DNA of 64,000 bases from Bacteriovoracaceae bacterium (GTDB taxonomy: Bacteria > Bdellovibrionota > Bacteriovoracia > Bacteriovoracales > Bacteriovoracaceae), in contig CANCFT010000010.1 of assembly GCA_947377285.1 (NCBI GenBank), forward strand, positions 1 to 64,000, read 5' to 3'. The notes beneath the pieces are model-generated. The model saw only the letters and a list, made by a program, of their open reading frames with translations. It searched no databases and had not been told where the DNA came from. How positions within the stretch are numbered: the first letter of the stretch is position 1; each line of letters opens with the position of its first letter. Shown piece after piece: positions 1 through 64,000 of this stretch. Made by a program: the position numbers and the translations under genes.

Positions 1-578
1 GAGTTGAGCATAATAAAAAATCATACTATTTTAAATTTTATACGAATTGGTCAGAAACATATGAGTGGCGAAGTTATAAAAACAAAGAAGATATAAAAAA
101 TATTCTGGAAAAAGATTCAACCTATACAGTTTTTATTAATGAAGTAAATAAGTGCATTGCAAAAAAAGAACTAAAATGCTTAGAGCCATTTTTAGACACC
201 TCGGAAATTGACTTGAACAAAATTGAACTTAATGCTAAAAAACGGGCCGTATATGAAGATTCAGAGTTATGTTTAAAATTTAAATCAATAAATAAAGGAG
301 GCTTAACAGGGCTTGAAGATATTCCCAAAGTATTACTTAATAAAGTAAAAAATATTGATTTATTTTGGGAGAAATTATCTTATATAATCGACTTGCAGCA
401 TAATGATTTCAATATGGATTTAACAATCTCAGATTTTGGTAACCAGATTTACCCATATTTTCAAAAAAGATTAAAAAATAATTCATGCGATGAATGGCTT
501 GATTTTAGCTTAAGCCTATCAAAAATTGATGATACTTGGAAAATAAAAGATATTGGTTTGTTTGCTTTTGCAGATTAG
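1..578 (+). CDS. Exported protein paralog, 5' end cut by window edge
   Basis: The reading frame is open from base 3 to a TAG at 576-578, so this is the 3' part (about 191 codons) of a gene starting upstream of the window. The protein is clearly a paralog of the next gene: both share VEHNKKSYYFKF, then YEWRSYKN, then AKKR.VYE, and both end in WLDF...W.I.D...FAF.D. The first 38 bases are identical to 1036-1073. No known family is recognised. The protein is Lys/Glu/Asp-rich with a few Cys. By analogy with the downstream copy it probably carries a signal peptide and is exported. An internal ATG at 213 is not the true start, because the homology extends well upstream of it. Confidence 0.75.
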   Translation, partial: VEHNKKSYYFKFYTNWSETYEWRSYKNKEDIKNILEKDSTYTVFINEVNKCIAKKELKCLEPFLDTSEIDLNKIELNAKKRAVYEDSELCLKFKSINKGGLTGLEDIPKVLLNKVKNIDLFWEKLSYIIDLQHNDFNMDLTISDFGNQIYPYFQKRLKNNSCDEWLDFSLSLSKIDDTWKIKDIGLFAFAD

Positions 579-662
579 CTTTAAATGTTTTTGCAGGAAT
601 TGATTGGCGATATTTATTATTTCAAAATTATTAAACCAGAGATCTGTTTGAAAAGTAAAACA

Positions 663-1613
663 ATGAAATTATTCTTAATATTATTTTTCTGTTTAATTAC
701 ATGCTCTTCTTGGGCGAAAATACCTGACAAAGAGTTACAAAAACTTAAGCAGGAAGTAGATGAAGATTATATTGTTGTTTATCAAGATGACTGGGGGGCA
801 GATCGCTTAACGACAACACTTAAACTATACGATAATATCGATTTAAAAGGAGACCCTTCTTTTGTTGTAACACCGAAGGAGATTTACGAAGGAAAAGATC
901 ATTATATTTTTGGAGATTCCTTTGGTGGCAGTTGTAAGCCAGAATGTAAATACAAGTTTGTTCCAATTGATTTTGTAAGAATTTACTATCGTAATTTGGC
1001 ACTTGCAGTGAAGGATTTTAAAAATGGAATTGCTAGAGTTGAGCATAATAAAAAATCATACTATTTTAAATTTAATATGAACTGGACTGAAGTATATGAA
1101 TGGCGAAGTTATAAAAATAAAAAAAATATTAAAAAACAATTAGAGCAAGATCCAACCTACTTAGTCTTCATTGAAGAGTTAAAAAAATGCATTTTAAAAA
1201 AAGAGATGAAATGTCTAGAACCTTTACTTAGCGACATGCATTTTAATTTAAATGAAGTTGAAATAGGTGCAAAAAAAAGAGTTGTATATGAAAATGTAGA
1301 ACTATGTAAAAAATTTAAAGAAATTAGAAGAAAAACATCAATGGGCCCTGAAGACGTTCCCGATGAAATTCTCAAATCAATAACAGATATAAGTTTTGTT
1401 TTTGAAAAACTATCATTTGCTTTAAATTTGGAAAGTAATGATATTGTTACTGATTTGGAGAAATCTAGTTTTGGAAAAAATACATCTTTCAATATGCATA
1501 AGAAATTAGATAAAGAGGTTTGTCAAGAATGGCTTGATTTTCGTTTTGGTTTTGCAAGTGAAAATCATTCTTGGAAAATTGTTGATTTTAGTTTTTTTGC
1601 TTTTGTAGATTAG
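663..1613 (+). CDS. Exported hypothetical protein, second tandem copy
   Basis: 316 codons. ATG 663 is preferred over ATG 585, 26 codons upstream, because it opens directly into a signal peptide (residues 1-18, hydrophobic FLILFFCLI, cleavage near SSWA-KIP). A lipobox reading (LITC) is poor because Thr precedes the Cys. The mature protein has an N-terminal part with a Cys pair in GGSCKPECKYKF and a C-terminal half homologous to the truncated gene immediately upstream. Codon use is extremely AT-rich. No domain family is recognised. The two copies lie head to tail with only a few dozen bases between them. An envelope or periplasmic location is inferred from the signal peptide. Confidence 0.75.
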   Translation: MKLFLILFFCLITCSSWAKIPDKELQKLKQEVDEDYIVVYQDDWGADRLTTTLKLYDNIDLKGDPSFVVTPKEIYEGKDHYIFGDSFGGSCKPECKYKFVPIDFVRIYYRNLALAVKDFKNGIARVEHNKKSYYFKFNMNWTEVYEWRSYKNKKNIKKQLEQDPTYLVFIEELKKCILKKEMKCLEPLLSDMHFNLNEVEIGAKKRVVYENVELCKKFKEIRRKTSMGPEDVPDEILKSITDISFVFEKLSFALNLESNDIVTDLEKSSFGKNTSFNMHKKLDKEVCQEWLDFRFGFASENHSWKIVDFSFFAFVD

Positions 1614-2045
1614 TAGACAAAGTGTTATTATATTTATTAATAAAACTAACAAATAAAACTATAGGTACAATCAAGTCTCAATATTAAGTTTTGAATTATC
1701 ATTTTTTAAATATTTTTATGATTGTATACACTCGGAATTTAAGTTTAACTTTTGAGAGCAATAATTAGATAACTTAATGAAAATGAAAATGAAAATGTGA
1801 TTAAGTTCAAATTATCTTTTTACTAATTAATTTTTAGATTATTATTCAGTTATTCGAAGTGAGATTTATAGCATGTATGGCAGATTTGACATTTATTTAG
1901 TGAATTTAATGGTAAGTTAATTTTAAGTAAGCAGTTCAAAAGCGATAGATAGTTTTTTTGTGAAAAGCAGAAGGAATTTTCGTTTTATTTGATAATCATA
2001 TATACATATAATTAAATCGAATTTTATAACTTTATTTAAAAGTAT
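1614..2045. other. AT-rich intergenic gap without a recognisable gene
   Basis: About 430 bases between the duplicated gene and the reverse-strand glycine-rich ORF. It is extremely AT-rich. The only local structure seen is a short hexamer repeat (ATGAAA x3) at 1777-1797, which would encode Met-Lys repeats and then stop. No start with a Shine-Dalgarno sequence and no convincing terminator was found. Confidence 0.5.
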
Positions 2046-2167
2046 TTATAATGTTGAAAATTCAACAGGATCATTACCGCCACCAGAAATTGATCGACCT
2101 CCGGAACCATCACCACTTATTTTTCCACCGCCCATATCTCCACCTGTATTTCTAAATAATCCCAAAA

Positions 2168-2473
2168 TCAACCCCCACCAGTGGCATCACCACCAGTAAT
2201 TTTTGCAGCATCTACACTTATAATTTTAAAATTACCAACAGATATAACTTTCGAATTGCCAAAAGAATCATTAACTTCAATATTTCTAATTTCAGAATTA
2301 TTAATGGTTCTTCCATCAAAAAGTTGAATTGAATTATTCTTTAGAAATTCAATATCACGAGCAGGAGTAATCACTTCTCCAGATTTTAAAGAAATAGCGG
2401 TCAGATCACTTACAGTAGCGAAAGTATTAAATGAGTAAAATAGTGATGAAAGAATTGTTAGTTTAAAAATCAA
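2168..2473 (-). CDS. Exported glycine-rich protein, apparently frameshifted
   Basis: 101 codons from a TTG at 2473 to a TGA at 2168-2170. The N-terminus looks like a signal peptide (residues 1-19, ending TFA-TVSD). The body is a short hydrophilic domain, and the C-terminus turns glycine-rich (ITGGDATGGG). The stop follows a C5 tract (2172-2176; G5 in the coding sense). One extra G would keep the frame open to a TAA at 2046-2048 and add about 40 residues of the same character: GGDMGGGKISGDGSGG and then SISGGGND. The intact gene would therefore be 2046-2473. The TTG start is weak: there is no ATG, no clear Shine-Dalgarno, and a stop lies four codons upstream. It sits just past the tRNA terminator. 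It may be a decaying gene, a phase-variable gene or a sequencing indel. No family is recognised. Confidence 0.5.
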   Translation of the reverse strand: MIFKLTILSSLFYSFNTFATVSDLTAISLKSGEVITPARDIEFLKNNSIQLFDGRTINNSEIRNIEVNDSFGNSKVISVGNFKIISVDAAKITGGDATGGG

Positions 2474-2485
2474 TTCGTTTTAGGC

Positions 2486-2520
2486 AAAAAAAAACCTCGT
2501 AGGTTAGACGAGGTTTTTTT
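2486..2520 (-). terminator. Rho-independent terminator of tRNA-Phe
   Basis: A stem of CCTCG/CGAGG is flanked by A and T runs, giving about 12 bp including A-T pairs, with a 9-base loop (2500-2508). On the reverse strand the hairpin ends in a T run, as expected 3' of the tRNA. The A/T symmetry means it could also stop forward transcription. Confidence 0.8.
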
Positions 2521-2530
2521 ACACAAAATT

Positions 2531-2606
<76 letters not shown>

Positions 2607-2772
2607 GCAACCATTTTTTGGAATCTAAAAATTAATAGAACCACTTCTCTTCGTCAAACAAATTCTGAGCAAATGGCCTCTTTGGACAAAAAAAGGGAAC
2701 TTTTTTTAAAGGAGATAATTCTCAGACGTATATTCCTCAGCATTTTTACAAATATTTAGGTATCCTATCTCT

Positions 2773-3585
2773 ATGAAAGTCACAAAATTATTTATCAATT
2801 ACCAAAACCAACAAACCAACGCCTTGGTCTTTCTTCCTGAAATTGAAAACGGAGAAAAATCAGAAATTAAATCGACCTTTGCGATCTTAACTCACGGATA
2901 CACCGCCGATAAAAGCTCAATTCTTAATTGGCCTATACGCCTAGCAGAATCGGGAGTCTCTTGTATTCTTTTTGATTTACCAGGACATTACTTAGGAAAT
3001 TTCTCAGAAGTATCAGACTTCAATCATTTTAAACTTCACGCCCATGAGCTTTTCTATACGGCGTTTCTAAGCCTTAAATCAGCTTTTTTAGAAGAGTTTC
3101 CGCTCTATGAGGACAAGCTTGAATCAGAACAGCTTAAACTAGTCCTTGGAGGCCACTCATTAGGAGCAATGCTTTCTTTGCAGGCCCTAATGCTTCCTGA
3201 ATTTAAAGACTACGAAAAACTCTCCATTTCCGTGGGGCTCGGCATGGCCCCCAAAGACGTTGTTCATCTGTTTGATACTCCCTTCTACAAAAGCACTCTC
3301 AAAATTAGAGAGCAGCTCGTGTCTCCAGAGTTAAAACCAGATAATGTTTTTCCTTGGATCAGAGAACAAAAAGAAATCCTAGAAGTCCATGCCCAAAGGA
3401 TTCACTTGATAACAGGACTTGATGATTTAGTCGTAGGCAATGATGGTATGGAAAGATTGGCCGAAAATCTTTTGAATAAAGAAAATAATGTCACCATGGA
3501 AAAGCCTTCAAAGCTGCCTCACCATGAACCACAATTGGCCGCAAGTTATGTTAAAAAGTTTTTAAAATCAATTCATTGGCTTTAA
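2773..3585 (+). CDS. Alpha/beta-fold hydrolase
   Basis: 270 residues. The alpha/beta hydrolase pattern is complete. The oxyanion-side motif THGYTADKSS is near residue 40 and FDLPGH near 67-72. The nucleophile elbow GGHSLGAM has Ser129, an Asp lies in TGLDDLVV, and a late His lies in LPHHEPQ. It has no signal peptide, so it should be cytoplasmic. The substrate cannot be told; esterase, lipase or acyl-hydrolase activity is possible. The ATG start follows a short AT-rich leader. It converges on the DoxX gene and overlaps it by 4 bases. Confidence 0.8.
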   Translation: MKVTKLFINYQNQQTNALVFLPEIENGEKSEIKSTFAILTHGYTADKSSILNWPIRLAESGVSCILFDLPGHYLGNFSEVSDFNHFKLHAHELFYTAFLSLKSAFLEEFPLYEDKLESEQLKLVLGGHSLGAMLSLQALMLPEFKDYEKLSISVGLGMAPKDVVHLFDTPFYKSTLKIREQLVSPELKPDNVFPWIREQKEILEVHAQRIHLITGLDDLVVGNDGMERLAENLLNKENNVTMEKPSKLPHHEPQLAASYVKKFLKSIHWL

Positions 3586-4001
3586 TAGTTTTGAGGATTT
3601 TTAGCAAACATATAAACCCAGGCGATTAACAAAAATTGTAATGGAATTCTCAACATCAAAAACCAATTGGGTTGATAGATCTCAGTGACGTGGATATGGT
3701 GGGTCCACATATATATATTAGCTGGTAATACGGCCAATAATAATGCCATTAATCCCCAGGCCGCAACGACTCTCGTTTGTGGAATCATTAATCCAATGCC
3801 ACCCATTATCTGAAAAAATCCAGCTATATAAATTAGACTTAAAGGGACGGGAAGATATTTCGGCATCATCAACATATAATAAACTGGATCAGAAAAGTGC
3901 CTTGCGCCGGCCAAGATAAAAAAGACTCCTGTTGCGTACAACGCAATTTTTTTTAAGAATTTTTCTTGATGTGTTTCCCATTTATCAATGATTGTATCCA
4001 T
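3582..4001 (-). CDS. DoxX family membrane protein
   Basis: 139 residues, about the usual size for a DoxX-like protein. Four hydrophobic segments are visible (about 20-36, 53-73, 80-100 and 112-132). The second starts in the typical GFFQIMGGIGL region. The early FFILAGARHF resembles the DoxX first-helix signature. It is an inner-membrane protein. Members have been linked to redox or thiol stress, but nothing here fixes a role. It has its own leader (4002-4104) facing the convergent hydrolase. Confidence 0.75.
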   Translation of the reverse strand: MDTIIDKWETHQEKFLKKIALYATGVFFILAGARHFSDPVYYMLMMPKYLPVPLSLIYIAGFFQIMGGIGLMIPQTRVVAAWGLMALLLAVLPANIYMWTHHIHVTEIYQPNWFLMLRIPLQFLLIAWVYMFAKNPQNY

Positions 4002-4104
4002 GGCAATTTCCTTGGTTGAAAGGATTTAGACACTTCATTTTAAATGAACTTGGAGTCACTCGTATAAGTGATTATTTAAATAGATAATCGATAGTATTAA
4101 ATTA

Positions 4105-4635
4105 TTAGTGCCCTGAGAAATCGCAAAGAGCAAAAACGTTGTGGCCTAGTGCTTGAATTTTCTTCGCACCACCTAATTCTGGAAGATCGACAATAAAAGC
4201 AGCTTCGACAATTTTACCACCAACTTTTTCAATCAATGTAATGGCCCCAATGGCCGTTCCACCAGTAGCAATAAGGTCATCGATTAAAAGGACTTTTGCA
4301 CCAGCATGGAGAGCATCGTGGTGGATTTCAATGGTGTCAGATCCATATTCGAGATCGTAATCTTGAGTAATTGTTTTACCTGGAAGTTTTCCTTTTTTTC
4401 TCACAGGAATAAATCCAAGTCCTAGCTTATAAGCGAGTGCAGCTCCAAGGATAAATCCTCTCGCTTCAATACCAGCAACATAATCAATTGGGGTGTCTTT
4501 ATATCTATTGGCCAGTTGATCAATGCAGGCCTTAAATCCCGCAGGATCTTTTAAGAGAGTGGTGATATCGCGAAACATAATTCCTTCTTTAGGATAATGG
4601 GGAATTGTTCTAATAAGCTTCGCGATATCGACCAT
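4105..4635 (-). CDS. apt: Adenine phosphoribosyltransferase
   Basis: 176 residues, the normal length. Apt converts adenine and PRPP to AMP and pyrophosphate in purine salvage. The N-terminus (IPHYPKEGIMFRDITTLLKD) is typical of Apt, and GIEARGFILGAALA is the conserved adenine-site region. The PRPP-binding loop VLLIDDLIATGGTA is intact near residues 115-128. The protein is cytoplasmic. It lies 17 bases downstream of the YceI gene on the same strand, so the two are probably co-transcribed. Salvage of host-derived purines would suit a predator, but Apt is widespread, so this proves little. Confidence 0.95.
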   Translation of the reverse strand: MVDIAKLIRTIPHYPKEGIMFRDITTLLKDPAGFKACIDQLANRYKDTPIDYVAGIEARGFILGAALAYKLGLGFIPVRKKGKLPGKTITQDYDLEYGSDTIEIHHDALHAGAKVLLIDDLIATGGTAIGAITLIEKVGGKIVEAAFIVDLPELGGAKKIQALGHNVFALCDFSGH

Positions 4636-4652
4636 GGGACTCTCCGAAAAAA

Positions 4653-5228
4653 TTATTTTTTAGCTACTAATTCTACTGATAATTGAACTTCATCATTGAT
4701 CATTTTGTCGCCAAGACCTTGGAAGAATTTTCCAGATCCGTACTTAATGTCATATTTTGTTCTATCGAACATGATTTTAGCACTAGCTTTTGCTTTTGTC
4801 GCTGTTGCATCAAAAGTTACAGGAGCAGATTTTCCTTTTATAGTTAAATCACCAGTTACTTTATATGAATCTGCCGTTTTTTCTTTTGTCACAGAAGTAA
4901 TAACTAACTTAGCAGTTTTGAATTTTTCTACACCGAAAAAATCATCACTTACGATATGGTCAATAAATTTTTTGTGGTAATCTTTATCAGCGATATCAGT
5001 GTTCGTGATTGAAGTCATGTCGATTTCAAACTCTCCGCCTTTAAGAACATTTTTATCAAAATCAAGAGTTCCTTTTGCCAATTTTACTTCACCAGTGTGC
5101 TCACCAGTAACTTTTTTAGCTAAGTAAACTAATTTAGATGCAGAAGCATCAACTTCTACTTTTGTATTTGCAGCAAATGCAGCCATTGATGAAAGTGCGA
5201 AAGTCGCGATTAATAATTTCTTAAACAT
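4653..5228 (-). CDS. YceI family periplasmic lipid-binding protein
   Basis: 191 residues. The signal peptide covers residues 1-19 (LLIATFALSSMAAFA-ANT). The mature part is YceI-like: VDASASKLVYLAKKVTGEHTG, then GEFEIDMTSITNTD, then the DFFGVEKFKTAKLVITSV motif that is typical of the family, and a C-terminal GLGDKMINDEVQLSVELVA. YceI proteins are lipocalin-like barrels that bind isoprenoid-type ligands in the periplasm. There is a strong GGAGG Shine-Dalgarno before ATG 5228. It is divergent from the LysR gene with 125 bases between, so regulation by that LysR protein is plausible. Confidence 0.9.
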   Translation of the reverse strand: MFKKLLIATFALSSMAAFAANTKVEVDASASKLVYLAKKVTGEHTGEVKLAKGTLDFDKNVLKGGEFEIDMTSITNTDIADKDYHKKFIDHIVSDDFFGVEKFKTAKLVITSVTKEKTADSYKVTGDLTIKGKSAPVTFDATATKAKASAKIMFDRTKYDIKYGSGKFFQGLGDKMINDEVQLSVELVAKK

Positions 5229-5265
5229 GAGAATCCTCCAAGATTTTTATTGTGGGCCAGGTCAT

Positions 5266-5332
5266 TTAATTTGATAAATAATAACTTAGGATCCTATAAA
5301 ATCAAATTATAATTAATCTATTAACTTGATAA
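5266..5332. promoter_or_regulatory. Direct repeats in the YceI/LysR divergent spacer
   Basis: Two near-identical 12-mers, TTAATTTGATAA at 5266-5277 and TTAACTTGATAA at 5321-5332, lie 55 bases apart between the divergent YceI and LysR genes. That is close to a whole number of helical turns, as expected for sites bound by one oligomeric regulator. They may be LysR sites, but there is no direct evidence. Confidence 0.3.
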
Positions 5333-5353
5333 GTTTACCTAATGGAGTTTTGT

Positions 5354-6268
5354 ATGACCTTAGACCAACTTCTTACCATAGAAGCCATTGTTTTAGAAGG
5401 CAGTTTTAAGGCCGCCGCTGATTCTCTTCACAAGAGTCAACCATCAATAAGTATGGCAGTAAAAAAGCTTGAAGAAGAGTATCAAGTTATTTTGTTTTCT
5501 CGCAATGAATACCGGCCAAGTTTAACTAAAGAAGGAGAATTTTTTTTTGAAAAAGCTAAATCTGTTCTGAGAGAATTTAGAGAACTCGACAGCCTGGCCC
5601 GTCAAATGATGAGTGGGGAAGAAGTCGAATTGAGAATCAGTATTGACGCAATCAGCCCCGTTTCGCTTATTTTAAAGTTCTTGAAAGAATTCTTTAGCAA
5701 TCATCCCAACACAAAACTTCAGTTAAGTTTTGAGGTTCTTAATGGGACCATAGAGCGGTTAATAGAAGGAGATGTAGACTTCGCTATTACCCCTATGCAT
5801 GGCGATGCGAATTGGTCCGTAGATGCCTTACCTCTTACTAGAGCTAAAATCATTCCAGTCCGGCGTGCGGATTTATTTCCTGAACAAAAAGTGACTGATG
5901 AGCTCCTTCGGCAATACAACCAAATTGTTCTTGCAGACTCATCAGTGAATTCACCCAAAATGACTACGGGAGTTTTAGTCGGTGGCAAGAGTGTCACTCT
6001 TTCGGAAATTTCTTTTAAAAAAGAAATGATCATTCAGGGTCTAGGTTGGGGAGGACTTCCCTATGAAATGGTTAAATTAGAGCTAGAACAAAAAACCCTT
6101 GTACCAATAAAGACAGCTCTCATTAAAGAACAAGAAATGGAAATATTTTTACTTCGTGATTCACAAAAATCACTTGGTCCAGTTGCTCGAGAATTATGGG
6201 AAAAAATGAGAGGAGAGCTAGAGCGTACTAAGGGCAATGCAAATGATGCTAAGAAAAAAAAGAGTTGA
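5354..6268 (+). CDS. LysR family transcriptional regulator
   Basis: About 304 residues from ATG 5354, chosen because GGAG at 5344-5347 sits at proper spacing before it. The in-frame ATG at 5342 has no such site. The N-terminal winged helix-turn-helix is clear: LLTIEAIVLEGSFKAAADSL, then SQPSISMAVKKLEEEYQVILFSR. The C-terminal part is a periplasmic-binding-like effector domain (LRISIDAISP, GDVDFAITP). The C-terminus is Lys-rich. It is divergent from the YceI gene and probably controls that gene and itself. The effector is unknown. Confidence 0.9.
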   Translation: MTLDQLLTIEAIVLEGSFKAAADSLHKSQPSISMAVKKLEEEYQVILFSRNEYRPSLTKEGEFFFEKAKSVLREFRELDSLARQMMSGEEVELRISIDAISPVSLILKFLKEFFSNHPNTKLQLSFEVLNGTIERLIEGDVDFAITPMHGDANWSVDALPLTRAKIIPVRRADLFPEQKVTDELLRQYNQIVLADSSVNSPKMTTGVLVGGKSVTLSEISFKKEMIIQGLGWGGLPYEMVKLELEQKTLVPIKTALIKEQEMEIFLLRDSQKSLGPVARELWEKMRGELERTKGNANDAKKKKS

Positions 6269-6636
6269 GATTGAGGTGTTAAAAAATCGACGCTTTCAAA
6301 ATCCGTTTTTAAACGTCGACTATATTTTGTGTAAGTAAGTTTGTCTCTATGCCAAAATTCTAAGTGCCAGTTGGGTTTTTTAGTAGTTCTTTTTTCTTAC
6401 AATTCATTACTATTTTCTAACATCACTCGGTCATTTTCCGCAAGTGGCTGTAAATGCTCCCAATAGTAAATTTTGATACTCTAAGTAAAGATTCAACTAC
6501 TCATAAATAAAAATAAATTTTTTCCATGATTAAACAAAATTAGACTTATTTTAGAGTTTTGATTTTTTTGATGCGCTTTTTTGATTGTTAATTTATTGTA
6601 GCGAAAATTGAGAAAAATATAAAAGTAGGCCCTAAT
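6269..6636. other. Intergenic gap, possible weak terminator at 6287-6319
   Basis: About 370 bases with no gene. TCGACG (6287-6292) and CGTCGA (6314-6319) can pair around a 21-base loop, followed by a short T-rich stretch. This is a weak terminator candidate for the LysR gene. The rest is AT-rich leader for the fatty-acid hydroxylase gene, in which no clear promoter was assigned. Confidence 0.35.
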
Positions 6637-7257
6637 ATGAAAAAGCAATCGAGTGAATCAATACGAATTTTTAAAAATCCAATTCTCGAATCCTTTACCC
6701 ACGTTCATCCAATTATCCCATTACTCTTGTGGGTACCTATTATTCTCTTCTTATTTTATCGTGGCTTCACTGTTAAAAATATCAATATAACAGAATTTAT
6801 AATTTTGTTTTTTTTAGGTATGCTTCTGTGGACATTTACAGAATATGTGTTGCACCGTTTTGTTTTTCATTGGGACTCAAAGAGTAGAGCGGGAAAATAT
6901 TTTGTTTTTCTTTTTCACGGACTTCATCATGATGATCCTCAAGACGCGACTCGATTAGTGATGCCTCCAGTTCCTGCTCTATTAATTGTTTCTTTGCTAT
7001 GGGGAATTTTTAGCAGTATTTTTCCAGATCAATATATAGATGTATTAATGGCCCATTTTTTAATTGGATATCTTTGTTATGATTATATTCACTATGCAAC
7101 ACACCACTTTGCGATGACTTCCCCAGTTGGAAAGTTTTTGCGCAAATACCATTTACAACATCATTATGCAGGTGAAAATAGCCGGTATGGGGTGAGTTCA
7201 CCGTTATGGGATTATATTTTCAGAACGACTAGAGGGTCTAAAGTCGAGCATCATTAG
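6637..7257 (+). CDS. Fatty acid 2-hydroxylase-like membrane di-iron enzyme
   Basis: 206 residues of the sterol desaturase/fatty acid hydroxylase superfamily. All His clusters for the di-iron centre are present: HRFVFH (73-78), HGLHH (94-98), HYATHH (152-157) and HLQHH (172-176). Hydrophobic segments lie near 25-42, 52-70, 108-128 and 137-148. The size and motif order resemble the catalytic part of FA2H/Scs7, which hydroxylates the acyl chain of ceramide. It sits in the inner membrane. It faces the ceramide genes in the opposite orientation, with one small gene between. A role in making 2-hydroxy-fatty-acyl ceramide is inference from motif type and location. It overlaps the convergent gene by 20 bases. 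Confidence 0.85.
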   Translation: MKKQSSESIRIFKNPILESFTHVHPIIPLLLWVPIILFLFYRGFTVKNINITEFIILFFLGMLLWTFTEYVLHRFVFHWDSKSRAGKYFVFLFHGLHHDDPQDATRLVMPPVPALLIVSLLWGIFSSIFPDQYIDVLMAHFLIGYLCYDYIHYATHHFAMTSPVGKFLRKYHLQHHYAGENSRYGVSSPLWDYIFRTTRGSKVEHH

Positions 7258-7660
7258 TGAATTCTAAAGAGGGTTCAAGAGTTACCTCATGTTCCAATCG
7301 ATCAATACAACGAGTCAGCTCATCAAGAAAATTTTCATTTAGAACATTTGCACTTTGTCTGATTTGACGAATAGAAAAAATATTTTGAAAACGGCATACG
7401 CCAACCGAAGTCTTTCTTTCTAAGCCGCTTTCATCGCGAGAAATTAAGTTAAAACTCAATTCACATTTATTTGTCGATTTTAGGCAAGAAAATTTTTCAA
7501 AATTATAGTTATAATCTCCCTCGCACCACGTATCTCCACAAATATTATCAATGGCGCGGATTATCTCAAGATTTTGTTTTGCTGAAAATAATTCATTGGT
7601 TGATGGAGTTGCAGCGATAGCAGAAGTCATTGCAAAAATAAAACAGATAAGTGCTTTCAT
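7238..7660 (-). CDS. Exported Cys-rich hypothetical protein
   Basis: 140 residues. The signal peptide covers residues 1-17 (ALICFIFAMTSAIAA-TPS). The mature part has six Cys, in NICGDTWC, SCLKSTNKC, VCRF and RCID, enough for three disulphides. It is therefore probably folded in the periplasm or outside the cell. No family is recognised. It lies between the ceramide genes and the hydroxylase, with its own leader (7661-7764). Its 3' end overlaps the hydroxylase gene. Confidence 0.65.
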   Translation of the reverse strand: MKALICFIFAMTSAIAATPSTNELFSAKQNLEIIRAIDNICGDTWCEGDYNYNFEKFSCLKSTNKCELSFNLISRDESGLERKTSVGVCRFQNIFSIRQIRQSANVLNENFLDELTRCIDRLEHEVTLEPSLEFTNDARL

Positions 7661-7764
7661 AAAAAAATTCCTAAAGCGTTAAAAGGATCGAGACTGATTT
7701 TTATCAGGAAATTTCTTATTTGTGTAATAGATTATAGGTAGAGCATCTAGCTAATTATTAGATA

Positions 7765-8748
7765 TTAAAGCCAATGGCGCTTTTGGTAGTCGGCCAAAGT
7801 TATTTGAATCGTTTTAGGTAAATCGAATTGATAGGTTTGGCCCAAAAGGGATTGTGATTTTTTAGAGGAACATGTCCATGCCTGGGCCTTTAGTTCAAAA
7901 ATTTTATCTGGAGTGAGTCTCAACTGATGAGGAATAATTTTGTGTACTATTTTTAAGAGAAAACTTAAAAATTTAATGATGAATAGTGGAGTTGGAATAT
8001 AAATAATCCAAGTCTTTTTTAATTGTTTTTTTATTTCTTCAATTAATTGTTTAAAAATGATGACTGAGTCATAGGCACTATAAATAAAGACTTCATTATC
8101 AGACTCAACAACATATATAATGGTTTTCACTAAATCAAACACGCAAACAAAGCTGTATTGTTTTGAAAGCGAGTCAGTTCCAGGTAGTAAAACCAGGCCA
8201 GATTGGACCATTTTAAAGATATCAAGAATAGCAGGGTCCCCAGGACCTATAACCATGGGGGGACGAATGATTGAACACAACCATTCTTTTGGGGCATTCG
8301 TTTTAAGTAATTCTTCTGCTAATTTTTTAGATCGGCCATAGGCACTTACAGGAAAATCAATTTCCATTTCATCTTTTATTTGTCCTTTAAGACTTGGTCC
8401 CGCTGCCGCCAAGGAAGAAAGTAAAATAAATTTAAAGGGCTTCAGCGGATTAATTTTAAAATGATTTTTTAAAATGTCTATAAGAGCAGCCGTAGCATTT
8501 GCATTTACTTGAAAAAAATCATTTTCATCAAACGAGTGGACAAGGCCTGCCGTATGAATGCAAGCATCAATATCTAATGGAAGTTCAAATGAATTTAAGT
8601 CACCTTTCACGATTATAAATTGTGGATGAGCAAAACTCATTTTAGAGGGAGTTCTCACTAAACCATAAACAGTATGCCCATGCTCAAGAAGTTTAAGACA
8701 TAAGTGAGTGCCAACAAATCCGTTGGCACCTGTAATAAAAATTTTCAT
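7765..8748 (-). CDS. NAD-dependent reductase, probable ceramide reductase CerR
   Basis: 327 residues of the extended short-chain dehydrogenase (epimerase) family. The nucleotide-binding GANGFVG is at residues 7-13, a serine is in LLSSLAAAG (111-112), and the catalytic YGRSK has Tyr137 and Lys141. It starts 3 bases after the acyltransferase stop, so it should be translationally coupled. In Caulobacter an epimerase-type protein (CerR) reduces 3-keto-ceramide after acylation, and its partners are Spt and bCerS. The same three families are present here in one operon, so the CerR assignment is a strong inference. A hydrophobic stretch near residues 252-272 could be a membrane anchor, fitting a lipid substrate. 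Confidence 0.75.
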   Translation of the reverse strand: MKIFITGANGFVGTHLCLKLLEHGHTVYGLVRTPSKMSFAHPQFIIVKGDLNSFELPLDIDACIHTAGLVHSFDENDFFQVNANATAALIDILKNHFKINPLKPFKFILLSSLAAAGPSLKGQIKDEMEIDFPVSAYGRSKKLAEELLKTNAPKEWLCSIIRPPMVIGPGDPAILDIFKMVQSGLVLLPGTDSLSKQYSFVCVFDLVKTIIYVVESDNEVFIYSAYDSVIIFKQLIEEIKKQLKKTWIIYIPTPLFIIKFLSFLLKIVHKIIPHQLRLTPDKIFELKAQAWTCSSKKSQSLLGQTYQFDLPKTIQITLADYQKRHWL

Positions 8749-8751
8749 AAA

Positions 8752-9879
8752 TTAAAGATTTTTTTCATACAAGCGGTACCGCTTGTATGCTTCTCCGCCC
8801 ATGCGAATAAGTGGTTTATTCATTTCTAAATTGTTCTCAAGAATCCAACTCATTTCTATGTTTTTATTGAGTGGATTTTTTTTGATTGAAATATGATTAT
8901 GTTTATAGAGGAGAGTTTCCAATCCCATTTTTCGGAATTCTTTTTTCACGCCCATTGTAATGACTCGAACTCGATTCATTCGTTTTTTCGCTGTAAGTAT
9001 TTTATAAATGGCCATGGGGGATAGATTACCACTTGGGATTTCTTTAAAGACTTGGTTTAGGTCGGGGAGAGTGAGGATAAAGCCAGCGACAACACCATTA
9101 ACGAGTGCGAAGTGGACAAGCTCTGGGTCTACAATAGATTTTAAATCTTTGGCAGTATGGTAAAACTCATCCTTTGTCATTGGAACAAATCCCCAGTTAG
9201 ACTCCCAAGCGGAATTGTAAATATCAAACATCGTGTCTAATTCTTCATTCCATTTTTTTAAGTTTAAAGTTCTAAATGTAACTTTTGATTTTTTTTCAGT
9301 CCGTTCAGCAATATCCATGATGATTTTTGGCATCGTGAAGTTTGCATCGACATTATAAGCGAGGAGATCCATTGCTTTAGTGTATCCGGACGCTTCAATT
9401 TGAGTAGGATAATAAGGAGGATTGTAGGTCATCATAATTTGTGGGGCATCATCAAATTTATCAACAAGGAATCCGCATTCATAATTTGTCCCTGGATTCA
9501 TTGGTCCTTGCATACCTGTTAAGCCTTCACTTTTAAGTGATGCTTCGGCAGTCTTTAATAAGAGACTTGAAACGGCAGAATCATTAATGGCCTCATAAAA
9601 GCCGAAGAAACCAATTTTAGTGTTTTGGTATTTATTGTAAGCATGATTATTGACGGCCATAATTCGACCAATAATTTGACCGTCTTTTTCAGCAAGCCAC
9701 GCTTTAACTGTAGCTGTTTGATAAAATGGATGTTTATTTTGATTGAGAAGATCTTTAACTGCCATTTTTAATGGTGGAACCCAGTAAGGATCATTTTTAT
9801 AAATAGACCACGGTAAATCGACAAATTCTTTTAAGTCTTTTTTATAAGCTAAGTTAATTTCTCTGATTGAAAGTGACAT
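8752..9879 (-). CDS. GNAT-like acyltransferase, probable bacterial ceramide synthase
   Basis: 375 residues. The N-terminal segment has LPWSIYKNDPYWVPPL. The central part has GPMNPGTNYECGFLV, and the C-terminal acyl-CoA-type loop is VKKEFRKMGLETLLY. This matches the large YghO/GNAT-like family that includes the Caulobacter bacterial ceramide synthase (bCerS), which N-acylates 3-keto-sphinganine. It lies between the Spt and CerR candidates. Its ATG at 9879 has GGAG 8 bases upstream, but that site lies inside a perfect hairpin (9884-9912). The assignment depends on both family and context. Other acyl acceptors are possible. Confidence 0.7.
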   Translation of the reverse strand: MSLSIREINLAYKKDLKEFVDLPWSIYKNDPYWVPPLKMAVKDLLNQNKHPFYQTATVKAWLAEKDGQIIGRIMAVNNHAYNKYQNTKIGFFGFYEAINDSAVSSLLLKTAEASLKSEGLTGMQGPMNPGTNYECGFLVDKFDDAPQIMMTYNPPYYPTQIEASGYTKAMDLLAYNVDANFTMPKIIMDIAERTEKKSKVTFRTLNLKKWNEELDTMFDIYNSAWESNWGFVPMTKDEFYHTAKDLKSIVDPELVHFALVNGVVAGFILTLPDLNQVFKEIPSGNLSPMAIYKILTAKKRMNRVRVITMGVKKEFRKMGLETLLYKHNHISIKKNPLNKNIEMSWILENNLEMNKPLIRMGGEAYKRYRLYEKNL

Positions 9880-9883
9880 AGGT

Positions 9884-9912
9884 AGATCTCCAAAAACAAA
9901 TTTTGGAGATCT
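9884..9912 (-). promoter_or_regulatory. Perfect hairpin masking the acyltransferase RBS
   Basis: Two 12-base arms (9884-9895 and 9901-9912) are exact reverse complements around a 5-base loop. On the mRNA the 3' arm carries the GGAG Shine-Dalgarno of the acyltransferase gene (8 bases from its ATG), and the 5' arm carries the complementary CTCC. No T run follows on either strand, so it is not a normal terminator. It may limit initiation, or may protect or process the transcript between spt and the acyltransferase gene. Confidence 0.6.
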
Positions 9913-9937
9913 TATCTTATGATTTTAATTTTGACTA

Positions 9938-11140
9938 TTAGTGGATTGAAGTAGGGATTTCAAATATCTTTTTTGCTTCTGCAAATACTTCTAAGACAGT
10001 CGCAAGGTCTGCTTTATTGTGTGAAGACATATAACTTGTTCTAATTAAAGCTTCTCCCTTAGGTACAGCTGGTGGAAGCACAGGAGTCGCAAAAACACCA
10101 TGAGACTCAAGGAATTTTGTCATTTGAAGGGCCTTCATATCATCGCCAATAAAAATGGGAATAATAGGAGTTTGAGAACCATAGGTATAAAAACCAAGTT
10201 CCTTAAATCCATTTCTCATAAACGCGACATTGTCCCATAAATTATCGAGAATAGTTGAATCAGTCGTAACCATGTCAATACAGGCCGAGACAGTTGCAAC
10301 GGCCGCTGGAGGCATAGAGGCTGAAAACATAAACGAACGAGCAGTATGGCGAACATAATCAATTGAATCTTTTGTCCCAGAGATTACTCCACCAATAGAA
10401 GCAAATGATTTTGAGAAAGTTCCCATATTGAAATCAACATCTTTAGTTAAGTTGAAGTGATTCATGGTCCCGCGACCTTGAGCACCCATAACACCAATTC
10501 CATGAGCATCATCAACATAGACGTAAGCACCGTATTTTTTTGCTAATGCCACAACTTCTGGCAATTTCAACACATCTCCGGTCATTGAAAAGACACCGTC
10601 AGCGACGATGATGACACGGTTAAATCGAGAAATATTTCCTTCTAGCAACTCCTCTAGAGAACTCATATCGTTATGTTTATATTTAAATGTAGTTCCTAGC
10701 GAAAGCCTAGATGAGTCGACAATAGATGCGTGATTTTCAGAGTCAAAAAGCAGTAAATCTTTTGGACCGCAAAGAGCAGAAAGTGCCCCTAAATTTGCTT
10801 GCATTCCTGTTGAAAAAACGATTGCTGCTTCATGGCCTAAATACTGAGCAAGTTTAACATCAAGTTCTTCGTGAATATTTAAGTTACCATTTAAAAATCG
10901 CGAGCCCGTACAACCTGTACCGTATTTCTCAATCGCTTTTATGGCCGCTTCTTTAACATACGGATGGTGAGTTAAACCAAGGTAATTATTTGAACCGATC
11001 ATGATCTGTTTTTTACCCTTAACAGTCACTGTAGAAGCTTCGGTTTCTTCTATAGCTCTAAAAAAGAAATATAAATCATTATCTCGTAAGAGATTTGCGC
11101 GTTCAATAATTTTACTTTCACTAAAAGGAGTTCTTGCCAT
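9938..11140 (-). CDS. spt: Serine palmitoyltransferase-like alpha-oxoamine synthase
   Basis: 400 residues from ATG 11140, where MARTPFSESK starts the family homology; the 20 codons upstream begin at a TTG and look non-coding. This is a PLP fold-type I enzyme that condenses an amino acid with an acyl-thioester. Visible features are GSNNYLGLTHHP, the His in ENHASI, VDDAHGIGVMG, and the PLP lysine (about Lys244) in GTFSKSFASIGG. The TFSKSFAS form is what serine palmitoyltransferases show, whereas biotin-pathway BioF usually has GTLGKAFG. The next genes fit bCerS and CerR, which supports the first step of sphingolipid synthesis (serine plus palmitoyl-thioester to 3-keto-sphinganine). No biotin genes are nearby. 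Confidence 0.85.
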   Translation of the reverse strand: MARTPFSESKIIERANLLRDNDLYFFFRAIEETEASTVTVKGKKQIMIGSNNYLGLTHHPYVKEAAIKAIEKYGTGCTGSRFLNGNLNIHEELDVKLAQYLGHEAAIVFSTGMQANLGALSALCGPKDLLLFDSENHASIVDSSRLSLGTTFKYKHNDMSSLEELLEGNISRFNRVIIVADGVFSMTGDVLKLPEVVALAKKYGAYVYVDDAHGIGVMGAQGRGTMNHFNLTKDVDFNMGTFSKSFASIGGVISGTKDSIDYVRHTARSFMFSASMPPAAVATVSACIDMVTTDSTILDNLWDNVAFMRNGFKELGFYTYGSQTPIIPIFIGDDMKALQMTKFLESHGVFATPVLPPAVPKGEALIRTSYMSSHNKADLATVLEVFAEAKKIFEIPTSIH

Positions 11141-11297
11141 TTTTGGTTCTCTTGCTAGTTTTGTTCTTAATAGTATTAGGCGTTGAAAAATTACCCTCAA
11201 AGTGCAGTATCGTCAACGAAATAGGATATGTCTGAAAAATGTATAGGTGTCTATTTTAGCTTTTAATTTAGAGGGGTTATGTCAATTTTATATGATA

Positions 11298-12074
11298 TTA
11301 TGTTGGGGAAGTCTTCTTCGCCAAGATGTCATCGAACTTTTTCTTCATTTCTTCGCCGCGTGCCTCAGTCGATATCTTTATATAGAGCTCTTCTTCAGTT
11401 TTACGGGCCAATTCCTTAAATGAGATACCTATTTTTATTTTACCATTAACGACTCCATCTTCCCCAGTCATCGGAATATGGATAGCGACTAATGCTTGTG
11501 GGATATAATAATTTTTTCGGTCAAATCGCAAAGTACATTCCCTAAAAAGAGATCCTTTTGGAAAGCGCTCTATTTCAGATTGATCAATAATAAAACTAGT
11601 TCCTCCCGTAGATATATCTAAGGCCGGAAATACTTGGTCATCTATTTTAAATTGGATAGGAATAACTTCACTGGCATTTAAACGGAAATTCCCTCTTTGC
11701 TGGCTTTTAAAAATATCTTGTTGGATTTCCATTGAGTAACTTAAATCTTCAACATGGAATTTTAATTTTCCCCCCGTGAAATAATGAATTTTATCATCGA
11801 AAGGAATTTTGATTAAAACGATTTTCCCAGCTTTAGTGGAGCCAGTAATTTTAGTCATGAGTTTACCAGTTGGCTTTAATTTAAAAATTTTTAATTCAGG
11901 ATTATAATCTAGCACAATATATAGTTCTGCTTGGTCCTCATTTTCACCTTTTTCCCAAACAGTTAAAGATAGGGGATTGTCTAAGGTCTGGGGTTTAGAC
12001 ATTGACTCAGCGAAGTCCAAAGGGCCTACTGGCTGAAAATAATGCTTTTTATTAGGATCTTTTTTGTCAGTCAT
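11298..12074 (-). CDS. PilZ domain protein
   Basis: About 258 residues from ATG 12074; a TTG at 12113 would add 13. The N-terminal half is a beta-rich region like the YcgR N domain. The C-terminal half has the c-di-GMP-binding signature RGNFR (RxxxR, near 127-131), then DISTGGTSF (D-x-S-x-x-G, near 153). Both motifs are intact, so c-di-GMP binding is expected. There is no signal peptide or membrane segment. It may control motility or gliding as YcgR does, but no motility gene is adjacent. It is divergent from the DUF2797 gene. Confidence 0.85.
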   Translation of the reverse strand: MTDKKDPNKKHYFQPVGPLDFAESMSKPQTLDNPLSLTVWEKGENEDQAELYIVLDYNPELKIFKLKPTGKLMTKITGSTKAGKIVLIKIPFDDKIHYFTGGKLKFHVEDLSYSMEIQQDIFKSQQRGNFRLNASEVIPIQFKIDDQVFPALDISTGGTSFIIDQSEIERFPKGSLFRECTLRFDRKNYYIPQALVAIHIPMTGEDGVVNGKIKIGISFKELARKTEEELYIKISTEARGEEMKKKFDDILAKKTSPT

Positions 12075-12163
12075 GGCTAATTTTCGGCTACTAAGCTTCT
12101 TTACTTTAATCAAGATTTCTTTTTTCCTGACTTTAGCTTCTAACTTAAGTAGTATTTGCTCCC

Positions 12164-12994
12164 ATGAAAAACTTTAATATTGATAAAATGAAGACAAATT
12201 TAATCAACGGTCTTGCCCATTATACAATGGAGAGTAATCTTGACTCAATTGATATGAATTCATTATTAGGCAAAGAACTTAAGATTCATTTTAAAAAAGA
12301 AATCAACTGCACTAATTGCAATACCCTCATCAAGAAATCCTATGGGGGAGGTTATTGTTATCCGTGTTCTAGTAAACTCGCTGAATGCGATATGTGTATT
12401 TTAAAACCCGAACTTTGTCATTTTGCCAATGGTACCTGTCGGCAACCTGCTTGGGGAGAAGCTAATTGCATGATTCCCCATTACGTTTATATCGCTAATT
12501 CATCTGGCCTTAAAATTGGAATTACTCGCTCAACTCAAATTCCAACCCGTTGGATGGACCAAGGGGCAGTGGCGGCACTTCCCATTTTAAAAGTGAGCAC
12601 TCGCTATCAATCGGGAATTTTTGAAAAACTTTTTGCTAGTGAGATTAATGATAAAACTGATTGGCGAAAAATGCTGAAAGGTAATATTGAAGAAATCGAT
12701 CTTTTGGAAAAAAGGCAAGAAATTTTTGAAATGTTTGGTGATGATATTGACCAACTTGAACAAAAATTTGGAACGAATAAAATTGAGATTTTAGAACAAA
12801 GTGAAGTGACGACAATTAAGTATCCTGTATTGGAATATCCTGAAAAAGTAAGCTCACTTTCTCTCGATAAATATACTGATGTCGGTGGAATTTTAAAAGG
12901 CATTAAAGGACAATACCTCCTCTTTGATAGTGGAGTGATTAATATAAGAAGCCATACAGGTTATAAAATAGATTTAGAATACTTAAGAGGTTAA
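12164..12994 (+). CDS. DUF2797 protein: Cys-rich zinc ribbon plus GIY-YIG-like domain
   Basis: 276 residues. Residues 49-102 hold nine Cys in CxxC-type pairs (NCTNC, YCYPC, CDMC, then single Cys to about 102), suggesting one or two zinc sites. Then comes HYVYIANSSGLKIGITR (107-122) and an Arg near 129, which look like the Y-Y, KIG and R elements of a GIY-YIG nuclease-like fold. This combination is the DUF2797 family, of unknown function. It sits 6 bases before pepN on the same strand, so they form an operon. Activity is unproven. The GIY-YIG link is my inference from the motif. Confidence 0.75.
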   Translation: MKNFNIDKMKTNLINGLAHYTMESNLDSIDMNSLLGKELKIHFKKEINCTNCNTLIKKSYGGGYCYPCSSKLAECDMCILKPELCHFANGTCRQPAWGEANCMIPHYVYIANSSGLKIGITRSTQIPTRWMDQGAVAALPILKVSTRYQSGIFEKLFASEINDKTDWRKMLKGNIEEIDLLEKRQEIFEMFGDDIDQLEQKFGTNKIEILEQSEVTTIKYPVLEYPEKVSSLSLDKYTDVGGILKGIKGQYLLFDSGVINIRSHTGYKIDLEYLRG

Positions 12995-13000
12995 CTACAA

Positions 13001-15604
13001 ATGAAAACAGAACTACCAACAGTTATAAAATTAAATGAATACAAAACTCCTAATTATCAGGTTCAAACAATTGACCTGACAGTGACTCTTCATAATACTG
13101 AAACTCATGTTTATTCTAAGATGAAAATTTTGCGTAGTGAACATAATGTCGTTTCACCTTTGGTTTTAAATGGCGAAGAATTACTTTTAAAATCTATTAT
13201 CATCAATGGTAAAAAATTGAATGCAACAGATTACACTCTCGAAAGTGATTTATTAAAAATACATGATGTTCCTGCTGATTTTACCCTAGAAATAGAAAAT
13301 ACGATTAATCCAGAAGCTAACAAAACGCTAGACGGTCTTTATAAATCGGGAAGTATTTTTTGTACTCAAAATGAGCCGGAAGGATTTAGACGGATTACGT
13401 ATTATATTGACCGCCCTGATAATATGGCCAAATTTACGACAAAAATCATAGCCGATAAATTGCTTTATCCCGTTTTACTTTCTAATGGTAATCCTATTGC
13501 CAGAGGTGAGTTGGATAATGGTCAACATTTTGTAACTTGGGAAGACCCTTTTAAAAAGCCATCTTATTTATATGCTTTAGTGGCCGGAGATTTGGGGTCA
13601 ATTAAAGATACTTATAAAACATCTTCGGGAAGAACGATCGCCCTTGAAATCTATTGTGATAAAGGCAATGAAAACAAATGCCATTTCGCTATGGAGTCAC
13701 TAAAAAAATCGATGAAATGGGATGAAGACCGGTTTGGGTTAGAATACGATTTAGATATTTATATGATTGTGGCCGTGGATGCTTTCAATATGGGAGCGAT
13801 GGAGAATAAGGGGTTGAATATTTTTAATTCAGCTTATGTTTTAGCTGATCAAAAAAGTGCAACAGACTCTAACTTTTATGGAATTGAATCCGTCATAGGT
13901 CATGAGTATTTTCATAACTGGACTGGAAATAGAGTGACTTGCCGAGACTGGTTTCAATTAACATTGAAGGAAGGTTTAACCGTTTTTAGAGACCAAGAGT
14001 TTTCGGCCGATATGAACTCTCGAAATGTGGAACGCATCCAATCAGTCTTAGGATTAAGGGCCGCTCAGTTTGCTGAAGACGCAGGACCTACAAGTCACCC
14101 TATTAAGCCCGAGACTTATATGGAAATTAACAATTTTTATACATCGACTATTTATGAAAAAGGAGCTGAAGTTATTCGAATGATCCAGACTCTTTTAGGA
14201 GTCGATGGTTTTAGAAAAGGCATGGATAAATATTTTGAACTCTTCGACGGCCAGGCAGTTCGGACAGAAGATTTTATCCATGCAATGAGTGTGGCCAATA
14301 ATCATTTTGATTTTACTCAATTTAAAAACTGGTACAAACAAAATGGAACTCCGTTATTACATGCTACAACCAAGTTTGATTCAGATAAAAAACAATTTAC
14401 CTTAAATTTAAAACAATCCCTTCCAGCTAATGCTAAGGCTGAAGCCTTACCTTATCATATGCCAATTAGAGTTGGTTTAATTGGTGCAGATGGATCAGAT
14501 CTTGTTAATAAAGTTCTAGAGTTAAAAGAATTTTCTCAGGATTTTATTTTTGACAATATTGCGACTAAACCAATCGCTTCAATTAACCGAGATTTTTCGG
14601 CCCCAGTAAAATTAAGTTCTGACTTAAGTTTTGATGATCAGATTTTTTTAATGGCCAATGATTCAGATGCTTTTAATCGTTTTGAAGCGGCCCAAGTCGT
14701 CTCCCTTAAAATTTTACTTGGTTTAGTTGAGAGTGCTCGCAAAAATGAAACACTAACTCTCGATCCAAAATACATAGCAGCTTTTGGAAAAATTTTAAAT
14801 GATAATTCCATCGATGAGGCTTTTAAGGCCTTGTCGATGACACTTCCGGCGGAAGGAATTATTCATCAAGAACAAGAGGTTATTTATTATCCTGAAACTC
14901 TTATTGCCCGCGAGTTTGTGAAAAAACCATTAGCGGCCGCTCATCATGAAACTCTGGCCAAGCTTTACCATTCTGTGAATCTTGGTGGTGTCTATAAACT
15001 AGATCCAAAATCAATGGGGCAGAGGGATCTAAAAAATAAATGCCTCGATCTCTTAAGCACAATCAATAATGAATCCTATCAATTGCTGGCAGCGACTCAA
15101 TACAATCAGGCCAGTAATATGACAGATGAATTAGGAGCGTTGAGTGTTTTGGTTCATTCTAATTCAAAAGAAAAAATAAATGCGTTGGAAACATTTTATA
15201 AAAAATGGAATTCAGAAACATTAGTGATTCAAAAATGGCTAGGCGTTCAAGCGACTAATTGCGATGATTCAACTTATGAAACACTAATAAAGTTGGAAAA
15301 AGATAAAGTTTATGACCGCACAATCCCTAATCTTGTCAGGTCTCTCTTAGGACAATTTGTGGCGACCAATAAAGTTCAGTTTAATCATCCTTCAGGAAGA
15401 GGGTATAAACTCGTAACAGATAGATTACTTGAACTCGATAAATTAAATCCTCAAATCGCCTCTCGCCTGGCCTCTGGTTTTAAAGATTATAAGCGGACTC
15501 CAATGAGTCTCCAAAATTTGATGAAACCTGAACTTGAGAGAATCATCAAAACTGAAGGATTATCGAAAAATGTTTTTGAAATTGTTTCTAAAATATTAGC
15601 TTAG
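13001..15604 (+). CDS. pepN: Aminopeptidase N
   Basis: 867 residues, close to E. coli PepN (870). This M1 zinc metallopeptidase removes N-terminal residues from peptides. The substrate motif GAMENKG begins near residue 265. The zinc site HEYFH covers 301-305 with the third ligand Glu324 in LKEGLTVF. NWTGNRVTCRDWFQ between them is the hallmark of the bacterial PepN subgroup. There is no signal peptide, so it is cytoplasmic and would finish degradation of imported or host-derived peptides. It is co-transcribed with the DUF2797 gene. Confidence 0.97.
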   Translation: MKTELPTVIKLNEYKTPNYQVQTIDLTVTLHNTETHVYSKMKILRSEHNVVSPLVLNGEELLLKSIIINGKKLNATDYTLESDLLKIHDVPADFTLEIENTINPEANKTLDGLYKSGSIFCTQNEPEGFRRITYYIDRPDNMAKFTTKIIADKLLYPVLLSNGNPIARGELDNGQHFVTWEDPFKKPSYLYALVAGDLGSIKDTYKTSSGRTIALEIYCDKGNENKCHFAMESLKKSMKWDEDRFGLEYDLDIYMIVAVDAFNMGAMENKGLNIFNSAYVLADQKSATDSNFYGIESVIGHEYFHNWTGNRVTCRDWFQLTLKEGLTVFRDQEFSADMNSRNVERIQSVLGLRAAQFAEDAGPTSHPIKPETYMEINNFYTSTIYEKGAEVIRMIQTLLGVDGFRKGMDKYFELFDGQAVRTEDFIHAMSVANNHFDFTQFKNWYKQNGTPLLHATTKFDSDKKQFTLNLKQSLPANAKAEALPYHMPIRVGLIGADGSDLVNKVLELKEFSQDFIFDNIATKPIASINRDFSAPVKLSSDLSFDDQIFLMANDSDAFNRFEAAQVVSLKILLGLVESARKNETLTLDPKYIAAFGKILNDNSIDEAFKALSMTLPAEGIIHQEQEVIYYPETLIAREFVKKPLAAAHHETLAKLYHSVNLGGVYKLDPKSMGQRDLKNKCLDLLSTINNESYQLLAATQYNQASNMTDELGALSVLVHSNSKEKINALETFYKKWNSETLVIQKWLGVQATNCDDSTYETLIKLEKDKVYDRTIPNLVRSLLGQFVATNKVQFNHPSGRGYKLVTDRLLELDKLNPQIASRLASGFKDYKRTPMSLQNLMKPELERIIKTEGLSKNVFEIVSKILA

Positions 15605-15606
15605 AC

Positions 15607-15963
15607 TTAATTTTTGCACTTGGTTTTTTCAATTAAATCAAAACTTGTTCCTAAGTTAGGAGCAAGTGGGCCTGGAGGAATCACTTGGATTTCTCCAATC
15701 CTATTGACGATTCCTTGGGTATTATCCATTTCTTTATCAATCTGAACTTTGGTTTTTATTGAGCGACCAACATAAGGGACGAGTTTACTCGTTTCACTAT
15801 ATTCGATAGTTAAATTGATTTCCGATTTTGTCCCAGGGTTAACGACTAAGCAAGGTTTTCCATCTTTCATAATGACTTTGGATGCTACACTGTAAAGTCC
15901 GCAAGAAAAGGCATTTTGAATGAAGGCCATTGAGAGCATTAGACAAAAAAGACTTATTTTCAT
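15607..15963 (-). CDS. Exported hypothetical protein
   Basis: 118 residues. The signal peptide covers residues 1-20 (ISLFCLMLSMAFIQNAFS), followed by Cys21. ALA-type cleavage is more likely than lipidation, because the -3 position is Ala and -2 is Phe. The mature part is mostly beta-prone, with Cys at 21, 38 and 116. No family is recognised. It lies 15 bases downstream of the caspase-like gene on the same strand, so the two probably share a transcript. Confidence 0.6.
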   Translation of the reverse strand: MKISLFCLMLSMAFIQNAFSCGLYSVASKVIMKDGKPCLVVNPGTKSEINLTIEYSETSKLVPYVGRSIKTKVQIDKEMDNTQGIVNRIGEIQVIPPGPLAPNLGTSFDLIEKTKCKN

Positions 15964-15978
15964 TACATTTCCAATTGA

Positions 15979-17451
15979 TTAAAGAATAAAATCTTTGCAA
16001 GCACTATTTTCAGATTTTTTAGTTTCTCGGGCATTTTTATAAAGATTGTCGTAGAGATCTCTTTCTTCCAAGGCAATTTCATTTGATAACTCTGTTGTTC
16101 CATTTATCGCTGAAATTTGTTCTTTAAATAATTTTTGATAACTCTTTATTTTTGGATAACGAGTGAGGATCTCCTGCTGTTTTTGGCGAGCTTTAGTATA
16201 CATATCGATAGAAGCTGCGAATCGGGCCTTAGCAGCACTGTCTTTAGAAATATCGCGGTATTCAGCGTTGGTTTTTATTTGTGAATCAAAGTCTGCTTCG
16301 ATAATTTCTTTCCATGTATAGTTTCCTTCATCTTTTATTTCTTTATTTTTGAGCATAAAAGAACCTGTAAAAGTTTCTTTTCGTTTAAGTTCACCAACTC
16401 CCATCGTACGAAGGAAATTTATATATTCATCTTGTTTTGCTTTATAATTTTTAATGAGGTTTTTAATTCGATTAATTTGTGGAGCATAGGCCGACATATT
16501 GAGTGCACTTATGGCCTTTAGATTCTCAAGCTGTTTTTGGAGAGAATCAAATTGAAATTGACGAGCACAATAAGCTTCATTGTTTGCTGTTGATAACAGA
16601 TAGTCAGACATTTTATCTAAATAAGTTTCTTTATTATAATCATATAAATAGGGAGTGATATTAGGATAGATATCTTTGTTGATACTTAATCCTTCTGGAG
16701 TTGAGATCATTGGAAAAGAATTATCATTAGTATTTTTTCTAGTTTCTAAAAAAACATCTTCAAGTGATTTTCCTGGTTTCATTTTAGCAATATAATTATC
16801 TGAAAAACTTGTATATCCAAAATGATTTGGACCAGTAGATGAAATGACACAAGTATTTTCATTGGCCAATGATAAACTTGCTCCAGAGTGACAACTGAAA
16901 TCGAGAATGGCCAATTTAATCCCTTCTTTGTTAGCTAAAGTTGTGAGCTCTTTTAGAGTATCTAAATTAATTAAAGACATTCCTGTTAGCTTCGTTAAGT
17001 TAACTTTATCTTGGGCAAGTCCTGCAGCGATCTGGTGAGTTTTATCGTCTGCAGCTGGCAGTGCTCCATGAGTGTCGATAACGATCATCAATTGATCACC
17101 GCGCTTCATTTTCTTATTTTTTATTTTATCAAGATAAGTTTCAATGACTGAATTATAATTATTTGGAGTAAAAGGTGCTTTATTGAGAGCATCTGGAAAT
17201 TTCATCGTCATGATGGCTTCAGTTTCAGAATGTCCTCCATTAAAATTGATAGTCGTTTTCCATTTATTATTTTGTAAATATTTATCGAGAACGTTGAGTG
17301 TATTATCAAAAATAGTTGTTTTTTTACTTGCTGGCTCTCCTCCGGCCCCAAACAATATCAAGGATCTATCAGCGGCTTTTGAACGAGTTGAAAATATCAA
17401 AAAAAATACTAAAGATAAGAGAATTTGTTTTTTAATTGCTGAATAAGTCAT
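15979..17451 (-). CDS. Secreted clan CD (caspase-like) cysteine peptidase candidate
   Basis: 490 residues. The signal peptide covers about 1-26 (LLSLVFFLIFSTRSKA-ADR). The N-terminal 250 residues look like a caspase-hemoglobinase fold. A strand (SLILFGAGG) comes first, then QLMIVIDTHGA with the catalytic His128-Gly, then KLAILDFSCHSGAS with Cys187. Hydrophobic strand-HG and hydrophobic strand-C are the clan CD signature. CHSGAS is typical of bacterial caspase/C13-like proteins. The C-terminal half (about 290-490) is helical, with likely coiled coil and many Lys/Glu, so it may be a partner-binding or regulatory region. Target and cleavage specificity are unknown. It shares a transcript with the small exported protein downstream. 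Confidence 0.65.
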   Translation of the reverse strand: MTYSAIKKQILLSLVFFLIFSTRSKAADRSLILFGAGGEPASKKTTIFDNTLNVLDKYLQNNKWKTTINFNGGHSETEAIMTMKFPDALNKAPFTPNNYNSVIETYLDKIKNKKMKRGDQLMIVIDTHGALPAADDKTHQIAAGLAQDKVNLTKLTGMSLINLDTLKELTTLANKEGIKLAILDFSCHSGASLSLANENTCVISSTGPNHFGYTSFSDNYIAKMKPGKSLEDVFLETRKNTNDNSFPMISTPEGLSINKDIYPNITPYLYDYNKETYLDKMSDYLLSTANNEAYCARQFQFDSLQKQLENLKAISALNMSAYAPQINRIKNLIKNYKAKQDEYINFLRTMGVGELKRKETFTGSFMLKNKEIKDEGNYTWKEIIEADFDSQIKTNAEYRDISKDSAAKARFAASIDMYTKARQKQQEILTRYPKIKSYQKLFKEQISAINGTTELSNEIALEERDLYDNLYKNARETKKSENSACKDFIL

Positions 17452-17519
17452 TTAGAATATAGCTCCTTTTAGGATCTCTCTATTGTGACATGTTTTGGAA
17501 TTTCGCTCAATGAAACTTT

Positions 17520-17552
17520 GCCTAATTAGCGAGTTGTTTTCTCTAATTAGGC
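17520..17552. promoter_or_regulatory. Inverted repeat with two CTAATTAG palindromes
   Basis: GCCTAATTAG (17520-17529) and CTAATTAGGC (17543-17552) are exact 10-base inverted repeats. Each arm holds the palindrome CTAATTAG, and the two palindromes are 21 bases apart centre to centre, two helical turns. The site lies between the end of the aldolase gene and the start of the caspase-like gene. Neither strand has a T run after the hairpin, so an operator pair for the caspase-like gene is as likely as a terminator. Confidence 0.4.
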
Positions 17553-17587
17553 TAAGATTAACAGTGTTTTAAGGGCTTAAGTGAGAT

Positions 17588-18610
17588 CTATTGAAGGAGT
17601 GATTTTCCTGTTGATAATAAATCATCACAGGCATGGGCAATTCTTTCTGTCATAAGAGCTTCAGCAGCTTTTAGCCACTCTCGCGGGTCGTAGTGTTTTT
17701 TAGACCCAACTTCTCCATCTATTTTTAAAACTTTATCATAATTCTTAAGCATATAATCAACGACTGGTCTGGTGTAAGCGTATTGAGTGTCGGTATCAAT
17801 ATTCATTTTAACCACACCATAATTAAGTGTTTCGTGAATTTCATGAAGTTCTGATCCAGATCCTCCGTGGAAAACTAAAAAATGTTCGGCTTCAGCTCCA
17901 AAGGCAGCTCGTACGGCAGCTTGGCCGTCTTTTAAAATGGTGGGACGAAGTTTAACATTACCTGGCTTATAAACTCCATGGACGTTGCCAAAAGTTGCGG
18001 CATACATAAAAGTTCCCAGTGGTCGTAATGCTCGAGCAATTTGCACCATTTCTTCTGGAGTTGTATAGAGTTTGTCGGCCGGAGCGTGTTCGTTATTGAC
18101 ACCGTCTTCTTCGCCACCAACTACTCCAGTTTCAACTTCAAGGATGATTTCGCTTTTAGCGCATCTTTCTAGTAAAGCGACGGATTGCTTAATGTTTTGA
18201 TCAAGAGAAAGCTCTGATCCATCAAACATATGAGAGTTAAATAGGTTTGGGAGTCCTTTTGCCCTTCTTTTTTCAGTTTCAGCAATCAAAGGCAACATAA
18301 AACTCTCCACATACTGAGGGTGGCAATGGTCAGTGTGAAGGGCGATCAAGACATTATATTTTTCGGCCATTAAGTGAACATGTTGAGCAATCGAAATTGC
18401 TCCTAAGGCCATATCTCCAACTTTTCCAGAAGCAAATTTACCACCACCTGTTGATACTTGAATGATTCCATCTGATTTTTTATCGGCAAAGGCCTTAAGG
18501 GCAGCGTTGGCCGTAGACATTGAGGTGACATTTATTGCTGGATACGCATATCCATTTTTTTTGGCGATTGAAAGCATTTTTTTGTATTGTTCTGGTGTGG
18601 CAATAGGCAT
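17588..18610 (-). CDS. fba: Class II fructose-bisphosphate aldolase
   Basis: 340 residues, the size of class IIa enzymes. It cleaves or forms fructose 1,6-bisphosphate in glycolysis and gluconeogenesis. The zinc and catalytic site HTDHCH is at 92-97. VETGVVGGEEDGV is the conserved glutamate and mobile-loop region. HGVYKPGNV (His) and FHGGSGS (phosphate site) follow, with VVKMNIDTDTQYA near the C-terminus. It is cytoplasmic, a single gene with its own leader, and divergent from the E1 fusion gene. Confidence 0.95.
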   Translation of the reverse strand: MPIATPEQYKKMLSIAKKNGYAYPAINVTSMSTANAALKAFADKKSDGIIQVSTGGGKFASGKVGDMALGAISIAQHVHLMAEKYNVLIALHTDHCHPQYVESFMLPLIAETEKRRAKGLPNLFNSHMFDGSELSLDQNIKQSVALLERCAKSEIILEVETGVVGGEEDGVNNEHAPADKLYTTPEEMVQIARALRPLGTFMYAATFGNVHGVYKPGNVKLRPTILKDGQAAVRAAFGAEAEHFLVFHGGSGSELHEIHETLNYGVVKMNIDTDTQYAYTRPVVDYMLKNYDKVLKIDGEVGSKKHYDPREWLKAAEALMTERIAHACDDLLSTGKSLLQ

Positions 18611-18736
18611 TATCTTACTCCTTGGATTAAGCGTTAATTAATTCATTATTTCAGTCGACAAATTGTAGGATGAAAATTTTTTTGTTACCATTAAAATCCA
18701 TAATTAAAGATAAATTTTAAATGACTTGGGGTTCCT

Positions 18737-20782
18737 ATGCTTAAAAAAGTAGAAAAAAAATATTCGGTTAAAAAAACGCCGAAAGCCGTTTTAAAAAAAT
18801 GGTATGAGCTAATGACATTGGGTCGTTTACTAGACGAGCGCGCTCCTAATTATTTAAAGCAAGCTATCGGCTGGTCTTACCATGCGCCATACGCAGGCCA
18901 CGACGCCATTCAGTTGGCCATAGGTCAAACTTTTACCAATGGGGAAGACCATTTATTTCCATACTACCGCGATATGCTGACGGCCATAAGCGCAGGATTA
19001 ACGGCCGAAGAAATTATTCTCAATGGGATTTCTAAAGCAACAGATATTGCCAGTGGTGGGCGACATATGTCGAATCACTTCGCTAAGCCAGCTTGGAATA
19101 TTCACAATGTTTCTTCTTGCACTGGTAATCATACATTGCACGCAGTTGGTGTGGCCCGAGCAATGAAGCGCTATAAACACACAGGTGTGGCCATTTCTAG
19201 TCAAGGAGAGTCTTCTGTTTCTGAAGGGTATGTTTACGAAGCCATTAATGGCGCTAGTAATGAAAAACTTCCAGTTATTTTTGTTTTCCAAGACAATGGT
19301 TATGGAATTTCAGTTCCTAAGCGCGATCAAACGGCTAATGAAAGAGTGGCAGATAATTTTACAGGTTTTAAAAACCTTCGCATTATTCATTGTGATGGAA
19401 AAGATGTATTTGATTCAATGTCAGCAATGGATGAAGCTCGCAGGCATGCTATCGAAAATATGGAGCCTGTTATTGTCCACGCTGATTGCGTGCGAATCGG
19501 AGCTCACTCGAATTCAGATAAACACGAATGGTACCGCGACGACGCTGAGATTGCTGCGGCCAAAGCTCAAGACCCATATCCTCGCTATAGAAAAGAATTA
19601 TTAGAAGGAAAAGTTTTTACAGAAAAAGAATTAGTTGCTATTGAAGACGAGATGAAAAAAGTTGTGCTAGCGGCCCATACAACTGCCATGAAAGCCCCTA
19701 ATCCAGACCCAAAAACAATTTTTGATTTTCTCTTTCCACCGGCCTATGTTTCTACCAAATATCCCAATGGAACTCACACTGACCAATCAGAGCCAGTGAA
19801 GTTTATTGATTCAATCAATGCAACCCTAAAAGCAGAATTCCGTCATAACCCAAATACATTTATTTGGGGACAAGATATGGCCAATAAAGAAAAGGGCGGA
19901 ATTTTTAACGTCTCTAAAGGGATGCAACAAGAATTTGGAATTGAGAGAGTCTTTAACGGGCCCATTGCTGAAGATTATATTTTAGGAACCGCCAATGGTT
20001 TTTCTCGTTTTAGAAAAGATATCAGGGTTGTAGTTGAAGGGGCCGAATTCGCCGATTATTTCTGGCCTGCGATGGAGCAATATATCGAGATGTCTCATGA
20101 TTACTGGAGATCTAATGGAGCTTTCTCTGCCAACGTTCTTATTCGATTAGCGAGTGGAGGATATATCGGTGGAGGATTATACCATTCACAAAATATTGAA
20201 GGCTCTCTCGCTTCAATTCCAGGAGTGAGAATTGTCTGCCCTTCGTTTGCTGATGATGCAGCTGGGCTTATTCGAACGGCCATGAGAAGTGAAGGTCCTA
20301 CTATTTTACTAGAACCTAAAACTCTTTATAACTCTAAACAGGCCATGACGTCTGTTCCTAGTGATTTTGAAGTTCCGTTTGGTAAAGCTCGCACAATTCG
20401 ATCAGGAAGTGATTTAACGGTCATTACTTATGGAAATACGACACATATGTGCTTAGAAGCAGCTGAGAAATTAAAAGGCGAAGGCTTTGATGTTGAGGTG
20501 ATCGATTTGCGTTCACTCATTCCATTAGACGAAGAAGCCATTGTCGCTTCAGTGAAAAAAACATCTCGATGTTTAGTAGTTCATGAAGATAAAGTTTTTG
20601 GTGGATTTGGTGGAGAATTAGTCGCGATTATAAATGACCTAGCTTTTAATCATCTCGATGCACCGATTAAACGAGTTGGCTCACCTTATATTCCAGTTGG
20701 GTTTAACCGTATTTTTGAAAGGGCAACTCTTCCAGACACCCAAAAAATCTATGAAGGAATGCTCTCTGTGCTTAAATTTTAA
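18737..20782 (+). CDS. 2-oxoacid dehydrogenase E1, fused alpha and beta subunits
   Basis: 681 residues. The N-terminal half (about 1-340) is an E1 alpha subunit: YYRDML, then the thiamine diphosphate region SSQGESSVSEGYVYEAINGA and QDNGYGISVP. The C-terminal half (about 350-681) is an E1 beta subunit: GQDMANKEKGGIFNVSKGM, NGPIAEDYILGTANG, PSFADDAAGLI and VIDLRSLIPLD. Single-chain alpha-beta E1 of this kind acts in branched-chain 2-oxoacid dehydrogenase, feeding branched acyl-CoA to fatty-acid synthesis. No E2 or E3 gene is in the window. The start fits the family. The gene ends 12 bases before the HD-GYP-like gene. Confidence 0.85.
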   Translation: MLKKVEKKYSVKKTPKAVLKKWYELMTLGRLLDERAPNYLKQAIGWSYHAPYAGHDAIQLAIGQTFTNGEDHLFPYYRDMLTAISAGLTAEEIILNGISKATDIASGGRHMSNHFAKPAWNIHNVSSCTGNHTLHAVGVARAMKRYKHTGVAISSQGESSVSEGYVYEAINGASNEKLPVIFVFQDNGYGISVPKRDQTANERVADNFTGFKNLRIIHCDGKDVFDSMSAMDEARRHAIENMEPVIVHADCVRIGAHSNSDKHEWYRDDAEIAAAKAQDPYPRYRKELLEGKVFTEKELVAIEDEMKKVVLAAHTTAMKAPNPDPKTIFDFLFPPAYVSTKYPNGTHTDQSEPVKFIDSINATLKAEFRHNPNTFIWGQDMANKEKGGIFNVSKGMQQEFGIERVFNGPIAEDYILGTANGFSRFRKDIRVVVEGAEFADYFWPAMEQYIEMSHDYWRSNGAFSANVLIRLASGGYIGGGLYHSQNIEGSLASIPGVRIVCPSFADDAAGLIRTAMRSEGPTILLEPKTLYNSKQAMTSVPSDFEVPFGKARTIRSGSDLTVITYGNTTHMCLEAAEKLKGEGFDVEVIDLRSLIPLDEEAIVASVKKTSRCLVVHEDKVFGGFGGELVAIINDLAFNHLDAPIKRVGSPYIPVGFNRIFERATLPDTQKIYEGMLSVLKF

Positions 20783-20794
20783 ATAAGGAAATAA

Positions 20795-22147
20795 GTGAGC
20801 AATATACTAGTTGTCTCTGATAATGAATCGCTAAATCTACTTTATATAATGAACCTCGAAGTTTATTTAAATATAAAAGTGATATTAGTGAAGTCACTTT
20901 TAGAGGCAATTGAATATTTAAAAAAAGATAAAATTGATATTATTCTTTCTCTTGATTTAATTAATAAAGAAGAAAGTGCAGTTGTTCTTACTAAATTTTT
21001 AAAATCATATGGGAAAAATATCCCAATTATCATTTCAGGAAACCAAAAAGAAGATGCACTTGAAGAGGATATTTACTACACAGCTGGTAAATTTAATATT
21101 CAAGCTATTTTAAAGCGCTCGGCCAAAATCTTAGGTATTACGGCCAAAAAAATGTCAGAACTCAATATAGGATCTTTTTATCCTATCTCTATTGAATCCT
21201 TAAAAGGTTTAAGTAAGGCCCCTTGTCATATTTACCCGACTGCTTCAGCACATAAATTTTTGGTTAGGCAAGATGATCCCATGGATGAAGTTATTTCAGA
21301 TCTTGCAAGTAAGGGAGTCCCCCAAGTTTTTGTTTCAAGTGGCGATAGATTAGTAATGACTAATAAAATATCGCTTACATTAATTGAAAAAATTACGGAG
21401 TCTTTAAATAATTTAGAAGCTACTGCTCCAATTGAAAAAAAATTACAAGTGCTAAGTGATGGTTACGAATTTGCAGCTGCAAATTTATTCTCAAGTGATG
21501 AAATCAAAAAGCAAATGCAAGAAATAGCCAGTGCTGCCGCAAGAGTGATGGGTGATGTGGCCCGTGATAGCACTCAATTAAAAGGACTCTTGGCAATCTT
21601 AACTAGCAACAAAGATGGTTATATTTTTACACATTCAATGATCACATCTTACGTTGCATACCATTTGATAAAAAATTTAACATGGGGTGGAGAAGGACAA
21701 GTAGAAAAAATTAATTTTGTACTTTTTTTTCACGATATATTTTTAGCACCTATTTATCTTAAATTTCCTGAATTAAAATATGAAACAGAAATACTGGAAT
21801 TCAATCTTTTGAATGATAAAGAAAGAGAGACTGTTTTAAATCATGCGAAACTTGCAGCAGAATTAGTTGTCGGTTACAAGCGTTGTCCTATGGGAGCTGA
21901 TATTCTAATTAAGCAGCACCATGGAATGAAAAGAGGAAAAGGGTTTATCAAATTCTATATGGAAGATCTTTCTCCATTATCTAAAATTTTCTTAATTGCA
22001 GAAATGTATGTCGAAGAATTTTTTAAATCCCAAGAAGTAGGGGCAGCTCCTTTTAATCGAGCAGCTGTGATTCCTAAATTAATAAGTGAATTTAAGACTC
22101 CTTCATATACTAAATTAGTCCAATCATTAGTAAATGTTCCACTTTAG
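20795..22147 (+). CDS. Receiver-like plus degenerate HD-GYP signalling protein
   Basis: 450 residues from a GTG at 20795, with AAGGAA 4 bases upstream. Residues 1-120 look like a response-regulator receiver: acidic pair near Asp9, candidate phospho-Asp54 in ILSLDLI, and IPIIISGNQ. The C-terminal part (about 270-440) resembles HD-GYP: HSMITSYVAYHLI, FFHDIFLAP (His313-Asp314), NHAKLAAELV, then QHHGMKRGKGF (375-376). The usual HHE...DGTGYP is reduced to HHGMKRGKGF, so c-di-GMP hydrolysis is doubtful and a binding role may remain. It is likely co-transcribed with the E1 gene, although the functional link is obscure. Its 3' end nearly meets the cyclase gene. Confidence 0.7.
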   Translation: MSNILVVSDNESLNLLYIMNLEVYLNIKVILVKSLLEAIEYLKKDKIDIILSLDLINKEESAVVLTKFLKSYGKNIPIIISGNQKEDALEEDIYYTAGKFNIQAILKRSAKILGITAKKMSELNIGSFYPISIESLKGLSKAPCHIYPTASAHKFLVRQDDPMDEVISDLASKGVPQVFVSSGDRLVMTNKISLTLIEKITESLNNLEATAPIEKKLQVLSDGYEFAAANLFSSDEIKKQMQEIASAAARVMGDVARDSTQLKGLLAILTSNKDGYIFTHSMITSYVAYHLIKNLTWGGEGQVEKINFVLFFHDIFLAPIYLKFPELKYETEILEFNLLNDKERETVLNHAKLAAELVVGYKRCPMGADILIKQHHGMKRGKGFIKFYMEDLSPLSKIFLIAEMYVEEFFKSQEVGAAPFNRAAVIPKLISEFKTPSYTKLVQSLVNVPL

Positions 22148-22152
22148 TTTTT

Positions 22153-24363
22153 TTATTTTGATAAGTGAGTAAACGTACCATCCCAATCTGCGGCAGGTGG
22201 ATTTTCAATAAATTTAATACAAGTTTCATGCATTCTATTGAACGTTTTGTCTTCAGGATAATTGACAAGTAATTGTTGTAAAATGACTTGGGCCCCATTA
22301 AATTTTTGGGACAGGTATAACTCAAAAGATTGTTCATAAAGACTCAGTGACATTGGATCATTATAAAGATGGTGACTAGGATGCAAAACTTCATAAATCG
22401 TAAGTGCTTTTTCTTTACCTTTTACTCTGACTTTATCAAGTGTTCGAAAAATAAATTCTTTGGCAAGTTCAGGGTCAATTGCATTTTTGGTGTATTCTGA
22501 AATATTAAGTTGAACACCATAAAATTTACAAAGAGATTCAAGTCGAGCTCCTAAATTCATATTATCACCAAGAGCAGTATATGAAAAAATTTGGTTTGAA
22601 CCCATATTTCCGACTGAACATTCTCCGGTATTAAGACCAATTCCGTGTTTAAAAGTAGGATATCCTTCTTTTTTAAACTCTTCGTTAATTGAAGGAAGTC
22701 TCTCAATCATTGCAATGGCACCTTTGACGGCCCAATAGGGGTGATTTTCAAGTTCAACTGGCGCTCCCCAATAGGCAACCATGGCATCACCAATATATTT
22801 ATCTAATGTGCCTTTATGCTCAAATAAAGTATCAGTCATCATCGTCATGTATTTATTTAAACACAGTGTGAGTTGCTCTGGAGTAAGTTTTTCCGAAATA
22901 GAAGTGAAGTCACGAACATCAGAAAAAAAGACAGTAATATTTTTCTTCTCTCCACCCAATCGAACTTTATCTGGGTTTTTAAGCAGGTCATTAACGATTG
23001 AAGGTGCAAGGTAGCGAGAAAATGTACCTTTGATTTTTTTCTTTTCTTTATTAGATTGGTAAAAATGCAAGAAGGTCGACCATGAGTAACAGAAAGCCAC
23101 AGAAAAAATGCAGAAAAATAACCGCAAATTATAACCACGAGGGATAAAATAATATGTATCTAATAATAAATAAATTCCGATAATAGCATTCACAGTAAAA
23201 AAATCTAAAATGGCATTATCTAAAAACATCACTCCAATGATTAAAATTGAACCAAAAAATAAAAAAGTCCAAGAAATTTTAATTGATTCATCATCAGTTA
23301 CAAAAAATTTCCCTTCTAAAAGCATGTGGACCATATTGGCATGAAAAATGATCCCAGGAAGTTCTGAGTCAACTGGAGAGTTTCTTAAATCATGGGCCCC
23401 AAAAGCAGTTGAAGCGACAAAAACAATTTTATCTTTAAAATGCTGAGTCATCTCTGGGTCGGCATCTTTTGCATTAAAAATATCGATCACAGGAATAACG
23501 GGGAAATGGTCAAGGCCGCCTAGCCATCTAATTTTAGCTTCACCATTGCCATTGAGCTCTATGCTTCCTTTTTTAGTTTTAAGAACTGCAGAGTCAGGTG
23601 TATTGACAATCAACTTAGGTTTATCATTTGTAAAAAATTGATAAGTTTGAAGGGCGAATGATGGAAAATAATTTGTATCTAAATTTGCTACTAAAGTATT
23701 TTTTCGAAAGACTCCATCATAATCTGGATTTTCTCCAATAAACGACAAGCCAACATCAGAATTTTCTAAAACAGAAATCGGAAAGGCTTTTTTTGAAACG
23801 ATTTTATTGTTAAGATTTGCACCTACAACTTGCTGAGTATCAATCATAAAATTGAGAAGACTATCAGGAGCATCTTTATAGTTTGCTTTTTCGTCAACAT
23901 TTCCCACATCACGATTCTCGACTCCGTAGGGCAGGATTACTTTTCTGCCCGGAGTAGATTGAAATCTTTTTATACTTTCAGCAAATGTGATGTCTGGTGA
24001 GACGGTATTACAGGCCAATTCTGGTTCAAAATAAAAGACATCGAAAGCTAAAATTTTTGCACCAAAAGTTGAAAGTTTATCAACCATTTTGGCTTGAGTT
24101 GCACGTGACCAAGGCCATCGTCCAATTTTATTAAGAGAGTCATCATCAATGGCCGCAATTACAATATTTTGATCTTTTTTATTTTTATCAATATTAGTTC
24201 GCATTCTTAAATCAAAAAAACGGTCTTCAAATAAGGGGGCATAATTCCCTAATAGAGATCGGTCACTGTTTTGATCATGCTCTTTTGAAGTTAAAATAAT
24301 ACTTAAACCACAAAATAAAACGATGAGACTTACACCAATATACTGAAAAATTTTAAATAGCAT
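22153..24363 (-). CDS. CHASE2-sensor adenylate cyclase
   Basis: 736 residues. A first membrane helix (8-25) is followed by a periplasmic CHASE2 sensor (about 40-345), three more helices (about 363-430) and a class III cyclase domain (about 470-650). Both metal aspartates are present (Asp482 in FFSDVRDFT, Asp526 in DKYIGDAMVAYWG). Lys522 and Asp600 are the pair that selects ATP, and Asn603 and Arg607 complete the site in GDNMNLGARLE. It should therefore make cAMP. A C-terminal helical segment (650-736) looks TPR-like. It follows the TPR-barrel gene by 18 bases and is probably in the same transcript. An envelope signal is the likely input. Confidence 0.9.
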   Translation of the reverse strand: MLFKIFQYIGVSLIVLFCGLSIILTSKEHDQNSDRSLLGNYAPLFEDRFFDLRMRTNIDKNKKDQNIVIAAIDDDSLNKIGRWPWSRATQAKMVDKLSTFGAKILAFDVFYFEPELACNTVSPDITFAESIKRFQSTPGRKVILPYGVENRDVGNVDEKANYKDAPDSLLNFMIDTQQVVGANLNNKIVSKKAFPISVLENSDVGLSFIGENPDYDGVFRKNTLVANLDTNYFPSFALQTYQFFTNDKPKLIVNTPDSAVLKTKKGSIELNGNGEAKIRWLGGLDHFPVIPVIDIFNAKDADPEMTQHFKDKIVFVASTAFGAHDLRNSPVDSELPGIIFHANMVHMLLEGKFFVTDDESIKISWTFLFFGSILIIGVMFLDNAILDFFTVNAIIGIYLLLDTYYFIPRGYNLRLFFCIFSVAFCYSWSTFLHFYQSNKEKKKIKGTFSRYLAPSIVNDLLKNPDKVRLGGEKKNITVFFSDVRDFTSISEKLTPEQLTLCLNKYMTMMTDTLFEHKGTLDKYIGDAMVAYWGAPVELENHPYWAVKGAIAMIERLPSINEEFKKEGYPTFKHGIGLNTGECSVGNMGSNQIFSYTALGDNMNLGARLESLCKFYGVQLNISEYTKNAIDPELAKEFIFRTLDKVRVKGKEKALTIYEVLHPSHHLYNDPMSLSLYEQSFELYLSQKFNGAQVILQQLLVNYPEDKTFNRMHETCIKFIENPPAADWDGTFTHLSK

Positions 24364-24381
24364 TTTCTAAAACTCCAAGAC

Positions 24382-26010
24382 CTAAAAGCTATAACGAAAC
24401 TCTGCTGTAATGACATGTTTTTTATAATCATAATCGCTAAGTTTAGATTTATTTTTTGTAAAATCATAATTGAGAGAAATTTTCGTTTTATCATTCAATG
24501 CTTTCGAAATATCCACCGATGGGTTAAGTGTTAACTCTGTCCCTCTTGTGGCGTTCTGCTCTTTTGTATCCGTTAAAGTGGTCGCCATTGCTAAACCTAA
24601 GGTATATTTTTGAAAAAGATCTGGAATTAGATAATCAAGTCGAGCAAGATAGGTGTTTGTATTAGATGATTTATTATTAAAATTATCAATAATATCTGCT
24701 TCAACTAAAATAATTAAAATATTTTGTGAGATTAGAGATAATGCTTGGTCTGCACTTATTGTCGTGGTGTGATTACTTATTAATTCATTAACACCAATAA
24801 AGTTTTTTCTTTTTAATTTAAGTGTTGTGTCGCCTTTGCTGAAATAAGTAAAACTTTCTCCAATTCCAAATGTTGTTGATTTAGAATAGGCGTCTCTTGA
24901 GTGTACCATTTGCCAGTCTTTTGAAGTCTTACTATATTCAAAATCAAATAAAAAACTGGCCGGTTGAGAATTGATTAGATGCTCGTATTTGTTTTTTAGA
25001 TTTGCAAAATACGAAAAGGCATCATTTTGATAAACAACACTGTCATGTTGATTGCTGTGTTTGACAAAGTTGAGCCTAATATCTGGAGAAACGATAAATT
25101 TTTTCTTTATAACAAAATCATATTTACCATAGACTTCTGATTCAAATATTAATGAGCCTTTTTTAGATTGTTGGACATTGTTTTCTTCATTGGTTAAAGA
25201 CACATTATCATCAAACTTAATTTTTTGAGAGATGTATGCGTTATATCTTTTGTTTGAAATTCTTCGACCATTTAATAACAGATTTGGATCCAGGTTATAT
25301 TCTTTTAGTATTTCAAGAACACGTTGATCGATTTCATGAGCGACTTGTGAATTTTTATCTGTATTAACAGCTTCTTTCATCATTGGAATAATGTACTTAT
25401 CAACATTATCTTCTGTCACACTTCTTTCTAAGGTCTTTTCTTTTAACATCGACAATAAAGTTTCTGCTAATTGAAAACGAGCGATTTGTTTTGTTTTATT
25501 ATCAGTATTTTTATTCTTAATTAAAGAGGTGTAAGTATCTTTTGCTTCTGGGAATTCTTCAAGAATTTGAGAGATATGGGCGACATAGTATAACGAAGCT
25601 GAAGTATTATATTTTTTCGTACTTGATTCTTTAAATGCTTTTCGTGCAGCTTTTAATTCATTGGCAGCATAGAGAGCTTGGCCATATTCATAATATAGAT
25701 CTTCATTTCCATTTTTTAATGAAATTGCTTTGTCAAAACTTTTAATCGCTTGGTCGTACTCTTGAAGTTTTGAATGGCAAATTCCTTCAAGATAAGAAAT
25801 TTGTCCAGATCCATAATCCTTTAGTTCCGAATTTTTTAAAGCAATGAGTGCTTTTGCATATTGACCACTTTTAAAAAGTTGGTCGAACTCGCCTTTGGTT
25901 TGCGAATGAACACAAGTTATAGTTAGACAAAATAAAACTAATATAAAACCTAATTTCAATGAATATTGAATTTGGGGCAAAGAGTGAAGTAAGAAACTTT
26001 GTTTCTTCAT
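24382..26010 (-). CDS. TPR protein with C-terminal outer-membrane barrel
   Basis: About 542 residues from ATG 26010. ATG 26040 is rejected because it lies in the loop of a terminator; ATG 26019 is also possible. A signal peptide (about 18-37, LGFILVLFCLTITCVHS) is followed by TPR repeats (about 45-200; YLEGICHSKLQEYDQAIKSFDKAISL is the clearest). From about 260 to the end there are alternating beta-strands rich in aromatic residues, ending in AEFRYSF, whose final Phe is typical of outer-membrane barrels. It is a likely surface or outer-membrane component working with the FecR protein (upstream) and the CHASE2 cyclase (downstream). Its specific partner is unknown. Confidence 0.75.
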   Translation of the reverse strand: MKKQSFLLHSLPQIQYSLKLGFILVLFCLTITCVHSQTKGEFDQLFKSGQYAKALIALKNSELKDYGSGQISYLEGICHSKLQEYDQAIKSFDKAISLKNGNEDLYYEYGQALYAANELKAARKAFKESSTKKYNTSASLYYVAHISQILEEFPEAKDTYTSLIKNKNTDNKTKQIARFQLAETLLSMLKEKTLERSVTEDNVDKYIIPMMKEAVNTDKNSQVAHEIDQRVLEILKEYNLDPNLLLNGRRISNKRYNAYISQKIKFDDNVSLTNEENNVQQSKKGSLIFESEVYGKYDFVIKKKFIVSPDIRLNFVKHSNQHDSVVYQNDAFSYFANLKNKYEHLINSQPASFLFDFEYSKTSKDWQMVHSRDAYSKSTTFGIGESFTYFSKGDTTLKLKRKNFIGVNELISNHTTTISADQALSLISQNILIILVEADIIDNFNNKSSNTNTYLARLDYLIPDLFQKYTLGLAMATTLTDTKEQNATRGTELTLNPSVDISKALNDKTKISLNYDFTKNKSKLSDYDYKKHVITAEFRYSF

Positions 26011-26024
26011 TTTTTCCATCCATA

Positions 26025-26053
26025 GAAAAAAGAATCCCATCTGTGGGATTCTT
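26025..26053 (-). terminator. Terminator or attenuator between FecR and TPR-barrel genes
   Basis: AAGAATCCCA (26030-26039) pairs exactly with TGGGATTCTT (26044-26053) around a 4-base loop. On the reverse strand the stem is followed by six T. It ends the FecR transcript or lets only part of it read through into the TPR-barrel gene. Confidence 0.8.
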
Positions 26054-26098
26054 CAATTTTTATTTTAGATACTTATGTTGATTATAAAGGATATTAAA

Positions 26099-27595
26099 TT
26101 ACTGTGCATTGAAAATAACTTTTAACTTAGTCGAGTTTGTTTGAACTGTGGCCCCAGTGTCTACAGTTGTTTGTCTGACTATTTCAGTTGCAATAATTCT
26201 ATCGGCAATAACTGCTCGCTGAGTGTCTGTAATCATCGGTGGAGGTGGGGGTTTAATAGGTGCAAACCGTTCGGTAAATACCGCCATTGTAAGATTCGCA
26301 TCATAAATTTTTGGAACATCTATTTTTATATTACCTGGCATTGGCGCAGGAGCTGCTGGGTCATTGGCCGGAATGCGGTTACTTGGGTTACCATTTGGAT
26401 CCATCGCAGGTCCTGGAGCCGCGGCAGTCGTTGGAGGTGGAGACTTGTCGTCTTTTGGCCCGTCTTTTGGAGCATCTTGTTTGATTTCTTTTTTGTCTTC
26501 TTTCTTTTCTTCTTTATTGATGACTTGGCTTTTTGTATAGGCCGCTAGGTCGACAACTGCAAATTTTCCATCATTACCTAATTTAAGTCCCTCTGGCGCC
26601 TTGTACTCTCCAGTATTTTTATCAATTTTTCCAAAATTTTCTGGCACTAAAAATGTTTTTGAATTCGGATCAAAAACTGCATTTGCTGGAGGTGGAATTA
26701 TATTAACAGTATTTAAATCAACGATTGAACCAGCAGGAAGTTTATACTCACCAGTTTTAGGATTAAAAAAACCATTTGGATCAGATTTAGTAGGGTTTTC
26801 TTTATCATTGCCTTTGCTTGGAGCTGCATTGGAAAAAATCGAACTATCTGCTCCAGGAGGAAGTGGATTTCTAAACTGTTTTTTATCAGACTCGCTGGAT
26901 TCTTTAGTTCCCGTTTCATTTTCTTTTAAAGCATCTATTTGTTTGGTTCCAAGGAGAGTTGGTGTCATAGCTCTTTCGGCCACATTTAAATTAACTGCTG
27001 AAATTTGGCCATGTTCTACCATTACAGCTTTATCACTAGAAACGACTTTTTCTAAATGGCCTTGGTCAAAGTGACCCTCTCTTTCATTTTTATCAATATT
27101 GGCCATGGCCACTTTACCTTCAAAAGTAATAAGAGCTGTGTTTTGATTTTCAGAATTAAAGTTGACTTGAAAATCTGTTCCACGAATTCCCATCGCAGCT
27201 GTTTTTGTTTTTATATAAAGTTTACTTTTAGATTTATCATCCATTTCCATATAGTCTTTAGTTACTTGAGAGCGAATCTGTCCTTTGACTAAAGTGATAA
27301 TTCCGGCTTCTTTTTTTGGAAATGCATTGATTATCATTTGAGAGTTTGGACCTAAATTCATTTGAGATTTATCTATGAAGATTAATTTAACAAAGCTTTT
27401 TTCTGCAGTTTGAAGTGTTGCTCCTTCTGGAATTGCTTGGTCCACTTTTACATCTAAGACAGTTCCGTTTGTAAGTTTTGCCTTCACTAATCCTTTGAGT
27501 AAAATAACTTTGGCCACATTACCTTCATCGGCCAAAAGTGTGTTGGCAAATGTTAGAGTTGTTAATCCAATCGTTAGATAATTTAAGAGTTTCAT
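26099..27595 (-). CDS. FecR domain protein with Pro-rich C-terminus
   Basis: 498 residues from ATG 27595, which has a strong GGGAAGGGA Shine-Dalgarno. Codons to 27670 are probably not translated. The signal peptide covers about 1-22 (LTTLTFANTLLA-DEG). A FecR domain lies in about 25-165: VILLKGLVKAKL, QAIPEGATLQTAEKSFVKLIF, then MNLGPNSQMII and KTKTAAMGIRGTDFQVNF. The last is the hallmark GIRGTDF. The rest is low-complexity, with short repeats such as TGEYKLPAG and TGEYKAPEG, then a Pro/Ala/Lys-rich stretch. FecR proteins are periplasmic sensors or scaffolds. Here the neighbours are a TPR-barrel protein and a CHASE2 cyclase. Confidence 0.85.
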   Translation of the reverse strand: MKLLNYLTIGLTTLTFANTLLADEGNVAKVILLKGLVKAKLTNGTVLDVKVDQAIPEGATLQTAEKSFVKLIFIDKSQMNLGPNSQMIINAFPKKEAGIITLVKGQIRSQVTKDYMEMDDKSKSKLYIKTKTAAMGIRGTDFQVNFNSENQNTALITFEGKVAMANIDKNEREGHFDQGHLEKVVSSDKAVMVEHGQISAVNLNVAERAMTPTLLGTKQIDALKENETGTKESSESDKKQFRNPLPPGADSSIFSNAAPSKGNDKENPTKSDPNGFFNPKTGEYKLPAGSIVDLNTVNIIPPPANAVFDPNSKTFLVPENFGKIDKNTGEYKAPEGLKLGNDGKFAVVDLAAYTKSQVINKEEKKEDKKEIKQDAPKDGPKDDKSPPPTTAAAPGPAMDPNGNPSNRIPANDPAAPAPMPGNIKIDVPKIYDANLTMAVFTERFAPIKPPPPPMITDTQRAVIADRIIATEIVRQTTVDTGATVQTNSTKLKVIFNAQ

Positions 27596-27825
27596 AAATA
27601 TCCCTTCCCAAAGTCTTACATAAATAGCAGAGACCACTCGTACTAAAGCTCTTCGTTCATTATAAGGCACTTCTTTAGCAGTGTTTTAAAACTTATAACC
27701 TATGGATTTAGTAGGTACTATTTAAAGATTTAAGACTTTATAGGCAAAATATATTGCTACTGGTATGCTAATGTCTTGAAATTTAATAAATGAGTTGAGA
27801 TTTAATTTTTAACGGGAAATAGATT

Positions 27826-28740
27826 ATGAGTAAACACAACTTAGCGGCCAAAAAAGAGATTTTTCACCAACATGTACTTAACCTTCAACAATCAATTACT
27901 GAGGCAATTATTGCCATTGATCCCAAAATTCATATAGTCACTGATCCTTGGGATCGTCTAGATCATAAAAATGCCCCAGGTGGTGGAGGAATCACTCGCG
28001 CCTTTGAAGGTGAAGTTTTTGAAAATGCCGGAGTTAATACTTCAAAAGTTTTTGGTTCCCTCGATCCAGAGTTTGCTAAAAAATTAGGTGGAACGGGCGA
28101 GGAAATGTGGGCCTGTGGCATTTCATTAATAATTCATCCAAAAAATCCTCGAGTCCCCACAGTGCATGCTAATTTTAGAATGATTGAAGCGGGAGAAAAA
28201 TTTTGGTTTGGCGGAGGTGCAGACTTAACTCCTTTTTATCCATACCCGGAAGATTTTAAACATTTTCACGATACTTGGCGTTCAGCCTGTGCCCCTTATA
28301 ATTGCTATGAAGAAATGAAAAAAGTTTGTGACCAATATTTTGTGAATACTCACCGCGGGGGAGAAATGCGAGGAGTGGGAGGAATCTTTTTCGATCATTT
28401 TAATTCTTCTAATATAGAAAGTGATTTTGAAATGGTCAAAAATTTATCTAATCAATTTATTGAATCATATTTCCCCATCGTCAAAAAAAGAAAAGATGAA
28501 TCATTCACAGCTGAAGATGAGGACTTTCAACTTCACAGAAGAGGTCGTTATGTGGAATTTAATTTACTACATGACCGTGGGACAACTTTTGGTTTAAAAA
28601 CGAATGGACGAACAGACTCTATTCTCATTTCTCTTCCTGCAAGGGCCAAGTTTTCATATAAATATAAACCGATTCCTGGCTCACCACATGAAAAAATGAT
28701 GGACTATTATTTTGCTAAAAATAATCTAGGTAACACTTGA
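27826..28740 (+). CDS. hemF: Oxygen-dependent coproporphyrinogen III oxidase
   Basis: 304 residues, the normal size. HemF decarboxylates coproporphyrinogen III to protoporphyrinogen IX with O2 in heme synthesis. Conserved parts are PGGGGITRAFEGEVFE, SLIIHPKNPRVPTVHANFR, FGGGADLTPFYPYPED, GGIFFDHFN and RGRYVEFNLLHDRGT. It has no signal peptide and is cytoplasmic. Its TGA overlaps the TTG start of the transporter gene, so the two are translationally coupled. Confidence 0.97.
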   Translation: MSKHNLAAKKEIFHQHVLNLQQSITEAIIAIDPKIHIVTDPWDRLDHKNAPGGGGITRAFEGEVFENAGVNTSKVFGSLDPEFAKKLGGTGEEMWACGISLIIHPKNPRVPTVHANFRMIEAGEKFWFGGGADLTPFYPYPEDFKHFHDTWRSACAPYNCYEEMKKVCDQYFVNTHRGGEMRGVGGIFFDHFNSSNIESDFEMVKNLSNQFIESYFPIVKKRKDESFTAEDEDFQLHRRGRYVEFNLLHDRGTTFGLKTNGRTDSILISLPARAKFSYKYKPIPGSPHEKMMDYYFAKNNLGNT

Positions 28741-29645
28741 TTCTCAACAGCTTATTACTTTCACTTTCTACATTAATTTGGGGATTTGGATTTGTGGCCA
28801 CTCGGTATACATTTCAAGTTTTTGACCCATTTTGGTCGACGGCCCTTCGATTTAGTTTGGCCGGGTGTTTAAGCATTCCATTTCTTCTCTATAAAAAATC
28901 GTTTTGGAGATCAAAAAATAATATTTTAAAAGAAGCGGGGATTAGTTCAATTTTTTTATTAGGAACTTTACTCTTTCAAACGATAGGTCTCTCTACTACA
29001 ACTGTGGCAAAAAGTGGTTTTATTACAACATTATATTCACTTTTTATCCCTCTCATTACGATGGTGTTTACTGGCAAAAAGTTTAAAATAACTTTTTGGG
29101 CCCTTGTCATTTCAGCCTTAATTGGTGTGGCCTTAATGTGCAATTTGGAAGTAAAAGATTTAAGTAGAGGAGATTTTTATACTCTGCTTTGTGCTTTTTT
29201 TGCAGCTTTTCATATTATGTACATTGGAAAGGTCGCCAAAAAAATTGAATCTGCTATAGAGTTTAATTTTTTGCAAAATGTTTTTGTTGCTCTCATGTCT
29301 TTAGTCATTGCTATTCTTTTCAAAGGATTCATTGACCCCTCTCCACTGCTTGATTGGCATTCAAATGCCATGAAGGGACTTCTCTTTTTGGGAATTATTT
29401 CTAGTATGATCTCTTTCACGATTCAAGTAATCGCACAAAAACAAATACCAGCACATATCGCAGGATTAATCTTTTTAATGGAGTCACCTTTTGCCGCACT
29501 TTTTGGATATTTACTCTTTAAAGAAAGTTTGAATGGATTGAACTTATTAGGAGGAGCTATGATTATGATTTCTGTTCTTTTGGTTCCAATTCTCGGAAGA
29601 GAACTAGAAAGTGAAGTTGAAACAAAAGTAACCACTCTCAAATAG
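28737..29645 (+). CDS. EamA/DMT superfamily transporter
   Basis: 302 residues from a TTG that overlaps the hemF stop (TTGA). About ten membrane helices occur in two EamA repeats. The first has WGFGFVATRY near residues 15-25 and the second has LMESPFAALFGYLLFKESL near 246-264, a common EamA motif. It is an inner-membrane carrier. The substrate cannot be read from sequence; a metabolite or amino acid is typical. The coupling to hemF suggests co-expression rather than a known porphyrin role. Confidence 0.85.
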   Translation: MILNSLLLSLSTLIWGFGFVATRYTFQVFDPFWSTALRFSLAGCLSIPFLLYKKSFWRSKNNILKEAGISSIFLLGTLLFQTIGLSTTTVAKSGFITTLYSLFIPLITMVFTGKKFKITFWALVISALIGVALMCNLEVKDLSRGDFYTLLCAFFAAFHIMYIGKVAKKIESAIEFNFLQNVFVALMSLVIAILFKGFIDPSPLLDWHSNAMKGLLFLGIISSMISFTIQVIAQKQIPAHIAGLIFLMESPFAALFGYLLFKESLNGLNLLGGAMIMISVLLVPILGRELESEVETKVTTLK

Positions 29646-29674
29646 ATTTTACCTAACTAAGAGTGGTCACCATT
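29631..29674. terminator. Possible bidirectional terminator
   Basis: ACCACTCT (29631-29638) pairs with AGAGTGGT (29660-29667) around a 21-base loop, followed by a short T stretch. It sits between the convergent DMT transporter and the lipoprotein gene. The large loop makes it a weak call. Confidence 0.35.
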
Positions 29675-29678
29675 TTAA

Positions 29679-30320
29679 TTATGGATTGAATTTTTTGTAA
29701 ATTCCCATCATTTGAGTTTTTGTTGTACCAGTTAAATTAATCATAAGTAAAACACCTGAATGTTCACCTTTGTCATCATTTCCAACAAGTGAAATTGTTC
29801 CAGCTGCTTTTTGATTCATATAATATCTAAAGCTAGCGATTGCACCGTCAACACCAACATTAGTTGGAACGAAAATTCCAAAAACATCTTTACCTAAGTA
29901 GAAAGACATATTGTTAAATTTTTCAATTGAAAATGCGACTGCAGGAAGGGAACCTCCAGTGACACCTGGAAGATTTCTTCCACCAGGAAGTTTTTGTGGA
30001 TCTAATTTATCTAGACCACCGCCAACGATATCTTTTAGAGAAACAGATATATTCATTAATGTTCCATTAGATTGTAAATCAGGTGAAACTTCTAAATAAG
30101 AATATTTATATTTTGGGATATTATAACGAAGACCACCATCCATTTGGATATTTTCAAAAACCATAGAGATAAGTAAATTATCTTGAAGTAGAGTCACATG
30201 AGGACCTTGAACTCCGGCAATTTGAATATTCGATGAAGAATTATTTCCACATGATGTAGCAAATCCCAAAGTGAAAATTGCCATAGTTGCAACTAAATAC
30301 CTTTTCCATTTATTTAACAT
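29679..30320 (-). CDS. Putative lipoprotein
   Basis: 213 residues. A basic start (NKWKRYLV) and hydrophobic segment are followed by FATSCGNNSSSN. Cys24 with Ser at -1 and an Asn/Ser-rich linker look like a lipoprotein, though Ala rather than Leu is at -3. The rest has amphipathic beta-strands and a Gly/Pro-rich middle (GGGLDKLD, LPGGRNLPGVTGG). No family is recognised. It is monocistronic, upstream of the convergent terminator. Confidence 0.65.
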   Translation of the reverse strand: MLNKWKRYLVATMAIFTLGFATSCGNNSSSNIQIAGVQGPHVTLLQDNLLISMVFENIQMDGGLRYNIPKYKYSYLEVSPDLQSNGTLMNISVSLKDIVGGGLDKLDPQKLPGGRNLPGVTGGSLPAVAFSIEKFNNMSFYLGKDVFGIFVPTNVGVDGAIASFRYYMNQKAAGTISLVGNDDKGEHSGVLLMINLTGTTKTQMMGIYKKFNP

Positions 30321-30488
30321 ATAAATTTCTCCTGTGAATAAGACCAGTAGTGATCCAAATTATTTATGAATAAGTTCGGTACTAGGCAAAAAAATCTTAG
30401 TGCTTATTTTTGGTAGAATACTTTTTTTTGGTGATTCTTAATTTTCTTCGGAGCTTAGACTGTTTATCGGATCACAATGGTCAGACAT

Positions 30489-31076
30489 TTAGAATTCAGG
30501 AGCAATATAAACTTCAATCTCTGGGTTTAATTCATCTCTTAAGATAGATTTAATTGCTTCAAGTGTCCCAGTGGCCGAACTTGGACAAGTTCCACATGCC
30601 CCTTGGTATTTAACCATTAAAATATTATCAACATAAGTCAGTGCTTGAATATCTCCACCATCACCTTGAAGGCCAGGTCTAATTGTTTTATCTAAAATGG
30701 CTTCAATTGCTTGAAGTTCTGGAGATAAATTATTTCGTCTATCTGCTTCTGGGTTTGGATCAGAATAATCTGGGTTGTGATCATTTAAATGCTCTTTAAT
30801 AACATTTGAAATATTAGTTTCTACGCTATCCCAGTCTTCATATGAAAACTTAGTAAGTGCAATAACATTTTCAAAAAAGTGGATTTGATCAACACCTCTA
30901 ACTTTAAAGAGTTCTAAAGCCAATAAATTTTCGCCACATTCTGTTGGAGATTTATAAGTAGAGTTTCCGGTATTTTTGACAGGCTTATTGAGTATAAACT
31001 TAAGTGCATTTGGATTCGGCGTTGGTTGAATATCAATTTCAATATTGAGTTGAGCGGGTTTATTTAAATTTTCCAT
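30489..31076 (-). CDS. nfu: Nfu-type iron-sulfur scaffold protein
   Basis: 195 residues. The N-terminal Nfu_N domain (about 12-100) starts DIQPTPNPNALKFILNKPV. The C-terminal NifU domain (about 118-195) has IRPGLQGDGGDIQAL and the cluster-binding GACGTCPSS (Cys161, Cys164). Nfu accepts Fe-S clusters from the SUF machine and passes them to target proteins. It is the last gene of the SUF operon, 31 bases after sufS. A basal Fe-S carrier role in the cytoplasm is well supported. Confidence 0.9.
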   Translation of the reverse strand: MENLNKPAQLNIEIDIQPTPNPNALKFILNKPVKNTGNSTYKSPTECGENLLALELFKVRGVDQIHFFENVIALTKFSYEDWDSVETNISNVIKEHLNDHNPDYSDPNPEADRRNNLSPELQAIEAILDKTIRPGLQGDGGDIQALTYVDNILMVKYQGACGTCPSSATGTLEAIKSILRDELNPEIEVYIAPEF

Positions 31077-31107
31077 ATTATCCTCGAATGACTATTTTAT
31101 TATTTAT

Positions 31108-32343
31108 TTAAAGCAAAAAATCACAAGCTTTTTTCAAAGCAGCTATTAATTTATCAATTTCTTCTTCAGTATTATAAAAAGCAAATGATGCTCTGGCAGC
31201 GGCCGTTAAATTAAAACGTTTTAATAAAGGCTGAGTACAATGGTGGCCAGTTCTAATCGCTACGCCAACTTTGTCTAGTATTGTTCCAAGATCATGAGGG
31301 TGAGTTCCATCAATGACAAAAGACAAGACTGCCGATTTTTCAAAAGCTTGTCCAATAAGTCGAACGCCATTTATTTTTTTTATTTCTCTTGTCGCATACT
31401 CTAAAAGTTGATGTTCGCGTTTGGCAATATTTTCTAAGCCGATATCATTCATATAGTCGATGGCCGCTTTAAAAGCGATGACTTCGGCAATGGCCGGTGT
31501 ACCTGCTTCAAATTTATTTGGAAGACTATTATAAGTCGTGCGCAGAAAGGTGACTTCAGAAATCATGGCACCTCCTCCTTGATAAGGAGGCATCATATTC
31601 AAAAGTTCTTCTTTTCCATAGAGAAAACCTAAAGCATTTGGACCAAAAACTTTATGAGCTGAAAAAACGAGAAAATCACAATTGAGTTTTTGGACGTCAA
31701 CTGGAATGTGAGCAATAGATTGGGCAGCATCCACACAAAATTTTGCACCAACCGCATGGGCTTCTTTAATCATGTCGGCGATTGGATTAATTGTTCCCAA
31801 TGTATTTGAAACATGAGCAATTGAGACTATTGTAGTTTTCTTATTTAATAATTTTGAATATTCAGAAAGATTAATTTCCCCCAATTCATTAATTGGAGCT
31901 ACAACTATTTTTGCACCAGAAGATTCTGCAATCATTTGCCAAGGAACTATATTTGAATGATGCTCCATTTCTGACAATAGGATTTCATCTCCAGTGCTTA
32001 GAAATTTTTTCCCAAAAGACTGAGCAAGTAGATTGAGAGCATCTGTAGTTCCTTTAGTATATATAATTTCATGAGATTCTTTTGCGTTTATAAGTTTTTG
32101 GACAGAGACACGAGTTTCTTCAAAATGACGAGTTCCAACTTCAGAAAGCGTGTGTACTCCTCGGTGAACATTGGCCACTTGTGAGCTGTAATAATTAGTA
32201 ATTGCATCAATGACAATTTGGGGTTTTAATGTCGTGGCCGCATTATCTAAATAAACTAATGGATGGTTATTCACCATGGTACTTAGCTGAGGAAAATCAG
32301 ACCGTATTTTTTTTATTTCGTTTTCATTAAATTTCAAAGTCAT
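31108..32343 (-). CDS. sufS: SufS cysteine desulfurase
   Basis: 411 residues. This PLP enzyme converts cysteine to alanine and a persulfide. VYLDNAATTLKP is at the start, the PLP-side His is in SEMEHHSN, and the PLP lysine is Lys231 in SAHKVFGP. The active-site Cys lies in RTGHHCTQPLL near 369. The RxGHHC loop marks group II (SufS) enzymes. It overlaps sufD by 17 bases. No SufE or SufU gene follows within the operon, so its sulfur acceptor must be encoded elsewhere. Confidence 0.95.
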   Translation of the reverse strand: MTLKFNENEIKKIRSDFPQLSTMVNNHPLVYLDNAATTLKPQIVIDAITNYYSSQVANVHRGVHTLSEVGTRHFEETRVSVQKLINAKESHEIIYTKGTTDALNLLAQSFGKKFLSTGDEILLSEMEHHSNIVPWQMIAESSGAKIVVAPINELGEINLSEYSKLLNKKTTIVSIAHVSNTLGTINPIADMIKEAHAVGAKFCVDAAQSIAHIPVDVQKLNCDFLVFSAHKVFGPNALGFLYGKEELLNMMPPYQGGGAMISEVTFLRTTYNSLPNKFEAGTPAIAEVIAFKAAIDYMNDIGLENIAKREHQLLEYATREIKKINGVRLIGQAFEKSAVLSFVIDGTHPHDLGTILDKVGVAIRTGHHCTQPLLKRFNLTAAARASFAFYNTEEEIDKLIAALKKACDFLL

Positions 32344-33583
32344 TTCCTTGAAAATTATCTAACAATAATTTTTCCGCCATAAGTTTAATTGAACTATTTT
32401 CAATTTTTTGAAGCACATCCATAGCAAATCCAAGGCATAGCATTTTTTTTGCTCTTTCTGCGCTAATCCCACGGGATTCAAGATAAAATTCTTCTTCTTT
32501 AGATAATTGACCGACGGTTGCTCCATGTGAGCATTTGACATCATCGGCATGTACTAAAAGTTGAGGTCTAGTATCAATATGAGCTTTTTTAGAAAGAATT
32601 AAATTTTTATTTAATTGAGATGAAGCCGATTTTTGAGCGTCTTTTAAAATAAGTATTTTGCCGGTAAAAACGCCGTGGGATTCACCACCTAAAATTCCTT
32701 TAAACAATTGATCTGAAGTTGTTTGTGGAAGCTTATGAGAAATTGTCGAAAAAATATCGGCATGGTCTAATTTTTTTAAAACAAATAATCCGTGAGCTGA
32801 CGTTATTGCCCCAGTATCATTAAGGTCAATATTGAGATTATGTCTTGATGTAAGTATTCCGAAATCAAGGGTGATAGATTGAAAGCTTGCATCTCTGGCT
32901 ACATTAGCATTGGTTAATCCAATATGAATGGCACTTTGAGCTTCTAACTGAATTTTGACATGTTCAACTTTAGAGTTTTGTTTGAGAAAAAAGTGAGTAA
33001 CGGCATTTGTTGTATACTGAAGTGTACTATTATTTGAGCTTGTAAAATATTCTAAGAAACTCACCTGAGCGTGATCTTCAACTTTGATGGTCAAACGCGG
33101 TGAAACCATTTTATTGACGGCCGTTTCATCAATGAGGTGAACGATTGTAATTGGAAAATCTAGCGTCGTATTTTTTTTTATTTTGAGAGTCAGGGGCGAA
33201 ATTGCAACTGCAAAATTTAATGTATCAAATGTGTCATAAAAATCGCTAGTCAACTCAGGAGATTCTAATTCACAGCCTTCGGGAAGAACTGATAAAAACT
33301 GATTAAAAATTCCATTATTAAAAATAATCATTCCGCGCTTGTCGATTATTAATTTAGGAACATCTTGATTAAGACTAACTTTTTGTTCATAAAAACGAGG
33401 AGATAAATTTTTGGCGATATTTGTATATTTCCAGTCTTCACTTTTTTTGGATGGAATACCTAAGATTTTAAAATTTAGTTGGGCATTTTTCATTGCAGCT
33501 TGATAGCTTGGACTTAAATGCACAGCTTTTTTTAAAACGGCTTCAGAGTTTTTAAATAGTTCTACTTGTATGATCTCTTGCAT
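32327..33583 (-). CDS. sufD: SufD Fe-S assembly protein
   Basis: 418 residues. It is a SufB/SufD-family beta-helix protein that forms the SufBC2D scaffold. Residues PSKKSEDWKYTNI near 44-56 and the C-terminal DDVKCSHGATVGQLSKEEEFYLESRGIS (read in parts) are typical. Within that, the conserved Cys-Ser-His is in VKCSHGATV. It lies between sufC and sufS in order and overlaps sufS. The N-terminal region is shorter and more diverged, as usual for SufD. Confidence 0.93.
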   Translation of the reverse strand: MQEIIQVELFKNSEAVLKKAVHLSPSYQAAMKNAQLNFKILGIPSKKSEDWKYTNIAKNLSPRFYEQKVSLNQDVPKLIIDKRGMIIFNNGIFNQFLSVLPEGCELESPELTSDFYDTFDTLNFAVAISPLTLKIKKNTTLDFPITIVHLIDETAVNKMVSPRLTIKVEDHAQVSFLEYFTSSNNSTLQYTTNAVTHFFLKQNSKVEHVKIQLEAQSAIHIGLTNANVARDASFQSITLDFGILTSRHNLNIDLNDTGAITSAHGLFVLKKLDHADIFSTISHKLPQTTSDQLFKGILGGESHGVFTGKILILKDAQKSASSQLNKNLILSKKAHIDTRPQLLVHADDVKCSHGATVGQLSKEEEFYLESRGISAERAKKMLCLGFAMDVLQKIENSSIKLMAEKLLLDNFQGNDFEI

Positions 33584-33618
33584 GTATGTATTTCTTTTTT
33601 ATTAAATTATTTAATTAA

Positions 33619-34410
33619 TTATTTATTTGCTTTTTTTTCTTCAAACTCTTTTATAACCCAGTCATAACCTTTTTCTTCAAGTTCTAAGGCGAGCTCTTTT
33701 CCGCCAGAGCGAATAATTTGTCCAAGGTATAAGACATGGACAAAGTCTGGGACAATATAATCCAGCAAGCGTTGATAATGAGTGACAAGTATAGTGGCAT
33801 TAAACCGGCTTTTTAAGGCATTGACACCTTTTGCGACAATTTTTAAGGCATCAATATCAAGTCCAGAATCTGTTTCATCTAAGAGAGCAAGGCGAGGATT
33901 GAGAACCGCCATTTGAAGAATTTCATTTTTCTTTTTTTCTCCACCAGAAAAGCCACTGTTAACGGGACGGTCAAGAAAACTTTCATTCATTTCCAAAAGT
34001 TCTAGTTTTGGAGTCAAAAATTTTCTAAATTCAACAGCCTCCATAACAGGAGCTCCATTAAATTTACAAGTTTCATTAAAAGCTTCATGGAGAAAATTAA
34101 AATTTGTCACACCTGGAATTTCGACTGGGTATTGAAAGCCTAAAAATATTCCACTTTTGGCCCGTTCATCTGCTTTTAGATCAAATAGATTTCTCTCTTT
34201 TGAATTTATTTTAAAAGAGATACTTCCTTCAGTAACATCAAATGCTGGGTGCCCGGCAATGACTTTTGAAAGTGTACTTTTTCCAGATCCATTAGGCCCC
34301 ATAATCGCGTGGACTTCACCGGCCTTTACACTAAGATTTATTCCCTTAAGAATTTCTTTGGTCTCACCATTAGATTCAATACTTGCATGGAGGTTTTTTA
34401 TTTCAATCAT
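33619..34410 (-). CDS. sufC: SufC ATPase
   Basis: About 263 residues from ATG 34410, which has AAGGA 6 bases upstream; the TTG at 34428 is rejected. Walker A is GPNGSGKST (38-46). The ABC signature is SGGEKKKNEILQ, and Walker B and D-loop LALLDETDSGLDIDAL follow. The His switch is in ILVTHYQRLL. It is the cytoplasmic ATPase of SufBC2D. It starts 10 bases after the sufB stop. Confidence 0.95.
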   Translation of the reverse strand: MIEIKNLHASIESNGETKEILKGINLSVKAGEVHAIMGPNGSGKSTLSKVIAGHPAFDVTEGSISFKINSKERNLFDLKADERAKSGIFLGFQYPVEIPGVTNFNFLHEAFNETCKFNGAPVMEAVEFRKFLTPKLELLEMNESFLDRPVNSGFSGGEKKKNEILQMAVLNPRLALLDETDSGLDIDALKIVAKGVNALKSRFNATILVTHYQRLLDYIVPDFVHVLYLGQIIRSGGKELALELEEKGYDWVIKEFEEKKANK

Positions 34411-34420
34411 TGTGTTCCTT

Positions 34421-35851
34421 TTATCCAATACTATTTTCTAATTTCATTTCTATTAATTTGACCGCTTCAACTGAGAATTCCAATGGAAGTTCCTTGAAAA
34501 CGTCTTTGCAAAATCCATTGACGATCATTGAGATACATTTTTCTTCAGATAAACCTCGCGACTTTAAATAAAAGAGTTGCTCCTCACTTATTTTTGATGT
34601 TGAAGCCTCATGCTCAACTATGGCCGAACTATTTTTAACATCAATATAAGGAAAAGTGTTGGCCTGGGCCTTGTCACCAATCAACATTGAATCGCATTGT
34701 GAATAATTGCGGGCACCCGTTGCACTCGGCATGATTTTGACAAGTCCGCGGTAATTATTTTCTGATTGCTCTGCAGATATCCCCTTAGAGATAATGGTTG
34801 ATTTGGTATTTTTCCCAATATGAATCATTTTCGTTCCAGTATCAGCCTGCATAAAGTTATTGGTAAGAGCAACTGAGTAAAAAGCACCCTCGGAGCCATC
34901 TCCGATAAGATTACAAGATGGGTATTTCCAAGTAATGGCCGAGCCTGCTTCAACTTGAGTCCATGAAATTTTTGAATTTACTCCAACGCAATTTCCACGC
35001 TTAGTTACGAAGTTATAAATTCCACCAAGACCTTTTTTGTCACCGGCATACCAATTTTGGACAGTCGAATATTTAATTTCTGCATTATCAAAAGCTATAA
35101 GTTCAACGATAGCAGCATGAAGTTGATTCTCATCTCGTTGTGGTGCCGTACAACCTTCGAGATAATTCACAAAAGAGTTTTCTTCAGCAATGATTAAGGT
35201 TCTTTCAAATTGGCCCGTTTCCTTTGCATTGATTCTAAAATAAGTAGAGAGATCAAGCGGGCATCTCACTCCTTTTGGAATATAGACAAATGATCCATCA
35301 GAAAAAACAGCAGCGTTTAAGGCCGCGTAAAAATTATCAGAATAGGGAACGACTGTACCAAGGTATTTTTTAACTAATTCAGGTCGCTCTTTAACAGCTT
35401 CTGAAATAGAACAAAAAATAACTCCGACTTTTTCTAAGTCAGCTTTGTGAGTCGTGGCGACTGAAACTGAATCAAAGACAGCATCAACAGCGACACCGGA
35501 AATACGTTTTTGCTCATTAAGTGGAATACCTAACTTGGCAAAAGTGGCCAAAAGTTCGGGATCAATTTCATCGAGACTTCCAACTGTTGGATTTTTCTTT
35601 TTAGGCGCAGAATAATAATATAAGTCTTCATAATCAATTTCAGGAATTGTCAGTTTTGCCCATTTTGGGTGAGCAAGAGTCTTCCAATGCTTGAAGGCTT
35701 TAAGGCGATAATCTAACAACCAATCTGGCTCTTCTTTTTTTGCCGAAATCATTCGTACAATTTCTTCACTTAATCCTTTTGGAAAAACTTCCGTTTCGAT
35801 ATCAGTAAAAAAACCATATTTATAATCTGAATTTAAGACGTCAGTACTCAT
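34421..35851 (-). CDS. sufB: SufB Fe-S scaffold
   Basis: 476 residues, the usual length. SufB is the main cluster-building subunit of SufBC2[14 protein letters not shown]-type core ([20 protein letters not shown] read in part), SGKISWTQ-like [19 protein letters not shown], and the C-terminal [26 protein letters not shown] are all present. It overlaps the regulator gene by 4 bases, so translation is coupled. Second gene of the operon. Confidence 0.96.
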
Positions 35852-36324
35852 TGAGTTTGCTCCGATGAATCCATTTTTGTCATGGAGTGAATATGTAATG
35901 GATTAAACTCTGCTCCCATTAAAAGCTCTGCAAGAGTTAAGTTTTCCAAAAAGGCATTGAGTTTTTTGTTCAAGAGCTCAATTGGCGTGACAATATTACA
36001 TTTATTAAATAGTTCACAAGTTCCTTTGCTACCAATACAAACTCTTCCTGTGACTTTGCCTTCAATTAAACGCACGAGATCCATATAATTAATTTCAGAA
36101 AGCTCTTTATTTAAAACATATCCACCCTTAATTCCTTTAGTGGATTTTAAGATATCTTGATTGTTCATCAGTTGCATGACTTTGGCCGTGGTATCAAAAG
36201 GTAAATTAAACTCATCACAAATTTCACGGGCCGATGTTTTTGAACCAGGTCCTAATAAATTTTTATCCGCCATGAATTTTAGTGACATCAGGGCGTATTC
36301 AACTTTTTTATTAATTTTGAGCAT
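35848..36324 (-). CDS. Rrf2 family (IscR/SufR-type) Fe-S regulator
   Basis: 158 residues. A winged helix lies in residues 1-70 ([14 protein letters not shown], then [29 protein letters not shown]). Three Cys follow at 96, 103 and 109, with spacing close to IscR (92, 98, 104), so an Fe-S cluster is likely. It heads the SUF operon and probably represses it when cluster supply is adequate. The C-terminus ends in Ser/Gln-rich residues. An inverted repeat lies in its upstream region (36389-36413). Confidence 0.92.
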
Positions 36325-36388
36325 TAATGGCCTCTTTTAGTCAGCAGTCTCTGGGTATTCGATAGGATTTCAGAAAGAAAATAGCGCA

Positions 36389-36413
36389 AAATAGGCTAAA
36401 AATAAACCTATTT
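36389..36413. promoter_or_regulatory. Candidate Rrf2 operator upstream of the SUF operon
   Basis: AAATAGG (36389-36395) and CCTATTT (36407-36413) form a 7-base inverted repeat with an 11-base AT-rich spacer. It lies 65 bases upstream of the regulator's start. The 25-base size and position suit a dimeric Rrf2 protein. No T run follows, so it is not a terminator. Confidence 0.45.
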
Positions 36414-36530
36414 GTTTAAAGTTCCGAATTATCTAAGCTTTGTAGATTCCAAAGGCAGATAGTTTTCTTGACCAAAAGACTTATTCATCTAGGATTTATT
36501 CGTCTAGGATTATGAAAAACGGGAGAGTCC

Positions 36531-37454
36531 ATGCAGTTAATAGGCGAGCTAAAAGACCAGAAAATGGCCCTTAAAATTATAGAGGGTTTAAAGCAATTGG
36601 GAATCTTTTGTGAAATTCACAATTTATTAGAACAAGAAGTTTATCAAATTCGTTTAATTGAGAGCGCGGATATTGAAGGTAGCGCTGATCAATTAAAAAA
36701 AGCTCAGGATTTTTTCAGGGTAAGTATGGGCTTTCAAAAACCAATAGAAATTGATCAGGAATGGTTAAAAATAAAAAAAATACCTCGAGGGCAATACACG
36801 TATGTCTTGGTGATGATTTGCATTGGTCTTTATTTACTCAGTTATTCGGTTTTGGGGGATGGTTTAAACAACGCTCTTTTCATAGGTAGAGTTGATAGTA
36901 GTTTATTTTTTGAAGTGCTCCACGGTCAAATATGGAGGCTTATAACGCCAATTTTAGTTCACTTAAGCTTTCTGCATATTCTTTTTAATATGCTTTGGTT
37001 TAAAGATTTAGGTTATTTAATCGAATTTAATTTTGGAAAAAAATTTCTCTTATTTTTTGTCTTGGGAACAGGGCTGTTTTCAAATATTATGCAGTACCTG
37101 GTAAGTGGACCTCAATTTGGAGGTATGTCGGGCGTTCTTTATGGCATGCTCGGGTTTATTTGGGTTCATAAAAAATTAACTTTAGATTTTGAGTACTCAC
37201 TTCCGCGTTTCGATATGGGAATGATGATTGGCTGGTTTTTTATCTGTTTAACTGGATTTCTGGGGCCTATTGCCAATACTGCTCACGGGAGCGGGCTTGT
37301 GGCCGGAATTATGGCAGCAGTTTTCTATCAATTTAAGTGGGATAAGCTCAGGGGAAAGTATTTTTCACTTGGAATCTTCTTTTTGATTTTCACCTTAGCA
37401 GTTGAAGGGTATAAGCTGGGCGGACGCTATTATATGATTCTTTGGTACCAATAA
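36531..37454 (+). CDS. Rhomboid intramembrane serine protease
   Basis: 307 residues. A cytoplasmic N-terminal domain (1-80) precedes six helices. The rhomboid elements are all present: HLSFLHILFNM (His149, Asn153), catalytic Ser200 in GGMSGVLYGMLG, and His252 in ANTAHGSGLVAG. The Ser-His dyad is complete, so it should cut transmembrane substrates. The layout is that of GlpG. It is divergent from the SUF operon and followed closely by two small genes. Confidence 0.9.
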   Translation: MQLIGELKDQKMALKIIEGLKQLGIFCEIHNLLEQEVYQIRLIESADIEGSADQLKKAQDFFRVSMGFQKPIEIDQEWLKIKKIPRGQYTYVLVMICIGLYLLSYSVLGDGLNNALFIGRVDSSLFFEVLHGQIWRLITPILVHLSFLHILFNMLWFKDLGYLIEFNFGKKFLLFFVLGTGLFSNIMQYLVSGPQFGGMSGVLYGMLGFIWVHKKLTLDFEYSLPRFDMGMMIGWFFICLTGFLGPIANTAHGSGLVAGIMAAVFYQFKWDKLRGKYFSLGIFFLIFTLAVEGYKLGGRYYMILWYQ

Positions 37455-37477
37455 AAATTAGCATTTCAGGACCCACT

Positions 37478-37735
37478 ATGACTACAAATGTAACTTCTAT
37501 TTCTTCAAAAGACCGATTCAAAGTTTTCTTGGCCAGCTTTAATGATAAAACTGCTAAGCAAATGAGAACTGTGAGAAATAATCTTAACAATCGCATCTCT
37601 TCTTTTGAACAAGAATTAAAAGTAGGGAAGGCACTTCCAACTCTACAGGCAAGTCATATGCTTTATGATTTTGATTTAAAAGAATGCCGTTTACTTTTAG
37701 AATCTGCTAAAAAAATTATCAAAACTCAAAAATAA
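37478..37735 (+). CDS. Small hypothetical cytoplasmic protein
   Basis: 85 residues from ATG 37478, with AGGA 7 bases upstream; earlier TTG codons overlap the rhomboid gene and are not used. It is charged and helical (FNDKTAKQMRTVRNNLNNRI), without signal peptide or Cys pair. It lies 23 bases after the rhomboid gene and overlaps the next start by one base, so the three genes form one transcript. No family is recognised. Confidence 0.6.
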   Translation: MTTNVTSISSKDRFKVFLASFNDKTAKQMRTVRNNLNNRISSFEQELKVGKALPTLQASHMLYDFDLKECRLLLESAKKIIKTQK

Positions 37736-38088
37736 TGAAATTTTTGTTTTTAAGTTTTCTCCTCTTCATTTTTTCAATGAATTTGTTTGCCGAAACAGAG
37801 CAAGAAAAAATAAGTGAAAATAAAATCAGTGATTATAAAATCGACCTCAAGTATATAGCTGGAGAGTATTTGTTATATGACTGCGAAAAAAGCCATTATG
37901 CTTGTGTGAGTGTCGTTGGTTTTTTAAACTGTCAAGAAAACCGAAAATCAGAAACGAAAGTTAAAGCAAAAAGTTTCTCATGTGCTCCTTTAGAGAAATT
38001 TGCTACTAAAAAAATCTGTTTGGAAAAATCATATAAAATTGTCGATTTAAATGCGCCTAAAAGATTTTGTTATCCACATAATGAATAA
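37735..38088 (+). CDS. Small exported Cys-rich protein
   Basis: 117 residues. The signal peptide covers residues 1-19 (FLFLSFLLFIFSMNLFA-ETE). Six Cys follow in YDCEKSHYACVS, LNCQE, SCAPL, ICLEK and FCYP, fit for three disulphides. It is likely periplasmic or secreted. No family is recognised. The ATG uses the final A of the previous stop codon (TAATG), so translation is coupled. Confidence 0.65.
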   Translation: MKFLFLSFLLFIFSMNLFAETEQEKISENKISDYKIDLKYIAGEYLLYDCEKSHYACVSVVGFLNCQENRKSETKVKAKSFSCAPLEKFATKKICLEKSYKIVDLNAPKRFCYPHNE

Positions 38089-38096
38089 GTTTAAAA

Positions 38097-38537
38097 TTAG
38101 ATCTGCTTGAACATCAAAACGTGAGGGCCTATATCATCGATTTGAAAAACTTCTTCGTTAAATTTTTTAAAGCCCACTTTTTCATAATAACCAATTGCCG
38201 ATTCTCTAGCATTACACCATAAGAGCGTGCAAAAATTTTGTTTGATAATAGGGAAAGCCGTTGTTAATAATTCAGAACTTAAACCTTGACCTTGATTTTC
38301 TGGCAAAGTGGCCATTCCTCTCAATTGGTATTGATGAAGGTCTTGAAAAAGAGGATTTCTTTCATAAAAAAATGAAGCCACACTAACTAGTTTTGAATCT
38401 TTAAAGGCCCCTAAGTGAAATGAAATATCTTCGTCATCATCGTTTTCAAATTTTGCTTTTTGGAGATTGTGGGTAGGTACCAAAACTTGTTTGCGTATAG
38501 GGTATGTATCTTGTGCACTTATTCTTAAAACTTTCAT
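38097..38537 (-). CDS. GNAT family acetyltransferase
   Basis: 146 residues. The acetyl-CoA loop is RGMATLPENQGQGLSSELL (Q-x-x-G-x-G type, here QGQGLS), followed by a strand-helix with LLWCNARESAIGYYEKVGFKKF, which is the typical GNAT C-terminus. It is cytoplasmic. The substrate is unknown. It converges on the small exported gene and has no operon partner. Confidence 0.85.
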   Translation of the reverse strand: MKVLRISAQDTYPIRKQVLVPTHNLQKAKFENDDDEDISFHLGAFKDSKLVSVASFFYERNPLFQDLHQYQLRGMATLPENQGQGLSSELLTTAFPIIKQNFCTLLWCNARESAIGYYEKVGFKKFNEEVFQIDDIGPHVLMFKQI

Positions 38538-38595
38538 AAAATTTTTATAATATGATTTTAGGGTTTTGTCATTGAAATGTTTTTTCAGTATTAGG

Positions 38596-39198
38596 TTAGT
38601 GCTTCAAACTACTAGAAATTCTAAACAAAACTTCCATCGATAATTTTGAAAGAGCCTGAGAGAAAAGTTCAAATACCATATTGGGAAAACCTGTTTTTGG
38701 TCCGGTCCATTGGGCCGTAGAATAAAATAAACACCTGCCTTTGTATTCACTCACGTAAATATTTCCATGCAAATCTTTTAAAATTCCTATTTCAAAAACA
38801 AATGGGTAAACGCCAGTCGTTGTAATTCTTGGCAATTTAAAAATAAGCAGCATATCGTAAGGAAGCAGCATATGTGAGAGGAGAAAATTAATTTCTTTTT
38901 TTGATTCATCATAGTGGCTTTCTTTCACAAAACTTAAAAAACGTGAATAATCTTCATAAAGGGAAAGTGTTTTTAAAGCATAGCTACAAGATTTGGGATG
39001 CAGGCCAGCGATAGAAAAAGCCAAACTTTGATTTTTATCTGAATTCAGACTTTTGACTTTTGATTCGGAGAATACGTCACCCTCCAAAATATTTTCTTTA
39101 ATATTTTTTTTATAGGGTAAATTTTCAAACTTTAGCTCTTGAGAGCATAGCGTTTTAGACAAAAAAAACAGTGCCAGAAAAATTATTTTATAACGCAT
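38596..39198 (-). CDS. Exported hypothetical protein, possibly SRPBCC-like
   Basis: 200 residues from ATG 39198, which has AAAGG 6 bases upstream. The signal peptide (IIFLALFFLSKTLCS-QEL) covers 1-18. The mature part alternates strands and ends in a long amphipathic helix (PNMVFELFSQALSKLSMEVLF). That order recalls SRPBCC/START lipid-binding proteins, but no firm motif is present. It is divergent from the topoisomerase pair. Confidence 0.55.
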   Translation of the reverse strand: MRYKIIFLALFFLSKTLCSQELKFENLPYKKNIKENILEGDVFSESKVKSLNSDKNQSLAFSIAGLHPKSCSYALKTLSLYEDYSRFLSFVKESHYDESKKEINFLLSHMLLPYDMLLIFKLPRITTTGVYPFVFEIGILKDLHGNIYVSEYKGRCLFYSTAQWTGPKTGFPNMVFELFSQALSKLSMEVLFRISSSLKH

Positions 39199-39288
39199 TG
39201 TACCTTTTCTATTAGATGGTCCCATCTTTAACCTAACACCAAAGTTAGATTATTATATCCAATATTTAGAGTTTGAAAAGGACACATA

Positions 39289-41403
39289 ATGAGTAGTGTA
39301 GGGCCTGTAGTTAGAAAAGGAAGCACCAAAGACGCAATCATTGAGAGCAAAGATCAACGATGGCATGTGCGCAATCGTATAACGCTTGTTTTTGGTAGTA
39401 ACGACATTGAAGAATTGGAAACCTATATTTATAAGCCCAATGGAGTGGAATTTAAGCCAGTTAAATTTCACCAAGCAAAATCAAAGGCCATTGAAGAAAT
39501 TCTAGATAACTCAATCGATGAATATTACCGAGGTCATGTCACAGAGATAACGACAAGATTAGCAGACGATAAAAAGACGGTGACTATTACCGATAATGGA
39601 ATTGGATTTCCTATCGATAAAGTTCCTCAAGTTTATACCGAATTTAGAACAGGTTCCAAATTTAAAGATGAAGAAACAGATGAAAAAGGATTTCTTTTTA
39701 GAACTCTTGGACAAAACGGCTTAGGAGCGGCAGCAACTTGCCTGACTTCTGATACTTTTATTGCCACTGTAAAGCATTATAATTCAAAAAAAGAGCAGAC
39801 CTATGAATTTATAAATGGAGCTCTGGAAACGAAAAAAACAAAACCAAAACCATTCAAAGGGGCTTCGGGAGTTAGTGTCACTTTAGTGCTTTCGAAAGAA
39901 GTTTATAAAGACAATATTATCAATGAAGATTTGCTTAGAAAGAGAATCATCGATCTTGCCTATAATAATCCAGGGCTCACTTTTTCTTTTAACGGTGAAA
40001 AATACCATTTTAAAAAAGGACTCTTTGAGCTTGCTCAACGAATAGATTTGAACTCGGCCCAACTTTTTGGTGAAGAAGCTTTTGTTTATGAAACTCAAAA
40101 TGCCAAAGGAAAAAAAGTAAAAGGGAAAATTGATTTCCACTTATCATTTTGCAGTGACAAAAGAAGCGATGACCGAGAAAAATTTATTTCTTTTGTCAAC
40201 TCAACGCCTACTTTTGATGGTGGATTTCACCATGACCGAGTAAAGAGAATATTTATCAATGCGGTCAAAGATAAAATTGAAAGAGCTGCTAAAAAAGAAA
40301 AAATTTCAGTTATCGATAACGATGTTTTAACAGGGATAACATTTATAATGGGCATCACAATGCCAAACCCTCGTTTTGAATCTCAAACGAAAAGAAAATT
40401 AGTCCGCGACCTCAATCTTGAAAAAGGGATTGAGCATTTTATGAATGAAAACATTGAAAAGTTTTTGCGTAAAAATAAAGAATTTTTGGAATTAGTTGTT
40501 GAACGAGCTAAATCGAGACACCGTTTTCAAGAATTAAAAGACGCTTCTTTAAAAGGGAAAAAAGCTAAAAAACAAAGAGTCGAAAAATTATTAGATGCCA
40601 ACGAGCGCCGCGATCGCCATCTGTGTACACTTTTTATTTGTGAAGGGGACTCGGCCATTGGTGGTTTGAGATCGGCACGCAATAAGTTATACCAAGGGGG
40701 AATTGCTCTCAAGGGTAAACCGATGAACGTTATGCAAGCGTCTATTAACGACGTTATTAATAACCAAGAATTTTTAGACATCATGGCATCAATTGGTTTA
40801 ACCATTGGGCAAAAAGCTGAAATTAAAGATCTTCGGTATTCAAAAATAGTTTTCTTGGCCGACTCTGATGTAGATGGTGGACACATCAATACACTCTTAG
40901 TTAATTTCTTTTTTACTTTTTGGCCGGAACTTTTCCACGAAGGGGCCATTCAATTTGCTAAAGCTCCACTTTTTGAGGTGATTACAGATAAAGAAACACT
41001 ATTTGTTGAAAGTGACAGTCAGTTAGAGCGATTGAAAAAAACCAATACAAAAATTAAAGAAATTCAAAGAAACAAGGGGCTAGGAGAGATGTCTCCTGAA
41101 GCCTTTAAATACACTCTGAGCAGAGAAGAATTTTGTAAAATTACAGTTGATGACTTGGCTTCAGCAAAACACACACTGGATATTTGTTTCGGTAAAGATA
41201 CTAATTTAAGAAAAGAGTTACTTCTTGATACTGAATCAACTGGGATTTTGCCAAGTGATTTAGAAGAAGGATCCGCTGAAAAGAAAAAAGCAAAAGCTTT
41301 GGCACTAGCAAAATTAAATGCAAAAGCAAAAGCAAAAGCTAAGAAAGTGACGAAAAAAGTTCCTGTCGCTAAAGCGACGAAGAAGGCGAAGTCTAAAAAA
41401 TAA
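39289..41403 (+). CDS. Type IIA topoisomerase ATPase/TOPRIM subunit (GyrB/ParE-like)
   Basis: 704 residues. GHKL ATPase: Glu70 and Asn74 in EEILDNSIDEYYRG, Asp102 in TDNGIGFP, and GQNGLGAAAT as the P-loop-like segment. The TOPRIM domain follows: Glu452 in FICEGDSAIGG, then DSDVDGGHINT (Asp525, 527, 529) and RNKGLGEMSPEAF. INTLLVNFFFTFWPEL is closer to the FWP form of eukaryotic enzymes than to usual GyrB. The last 60 residues are an Ala/Lys tail of simple repeats (KAKAKAKK). It is paired with the A subunit 38 bases downstream. It differs from normal GyrB, so a second, divergent enzyme is likely. Confidence 0.85.
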   Translation: MSSVGPVVRKGSTKDAIIESKDQRWHVRNRITLVFGSNDIEELETYIYKPNGVEFKPVKFHQAKSKAIEEILDNSIDEYYRGHVTEITTRLADDKKTVTITDNGIGFPIDKVPQVYTEFRTGSKFKDEETDEKGFLFRTLGQNGLGAAATCLTSDTFIATVKHYNSKKEQTYEFINGALETKKTKPKPFKGASGVSVTLVLSKEVYKDNIINEDLLRKRIIDLAYNNPGLTFSFNGEKYHFKKGLFELAQRIDLNSAQLFGEEAFVYETQNAKGKKVKGKIDFHLSFCSDKRSDDREKFISFVNSTPTFDGGFHHDRVKRIFINAVKDKIERAAKKEKISVIDNDVLTGITFIMGITMPNPRFESQTKRKLVRDLNLEKGIEHFMNENIEKFLRKNKEFLELVVERAKSRHRFQELKDASLKGKKAKKQRVEKLLDANERRDRHLCTLFICEGDSAIGGLRSARNKLYQGGIALKGKPMNVMQASINDVINNQEFLDIMASIGLTIGQKAEIKDLRYSKIVFLADSDVDGGHINTLLVNFFFTFWPELFHEGAIQFAKAPLFEVITDKETLFVESDSQLERLKKTNTKIKEIQRNKGLGEMSPEAFKYTLSREEFCKITVDDLASAKHTLDICFGKDTNLRKELLLDTESTGILPSDLEEGSAEKKKAKALALAKLNAKAKAKAKKVTKKVPVAKATKKAKSKK

Positions 41404-41441
41404 AGTTTAAAAAAATAATTAAGAATATAGGAATGAAATAA

Positions 41442-42887
41442 ATGGAAGAAAGATACCTCCACGCTCTTGATTCAGTTTCGCTTACTGAAGTAGTAAAAGA
41501 AGAATACCGATTATACCAAATTTACACTTTAATGGACCGAGCAATTCCTTATCTTCAAGATGGATTAAAACCAGGTCAAAGAAGAATCCTTTTTACTCTT
41601 TGGAAAAACCAATCTAAAGGATTGATGAAAGTTTCAAGCGCAACAGGATTGGTTTTAACACTACATCCTCACGGACCAGCTTCAGTTGAATCGGCCATTG
41701 TTAATATGGCCCAAGATTATACTTTCTCAAATAACTATCCATTGATTGATAAAAAAGGATATTTCGGAGAGAGAATGGAAACTGCACCAGCAGCATCTCG
41801 ATATATCGAATGCCGTCTTGGAAAAGTTGCCGATTTTCTTTTATTTGATGACATGAACCAAGTCGCGATGGTTCCAAACTATGACGAAAAAGTCATGGAG
41901 CCTGTTTGTTTACTTCCCAAATTGCCGTTAATGTTAATGAATGGAGCGGAAGGGATTGGGACGGGGTTTTCATCAGTCATTCCTAGTTTTCACCACCGTG
42001 ATTTAATAGATTCAATCATTCATTTTTTAGAACATGGTAAAGCAAAAAAACTTAAATGTTATGTTCATAATTACCGCAACAAAATTGAAGTTGATGAAAA
42101 AAATCGTCTAGTTTTCAGCATGCGTTTTGAAGAAATTGGCGGTTCAATTTATATTACTGAACTTCCTCGAGGCTATGATGCCACGAAAATATATCGCTAT
42201 TTAACAAAACAAATAGATGAGGATTACCTCAAAGATTTTATCGATTCTTCGGTAAATAACGATATTAAAATTGAATTAATATTTAAAAAGGGACAACAAC
42301 CTCCCCTTGAAGAAGTTATTCAAAAACTTTCTGTATCGTCTACACTTGTGCCCAATTACACACTAATTTCTGAGCGCGGGGTAAGGATTTTTAACAACCC
42401 TGAAGAAATTATTGAAATTTTCGGAGCCAAAAGATTAGAAGTCGTTAAAAGACGATATGAATTATTATGTGAAGATTATGAGAAAAAAATTCGTCAAAAT
42501 AATGAGATCATTCGATTTATTAAAGACAAAGAATATGAAGTCGCCACTAAATCGACTAACAGAAAATCGTATGTCGAATATTTAGATAAGCAAAAATTTA
42601 CTTTTGCTGAATACTTAGCAGATATGCCTATTTATCGAATGACTAAAGAAGAAGTTGAAAAACGAGCTCTTATGGTAAAAGACGATACAGCATCTCTTAA
42701 AGAATTTGACCGAATTGCTAAGTCAAAAACATTAATAGTTAAAAAGTTGATTGAAGAACTCAGAGAAGTAGATGAAAGACTTACTGCTTGGATGAAACAA
42801 AAAGATTCTGAGAAACACAATCTTCAAAAGAAAATTGAAAAAGAGATGTCTAAAAAAATTCCGAAAACGAAGCTCAAGAAGAAGTAG
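41442..42887 (+). CDS. Type IIA topoisomerase DNA-cleavage subunit without C-terminal domain
   Basis: 481 residues; GyrA and ParC run 750-880. The winged helix and tower are present: YLQDGLKPGQRRILFTL, LHPHGPASVESAIVNMAQ, and catalytic Tyr121 in AASRYIECRL. SNNYPLIDKKGYFGER and MNGAEGIGTGFSSVIPS resemble eukaryotic topoisomerase II (SNN..L, AASPRYI, NGAEGIGTGWS) more than GyrA (NGSSGIAVGMA). The chain ends after the coiled coil in a Lys-rich tail (KKIPKTKLKKK), with no beta-pinwheel domain, so DNA wrapping as in gyrase is not expected. Decatenation or relaxation is more likely. It forms an operon with the B subunit. Confidence 0.85.
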   Translation: MEERYLHALDSVSLTEVVKEEYRLYQIYTLMDRAIPYLQDGLKPGQRRILFTLWKNQSKGLMKVSSATGLVLTLHPHGPASVESAIVNMAQDYTFSNNYPLIDKKGYFGERMETAPAASRYIECRLGKVADFLLFDDMNQVAMVPNYDEKVMEPVCLLPKLPLMLMNGAEGIGTGFSSVIPSFHHRDLIDSIIHFLEHGKAKKLKCYVHNYRNKIEVDEKNRLVFSMRFEEIGGSIYITELPRGYDATKIYRYLTKQIDEDYLKDFIDSSVNNDIKIELIFKKGQQPPLEEVIQKLSVSSTLVPNYTLISERGVRIFNNPEEIIEIFGAKRLEVVKRRYELLCEDYEKKIRQNNEIIRFIKDKEYEVATKSTNRKSYVEYLDKQKFTFAEYLADMPIYRMTKEEVEKRALMVKDDTASLKEFDRIAKSKTLIVKKLIEELREVDERLTAWMKQKDSEKHNLQKKIEKEMSKKIPKTKLKKK

Positions 42888-43028
42888 AGCTTAAATGTAA
42901 GTAGATGATAGATTTTGATGATCTTGAAACGCTTATTACTTAATTTTTCACTAGATATAAATGACCTTCTTTGTTAACCTGTTAATATAAGGACATGGAT
43001 ACTGACCAAATTTTCAGGGAGGAAGATG

Positions 43029-43460
43029 ATGAGTCTAACGAAGGCCGATATAGTTGAACGAGTTTACAAAGAAGCTGGTTTCTCAAAAAAAGAAGCAGCG
43101 GATTTAGTAGACCTCGTATTCAAAGTGATAAAAGACACTCTTTCTAAGGGTGAAAAAGTAAAAATTTCAGGATTCGGAAATTTTTCTATCAGAGATAAGG
43201 CCACTCGAGTTGGGAGAAATCCACAAACTGGAGACGCAATGGATATTTCAGCAAGACGCGTTTTAACTTTTAAACCATCACAGGTTTTAAAAGAAGATGT
43301 GACAATGAGATATGCTCATCGATTGGATGAAAAAGGAAATGAGAACAAAGCACTTCCTCCTAAAGAAGGATCAGCTAGAGCTTTGAGTTCGTTTATGTCT
43401 AATTCCGATGAAGGAGATGAAGATATTGATTTTCATCCAGATGAAGATGACAACGATTAA
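43029..43460 (+). CDS. IHF/HU-family DNA-bending protein with acidic tail
   Basis: 143 residues from ATG 43029, with GGAGG 6 bases upstream; ATG 43026 is too close to it. Residues 1-90 are a full HU/IHF fold: LTKADIVERVYKEAGFSKKEAADLVD, KISGFGNFSIRDK, and RVGRNPQTGD at the DNA-intercalating arm. A further 50 residues follow, ending in an acidic stretch (DEGDEDIDFHPDEDDND), which normal IhfA lacks. The pairing with a MerR gene is the common ihfA-merR order. The acidic tail could modulate DNA binding. Confidence 0.85.
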   Translation: MSLTKADIVERVYKEAGFSKKEAADLVDLVFKVIKDTLSKGEKVKISGFGNFSIRDKATRVGRNPQTGDAMDISARRVLTFKPSQVLKEDVTMRYAHRLDEKGNENKALPPKEGSARALSSFMSNSDEGDEDIDFHPDEDDND

Positions 43461-43481
43461 ACTTTAAGGTCAAATTTACCA

Positions 43482-43955
43482 ATGCAAGAACCAATTGAAA
43501 TTCCCAACAAATCCTCATTTAAAATAAATGAGGTTTGTGCTTTAACCGGTGTTAAGTCTTATGTCTTACGGTTTTGGGAATCAGAGTTTACTGAGATTGC
43601 TCCCATTGTATCGTCAGTGGGGCTCAAGCTTTACGAGCATAAAGATATCGAAGCGATTCTCTTAATTAAGAAGTTACTCTTCGACGATAAACTAACTATT
43701 GAAAAAGCCAAATTTGAAATGAAAATCTTGATGCCAAAAGAGCATCTTGTCGAAAAATCATTTAGTGATTTTGCAGAAGACGGCCATAGCGACTATGTTC
43801 ATACCGAACTGGTTGAATCCAACCATGTACAGTATTCGCAATCTAAACGTGTTCTTGTTGAGTCAGATTTTCAAAAACTCATGCTAGCTAAAAATAAATT
43901 GAGTGAAATTTTAAATCTTACTGAAACTCTTCATCAAAAGAATCACTGGTTCTAA
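43482..43955 (+). CDS. MerR family regulator
   Basis: 157 residues. A winged helix in 12-80 (FKINEVCALTGVKSYVLRFWESEF, then KLYEHKDIEAILLIKKLL) is typical of the MerR-like genes found after ihfA. A helical region and a Ser/Glu-rich C-terminus follow. There is no metal-binding Cys cluster. It is 21 bases after the IHF gene. Its last 45 bases overlap the convergent ispA gene. Confidence 0.88.
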   Translation: MQEPIEIPNKSSFKINEVCALTGVKSYVLRFWESEFTEIAPIVSSVGLKLYEHKDIEAILLIKKLLFDDKLTIEKAKFEMKILMPKEHLVEKSFSDFAEDGHSDYVHTELVESNHVQYSQSKRVLVESDFQKLMLAKNKLSEILNLTETLHQKNHWF

Positions 43956-44849
43956 ATCAAATTTTTTATTTAAATGATTTTCTATGACATTTTGCTTTTG
44001 GGTAAAATTTTCTAGCATTTTCTGATAGTAGGCATTGATTGTTAAGTTGGTATTTACTAGCTTTAACTCTTTCGCCAACTGATTAAAAGTATTTAAATTT
44101 TTTAGCGTTTCACGGTAAGTTTGTTCTGGAAAAATAAGCCAAGGATTGACCGAGAGTTCGTGTTCATTTAATTGTTCGTCACTTAATTCGCTTAAATCAT
44201 CGAGAAGTTGAAAGTTTATTCCCAGCAGTCTTGAAAATTTCCATAATTTTTTAAAAGGTATTTGTTCTGTTGTTGAAGTCAATAAACTGCTTCCAACAAT
44301 TGCTACTTGAATGAGTCTTCCGGTTTTTAATTCGTGGGTCCTGATTGTATTTTCGAAACTTTTTGTCATTTCTTGAGATAAGTCGAGAACTTGTCCGTGG
44401 ATAAGTCCTTTAGGTCCAAGGGCCCAAGAAAAAAAAGACATCAGTTCAAGTGAGCGCTGGTGTTTAATATGCGTAAGAAGTTGGTAGGAGATATTTATTA
44501 GGCCATCTCCGGCCAATAAAGCCTGCCACTGGCCATAAGCTTTATGAGTGCTTGGTTTTCCTCTCCTCATGTCATCATTGTCCATACAAGGCATATCATC
44601 GTGAATGAGCGTATAGCTATGATGAAATTCAACTGCCGACGCGAGTCGTGCATGTGGCGAGTTTTTATCTGTTAGAGATTTTTGGAATTGATCTAAATCT
44701 AAATCTTGAAGAATTGACCAGACAAGTCCTGGTCTAAATAATTTTCCACCAGGAAGAGTGGCGTAATCATAGACTTCGCTAATCGGATGATGAGGTAGGA
44801 GTTTTTGCAAAAAATATTTTAAAGTATTTTCAATTTCTATCGGTGACAT
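43911..44849 (-). CDS. ispA: Polyprenyl (farnesyl/geranylgeranyl) diphosphate synthase
   Basis: 312 residues. It condenses isopentenyl diphosphate with allylic diphosphates for quinone and undecaprenyl synthesis. The first Asp-rich motif is HDDMPCMDNDDMRRGKP, which has the DDxxxxD insertion typical of bacterial FPP/GGPP synthases. GGKLFRPGLV precedes it, and the second motif is QLLDDLSE, weaker than the usual DDILD. Length slightly exceeds IspA. It sits 2 bases after gspN and could read through from the type II operon. Confidence 0.88.
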   Translation of the reverse strand: MSPIEIENTLKYFLQKLLPHHPISEVYDYATLPGGKLFRPGLVWSILQDLDLDQFQKSLTDKNSPHARLASAVEFHHSYTLIHDDMPCMDNDDMRRGKPSTHKAYGQWQALLAGDGLINISYQLLTHIKHQRSLELMSFFSWALGPKGLIHGQVLDLSQEMTKSFENTIRTHELKTGRLIQVAIVGSSLLTSTTEQIPFKKLWKFSRLLGINFQLLDDLSELSDEQLNEHELSVNPWLIFPEQTYRETLKNLNTFNQLAKELKLVNTNLTINAYYQKMLENFTQKQNVIENHLNKKFDLEPVILLMKSFSKI

Positions 44850-44851
44850 AT

Positions 44852-45781
44852 TTATTTTATTTGGGGTGGTCCTAGATTTCCCAAGGGCCCATTTATCTTC
44901 ATCTGATAGGTACCACTGGTATTGTCTTGGGGCAAGAAAAGTTTAAGGAAAGAAAAATTGGCAAGTAGATCATTCGATAACTTGAGTGGACCTTGGAGTT
45001 GAAGAACTGAACTTAAGAAATTTGTTGAGCTCAGTAACAAATTCCCTTTAAGTTTTAATTCTATCGGAGTTCCTGATTGTCCTAGGTCAAGCCGGTCAAT
45101 TTGCATGGTGCTTTTTGTCGTAAAGTGAGTACTTATATCCAATTTTTTTAATTGTATTTGAGTTAATTCAAAACCCTTAATATTTTGGGCCGGTAAACTG
45201 AAATCTTTTGATTTAATATCAATATTTCCACCATCGACATTCCATGATGTAAATTTAAGTGTTCCGTCAATTTTAATAATTCCAGAGATGGCCGATTTAT
45301 TATCTGAGGACATAACTCCAAAAATTTTAGTATCAATCGTAGTATCTTCAATATCAACAAATTGGGTAAATGGAGAAATGGTGGGGTAGAGATTTATGGA
45401 GGTTTTTCCTTCATTGATTTCAACATGAAGTTTTATTCCTGGAGGATAAAAACTGGGAGAATTAAAAGCAATTTTTATATCTTGAAGTTGTAATCGATTA
45501 TTAACTTGTCCAAAACAATTTCCGAGAATGACAGGCTTTCGAATAATTATTTTTGGTAAGAAAAAAGACAATTCAGCTTTTTCAAAAAGTATGGGGCAAG
45601 CTTCATTAGAAGATAGGTTTACCACAAGCCATTTATTGATTCTTTCTTCAAGTGAAAAGTTAAAAAGAAAACCTAGACCAAGTAAAGTTATTCCCATTAA
45701 AAATAATTTAGGAGCTGTCCAATATTTTGGTCCGTATATTTCGTCTGTGAGTTCGTTGTATTGAATTCTTTTTCTTTTCAT
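44852..45781 (-). CDS. gspN: Type II secretion protein GspN
   Basis: 309 residues. A short cytoplasmic start and one membrane helix (about 25-42) precede a long periplasmic beta-rich region, ending in INGPLGNLGPPQIK. The NGPLGNLGPPQ end is characteristic of delta-proteobacterial-type GspN proteins. It is last in the gsp operon, after gspM by 11 bases. It is accessory and absent from many systems. Its exact role is not known. Confidence 0.8.
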   Translation of the reverse strand: MKRKRIQYNELTDEIYGPKYWTAPKLFLMGITLLGLGFLFNFSLEERINKWLVVNLSSNEACPILFEKAELSFFLPKIIIRKPVILGNCFGQVNNRLQLQDIKIAFNSPSFYPPGIKLHVEINEGKTSINLYPTISPFTQFVDIEDTTIDTKIFGVMSSDNKSAISGIIKIDGTLKFTSWNVDGGNIDIKSKDFSLPAQNIKGFELTQIQLKKLDISTHFTTKSTMQIDRLDLGQSGTPIELKLKGNLLLSSTNFLSSVLQLQGPLKLSNDLLANFSFLKLFLPQDNTSGTYQMKINGPLGNLGPPQIK

Positions 45782-45792
45782 TTTATTCTTAT

Positions 45793-46419
45793 TTATTGTG
45801 GTGAACTTTTACCTAAATGCATTAACGAAACTTCACCGTTTAAAAGTTTGGTATTATTATCTTTTGTCATGTTTATTTGCAAGATTTTAAATTTTTCTTG
45901 GTCAATTAACGTTCTCATAAAATTAGAAAAATCTTGCGTACCAAAATTTTGAAAAACAGCAGTAGCTTCAATTTTTGATAAACTAGATGATGAAGAAGCT
46001 TGGGTAAAATTGGCTATTCGAACTTTACTTTGGTCTATATTATTGGAAGACATTAAATTTCGTATTTTATTGTCTAAATCCTCTTGGCTTAATATTGCGA
46101 TAGGGGCCAAGTAACTTGAACTAACGGTCGCCTTGACATCTTTGTTGCCATTGAGAGTTGATATTTGCTCTAATATTTGCATTTTAATTTCTTGATTGAA
46201 TCTCAATCGTGAATTTCCCCACCAGAAAACGAGAATAAAAATATAGGGAATGATAATTAAGCTAAAAGTAAGTATTTGAGCGAATAGTTTTTGTTGTTTT
46301 TCTTCTAAACTGAATAGGAGTTCATTTATTTTTTGAAATCCTGGGTCATTTTTAAGTATGTCTAATTTTTGAAAAATAAATTCATCAATTTTTATAAAGG
46401 CACTTTTTGTTTTATCCAT
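45793..46419 (-). CDS. gspM: Type II secretion protein GspM-like
   Basis: 208 residues. A cytoplasmic start, one membrane helix (about 44-66; QILTFSLIIIPYIFILVFWWG) and a periplasmic ferredoxin-like C-terminal part, as in GspM. Identification rests on topology, size and position between gspL and gspN more than on sequence. GspM anchors GspL in the inner-membrane platform. It lies 3 bases after gspL. Confidence 0.75.
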   Translation of the reverse strand: MDKTKSAFIKIDEFIFQKLDILKNDPGFQKINELLFSLEEKQQKLFAQILTFSLIIIPYIFILVFWWGNSRLRFNQEIKMQILEQISTLNGNKDVKATVSSSYLAPIAILSQEDLDNKIRNLMSSNNIDQSKVRIANFTQASSSSSLSKIEATAVFQNFGTQDFSNFMRTLIDQEKFKILQINMTKDNNTKLLNGEVSLMHLGKSSPQ

Positions 46420-46422
46420 TTT

Positions 46423-48003
46423 TTAATCTCTATCTTGAAAATCAATAGTGAGAACATTGGCACCGGTTTGATACTTTATCTTCAAATCTGCTAATCCAGA
46501 ACCTTGAAGCTTTGACTTCATTAATTCGAGTTCATTGGGGCTCTGAGAAGAAAATGTTGCTGAAACTTTTTGTCCATCACTTAAAAATTTTTCTAAACTT
46601 ACATTTGGATTAGAACTAATTGTTTTACTCAAAAGGGCCAGAGGGCGTAGGGCATTTATATGAGTCGAAGAGAGAATCGTTTTAACTTCATCTTTAACAA
46701 TTTTATTTTTTTTCTTAAGTGCTGCTAGTACTGAGTCTGGTTTTGTTAAATATAGTTTTTGATCTTTGCGACTAATATCGAGTGAAGGTGTTTTTAATAG
46801 ACCCGTAATTTTTGAATCGAGGGCCTTTTCTTGTTTTGTTAAAAAGAAGAATCTCTCTGTAGAAAGCCCTAATAAAATTAAGAGGGCAATAAAAGTCGTT
46901 CTAACCCAAATAAACACTGCTGAATGGATTGAAATAAAAGCATTCGTTGCCGTTTGAAATTTACCAGATAAAAAATTAATTAGATTACTAGGAACGCGTT
47001 GAGTGATGGCCATCATTTTAACTAAGCAGAAATTCTTTTCATTGATGTTATAATCATTTTTAAAGTCTAGTAATGGTGGAAGCGATTCAATTTTAATACC
47101 AGTATGGTAATGAAGAAAATTCTCGATACTATTAATCTGGGATGTTCCACCTAAAATATAAATTTTCTCAATAGCGGTACCAAATTTTACTCGATGACCT
47201 ATTTCCCAAAGTTTAATATCCAAGAGAAGCGGACTTAAAACTTGTTTCATTAATAAGGCAAATTCTTTTTGCTCTACGGAAACTTCACTAAGTTGTTCAT
47301 CAGTTAATAAAAAAGCATTTTCATGTTTATAGATGACTGCGTCTTCATGAGATATCTGATAAGTTTTAGAGATAACTTCATTGATTGAACTACCTGCTAC
47401 AAAAGAAGTATGGTTTGAAACTATCTGGCGATTTTGAACAAAATAGGCTTTAGTTGTTTTGTGGCCAAGGTCAAGAATACAACAAGTATCATTCATCCGA
47501 ATATGATCAATATAGGCATGCATTGTCGATAATTCAGAAGTTAAAACAGAAGGCTGAGCATCTTTTGTTTCAAAATAACCAAAAAATTCTTTAAAAAGAT
47601 TTAGCTGAGTAATATTACTAATTACTGAAAATCCACCCGAGCGTTTGTAAAGCCTGGAGCTATAATGAGCATGGCTTAATGAATAAGGTAAATTCTCATC
47701 TAGTTGAAATGGAATAATTTGTTCAGTTTTTCTTTTTGATGTACCGGGGATTTCTAAATATCGAGTCGTCAGCATTTCATTGGGAATTTGAAAAATAATT
47801 TTTAAGTCATTATTTTTTTTCTGGATAAAAGATACAACAACTTCTCTTTGAAGATCACTCAAGGTTTCCGCATTAGGATAATGGGATTTCGCTTCATCAA
47901 GAATAATTTCTTGTTTCTCGACGAGTATTAAATTCTTTCGTTCAGGTCTTACTTCAACGAATTTGATAGAGTAAGAACCGACATCAATTGCCAAAATATT
48001 CAT
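46423..48003 (-). CDS. gspL: Type II secretion protein GspL-like
   Basis: 526 residues. The cytoplasmic part is an actin-like/PilM-type ATPase fold: LAIDVGSYSIKFVEVRPE at the N-terminus, then CCILDLGHKTTKAYFVQN and IYILGGTSQINSIENFL. A membrane helix lies about 365-385 (IWVRTTFIALLILLGL), and the periplasmic C-terminus is ferredoxin-like. GspL binds GspE in the cytoplasm and connects it to the platform. It is separated from gspK by 72 bases. Confidence 0.85.
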   Translation of the reverse strand: MNILAIDVGSYSIKFVEVRPERKNLILVEKQEIILDEAKSHYPNAETLSDLQREVVVSFIQKKNNDLKIIFQIPNEMLTTRYLEIPGTSKRKTEQIIPFQLDENLPYSLSHAHYSSRLYKRSGGFSVISNITQLNLFKEFFGYFETKDAQPSVLTSELSTMHAYIDHIRMNDTCCILDLGHKTTKAYFVQNRQIVSNHTSFVAGSSINEVISKTYQISHEDAVIYKHENAFLLTDEQLSEVSVEQKEFALLMKQVLSPLLLDIKLWEIGHRVKFGTAIEKIYILGGTSQINSIENFLHYHTGIKIESLPPLLDFKNDYNINEKNFCLVKMMAITQRVPSNLINFLSGKFQTATNAFISIHSAVFIWVRTTFIALLILLGLSTERFFFLTKQEKALDSKITGLLKTPSLDISRKDQKLYLTKPDSVLAALKKKNKIVKDEVKTILSSTHINALRPLALLSKTISSNPNVSLEKFLSDGQKVSATFSSQSPNELELMKSKLQGSGLADLKIKYQTGANVLTIDFQDRD

Positions 48004-48075
48004 AAGTTAAGTTTAACGAAAAAGGCCATTGAATGATAGGAGAAAATAGTTCGATACACTACTTTGAAAAACCGA

Positions 48076-49491
48076 CTATTCCAGTCTAACTTCTACGATC
48101 CGAGGGAGTAAGAGTTGGGTAGGTTCTGGTTTTGCTTTTTGTCCTGGTGGAGGTTGAGCAGAATTGGCACCCGTTGGATCGTCTGCAGACTGTTCTCCAT
48201 CAGTAAGAGGTGGAGTTTGACCTTTGGGAATAGGTTTTTTAATTATTGGTTTAATTGGCAAGTCAATAAAAGCGACTAAATTATAGACGGCATTATTCAT
48301 CGAACCTCTAGAATTAACTTTATAAAGTTTACCAGCAGTATCAATTACAAGGCCTGCGTTATTTAAAGAAGTCATTCGTTCTACATACTCTGTATCACTT
48401 AGAATATTGAGTTCAGAGACAGTTACTCTTTTAAAATCTTCTGCATCTTTAAATTTTTTACCTTTAATTTTTTTGTCAATATCTCCATCTCGGTATTTAA
48501 AAAATTCTTCTATTTGGATATTATTAATTGAAGGAAATAATATTTTTAAATCTTCAGTTGTCAGCTCGTTAATGGCAATGACACTTACTTCATGGACACT
48601 CATACGGTCTTTGATGAGATTTACAATGGCATCGTCCCATGAGGGAAGTAAGTACAGCTCATCAAGGGAGCTCATTGCTCCAAATTTAGGTGTGATATTT
48701 TTTTGAATAAATTTTGCTTCAATTTCTGGTAACATTGAATCTTGAAATGTGCCTTTGTCGCTGACAAAATAGCGAAGTTCTTTAATTAGATAACTTGCAT
48801 CTAGATTGGCGTAATGTGTATGAAAATCTTCATCATTATCATTTTTATCTTTAATTAGTCTTTGCATCGTTTCAATCATTTTCTTTTCAATAACAACCCA
48901 CGCTGGTTCAGCAGGTGTTTTCTTTTGTTGATCTGGAGATCCATTAGCTAGATTTTCATTGTCGGCATTATTATCAGCATTATTATCTGCGGGATTGGCA
49001 GCGTCAGTTTTTGACTTCGGAAGTATTCGAAGTCCGTTGGGGTTTAAGAATCCTGAGATTTTACTAAATGTGACACTTAATTCACCATTAAAAAGAGTTT
49101 TTTTAACAAATTCATCCATGGCGGAACGTTGAATGATATTGGCCTTTGAAGACATAGGAATAGGAAAGACAAACGGCTGCATGATAATTCCTTCCAAATC
49201 GGAACTTGGAAATGAGGTTTTTAAGCCATCGTCTTTTTCAATTTTATTTCGTCCTTCTTGGTAGAGTCTGAGTTTCGCGATAGCAAAATTTAAACCGGAT
49301 TCAGCATTTAATCGAGCTTGAATTTTATCTTGTTGGTTATATATTTTAATTTTATTGAGCTTAGTTTCAAAAGTAAAATCGGCCAATAAAAAAGTTAAAA
49401 TAGTAATAACACCCAAAACCATGATGAGTGCCATTCCTGAATTATTTTTAAGAGTTTGTTTTAAAAAAGTATTATGATGGAATTTTATCAT
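48076..49491 (-). CDS. gspK: Type II secretion minor pseudopilin GspK
   Basis: 471 residues, large as usual for GspK. The prepilin-type start is NNSGMALIMVLGVITILTFLL; position 5 is not Glu, typical of GspK at the pilus tip. It has a large globular domain with many insertions. Residues around 160-175 are a short (ADNN) repeat, ADNNADNNADNE, coded by a 12-base repeat. The end is Pro/Gln-rich. It overlaps gspJ by 4 bases. Confidence 0.88.
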   Translation of the reverse strand: MIKFHHNTFLKQTLKNNSGMALIMVLGVITILTFLLADFTFETKLNKIKIYNQQDKIQARLNAESGLNFAIAKLRLYQEGRNKIEKDDGLKTSFPSSDLEGIIMQPFVFPIPMSSKANIIQRSAMDEFVKKTLFNGELSVTFSKISGFLNPNGLRILPKSKTDAANPADNNADNNADNENLANGSPDQQKKTPAEPAWVVIEKKMIETMQRLIKDKNDNDEDFHTHYANLDASYLIKELRYFVSDKGTFQDSMLPEIEAKFIQKNITPKFGAMSSLDELYLLPSWDDAIVNLIKDRMSVHEVSVIAINELTTEDLKILFPSINNIQIEEFFKYRDGDIDKKIKGKKFKDAEDFKRVTVSELNILSDTEYVERMTSLNNAGLVIDTAGKLYKVNSRGSMNNAVYNLVAFIDLPIKPIIKKPIPKGQTPPLTDGEQSADDPTGANSAQPPPGQKAKPEPTQLLLPRIVEVRLE

Positions 49492-50372
49492 CTAAAAACT
49501 CCATCGCTGCCATTGGGACTTACTGGGTTTTGAGGATCAGGTATTCCTGGTGGAGCCCCATTGCCACCATAGGCATCGGTCGATTTGACATCGTCAAGTT
49601 TGGTATTGAAGTAGGGGTATAAAACTCGAAAGACTTTTTCGATTTTTTGTTCATGATTTTCTTCATCAACCCAAATTAAATTTAATTTAATTGCGCGTAT
49701 AATATTTTTATTCTCATTTAAGTCTAAAAGGGAGCCAACAAATTTTTTAGATTTTTCGTCCCAAAAACTAAATTCAGCAGTTTTTACATGTGTTAATAGG
49801 ACTTGCGATTTAACGTCACCCCAATTGATGTCGTTACTATAAATATTGGTTGCAATTGTTTGGCGAACGATTTCGCTTTCACCAATTGTATTTAAATTTC
49901 GGTCATCTGGTTCATCGTTACTTTTATCTGTTCGGCGAACGCTGTATTTAATCCAGTTGAAACGAGAGTCTTTGCTATCGGCCATTTTTCTTCTATTTGA
50001 TGCTGAAAAAAAGACCAGTGTTGATTTATCTTCAGAAAAAAATTGTGGAATAATAAGTCCATTTTTTGATTTTCCATCAAATAGGCCTTGAGGAGTTGAA
50101 GTATCTTGGTAAATGGCATTAGGATCAGTGCCTGGGGTAAACTTTGCATTTGAGTAGAGTGGGGAATAGAGTTGAGTGAGATCAGTGTCTATTCGGCTGA
50201 TGGCCGTCACAGTTTGAATTAATAATTGATCTTCTTTAGTAACTCTTTCTTTTGTGTCAGTATTTGTATCAATCATTTTATAAGTATAAAGTGAAATAAA
50301 TGCTAGTAATAATATAGCGATTAAAACTTCAATTAAAGTAAAACCAGATGCGTTTTTTAAAAATATTTTCAT
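49488..50372 (-). CDS. gspJ: Type II secretion minor pseudopilin GspJ
   Basis: 294 residues from ATG 50372, one base after the gspI stop; an upstream start at 50471 would run through gspI. The prepilin signal is ASGFTLIEVLIAILLLAF, cut after Gly with Glu5. The globular part carries DTDLTQLYSPLY and RAIKLNLIWVDEE, as in GspJ. It joins GspI and GspK at the pseudopilus tip. Translation is coupled to both neighbours. Confidence 0.88.
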   Translation of the reverse strand: MKIFLKNASGFTLIEVLIAILLLAFISLYTYKMIDTNTDTKERVTKEDQLLIQTVTAISRIDTDLTQLYSPLYSNAKFTPGTDPNAIYQDTSTPQGLFDGKSKNGLIIPQFFSEDKSTLVFFSASNRRKMADSKDSRFNWIKYSVRRTDKSNDEPDDRNLNTIGESEIVRQTIATNIYSNDINWGDVKSQVLLTHVKTAEFSFWDEKSKKFVGSLLDLNENKNIIRAIKLNLIWVDEENHEQKIEKVFRVLYPYFNTKLDDVKSTDAYGGNGAPPGIPDPQNPVSPNGSDGVFR

Positions 50373-50373
50373 C

Positions 50374-50913
50374 TCAGAATCCACCGATTGATACGTCGGC
50401 ATTTGGATTATAGAGCCAAGCTGAAATTCGAAAAGTCGTTGCTTCATTTTTATTTTTTGCAGTAACTTCAACTTGCCAAATCATTTTCTCCATATTTTCT
50501 TTGAAAATCTTAAATATTTTCTTTTCCATTTGGGCCTGTGGAGATTCTTCTTGATCTTTTGAGTCAGCATCGGGAGTACTAATTTTTGTCATATCTGGAA
50601 CATAAAATTTTTTAAACTCAACAGTTGTTTGATAATCGGAATTAGCGACAACATCTTTTGTTTCTTTGGATAAAGTCAATGAATCTCTGAGTTCTGGTGG
50701 GTTAACAATAATTTCGTTTAATTTATTTTCGGCAAAATCTTTAAGTAAAATTTCATCTTTAAGTTTACTCGAGTCTAGAAGATTTAATCCTTGGCCAGTA
50801 ACAAAGACCGAAGCAAATACTGTAAAGATAGCTATGGCGATCATGACCTCCATTAATGTAAAACCATCTTTATTATTTATAAGTTTTTTTAAAATTATTT
50901 TTCTTTTTTCCAT
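50374..50913 (-). CDS. gspI: Type II secretion minor pseudopilin GspI
   Basis: 179 residues. The prepilin signal is KDGFTLMEVMIAIAIFTVF, cleaved after Gly with Glu5. A short globular domain follows (ENKLNEIIVNPPELRDSL), then a stretch with Asp/Glu/Gln and IWQVEVTAKNKNEA. It is somewhat longer than the 120-130 residues usual for GspI because of a charged insertion. It overlaps gspH by 19 bases. Confidence 0.85.
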   Translation of the reverse strand: MEKRKIILKKLINNKDGFTLMEVMIAIAIFTVFASVFVTGQGLNLLDSSKLKDEILLKDFAENKLNEIIVNPPELRDSLTLSKETKDVVANSDYQTTVEFKKFYVPDMTKISTPDADSKDQEESPQAQMEKKIFKIFKENMEKMIWQVEVTAKNKNEATTFRISAWLYNPNADVSIGGF

Positions 50914-51599
50914 TTTTCAAAAACTTCTTTAGCTTTTTCCTGTTGTTTTTCTAAGAGATCTTTTTCAGTTGTAGGACCAAGGTTATAAACCTGGTGCTCG
51001 ATTTTCATACTAAAAGCATTAACCTTTATACTGATTATATCTTCATCACTGCCAAGAATCACTAGTGCCTCATCTTTTTCCCCATTCGGAAATGAATAAA
51101 TTGAAACTTCACCTGAGTATTGCAGCTTTTCTGACTGGGGAGTGGCGACACCAACTATTTTGATATTTTCAGGCATTTCACTATTTTTATCTTGAAACTC
51201 TGAAATCTTATTAAATTTCTGATTGATTGATTGAGATTCTTTGGCCTTTTTTTCTTCTTCTTCTTTTGTTTCTACTTTTGTTTCAAATTCAGGTTTTGGC
51301 GGAAGGATAAATGAGTCACTTGGGCCGTATTCTACCGCGTATTCTTGAGGTTCTTTATTGAGAATAAAATGCAAACGTATAACAGTATTTTTCAAAGCAG
51401 CTTCATCCGACATAAACCGAATTGCTCTCTCTATAGAATTGACTTCTTTATCTAAGTCTTTCCTAGAAGAAAAGGGGTGTGAAATGGCTATACTTGAAGC
51501 TAATGCGATTAAAACCAAGGCCACTAAAATTTCAATTAAAGTGAAGCCTTGGTTATTATTTTGTCGAATTAAAAATTGATTATTGAGGTGCAGCCTCAT
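50895..51599 (-). CDS. gspH: Type II secretion minor pseudopilin GspH
   Basis: 234 residues. Prepilin signal NQGFTLIEILVALVLIALA with Glu5. IERAIRFMSDEAALKNTVIRL is the GspH-type region after the helix. A Glu/Lys-rich insertion (TKEEEEKKAKE) sits at about 107-117, which accounts for the length above the 150-190 usual. It overlaps gspG by 20 bases, with AAGGAG before its ATG. Confidence 0.85.
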   Translation of the reverse strand: MRLHLNNQFLIRQNNNQGFTLIEILVALVLIALASSIAISHPFSSRKDLDKEVNSIERAIRFMSDEAALKNTVIRLHFILNKEPQEYAVEYGPSDSFILPPKPEFETKVETKEEEEKKAKESQSINQKFNKISEFQDKNSEMPENIKIVGVATPQSEKLQYSGEVSIYSFPNGEKDEALVILGSDEDIISIKVNAFSMKIEHQVYNLGPTTEKDLLEKQQEKAKEVFEKWKKEK

Positions 51600-52140
51600 T
51601 ATTGTCTCCTTGGGCCGGTGCTGCGGCAGGGGCCATAGGGGCAGGTGCGCTTCCTGCGTCTTCTTTTGCAGCAGGAGCAGATTTTCCAGACTGAGGTTTT
51701 AAATATATATCTGCATCAGTTCCAGATCCACCAGCTTCACCATCAGCACCCAGAGAAGAAATATTAAAAGTTTTACCATCTGATTCATAAATAAAATCAT
51801 GATCCCATGGATCTTTTGGAACAATATTTCCTTCAATGAAACCATTTTGAGGATAGTCTTTACATTCCCGTCCACCACTTGGTTTAGTGACGAGTGCTTC
51901 TAGACCTTGTTCTGTTGTTGGATAAAAATTACATTTTCTTCTAAATTCTTTTAGAAGTTCATCTAGAGTACTCATTTGAATTTTTGTTGAACTTACTTGA
52001 CCTTCATTATAACGCTCAAACATTTTACTGGCGACAAATGTACCGGCAAGTGCCAGAAGTGTGAGGGCAATAAGGATTTCAATTAATGAAAACCCATTTT
52101 GGTTTTGAAGAAGTGTTCTTTCAAAATCTTTTCTTTCCAT
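51580..52140 (-). CDS. gspG: Major pseudopilin GspG
   Basis: 186 residues. The prepilin signal is QNGFSLIEILIALTLLALA. The conserved GspG region follows: NFYPTTEQGLEALVTKPSG, then PKDPWDHDFIYESDG and LGADGEAGGSGTDADI. The core ends near residue 147. A further 39 residues are Ala/Pro-rich (APAAKEDAGSAPAPMAPAAA), absent in normal GspG. GGAG precedes the ATG. It builds the pseudopilus shaft. Confidence 0.92.
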   Translation of the reverse strand: MERKDFERTLLQNQNGFSLIEILIALTLLALAGTFVASKMFERYNEGQVSSTKIQMSTLDELLKEFRRKCNFYPTTEQGLEALVTKPSGGRECKDYPQNGFIEGNIVPKDPWDHDFIYESDGKTFNISSLGADGEAGGSGTDADIYLKPQSGKSAPAAKEDAGSAPAPMAPAAAPAQGDNNEAAPQ

Positions 52141-52185
52141 ATTTTCTCCGATAACTATATTTAGATATTCTATTTTATAATTTAA

Positions 52186-53403
52186 TTATTTATGAAGTGA
52201 GTTAGCATCAATCAGTGGAACGACAACCGAAAAGACGATAAACGCTACAACCATACCCATTATTATCATCATTATAGGTTCTAACACGGATGTAAGTCCA
52301 CTAAGTTTTGTATTGACCTGATTTTCATAATTTTCAGAAACAATTTTTAACATTGGTTCTAATTCCCCAGATTTTTCGCCGAGCTTTATCATATGCGTAA
52401 CCATTGACGGAAAAAGTTGGGATTTAATAAGTGGTCCAGTAATTGAAGACCCTTCGGAGATACTAATCCTGGCTTCATCAACTGCCTTTTTCATATGAAC
52501 ATTAGAGACTAAATTGGCTACGATTTTCATCGAAGCTAAAATAGGAACACCTGATAAAAGTAGTGTCGCTAAGGTTGAACAAAAACGGCTGACATTAATC
52601 ATCGTAATAATTTCACCAACTATGGGAAGTCTTAAAACTAATGAATCAAATTGTGATCGACCATTTTCTGTTTTTATATATCTCTTCGTAAAAATGACCG
52701 AAGCTACTGAGCCTATGATCACCGCCCACCAGTAATTGAGCAAAAAATTTGAAATCCAAATACAAATCTTTGTTTGAATAGGCAATTCTTTTTTCATGCT
52801 CACAAAAATCTTGGTTATTTTTGGAATGACGACCACAAAAATAATCCCAATCATTAGACTACCTGCGGCCATCATGACAACAGGGTAGGTCATGGCACCT
52901 TTGATTTTATTTTTGAGTTGTAATTGGCTTTCTGTAAAGTCGGCCAATTTTAAAAGGACTACTTCTAATGTTCCCGAAGTTTCGCCGGCATCGACCATAT
53001 TGACATAAACATTATCAAAAATTTTAGGGTAATCTGAAAGAGCTTTAGCTAAAGATGACCCTTCGTTAACTTTTTGTCTAATTTCAGAAAGTGTAATTTT
53101 AAGTCGTGGGTTATCTGTTTGATCAACGAGGGCAGTGAAAGCTTCGACAACTTGAATTTTAGCTTTTAAAAGAGTGGCCAGCTGTCTAGTCATCAAAGAA
53201 AGATCGGCAATTGAAACTGAGTTTCCAAAGTTTATTCCAGCGGCATTTTTTTTCATACTGCTAGAAGTTTGCTCATTAATTTCAATGAGCATTATTCCCA
53301 TAGCTTTTGCTCTGGTTTTAGATGCCGTCAAGTTATCAGCACTAAGAGTACCTTTAACTTCTTTACCTGATTTATCTAGACCTTTATAATTAAAAATTGC
53401 CAT
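52186..53403 (-). CDS. gspF: Type II secretion inner-membrane protein GspF
   Basis: 405 residues, the usual length. It has two repeated T2SSF domains (about 65-190 and 270-395) and three membrane helices. LMTRQLATLLKAKIQVVEAF and FCSTLATLLLSGVPILASM are the repeats, and GEKSGELEPML is typical near the end. It anchors the platform and contacts GspE. It lies 11 bases after gspE. Confidence 0.95.
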   Translation of the reverse strand: MAIFNYKGLDKSGKEVKGTLSADNLTASKTRAKAMGIMLIEINEQTSSSMKKNAAGINFGNSVSIADLSLMTRQLATLLKAKIQVVEAFTALVDQTDNPRLKITLSEIRQKVNEGSSLAKALSDYPKIFDNVYVNMVDAGETSGTLEVVLLKLADFTESQLQLKNKIKGAMTYPVVMMAAGSLMIGIIFVVVIPKITKIFVSMKKELPIQTKICIWISNFLLNYWWAVIIGSVASVIFTKRYIKTENGRSQFDSLVLRLPIVGEIITMINVSRFCSTLATLLLSGVPILASMKIVANLVSNVHMKKAVDEARISISEGSSITGPLIKSQLFPSMVTHMIKLGEKSGELEPMLKIVSENYENQVNTKLSGLTSVLEPIMMIIMGMVVAFIVFSVVVPLIDANSLHK

Positions 53404-53414
53404 TAATTTTGACC

Positions 53415-55169
53415 TTAGTGCTGTTCTTCATCTTCTTCGTTAATTGCTCTTACCATTTCTTCAACTGAAGTTATGCCTTTAAAAACTTTTTCCAAAGCAT
53501 CTTGTCTTAAAGATTTCATGCCATTTTTAATGGCCATTTTTTTTAAAGTCGTAGAATCAACTTTTTTTAATATTAATGGGCGAATATCATCTGTGATAAT
53601 TAATAACTCAGCAACAACAGTCATTCCAGAATAGCCTAGGTAATTACACTTTGGGCACCCTTTTGCTTTGCTTAAGTGGGTTCCTTCGGGCATCGATTGG
53701 ACATCGAGAATTTGATAATCATAATCAGTAGGTGGGTATGATTCTTTACAATGAACACAAAGGACTTGAATCAATCGTTGAGCTAGGACTGCTGTCAATG
53801 AAGATGCAATCATAAATGGCTGGACACCCATATCTATTAAACGGTTCGGAGCAGATGAAGCGTCGTTCGTGTGAATTGTTGAAAGAACAAAGTGGCCCGT
53901 AATAGAAGCTTGGATTGCATTCTCTGCAGTTTCCAAATCTCGGGTTTCTCCAACCATTATGACATCAGGGTTTTGACGAAGAATCGATCGTAGCGCTCGA
54001 GCAAAGGTTAGGTCAATTTTATGATTAACTTGAATTTGAGAAATACCTGCCATTTCAATTTCTACTGGATCTTCAACTGTGATAATCATTTTATCAGGAG
54101 TATTGATCCGTTCAAGCATTGCAAATAGTGTAGTTGTTTTACCATGTCCTGTTGGTCCAGAAACATAGACGACTCCGTGTTTTCTTTTAGAGAGTTCATC
54201 AAGTGTTCTTAAAACTTGTCCATGAAATCCTAAGTTTTCAAGAGTTGCTACGCTATTAGATTTTTCTAAAATACGCATTACGATTCGTTCACCATTCTGG
54301 ATAGGAACGACCGAGACCCTTATATCAATATCTTTACCGGCCATTTTAATTTTAATACGACCATCTTGAGGAAGTCGCTTTTCAGCGATATCCATAGATT
54401 TGGTCATAACTTTTAAACGCGAAGTAACAGATGCTTGGGTTTTTATAGGCTGGCGTAATATTTCTCGCATAACTCGATTGACTCGAAAGCGGTAAACAAC
54501 ATCTTTTTCATAGGGTTCAATATGGATATCAGAAGCTCGCTCTTTTATTGCGCGAAAAATAATTGAGTTCACAAAACGAATAACTGGAGCTTCGTCAGCA
54601 CCTGCTTCTAAGATATCGATTGGTCCATCTAAGTCTAGGTTTTCATCGAAATCGCCTTCGATAGAATCAACCACATTGCGATTAGCTTTTTCATAGACTC
54701 GGTTAATCGCATCTTGAACTTTTAGAGGAGAAGAGACGACTAGTTTGACTTCTTTTTTAAAAATTTCTTGAATGTCATTAATGGCATCAAAATTAAATGG
54801 ATCTGTCATGACGACCGTTACGCTGAAGTCTGTCGCTAAAATAGGCAGGACTTCATGTTGTTTAGCATAATTAATATTAATATTCATTGTGAGGTTTGGG
54901 TCGATTTCATCTATTTTAATATCATTAATATAGGGGATATCAACTTGGTGACAAATGACTTTAGTAATATCGTGAGAGTGAATATAATTTTTCTTTAAAA
55001 GGATTTCTCCTAAAAGCATTCCAGATTCTTGCTGAATTTCTAAAGCTTCTTGCAGCTGCTCATTAGTCAAACTTGTATATTTTAAAAGGAGATCCCCAAT
55101 GCGCTCCCGGGTAATTTCTCCATTTAAATCATTCTCATCTATTTGTTCTTTATCTGAATTTATTTTCAC
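53415..55169 (-). CDS. gspE: Type II secretion ATPase GspE
   Basis: 584 residues. N-terminal N1E-like domain (20-150) and ATPase core. Walker A GPTGHGKTTT spans 338-347, where His replaces the usual Ser. Walker B DVIMVGETRD is near 402-411, with Thr where EIRD is usual. The Asp box holds VEDPVE, and the His box TGHFVLSTIHTND. The zinc Cys are C471, C474, C505 and C508. It drives pseudopilus assembly from the cytoplasm. It starts 20 bases after gspD. Confidence 0.95.
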   Translation of the reverse strand: MKINSDKEQIDENDLNGEITRERIGDLLLKYTSLTNEQLQEALEIQQESGMLLGEILLKKNYIHSHDITKVICHQVDIPYINDIKIDEIDPNLTMNININYAKQHEVLPILATDFSVTVVMTDPFNFDAINDIQEIFKKEVKLVVSSPLKVQDAINRVYEKANRNVVDSIEGDFDENLDLDGPIDILEAGADEAPVIRFVNSIIFRAIKERASDIHIEPYEKDVVYRFRVNRVMREILRQPIKTQASVTSRLKVMTKSMDIAEKRLPQDGRIKIKMAGKDIDIRVSVVPIQNGERIVMRILEKSNSVATLENLGFHGQVLRTLDELSKRKHGVVYVSGPTGHGKTTTLFAMLERINTPDKMIITVEDPVEIEMAGISQIQVNHKIDLTFARALRSILRQNPDVIMVGETRDLETAENAIQASITGHFVLSTIHTNDASSAPNRLIDMGVQPFMIASSLTAVLAQRLIQVLCVHCKESYPPTDYDYQILDVQSMPEGTHLSKAKGCPKCNYLGYSGMTVVAELLIITDDIRPLILKKVDSTTLKKMAIKNGMKSLRQDALEKVFKGITSVEEMVRAINEEDEEQH

Positions 55170-55189
55170 CTTTTACTCCGCATCTTAAT

Positions 55190-57733
55190 CTATTGTACTG
55201 TGCTGGCAGGTGTCTTTTCATTCGCATTCTGAATGATTTGCTGATAGTCGGGTGCATCGATTTGTGGAGATGCAGCCTCGTTATTTTTATCAGCTTCTAT
55301 TCCTTGGCTTTCAGGCAATTGGTTTCTCTCTTTATATTTTGAAGTTTCAGCTGTGTCATAGAGAGGTCCTTGACCTTGCTTTTTTGCCTTGTCGTATAAT
55401 CCTTTAACTGTTGTTCCAAATGGATCTTCACCTGTTAAAGAATTTTTTAAGTGCGCTTGTCTTCTGTTTAGAAGATCTTTCACATTTTCAGAATTACCTT
55501 TTTCATATGGTGCTAAAATTTTTGGAGTCATGAAAAATAGTAAATTAACTTTCTCGACGGACTTTTCGGTATTTTTAAATAACCAACCTAAAACAGGGAT
55601 GTCTCCCAAAAGTGGAACTTTGTTAACCGTATTCGTTTCTTTATCTCTCATTAAACCACCCATGGCGATGGTATCCTTATCACGGACCACAACTGTTGTT
55701 GCGAGTGAGCGTATAACAGTACCAACACCACCACCGGCATTACTTGCCAAAGGTCGGTTGGAGAAATCTTCAATTTTTTGGTCGATTTTTAATTTAATAA
55801 ATCGAGTAGCTTTATTAATTTGTGGAGTAATTTTTAGAGATAAAGTCACTGTTTGTAGTTTACTTGAAGTCTGAGAACCCGTTGGTGTATTGGTCGTTTC
55901 TGTCGTTGGAACTTTTTCACCACTTTCAAATTGGCCTTCGACATTATCGAGAGTTAAAATTTGGGGAGTTGCTAGGACATTAGTCCCATTCAAATTAGCT
56001 ATTGCACTGATTAATCCATTCACAGAATTGACAGTAATATTAGTTCCACCAGGTCCTGGAACACTATATGAATGTCCAATTCCACCACCAACAAAAAGTC
56101 CAGAAAGACTTGTGATATTATTAGTGAGTAGAGCAGTTAAGTCACCTTGGTTTCCAGTACCAACTTTTTGAAGTGACCCAGCACCTGTGGCCCCTAATAT
56201 AGTCACCCCAAATTTATTAAGCTTACTAACTTGAGTCTCCATCATTAAGCCTTCAACGTAAACTTGATCGCGTGGAATATCTAATTTAGAAATAACAGCT
56301 TTCACTGTTTCATAATCAGTAGGTGAAGCAGTGACGACTAAAGCGTTGTTGTCTTTATCAGCAGTAATTTTTACTTCACTATTAAATAGTGTTTCTGTTG
56401 TTGCAGTATTACTAGTTGGAGAAGCAAATCTTGTTAATCCACCAAGGCCGCCAGCTTTAGGGACATTTCCAACCAAAGAAGAAAGTGTTTTAGATAAAGC
56501 TTCAGAGTCCCCATAGTTTAGGTAGTAAACATGAATTTGCCCAGAACCAGCGGCGACAATTTTGACATCTAATTTTAAAATGAGATCGCGAAGCTCACGA
56601 GCACCATCAGAATTTGCCATAGCAATAATAGAGTTAGTTCTAGGTTCTGCAATAATTCGAGATATATTGACTTGAGAAGTTTGTCCTGTGGTACTAGAAG
56701 TTTTGAATTTATTGTCAGCAGCATTTCCTTTTAAAATTTTATCTAGAAGTCCTGCAATTTCTTGTGCCGAAGAGTTTTTAACTTTTATAATTTGCAGAGA
56801 CTCTTCGTGGCCAGGAATATCGATAAATTTAATAAGTTTCATCAATCGATTAATATGCGTTCCCGTTTCTTGGACGATGACAGTGTTCGTTTGCTTGATT
56901 TCAATGATACGTCCATAGCGAGACATAAATGGTCTAAATGAATTGGCAACTTCTCTTGAGTTTACATATTTAAGCGGAATAATTTGCATCACATAATTTT
57001 CAGTATTAGGGGTGTAAGTTCCCGTATACATCGTAGTAGGAGAGTAACGAATATCGCGGTTGTTAACGATGGTGTAATAGGCACCAGTTTTTACCAGAGA
57101 ATATCCATTTATACTTAACGCCTGAAGGTAAGCTTTCCAAGCATCTCCAATGGTAATTGGAGTTGGAGAGGAAATAGAAATCTTTCCTTTGATGTCTTTG
57201 TCAAGAATGAGGTTTAATCCAGTAAGTTTTTGCATGTGTTTTGTAAGATCAAGAATTGAAACGTTAGGAAAATCAAAACTAGTCACTACTTCTGGTCCAA
57301 ATGCAGTTTCGGGATTTAAGTTTACGTATTTTTTATCAATCTTATTAGGTTTAACTCCCTTAGCACCAGGTCTGCCAAACGTATCTGGTCCAGAATTTTC
57401 ATTATCTCCTAAAGCGTTTGAGCCATCTGCCTCACCGCTGGTGTCGCCACCTTCTTCACCACCAGAGCTTTCATCATCTGATTGGACAAAATTTGTAGTG
57501 TCTTTTAAAAGTGATTTTGCCGATTTACTGGTATCAGGAATACTTATACTTTCGGGAGTCATCGCGCTATTTTTTTTAATTGGGGAAGACGCTTTAGTTT
57601 TACTAAATTTAGTTTTACTTTTGTATTTATCAAATTGTGCCATAACATCAGGTGATAATCCGGCACTCAAAATCAGCGTTGCTGAGAGTACTGGTGAGAG
57701 CCATCGAATATTGCTCATTTCAATTTTTTTCAT
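55190..57733 (-). CDS. gspD: Type II secretin GspD
   Basis: 847 residues. The signal peptide is about 1-32 (VLSATLILSAGLSPDVMA-QF). A Ser/Gly/Asp-rich linker (about 35-135) precedes N0 to N3 domains and the secretin core near 480-730. VPLLGDIPVLGWLFKNTEKS marks the core and is well conserved. A Gln/Lys-rich tail of about 95 residues follows, probably the S-domain region. It forms the outer-membrane channel. The C-terminal extension and acidic linker are longer than usual. Confidence 0.95.
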   Translation of the reverse strand: MKKIEMSNIRWLSPVLSATLILSAGLSPDVMAQFDKYKSKTKFSKTKASSPIKKNSAMTPESISIPDTSKSAKSLLKDTTNFVQSDDESSGGEEGGDTSGEADGSNALGDNENSGPDTFGRPGAKGVKPNKIDKKYVNLNPETAFGPEVVTSFDFPNVSILDLTKHMQKLTGLNLILDKDIKGKISISSPTPITIGDAWKAYLQALSINGYSLVKTGAYYTIVNNRDIRYSPTTMYTGTYTPNTENYVMQIIPLKYVNSREVANSFRPFMSRYGRIIEIKQTNTVIVQETGTHINRLMKLIKFIDIPGHEESLQIIKVKNSSAQEIAGLLDKILKGNAADNKFKTSSTTGQTSQVNISRIIAEPRTNSIIAMANSDGARELRDLILKLDVKIVAAGSGQIHVYYLNYGDSEALSKTLSSLVGNVPKAGGLGGLTRFASPTSNTATTETLFNSEVKITADKDNNALVVTASPTDYETVKAVISKLDIPRDQVYVEGLMMETQVSKLNKFGVTILGATGAGSLQKVGTGNQGDLTALLTNNITSLSGLFVGGGIGHSYSVPGPGGTNITVNSVNGLISAIANLNGTNVLATPQILTLDNVEGQFESGEKVPTTETTNTPTGSQTSSKLQTVTLSLKITPQINKATRFIKLKIDQKIEDFSNRPLASNAGGGVGTVIRSLATTVVVRDKDTIAMGGLMRDKETNTVNKVPLLGDIPVLGWLFKNTEKSVEKVNLLFFMTPKILAPYEKGNSENVKDLLNRRQAHLKNSLTGEDPFGTTVKGLYDKAKKQGQGPLYDTAETSKYKERNQLPESQGIEADKNNEAASPQIDAPDYQQIIQNANEKTPASTVQ

Positions 57734-57760
57734 TAGAATCCTTATTATTGATAAATTCTT

Positions 57761-59197
57761 TTATTCAAATCCATAATCTAAATTTTCGGACATACCATTT
57801 CTTGTCAAGCCAATTTGGAATTGATCAATTTCTTTGATTCGTCCAAGTAGGCCCATTAATTCATTTAAATTCTCAATCTTTTTTCCATTGATATTACAGA
57901 TAATATCGTTTTCTTGAATATTGAGTTGTGAGTAAAGGCTTCCTGCAACGACCTCAGTCATTTTAAAACATAACGAACCATCTGGATTAGTAATTTGTAC
58001 TGCTTTGGCCTGTGTGAGGACATCACTCATATTTGTTATCATAGAATCACGGAATGCTCTTTTGATTTTAAAGCTATTGCCAGAATTTTTAATATTTGGA
58101 TTAGAACTCTTGAAGAGAGATTTACCAGCTTTTGCAGAAATAATATTTAAATTTGGCATTGGTGTTTCTGGTTCAGCATCTGTTATTGCATATTCACAGT
58201 CACCCGTTTGTAGATTTTTTAAAATGAGTTTCATTCTATTTATCTTTGAAATTTCGGCCATCTGATCTACTTTTTCACCTTCGCGAACGTTTGTAAGTTC
58301 TGAACTTCCACGAATTTGAACTGAAGCGACAGATTTAACTGAATCTTGTAAGACAATTGTATCTAAGAGTTTAATTTGAAGTGACGTTGGTCTATCTGCA
58401 TCGAGACAAATGATACTATCAATATCTTTTTTAGCGCTAACAAGGTCAGCAGATTTGTCACTGTCTTTAGCATTGAAAAGATTTGTTGCAGTAATTTTAT
58501 TTAAATCTTGTATCGTTGTATCTACTTTTTCTAGAGGAATTGAAATTGTAGAACGAGCGCTTTTAGTTACTGGGGGAGAATTACTTATAAATAAAGCAAA
58601 TGTTTTTCCAAGCATATAAGTTATTACAAAAACTAAAAGAATAATAAATCCACCATGCACTTTCCCTCTGGTATATGGGGAAAAAACGCGTAGTACAAAA
58701 TCATTCCAACTAAATTTGTCTAGACTCTTAATTGCTGATTTGCCGGACAATGTATTTTTAAATTTCTTGGTAATTTCTTGTGAGTCAAATTTGGGAAAAC
58801 TAAATTTATTTTTCTTTTTATCTTCAGGATTAGAAAATTTCATTTCTTCAAATTTAAATTTATTTGGTGCTTCGGTTACTGTGTCAGCTTCCTGGTTGAT
58901 TTTACTTTCATTTTCCAGCGCTGATTCTTGAAGTTGTTTCTGGTATTTATTTAAATTGAAGTCCCCCAGAGTTTTTTCAGCAAATTCTTCAGGACTTTCT
59001 TTGGATTCATAAATTGAATGTGAAGCTGTGGGATCGGCAGGTAAGCCAGGACTTGATTCATTATGTTTTATTTCTGTTAATTTGGTAACATCATGGATTT
59101 TAACTTCAGAATGAGTTTTATTGGGATTTTGATTTTCAGGTTCCACTGATTTGGATTTTTTAAAGCGATCGAGAAAACCAAATGTAAACTTTTTCAT
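57761..59197 (-). CDS. gspC: Type II secretion protein GspC, long N-terminus
   Basis: 478 residues; typical GspC has about 270-300. A long cytoplasmic Lys/Glu-rich extension (1-178), predicted disordered, precedes the single membrane helix (about 180-203; FIILLVFVITYMLGK). The periplasmic HR domain follows (IKLLDTIVLQDSVKSVASVQI), and a C-terminal PDZ domain from about 390 has SLYSQLNIQENDIICNINGKKI. It links GspD to the inner-membrane platform. First gene of the operon, with a 230-base leader (59198-59430). Confidence 0.88.
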   Translation of the reverse strand: MKKFTFGFLDRFKKSKSVEPENQNPNKTHSEVKIHDVTKLTEIKHNESSPGLPADPTASHSIYESKESPEEFAEKTLGDFNLNKYQKQLQESALENESKINQEADTVTEAPNKFKFEEMKFSNPEDKKKNKFSFPKFDSQEITKKFKNTLSGKSAIKSLDKFSWNDFVLRVFSPYTRGKVHGGFIILLVFVITYMLGKTFALFISNSPPVTKSARSTISIPLEKVDTTIQDLNKITATNLFNAKDSDKSADLVSAKKDIDSIICLDADRPTSLQIKLLDTIVLQDSVKSVASVQIRGSSELTNVREGEKVDQMAEISKINRMKLILKNLQTGDCEYAITDAEPETPMPNLNIISAKAGKSLFKSSNPNIKNSGNSFKIKRAFRDSMITNMSDVLTQAKAVQITNPDGSLCFKMTEVVAGSLYSQLNIQENDIICNINGKKIENLNELMGLLGRIKEIDQFQIGLTRNGMSENLDYGFE

Positions 59198-59430
59198 ATT
59201 TTTTTAACTTCATGTTAAATTAGATTCGATTCTATTCAAATCCAAAGTCACCTTCCATGGTGGAGCTTTTTATTGTTATTATACCATTCTAAGAACATAG
59301 GCCATTCACAGCAAGTAAATTATGAATATAAATATACCCGATTAAAACATGTGGTTTTGTGTTTTGCTTTCCTTTTAGAAAAGATTGAGTATTCTATTAT
59401 TAATTATACTCCAAATAAAGGTGATTAAAA

Positions 59431-61200
59431 ATGGCAAGTAATGATTCAAGTAACTTTCATTCAGTAGTAGGTGGATTTTTTTTCGGAGAAATAAATGAAA
59501 GTTTAGTTTTTCCATTTCCCCATTTTTCAGATTCACAAGTTGAAGTGGCCAAAGAAATGACTTCAGCGATTGATCAATTTGCTAAAAACAATATTAATGG
59601 CGAAAAATTTGATACTGAATCCCATATCCCTGATGACGTAATAAAAGGGTTGGGGGAGATGGGATTATTAGGTCTCGCAGTTCCAGAAGAATTAGGCGGT
59701 CTTGGATTAGATTATACACTTTATTGCCGAGTGTTTGCTCAAGTTGCTTCATACGATGCTTCAGTTGCAACAATGGTTGGAGCTCATCAATCAATTGGTT
59801 ACCGAGCACTTATTAATGAAGGAAATGATGTTCAAAAAAAGAAATGGCTACCATTGCTCGCCACTGGAAAAGTAATTGCTGCTTTTTGTTTAACTGAACC
59901 TGGTTCTGGTTCTGACGCTTATTCAATCAAAACAAAAGCTTTTGAAAATAGTGATGGAACCTATACAATTACAGGGCAAAAATTATGGATCACCAACGGC
60001 GGTTTAGCTGGGTTTTATTCTGTGTTTTGTAAAACAGATCATGTTGTAGATGGCAAAAATGTGGAAAAAATTTCCTGTTTTATTGTCGAAAAAGAACGAG
60101 ATGGAATTTCTTTTGGTGAAAAAGAAAATAAAATGGGTATTAGAGGAAGTGAAACACGGGCAGTTTATTTTGATAAGGTTATTGTACCAAAAGAAAATTT
60201 GCTTGGCGAAAAAGGACATGGATTTAAAATTGCCATGAATGTTTTAAACTCTGGAAGGCTTTCACTAGGAGCTGGATGTGTTGCCGGAATGAAAACGATT
60301 CTTAGACATGCAACAGAACACGCAACAAATAGAAAGCAGTTTGATAGACCTATTGCTGAATTTGGATTAGTGCAATCAAAACTGGCAAAGATGGCCGAGA
60401 TGACTTATGCCACAGAAAGTGTTGTGTATTTATCAACAGGCAATATGACAAAAGGCATGAATGATTACTATATGGAGACCGCTGTTTGTAAAGTATTTGG
60501 ATCTGAATGTCTTTGGCAAACGATTGATATGGGAATGCAAATTGCTGCTGGTAACGGGTATATGAAAGAATATCCTTATGAAAGAATCATGAGGGACTCA
60601 AGAATTCAATTAATTTTTGAAGGGACAAATGAAATTCTTCGTTGCTTACTTGCTCTTTCTGGCGTGCGAGGACCTTCTGAAGATATGAAAGAATTGGGGA
60701 AAATTTCTGAAGTTTCTTCTGCTCTTCAGGATCCTATTAAATCATTGGGTGTATTTACCAAATTTGCCCGCAAAAGAATTTCTAATATGATGGGGTCTAA
60801 ACAATTAACAAAAGCACACCCTGAATTAAAAGAACAAGCAGAAAAATTTTCTTCTTGTTTAGGGAAATTTGCTATAGCTGTAGAAGATTCATTAATTAAA
60901 TACGGTAAAAAAATTATCGATAACGAGCTTCCGCAAGGCAGACTGGCAGATATGGTAATTGATTTATATGTTATGTGTGCTGTTATTTCTCGAACGACCG
61001 CCATTTTAAATAGTTCAAAAGCTAATCAAGAGCAAAAAGATTATGTGTTAAGAATGACAAAGCAAATTTGCAAAGATGCTCGTCGAAGATTTACTCGTAA
61101 TGCAAAAAGCATGACTTCAAATAGCGACAAGACAGTTATTAAAATTTCTGAATCGGTTGTCAAATTTGGAGGATATGGGCTTGATATTATCGATTTCTAA
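59431..61200 (+). CDS. Acyl-CoA dehydrogenase, long VLCAD/ACAD9-like
   Basis: 589 residues. FAD-dependent first step of fatty-acid beta-oxidation. It has an N-terminal extension, then LGLLGLAVPEELGGLGLDY, AAFCLTEPGSGSDA and WITNGGLAGFYSVFC, MGIRGSETRAVYFD, and the catalytic base Glu in QLIFEGTNEILRCLLAL. A C-terminal helical domain of about 180 residues resembles very-long-chain types. AAAGGTGA lies 8 bases before the ATG. It is cytoplasmic or membrane-linked. Its end overlaps the next lipoprotein gene. Confidence 0.93.
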   Translation: MASNDSSNFHSVVGGFFFGEINESLVFPFPHFSDSQVEVAKEMTSAIDQFAKNNINGEKFDTESHIPDDVIKGLGEMGLLGLAVPEELGGLGLDYTLYCRVFAQVASYDASVATMVGAHQSIGYRALINEGNDVQKKKWLPLLATGKVIAAFCLTEPGSGSDAYSIKTKAFENSDGTYTITGQKLWITNGGLAGFYSVFCKTDHVVDGKNVEKISCFIVEKERDGISFGEKENKMGIRGSETRAVYFDKVIVPKENLLGEKGHGFKIAMNVLNSGRLSLGAGCVAGMKTILRHATEHATNRKQFDRPIAEFGLVQSKLAKMAEMTYATESVVYLSTGNMTKGMNDYYMETAVCKVFGSECLWQTIDMGMQIAAGNGYMKEYPYERIMRDSRIQLIFEGTNEILRCLLALSGVRGPSEDMKELGKISEVSSALQDPIKSLGVFTKFARKRISNMMGSKQLTKAHPELKEQAEKFSSCLGKFAIAVEDSLIKYGKKIIDNELPQGRLADMVIDLYVMCAVISRTTAILNSSKANQEQKDYVLRMTKQICKDARRRFTRNAKSMTSNSDKTVIKISESVVKFGGYGLDIIDF

Positions 61201-62974
61201 AAATGGCTTTTGTATTTATATTTTTTTACTGGCGGGTTTACTCGCCAGTTGTTCTCATCGCCAAGTGAACAATCTCCCTCTGATAAATCCCTCTTTACCC
61301 CAAAATCCAGTGGTACAACTGCCTCAATTTTCTATGGGGCCAGAAACTCCATCAAAAATTTTTTTAGATAAAACTCGTGAATATGGACTAGAGGGTGTTC
61401 AAGCTGTCCACCTGTATGCAGTCGATGTTAACAACGACGGTTATACTGATTTAGTCACACTCGATGATTATTATGCTGCCCCAAAATTTTATTTTTTTAA
61501 TCCAAAATTAAATAAATTCATTCTTGGCAAAAGTCCATTTGATAGTTTAATCCGCGCGAGTTATTTAAATTTTGTCGATTTAAATCATGATGGAATTTAT
61601 GATTTAATTGTTGGAACTCTTAATCAAAAAACAGAGATGACTCAATACCCAGCTAGGATCTTTAAGGGTGTGATTGAAGGGTCAGGTTTAGAAAAAACAA
61701 TTCACTATAAAGAACAATCTCCACTTCCAACGGGGCTTCTTCCCACTTCAAGTATTGTCGCTTTTGACTATGATCTAGATGGTGAAATTGATTTATTTTT
61801 ATCTAATTGGTTTTCTTTCAAAGATAAATCACCAAAGCCAGTTCCAGATTTATTATTAAAAGGAAATGGATTTAATTTTAGCGATAGTTCAAACGCCTTA
61901 AGAGGCGAATATGATTATAATAAAACTGATAAAGTTTATACCAATGCGACACCTACTTTTGGAGCTTCAATTTGTGATATTGATCAAAATGGTTTTCCAG
62001 ATATTTTAACTTCAAATTCTAATGGCCACTATAATAAATTATGGATGAACTTAGATGGCAAAAATTTTGTCAATTACGGACTTGAGTCTGGATTTGCCGC
62101 AGACGAAGATGGAAATATAGAAACTCATGGCGGTGGTAATTCATTTTTTAATCTCTGTGGAGATTATAATAACGACGGAATTGTTGATGTAGTAGTGGGC
62201 AATATGTCCAAAGATAGCGATCCTGAGTCTCGAGATAAATCTTGTATGCTTTCAGGAACAAGTAAGTCCTTTCCTCCCAAATTTATTCGTTCAGATTTTC
62301 TTCGATCAAGTGAAAAACTTAAATGGTCAGAAGGAGATCACCGTGGAGTCTGGATTGATTATAATTTAGATGGTCTCAATGATTTAATTATTGATAACTC
62401 GGGCTTCCCGCCTGATTCGCGATTAGTTTTTTTTGAACAAGCGACAGACCATGCATACTCTGATAAATCTCGAGAGCTAGGAATTAATATCATGAATCCT
62501 GCGGGGACTGTCACCCTAGATGTAAATAGAGATGGAGTTATGGATTTTATCACAGGCCAAAGTAAAACTCGCGCAGGTGATATAGATAATAGGATTTATC
62601 TTTTTGAAAATCAGACAAAACGCGAAGGCAGAAGTTCTGTTCGTTTCCATCTTCAAGGTAAAAAAAGTAATTTTCATGGACTCTCATCGAGTGTTATATT
62701 AACAACTGATAAAAATGTTCGCTTTTTTAATGTGGAATATAATAGTGGATCCCTACCATCGCAAAATGAAGAAGGTGCTTATTTTGCTTTTAATAGAGAA
62801 AAAGCAAAATCAGTAACTGTTCAGTGGAGTTATGCTGTACCTGATCGGCTTGGTCGGTTGATGCCACTGCAAAAAAAGTATAATTTATCTAAGTTAAAAC
62901 TTTCTGGCGGACATCACGAGCTAAACTTATGTGAAGATGGTCGAATTTTGCCAAGGATGAAAAATTGTAATTAA
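61175..62974 (+). CDS. VCBS/FG-GAP repeat lipoprotein
   Basis: About 599 residues. The N-terminus ends in LLAGLLASCSH, whose LASC is a good lipobox, so it is probably lipidated and at the outer membrane. Start choice is uncertain. ATG 61175 is 2 bases from GGAGG (61168-61172); TTG 61181 has better spacing. Seven Asp-rich calcium-type loops occur: DVNNDGYTD, DLNHDGIYD, DYDLDGEID, DIDQNGFPD, DYNNDGIVD, DYNLDGLND and DVNRDGVMD. They suggest a beta-propeller. The C-terminus (about 490-590) resembles an ASPIC/UnbV domain. It overlaps the dehydrogenase gene by 26 bases. Adhesion or binding is inferred. Confidence 0.75.
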   Translation: MGLILSISKNGFCIYIFLLAGLLASCSHRQVNNLPLINPSLPQNPVVQLPQFSMGPETPSKIFLDKTREYGLEGVQAVHLYAVDVNNDGYTDLVTLDDYYAAPKFYFFNPKLNKFILGKSPFDSLIRASYLNFVDLNHDGIYDLIVGTLNQKTEMTQYPARIFKGVIEGSGLEKTIHYKEQSPLPTGLLPTSSIVAFDYDLDGEIDLFLSNWFSFKDKSPKPVPDLLLKGNGFNFSDSSNALRGEYDYNKTDKVYTNATPTFGASICDIDQNGFPDILTSNSNGHYNKLWMNLDGKNFVNYGLESGFAADEDGNIETHGGGNSFFNLCGDYNNDGIVDVVVGNMSKDSDPESRDKSCMLSGTSKSFPPKFIRSDFLRSSEKLKWSEGDHRGVWIDYNLDGLNDLIIDNSGFPPDSRLVFFEQATDHAYSDKSRELGINIMNPAGTVTLDVNRDGVMDFITGQSKTRAGDIDNRIYLFENQTKREGRSSVRFHLQGKKSNFHGLSSSVILTTDKNVRFFNVEYNSGSLPSQNEEGAYFAFNREKAKSVTVQWSYAVPDRLGRLMPLQKKYNLSKLKLSGGHHELNLCEDGRILPRMKNCN

Positions 62975-63005
62975 AGTTGGCCCATCTACTTGTCGATTAT
63001 ACTTT

Positions 63006-63902
63006 ATGAAAATAAAGTCACCATTTAAGAACCTATTATTTATTTTACTAGTCAATTTACTTTCTTGTAGTTCACCGGGACTTCAAGAACATATTGGCCC
63101 TAGAACGCCGGCCAGTTTTCAGACTTGTTTAAGTATATTGAATTCAATGATTAATTACAAAATTCCCATTCCTGATGCTTTCGATAGATTACTCATTTCT
63201 AAGTCTCTTAAGGATTTAGAGGCCAGCTATGGAGATACGTCTTTAATTGAGATACAAAAAAAATTAAACGAGTCAGATATAATTACAAATAATAAAAACT
63301 TACAAAAAATATTAACTCAAGGGATTGAGTTTAAGCCAATCGCAGGAAAGAAAAACTATGTGACTGCAGATGAAGGCGAAGTGATCTACAAAGCAATGAA
63401 AGAAACAAAAGTAAATGTTAATCATGATTGCTACGACCCTGATGGAACAATTGGTTTTTGTTTTGGAAGAGCAACGATCGTTCATATGGAAGCCATCATT
63501 AGAAATGTCCATCCTGAAGCCATTAAGAAAATATGGATTGCAGGAGATATGGGAAAATGGGGGCATCACGTAGCTGGAATGGTTAAGGGGGAAAAAGGTT
63601 GGTTAGTCCTCGATACTGACCTAGAACATGCAGTCTCAACTGATGAATGGGTCGCAAAATTCATGCCTGATAAACCTGCTGATGCTAAAGAGATAATGGT
63701 CTTTGTTACTCAGGCCGGACGCTTTGGCCCTTATAGTACTGAAAGCTATAATGCGGTTGATTTATTTAATACGAAAAATTTAAAATTTAATAAGGCCCAA
63801 GATTATTACCGTGGGTATTTTCACGATTATTTTGAAGAGCTGGACTCCACAGTTTCTCCTATGAGCTCCCCTCAAATTCAGACTTCAAAAGCGAATGAAT
63901 AG
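63006..63902 (+). CDS. Lipoprotein with protein-glutaminase-like Cys-His-Asp site
   Basis: 298 residues. VNLLSCSS is a good lipobox with Cys21, so it is an exported lipoprotein. The core has GFCFGRATIVHME (Cys152), WGHHVAGMVKG (His187 or 188) and WLVLDTDLEH (Asp203). This Cys-His-Asp order and spacing resemble protein-glutamine glutaminase/transglutaminase-like folds. It is not a proven member, and a second Cys (Cys142) is also conserved-looking. It follows the VCBS lipoprotein gene by 31 bases and overlaps the next start by 8 bases, so these genes form one transcript. Confidence 0.65.
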   Translation: MKIKSPFKNLLFILLVNLLSCSSPGLQEHIGPRTPASFQTCLSILNSMINYKIPIPDAFDRLLISKSLKDLEASYGDTSLIEIQKKLNESDIITNNKNLQKILTQGIEFKPIAGKKNYVTADEGEVIYKAMKETKVNVNHDCYDPDGTIGFCFGRATIVHMEAIIRNVHPEAIKKIWIAGDMGKWGHHVAGMVKGEKGWLVLDTDLEHAVSTDEWVAKFMPDKPADAKEIMVFVTQAGRFGPYSTESYNAVDLFNTKNLKFNKAQDYYRGYFHDYFEELDSTVSPMSSPQIQTSKANE

Positions 63903-64000
63903 AATAAAAAATCAAATTATTTTTTTTATTTTTACACTAGGGTTTACACAGATCTCTCATGTACAAGGAAAATGGAAGGAGTGGACAGCACCCAAACTTC
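63895..64000 (+). CDS. Exported protein, 3' end cut by window edge
   Basis: ATG 63895 opens a frame to the window end (35 codons seen). The N-terminus is a signal peptide: NRIKNQ, then IIFFIFTLGFTQISHVQG, and mature KWKEWTAPK. It overlaps the previous gene by 8 bases (ATGAATAG), so it is likely translationally coupled. Too short to assign a family. Confidence 0.6.
   Translation, partial: MNRIKNQIIFFIFTLGFTQISHVQGKWKEWTAPKL

Follow-up and report, generated by a model that had tools for sequence, protein, structure and literature searches.

A ceramide operon with candidate hydroxylation and phosphonate head-group genes in an uncultured relative of Bacteriovorax

The ceramide genes of Caulobacter crescentus (aasR, cerR, acpR, spt, and cerS) include the Spt, bCerS, and CerR families that are also present in the DNA described here, a likeness that we drew through counterparts in Sphingomonas, Roseomonas, and E. 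coli. Passages of one study state that in Rhodobacteria cerS always lies in an operon separate from spt and cerR, and ascribe acyl hydroxylation in Caulobacter to a DesA-type enzyme, CC_0202 (PMC11324152). In Bacteriovorax stolpii, the sphingolipid head group is 1-hydroxy-2-aminoethylphosphonate, according to excerpts of two papers (PMC12366243, PMC6148460). The first of these excerpts dates the phosphonate ceramide to 2001, citing Watanabe et al., and mentions that sphingophosphonolipid production has been postulated for other bacteria from their genomes, with Yu et al. 2013 among its two sources (PMC12366243).

We analyzed a stretch of 64,000 nucleotides (the window) on contig C10 of a metagenome-assembled genome from an uncultured relative of the predatory Bacteriovorax. 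Ceramide operons of the kind found at 7765-11140, and the B. stolpii serine palmitoyltransferase (SPT), are already known; the new part is the hydroxylase and likely head-group genes outside that interval. Our results confirm the genes given in the preliminary description of this DNA and support its interpretation as far as it went; it omitted an SCS7-like hydroxylase at 6637-7257 and likely head-group genes.

The spt-bCerS-cerR operon

As the preliminary description had it, three ceramide genes lie in a row on one strand: we found the ORFs at 7765-11140, all on the minus strand, the first and second separated by 58 bases and the second and third by 3. They encode an SPT (9938-11140; 400 amino acids from ATG; Pfam Aminotran_1_2, 1.3e-53), a bacterial ceramide synthase (bCerS/CerS) with a tandem GNAT fold (8752-9879; 375 amino acids; Acetyltransf_1, 1.1e-6), and a CerR-type NAD(P)-dependent reductase of the SDR type (7765-8748; 327 amino acids; Epimerase PF01370, 1.5e-22). 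Judged from sequence, the operon almost certainly serves to make ceramide. A small minus-strand ORF of 140 amino acids (7238-7660) is a possible last operon gene, although ceramide synthesis does not require it; a Pfam search with it gave no match, and homologues occupy the equivalent place in loci L003, L005, L006, and L035.

The proposed SPT motif TFSKSFAS is present, where the aligned E. coli Kbl and BioF read TLGKALGG and TFGKGFG. The top NCBIfam model was SerpalmtaseCFB at 487.6 bits, short of the curated equivalog score of 640, followed by the BioF/Kbl-related TIGR01825 (411.7 bits; cut-off 535.4), bioF (387.2), and glycine C-acetyltransferase (375.7). The top PDB chain was an SPT (6.4e-109, 367.6 bits); the chains named BioF/Kbl, 8s1y and 7poa (296 and 295 bits), outscored the Sphingomonas SPT (259), and a cysteate acyltransferase reached 246.7. 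Identity was 52% to a Parabacteroides SPT-type protein, 35% to the Sphingomonas SPT, and 35-36% to Kbl. We built trees from 40 of the 80 listed loci plus 10 or 12 other rows (50-row and 52-row trees). In the 52-row tree, the enzyme grouped with the solved SPTs 3a2b and 2jgt, apart from Kbl, BioF, and 8s1y (100/99), within its own Bacteriovoracaceae group (100/100) and outside a Rhodobacteria-type group (100/100). The 50-row tree, the only one with HemA, placed it with SPT-type proteins (100/98) and not with BioF, Kbl, or HemA; the program flagged BioF, Kbl, HemA, and 8s1y as long branches. On both trees we rejected a BioF/Kbl identity, the check that had been proposed for this PLP enzyme.

The assignment of the second gene to the bCerS-type GNATs likewise stands, as the protein shares 33-37% identity, along almost its entire length, with GNATs whose genes lie beside SPT-type genes (E. 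coli YghO, 37%; Roseomonas, 34%; Sphingomonas, 33%; 1e-66 to 6e-77). A PDB sequence search returned nothing useful for this protein. Its AlphaFold model (pLDDT 89.7) gave tandem GNATs as top Foldseek matches (TM about 0.6), with N-myristoyltransferases lower in the list. The CerR-type reductase is 25-27% identical to the SDR proteins in the CerR place in the same three organisms (193-303 alignment columns; 26.7%, 5.9e-23 for Sphingomonas) and carries the nucleotide-binding motif GANGFVG and YGRSK (YxxxK). It has a hydrophobic stretch at 246-273 and no hydrophobic N-terminus; an excerpt of PMC11087976 reports the Caulobacter CerR as periplasmic.

The preliminary description also noted that the dedicated acyl carrier and acyl-ACP synthetase of Caulobacter are not here. 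We found no acpR next to spt and no PP-binding match on contig C10, and no synthetase among the ORFs of 2.8-17.4 kb (inspected by eye; ten proteins by Pfam). The genome has four PP-binding matches, on contigs C14, C6, C57, and C8. A dedicated carrier elsewhere was dismissed, as no acyl-AMP ligase could be seen next to the ACP ORFs of C6, C8, and C57 in the flanks inspected by eye (that on C57 stops at the contig end).

Relatives of the locus were collected with peptide patterns, the best 80 of 367 being listed, and 33 with SPTs 63-93% identical were compared (L034 and L036-L081 were excluded as more distant). bCerS follows SPT on the same strand in 32 of the 33; a search for CerR located it in 27 and missed it in 6, some contigs ending early. 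Because it recurs at this frequency, the arrangement is not due to chance. The SCS7-like gene lies on the opposite strand in 24 loci. A PAP2 gene (Pfam) occurs in 18, of which 17 also have the hydroxylase gene; as the window has none, we rejected PAP2 as a fixed partner.

Between SPT and bCerS lies a perfect 12-bp inverted repeat (9884-9912, minus strand; arms compared by script), whose 3′ arm contains GGAG, the likely ribosome-binding site of bCerS. A stem with GGAG is found in 8 of the 33 SPT-bCerS gaps (the window, L002-L006, L010, and L035), and the copy in L010 shows a paired change. No further copy occurs in the window, allowing up to 3 mismatches. Terminator-like matches in 6300-11400 numbered 3, with 3.2 expected, and this repeat is one of them. 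Since its T-rich tail belongs to the plus strand and so runs opposite to the operon, the repeat is read as a candidate ribosome-binding-site hairpin or operator.

The SCS7-like hydroxylase and Lipid_DES genes

Convergent to the operon, at 6637-7257 on the plus strand, is a gene for a 206-amino-acid SCS7/FA2H-like protein (PF04116, 6.6e-19). All four PDB chains at E<=0.001 are SCS7 (top match 6.3e-30). The predicted model (pLDDT 79) superposes on 4zr0 with TM 0.81 (Foldseek 1.6e-9; 34% identity), the histidine boxes of SCS7 are kept, and the two proteins have HG.HH..P.D..RLVMPP in common.

Co-occurrence was scored across a sample of 191 genomes of the phylum. In this sample, SPT, counted at E<=1e-100, was present in 109 genomes, a threshold that excluded weaker or truncated matches (G046, G068, and G075 among them); the hydroxylase, at 1e-20, was present in 69, or 67 after removal of the distant G147 and G181. 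We relied on counts and set Fisher values aside because they are blind to relatedness. Within the window's family, 29 of the 35 SPT genomes have the hydroxylase, while none of the 15 genomes lacking SPT has a close one, two of them (G147 and G181) having a distant copy (29-31%). Across the sample, the exceptions without SPT were G159 (PEP mutase), G172 (hydroxylase and Lipid_DES), and G007 (hydroxylase). The similarity to SCS7 makes it likely that the 6637-7257 protein is an alpha-hydroxylase of the amide-linked fatty acid.

Relatives also carry Lipid_DES genes, of the sphingolipid delta4-desaturase/C4-hydroxylase type; a search of the genome that contains the window gave none. In 4 of the 33 related loci, such a gene falls within the flank examined around SPT, and 13 of 14 stretches around Lipid_DES genes show no SPT-locus gene. 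The fourteenth (L156, from G144), whose contig is as long as that of L028, is probably the same genome as L028, already counted. A PDB search with the Lipid_DES protein gave zero matches. SCS7-like and Lipid_DES-like genes thus occur in bacteria carrying ceramide genes.

A phosphonate cluster and the proposed head group

A separate contig, C1, carries a phosphonate cluster encoding a PEP mutase (396 bits; curated cut-off 319.55), a phosphonopyruvate decarboxylase (416.4; 312.5), and a 2-AEP aminotransferase (417.4; 360.8), all three scoring above the cut-off, together with a TauD-type dioxygenase, a nucleotidyltransferase, and a CDP-alcohol phosphotransferase with an intact CDP-alcohol motif. 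The top PDB match of the dioxygenase was FrbJ (2.2e-12), a phosphonate hydroxylase; the dioxygenase scores 42.8 against TmpA, far short of the cut-off of 400. The nucleotidyltransferase matched 6pd1 best (9.3e-15), PntC-AEPT of Treponema. The predicted functions of the cluster fit the head group reported for B. stolpii.

All 12 PEP-mutase genomes of the family carry an SPT orthologue, compared with 35 of 50 overall. In each of the 18 genomes having both genes, PEP mutase lies on a contig other than that of SPT. Since 23 of the 35 SPT genomes of the family have no PEP mutase, ceramide does not need PEP mutase. In the sister genome G184, the phosphotransferase is missing from the phosphonate cluster and instead lies directly behind a second bCerS (72% identical to the window's), before a Lipid_DES desaturase; among the 14 genomes of the genus, just one was found to have a second close bCerS gene. 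G161 and G167 have a PEP mutase and no close phosphotransferase. Another CDP-alcohol phosphotransferase of the window's genome adjoins a myo-inositol-1-phosphate synthase. As acceptor of the phosphonate we infer ceramide rather than diacylglycerol, a destination that these genes make fairly likely.

Proposed pathway and known systems

A model that combines the ceramide operon, the hydroxylase, and phosphonate capping of ceramide is likely to be right; its catalytic steps are all deduced from gene families, synteny, phylogeny, predicted folds, and co-occurrence. SPT would form 3-ketosphinganine by condensing serine and a fatty acyl thioester, after which bCerS would attach the second acyl chain and CerR reduce the 3-keto group, in either order. 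The SCS7-like enzyme would place a hydroxyl group on the amide-linked fatty acid, its alpha carbon being the probable site. The C1 cluster would supply 2-aminoethylphosphonate, to which the TauD-type enzyme would add a hydroxyl at C1; the PntC-like enzyme would activate the product as a CMP ester, and the CDP-alcohol phosphotransferase would transfer the head group to ceramide, giving 1-hydroxy-2-aminoethylphosphonate ceramide. The separate cluster may thereby account for the rare carbon-phosphorus head group that such bacteria put on ceramide. That the lineage has a complete sphingophosphonolipid pathway (ceramide operon, SCS7/FA2H-like hydroxylase, Pnt-type cluster with its own phosphotransferase acting on CMP-1-hydroxy-2-aminoethylphosphonate and ceramide, and Lipid_DES in relatives) we regard as only slightly better than an even bet.

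CDP-alcohol phosphotransferases act mostly on glycerolipids. This habit would suit a different outcome, in which ceramide is still the product of the operon, but diacylglycerol or surface glycans receive the phosphonate and the ceramide bears another head group or none. The many SPT genomes of the family without PEP mutase point the same way, an excerpt of Rice et al. treats glycan and lipid targets alike (PMC6697681), and the second phosphotransferase near the myo-inositol-1-phosphate synthase makes another head group possible. We nevertheless consider this outcome unlikely, given the bCerS2-phosphotransferase-Lipid_DES row in G184, the presence of SPT in every PEP-mutase genome of the family, and the B. 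stolpii phosphonate reported on sphingolipid in the excerpts cited above.

Two further readings concern single enzymes. SUR2 belongs to the same Pfam family as the SCS7-like enzyme, which could therefore act on C4 of the sphingoid base and not on the fatty acid, and the window's genome has no Lipid_DES gene that could otherwise carry out C4 hydroxylation. With SCS7 as nearest relative among the solved structures compared and a long motif in common, action on C4 is quite improbable. It is very improbable that the PLP enzyme represents a different alpha-oxoamine synthase (BioF, Kbl, or an enzyme that uses cysteate for sulfonolipid synthesis) and that the operon product is not ceramide. The missed SPT cut-off with a BioF/Kbl-related model ranking second, the identity to Kbl as high as that to the Sphingomonas SPT, and the BioF/Kbl-named PDB chains next after SPT would fit such an enzyme, but it joins both solved SPTs in the tree, is closer to the Parabacteroides protein, scores higher against SPT than against cysteate acyltransferase, and is in fixed linkage with bCerS.

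If the lineage does have the complete pathway, bacterial ceramide would be decorated by homologues of the enzymes that modify ceramide in eukaryotes, and the direction of gene transfer becomes a question. The portions of open-licence papers among the matches listed held no assignment of head-group and hydroxylation genes. The gene set makes B. stolpii-type head-group synthesis directly testable and offers candidate enzymes for joining phosphonate to ceramide. Among the closest known systems is that of B. stolpii, an organism of the same kind with a described SPT (UniProt A7BFV8). Unlike in Caulobacter, the window's SPT falls outside the Rhodobacteria-type group and has no acpR alongside; unlike in Rhodobacteria, spt, cerS, and cerR stand together in one row. 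The C1 cluster follows the PEP mutase, decarboxylase, transaminase, and cytidylyltransferase logic of the PntC phosphonyl-tailoring clusters, as excerpted from Rice et al. 2019 (PMC6697681), whereas here the set also includes a CDP-alcohol phosphotransferase and a dioxygenase of the TauD type and occurs in SPT-carrying genomes. Lastly, the hydroxylase resembles yeast SCS7/FA2H in sequence, fold, and histidine boxes, but has one Pfam domain and no cytochrome b5 domain, and is bacterial, encoded beside a ceramide operon.

A ceramide operon with an SPT of its own group

The window covers 64 kb of contig C10 in a draft genome (G000; 3.45 Mb in 68 contigs, 92.75% complete) whose closest named records, among the matches listed, are Bacteriovorax sp. 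and Bacteriovoracaceae MAGs. The three-gene ceramide operon that the preliminary description placed at 7765-11140 is real, and its genes were correctly named: ORFs, strand and order are as claimed, with serine palmitoyltransferase (SPT, 9938-11140), the GNAT bCerS (8752-9879) and the SDR CerR (7765-8748) all on the minus strand. Since the three share a strand and are separated by only 58 and 3 bases, they probably form a single transcript. Among 33 loci with a close SPT (L002-L033 and L035; some contigs end early), 32 had a GNAT gene downstream of SPT in the same orientation, and 27 had CerR.

The best NCBIfam model for the PLP enzyme was SerpalmtaseCFB (487.6 bits, below its cut-off of 640), followed by BioF/Kbl-related TIGR01825 (411.7), bioF (387.2) and glycine C-acetyltransferase (375.7). 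The best PDB chains were the SPTs 8guh and 3a2b (367.6 bits), then 8s1y and 7poa, both named BioF/Kbl (296 and 295 bits), and Sphingomonas SPT (259); a cysteate acyltransferase matched at 246.7 bits. Pairwise, identity was 52% to a Parabacteroides SPT-type protein. Since identity to Kbl (35-36%) was about that to the SPT-type proteins of Sphingomonas, Roseomonas and E. coli (35-38%), a tree was required to place the enzyme. In a first tree of 50 rows, in which SPT rows were labelled by gene neighbours only, these rows separated from Kbl, BioF and HemA (support 100/98). In a second tree of 52 rows, with two solved SPTs and 8s1y added, the window enzyme joined the group of both solved SPTs, to the exclusion of Kbl, BioF and 8s1y (100/99). 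On this placement a BioF/Kbl identity was rejected as very unlikely, and the SPT identity proposed earlier stands. Inside the SPT group, Bacteriovoracaceae-type rows formed one group (100/100) and Rhodobacteria-type rows another (100/100), with the branching order there unresolved. Two SPT subgroups have been described, with B. stolpii placed in the Bacteroidetes one (excerpt of PMC9386255). A search of G000 at E<=0.001 gave one match, the window SPT, and no further alpha-oxoamine synthase.

For bCerS and CerR, the reference loci were plasmids of Sphingomonas (SPT-type, ACP, NAD(P)H-binding protein, N-acetyltransferase), Roseomonas and E. coli (SPT-type, ACP, epimerase, acyl-AMP ligase, yghO); the SPT and CerR labels on these plasmids are ours, from gene position and sequence similarity. 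Over almost its whole length, the GNAT of the window shared 33-37% identity with the plasmid GNATs, and the SDR shared 25-27% with the proteins in the CerR place. The predicted GNAT model (pLDDT 89.7) matched tandem GNATs best (TM ~0.6), with N-myristoyltransferases lower in the list. On Roseomonas mucosa plasmid p1-AD2, WP_210753623 (23715-24872 of stretch L135), annotated as dATP pyrophosphohydrolase, is bCerS-type by similarity (34% to the window's); its gene and an SPT-type gene, the latter adjoined by an ACP gene, are 9.6 kb apart.

A predicted stem and a convergent hydroxylase

The SPT-bCerS gap holds a perfect 12-bp inverted repeat (9884-9912) that pairs off a GGAG ahead of the bCerS start, likely the ribosome-binding site of that gene. 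Of the 33 SPT-bCerS gaps examined, 8 had a stem of 11-15 bp whose right arm contains GGAG, exclusively in the closest relatives; the L010 stem was changed on both sides (covarying), and for each of the eight gaps 0 of 300 single-base shuffles reached the stem. It was not present in the short gaps of L007, L008, L009, L031 and genome G039, nor in longer gaps of more distant loci (e.g., L018, L023-L025 and L027). Judged from sequence, the predicted element may set bCerS output apart from that of SPT, or may be an operator.

Convergent to the operon is an ORF of the Pfam family FA_hydroxylase (6637-7257, plus strand), whose closest solved relative (6.3e-30) was SCS7, the yeast enzyme that hydroxylates very-long-chain fatty acids of ceramide. 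Its predicted model (pLDDT 79) matched four chains at E<=0.001, every one SCS7. Of the 33 close-SPT loci, 24 carried the gene on the opposite strand. Across 191 surveyed genomes of the phylum, a close hydroxylase copy occurred in 67, of which 65 have SPT; the count leaves out two distant copies. Within the window's family, the hydroxylase was found in 29 of 35 SPT genomes; two of the 15 genomes lacking SPT had a distant copy (29-31%), and the others had none at 1e-20. Ceramides of B. stolpii reportedly contain alpha-hydroxy acids and phytosphingosine.

A phosphonate cluster and its probable link to ceramide

Since B. stolpii is reported to have a phosphonate head group (excerpts of PMC6148460 and PMC12366243, one of which names it HAEP, 2-amino-1-hydroxyethylphosphonate), G000 was searched for PEP mutase, which was located at C1:87316-88140 (396 bits). 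The stretch around it (L093, local coordinates) encodes a TauD-type dioxygenase (6030-7001), a nucleotidyltransferase (7031-7774), a CDP-alcohol phosphotransferase with the DG..AR...G...D...D motif (7771-8652), a LysE-type translocator (8649-9287), PEP mutase joined to a second nucleotidyltransferase domain (9284-10924), phosphonopyruvate decarboxylase (10950-12107), a putative M13-type peptidase, judged by eye (12107-14161), and 2-AEP aminotransferase (14183-15295). The best solved relative of the dioxygenase was FrbJ, which we take to be a phosphonate hydroxylase, and that of the 7031-7774 nucleotidyltransferase was 6pd1, presumably PntC-AEPT of Treponema denticola.

Elsewhere in G000, genes for myo-inositol-1-phosphate synthase, a second CDP-alcohol phosphotransferase and a nucleotidyltransferase cluster on contig C5 (L125 5066-10575), possibly for an inositol lipid. 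On contig C6 (L122 4837-8754), a KAS III-like gene (Pfam), taken for OleA-like, has putative flavoprotein, ACP and ketosynthase ORFs as neighbours by eye.

PEP mutase was above cut-off in 19 of the 191 genomes, 18 of which have SPT; in the window's family, SPT was present in 12/12 PEP-mutase genomes versus 35/50 overall. The two genes were on separate contigs in 18/18 genomes with both. Nine of the 12 family genomes carried the phosphotransferase within the cluster, and ten a TauD gene. In G184, of the same genus, the phosphotransferase is absent from the phosphonate cluster and lies elsewhere, in a one-strand row (L110 7965-11118) immediately after a second bCerS-like gene (72% identity to the window bCerS) and ahead of a gene for a 336-aa FA_desaturase with a Lipid_DES domain. 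This row is the strongest sign that the phosphotransferase acts on a ceramide-type lipid as acceptor, but of the 14 genomes of the genus only one had a second close bCerS gene. Lipid_DES was found in 39/191 genomes, 38 with SPT, and in 4/5 genus members of the survey sample; it was not found in the window's genome or in any of 14 control genomes. Two genomes, G167 (L119) and G161 (L118), have PEP mutase without a close phosphotransferase, and their phosphonate may be destined elsewhere.

The ceramide operon alone is already known in kind, since spt, bCerS and CerR genes are often clustered and Spt-like genes occur in many phyla (excerpt of PMC11334938). Among the matches listed from open-licence papers, seen as excerpts, we found no prior assignment of these genes to a sphingophosphonolipid. 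Together, the operon, the SCS7-like hydroxylase and the phosphonate cluster provide a testable gene assignment for a sphingophosphonolipid of the B. stolpii type.
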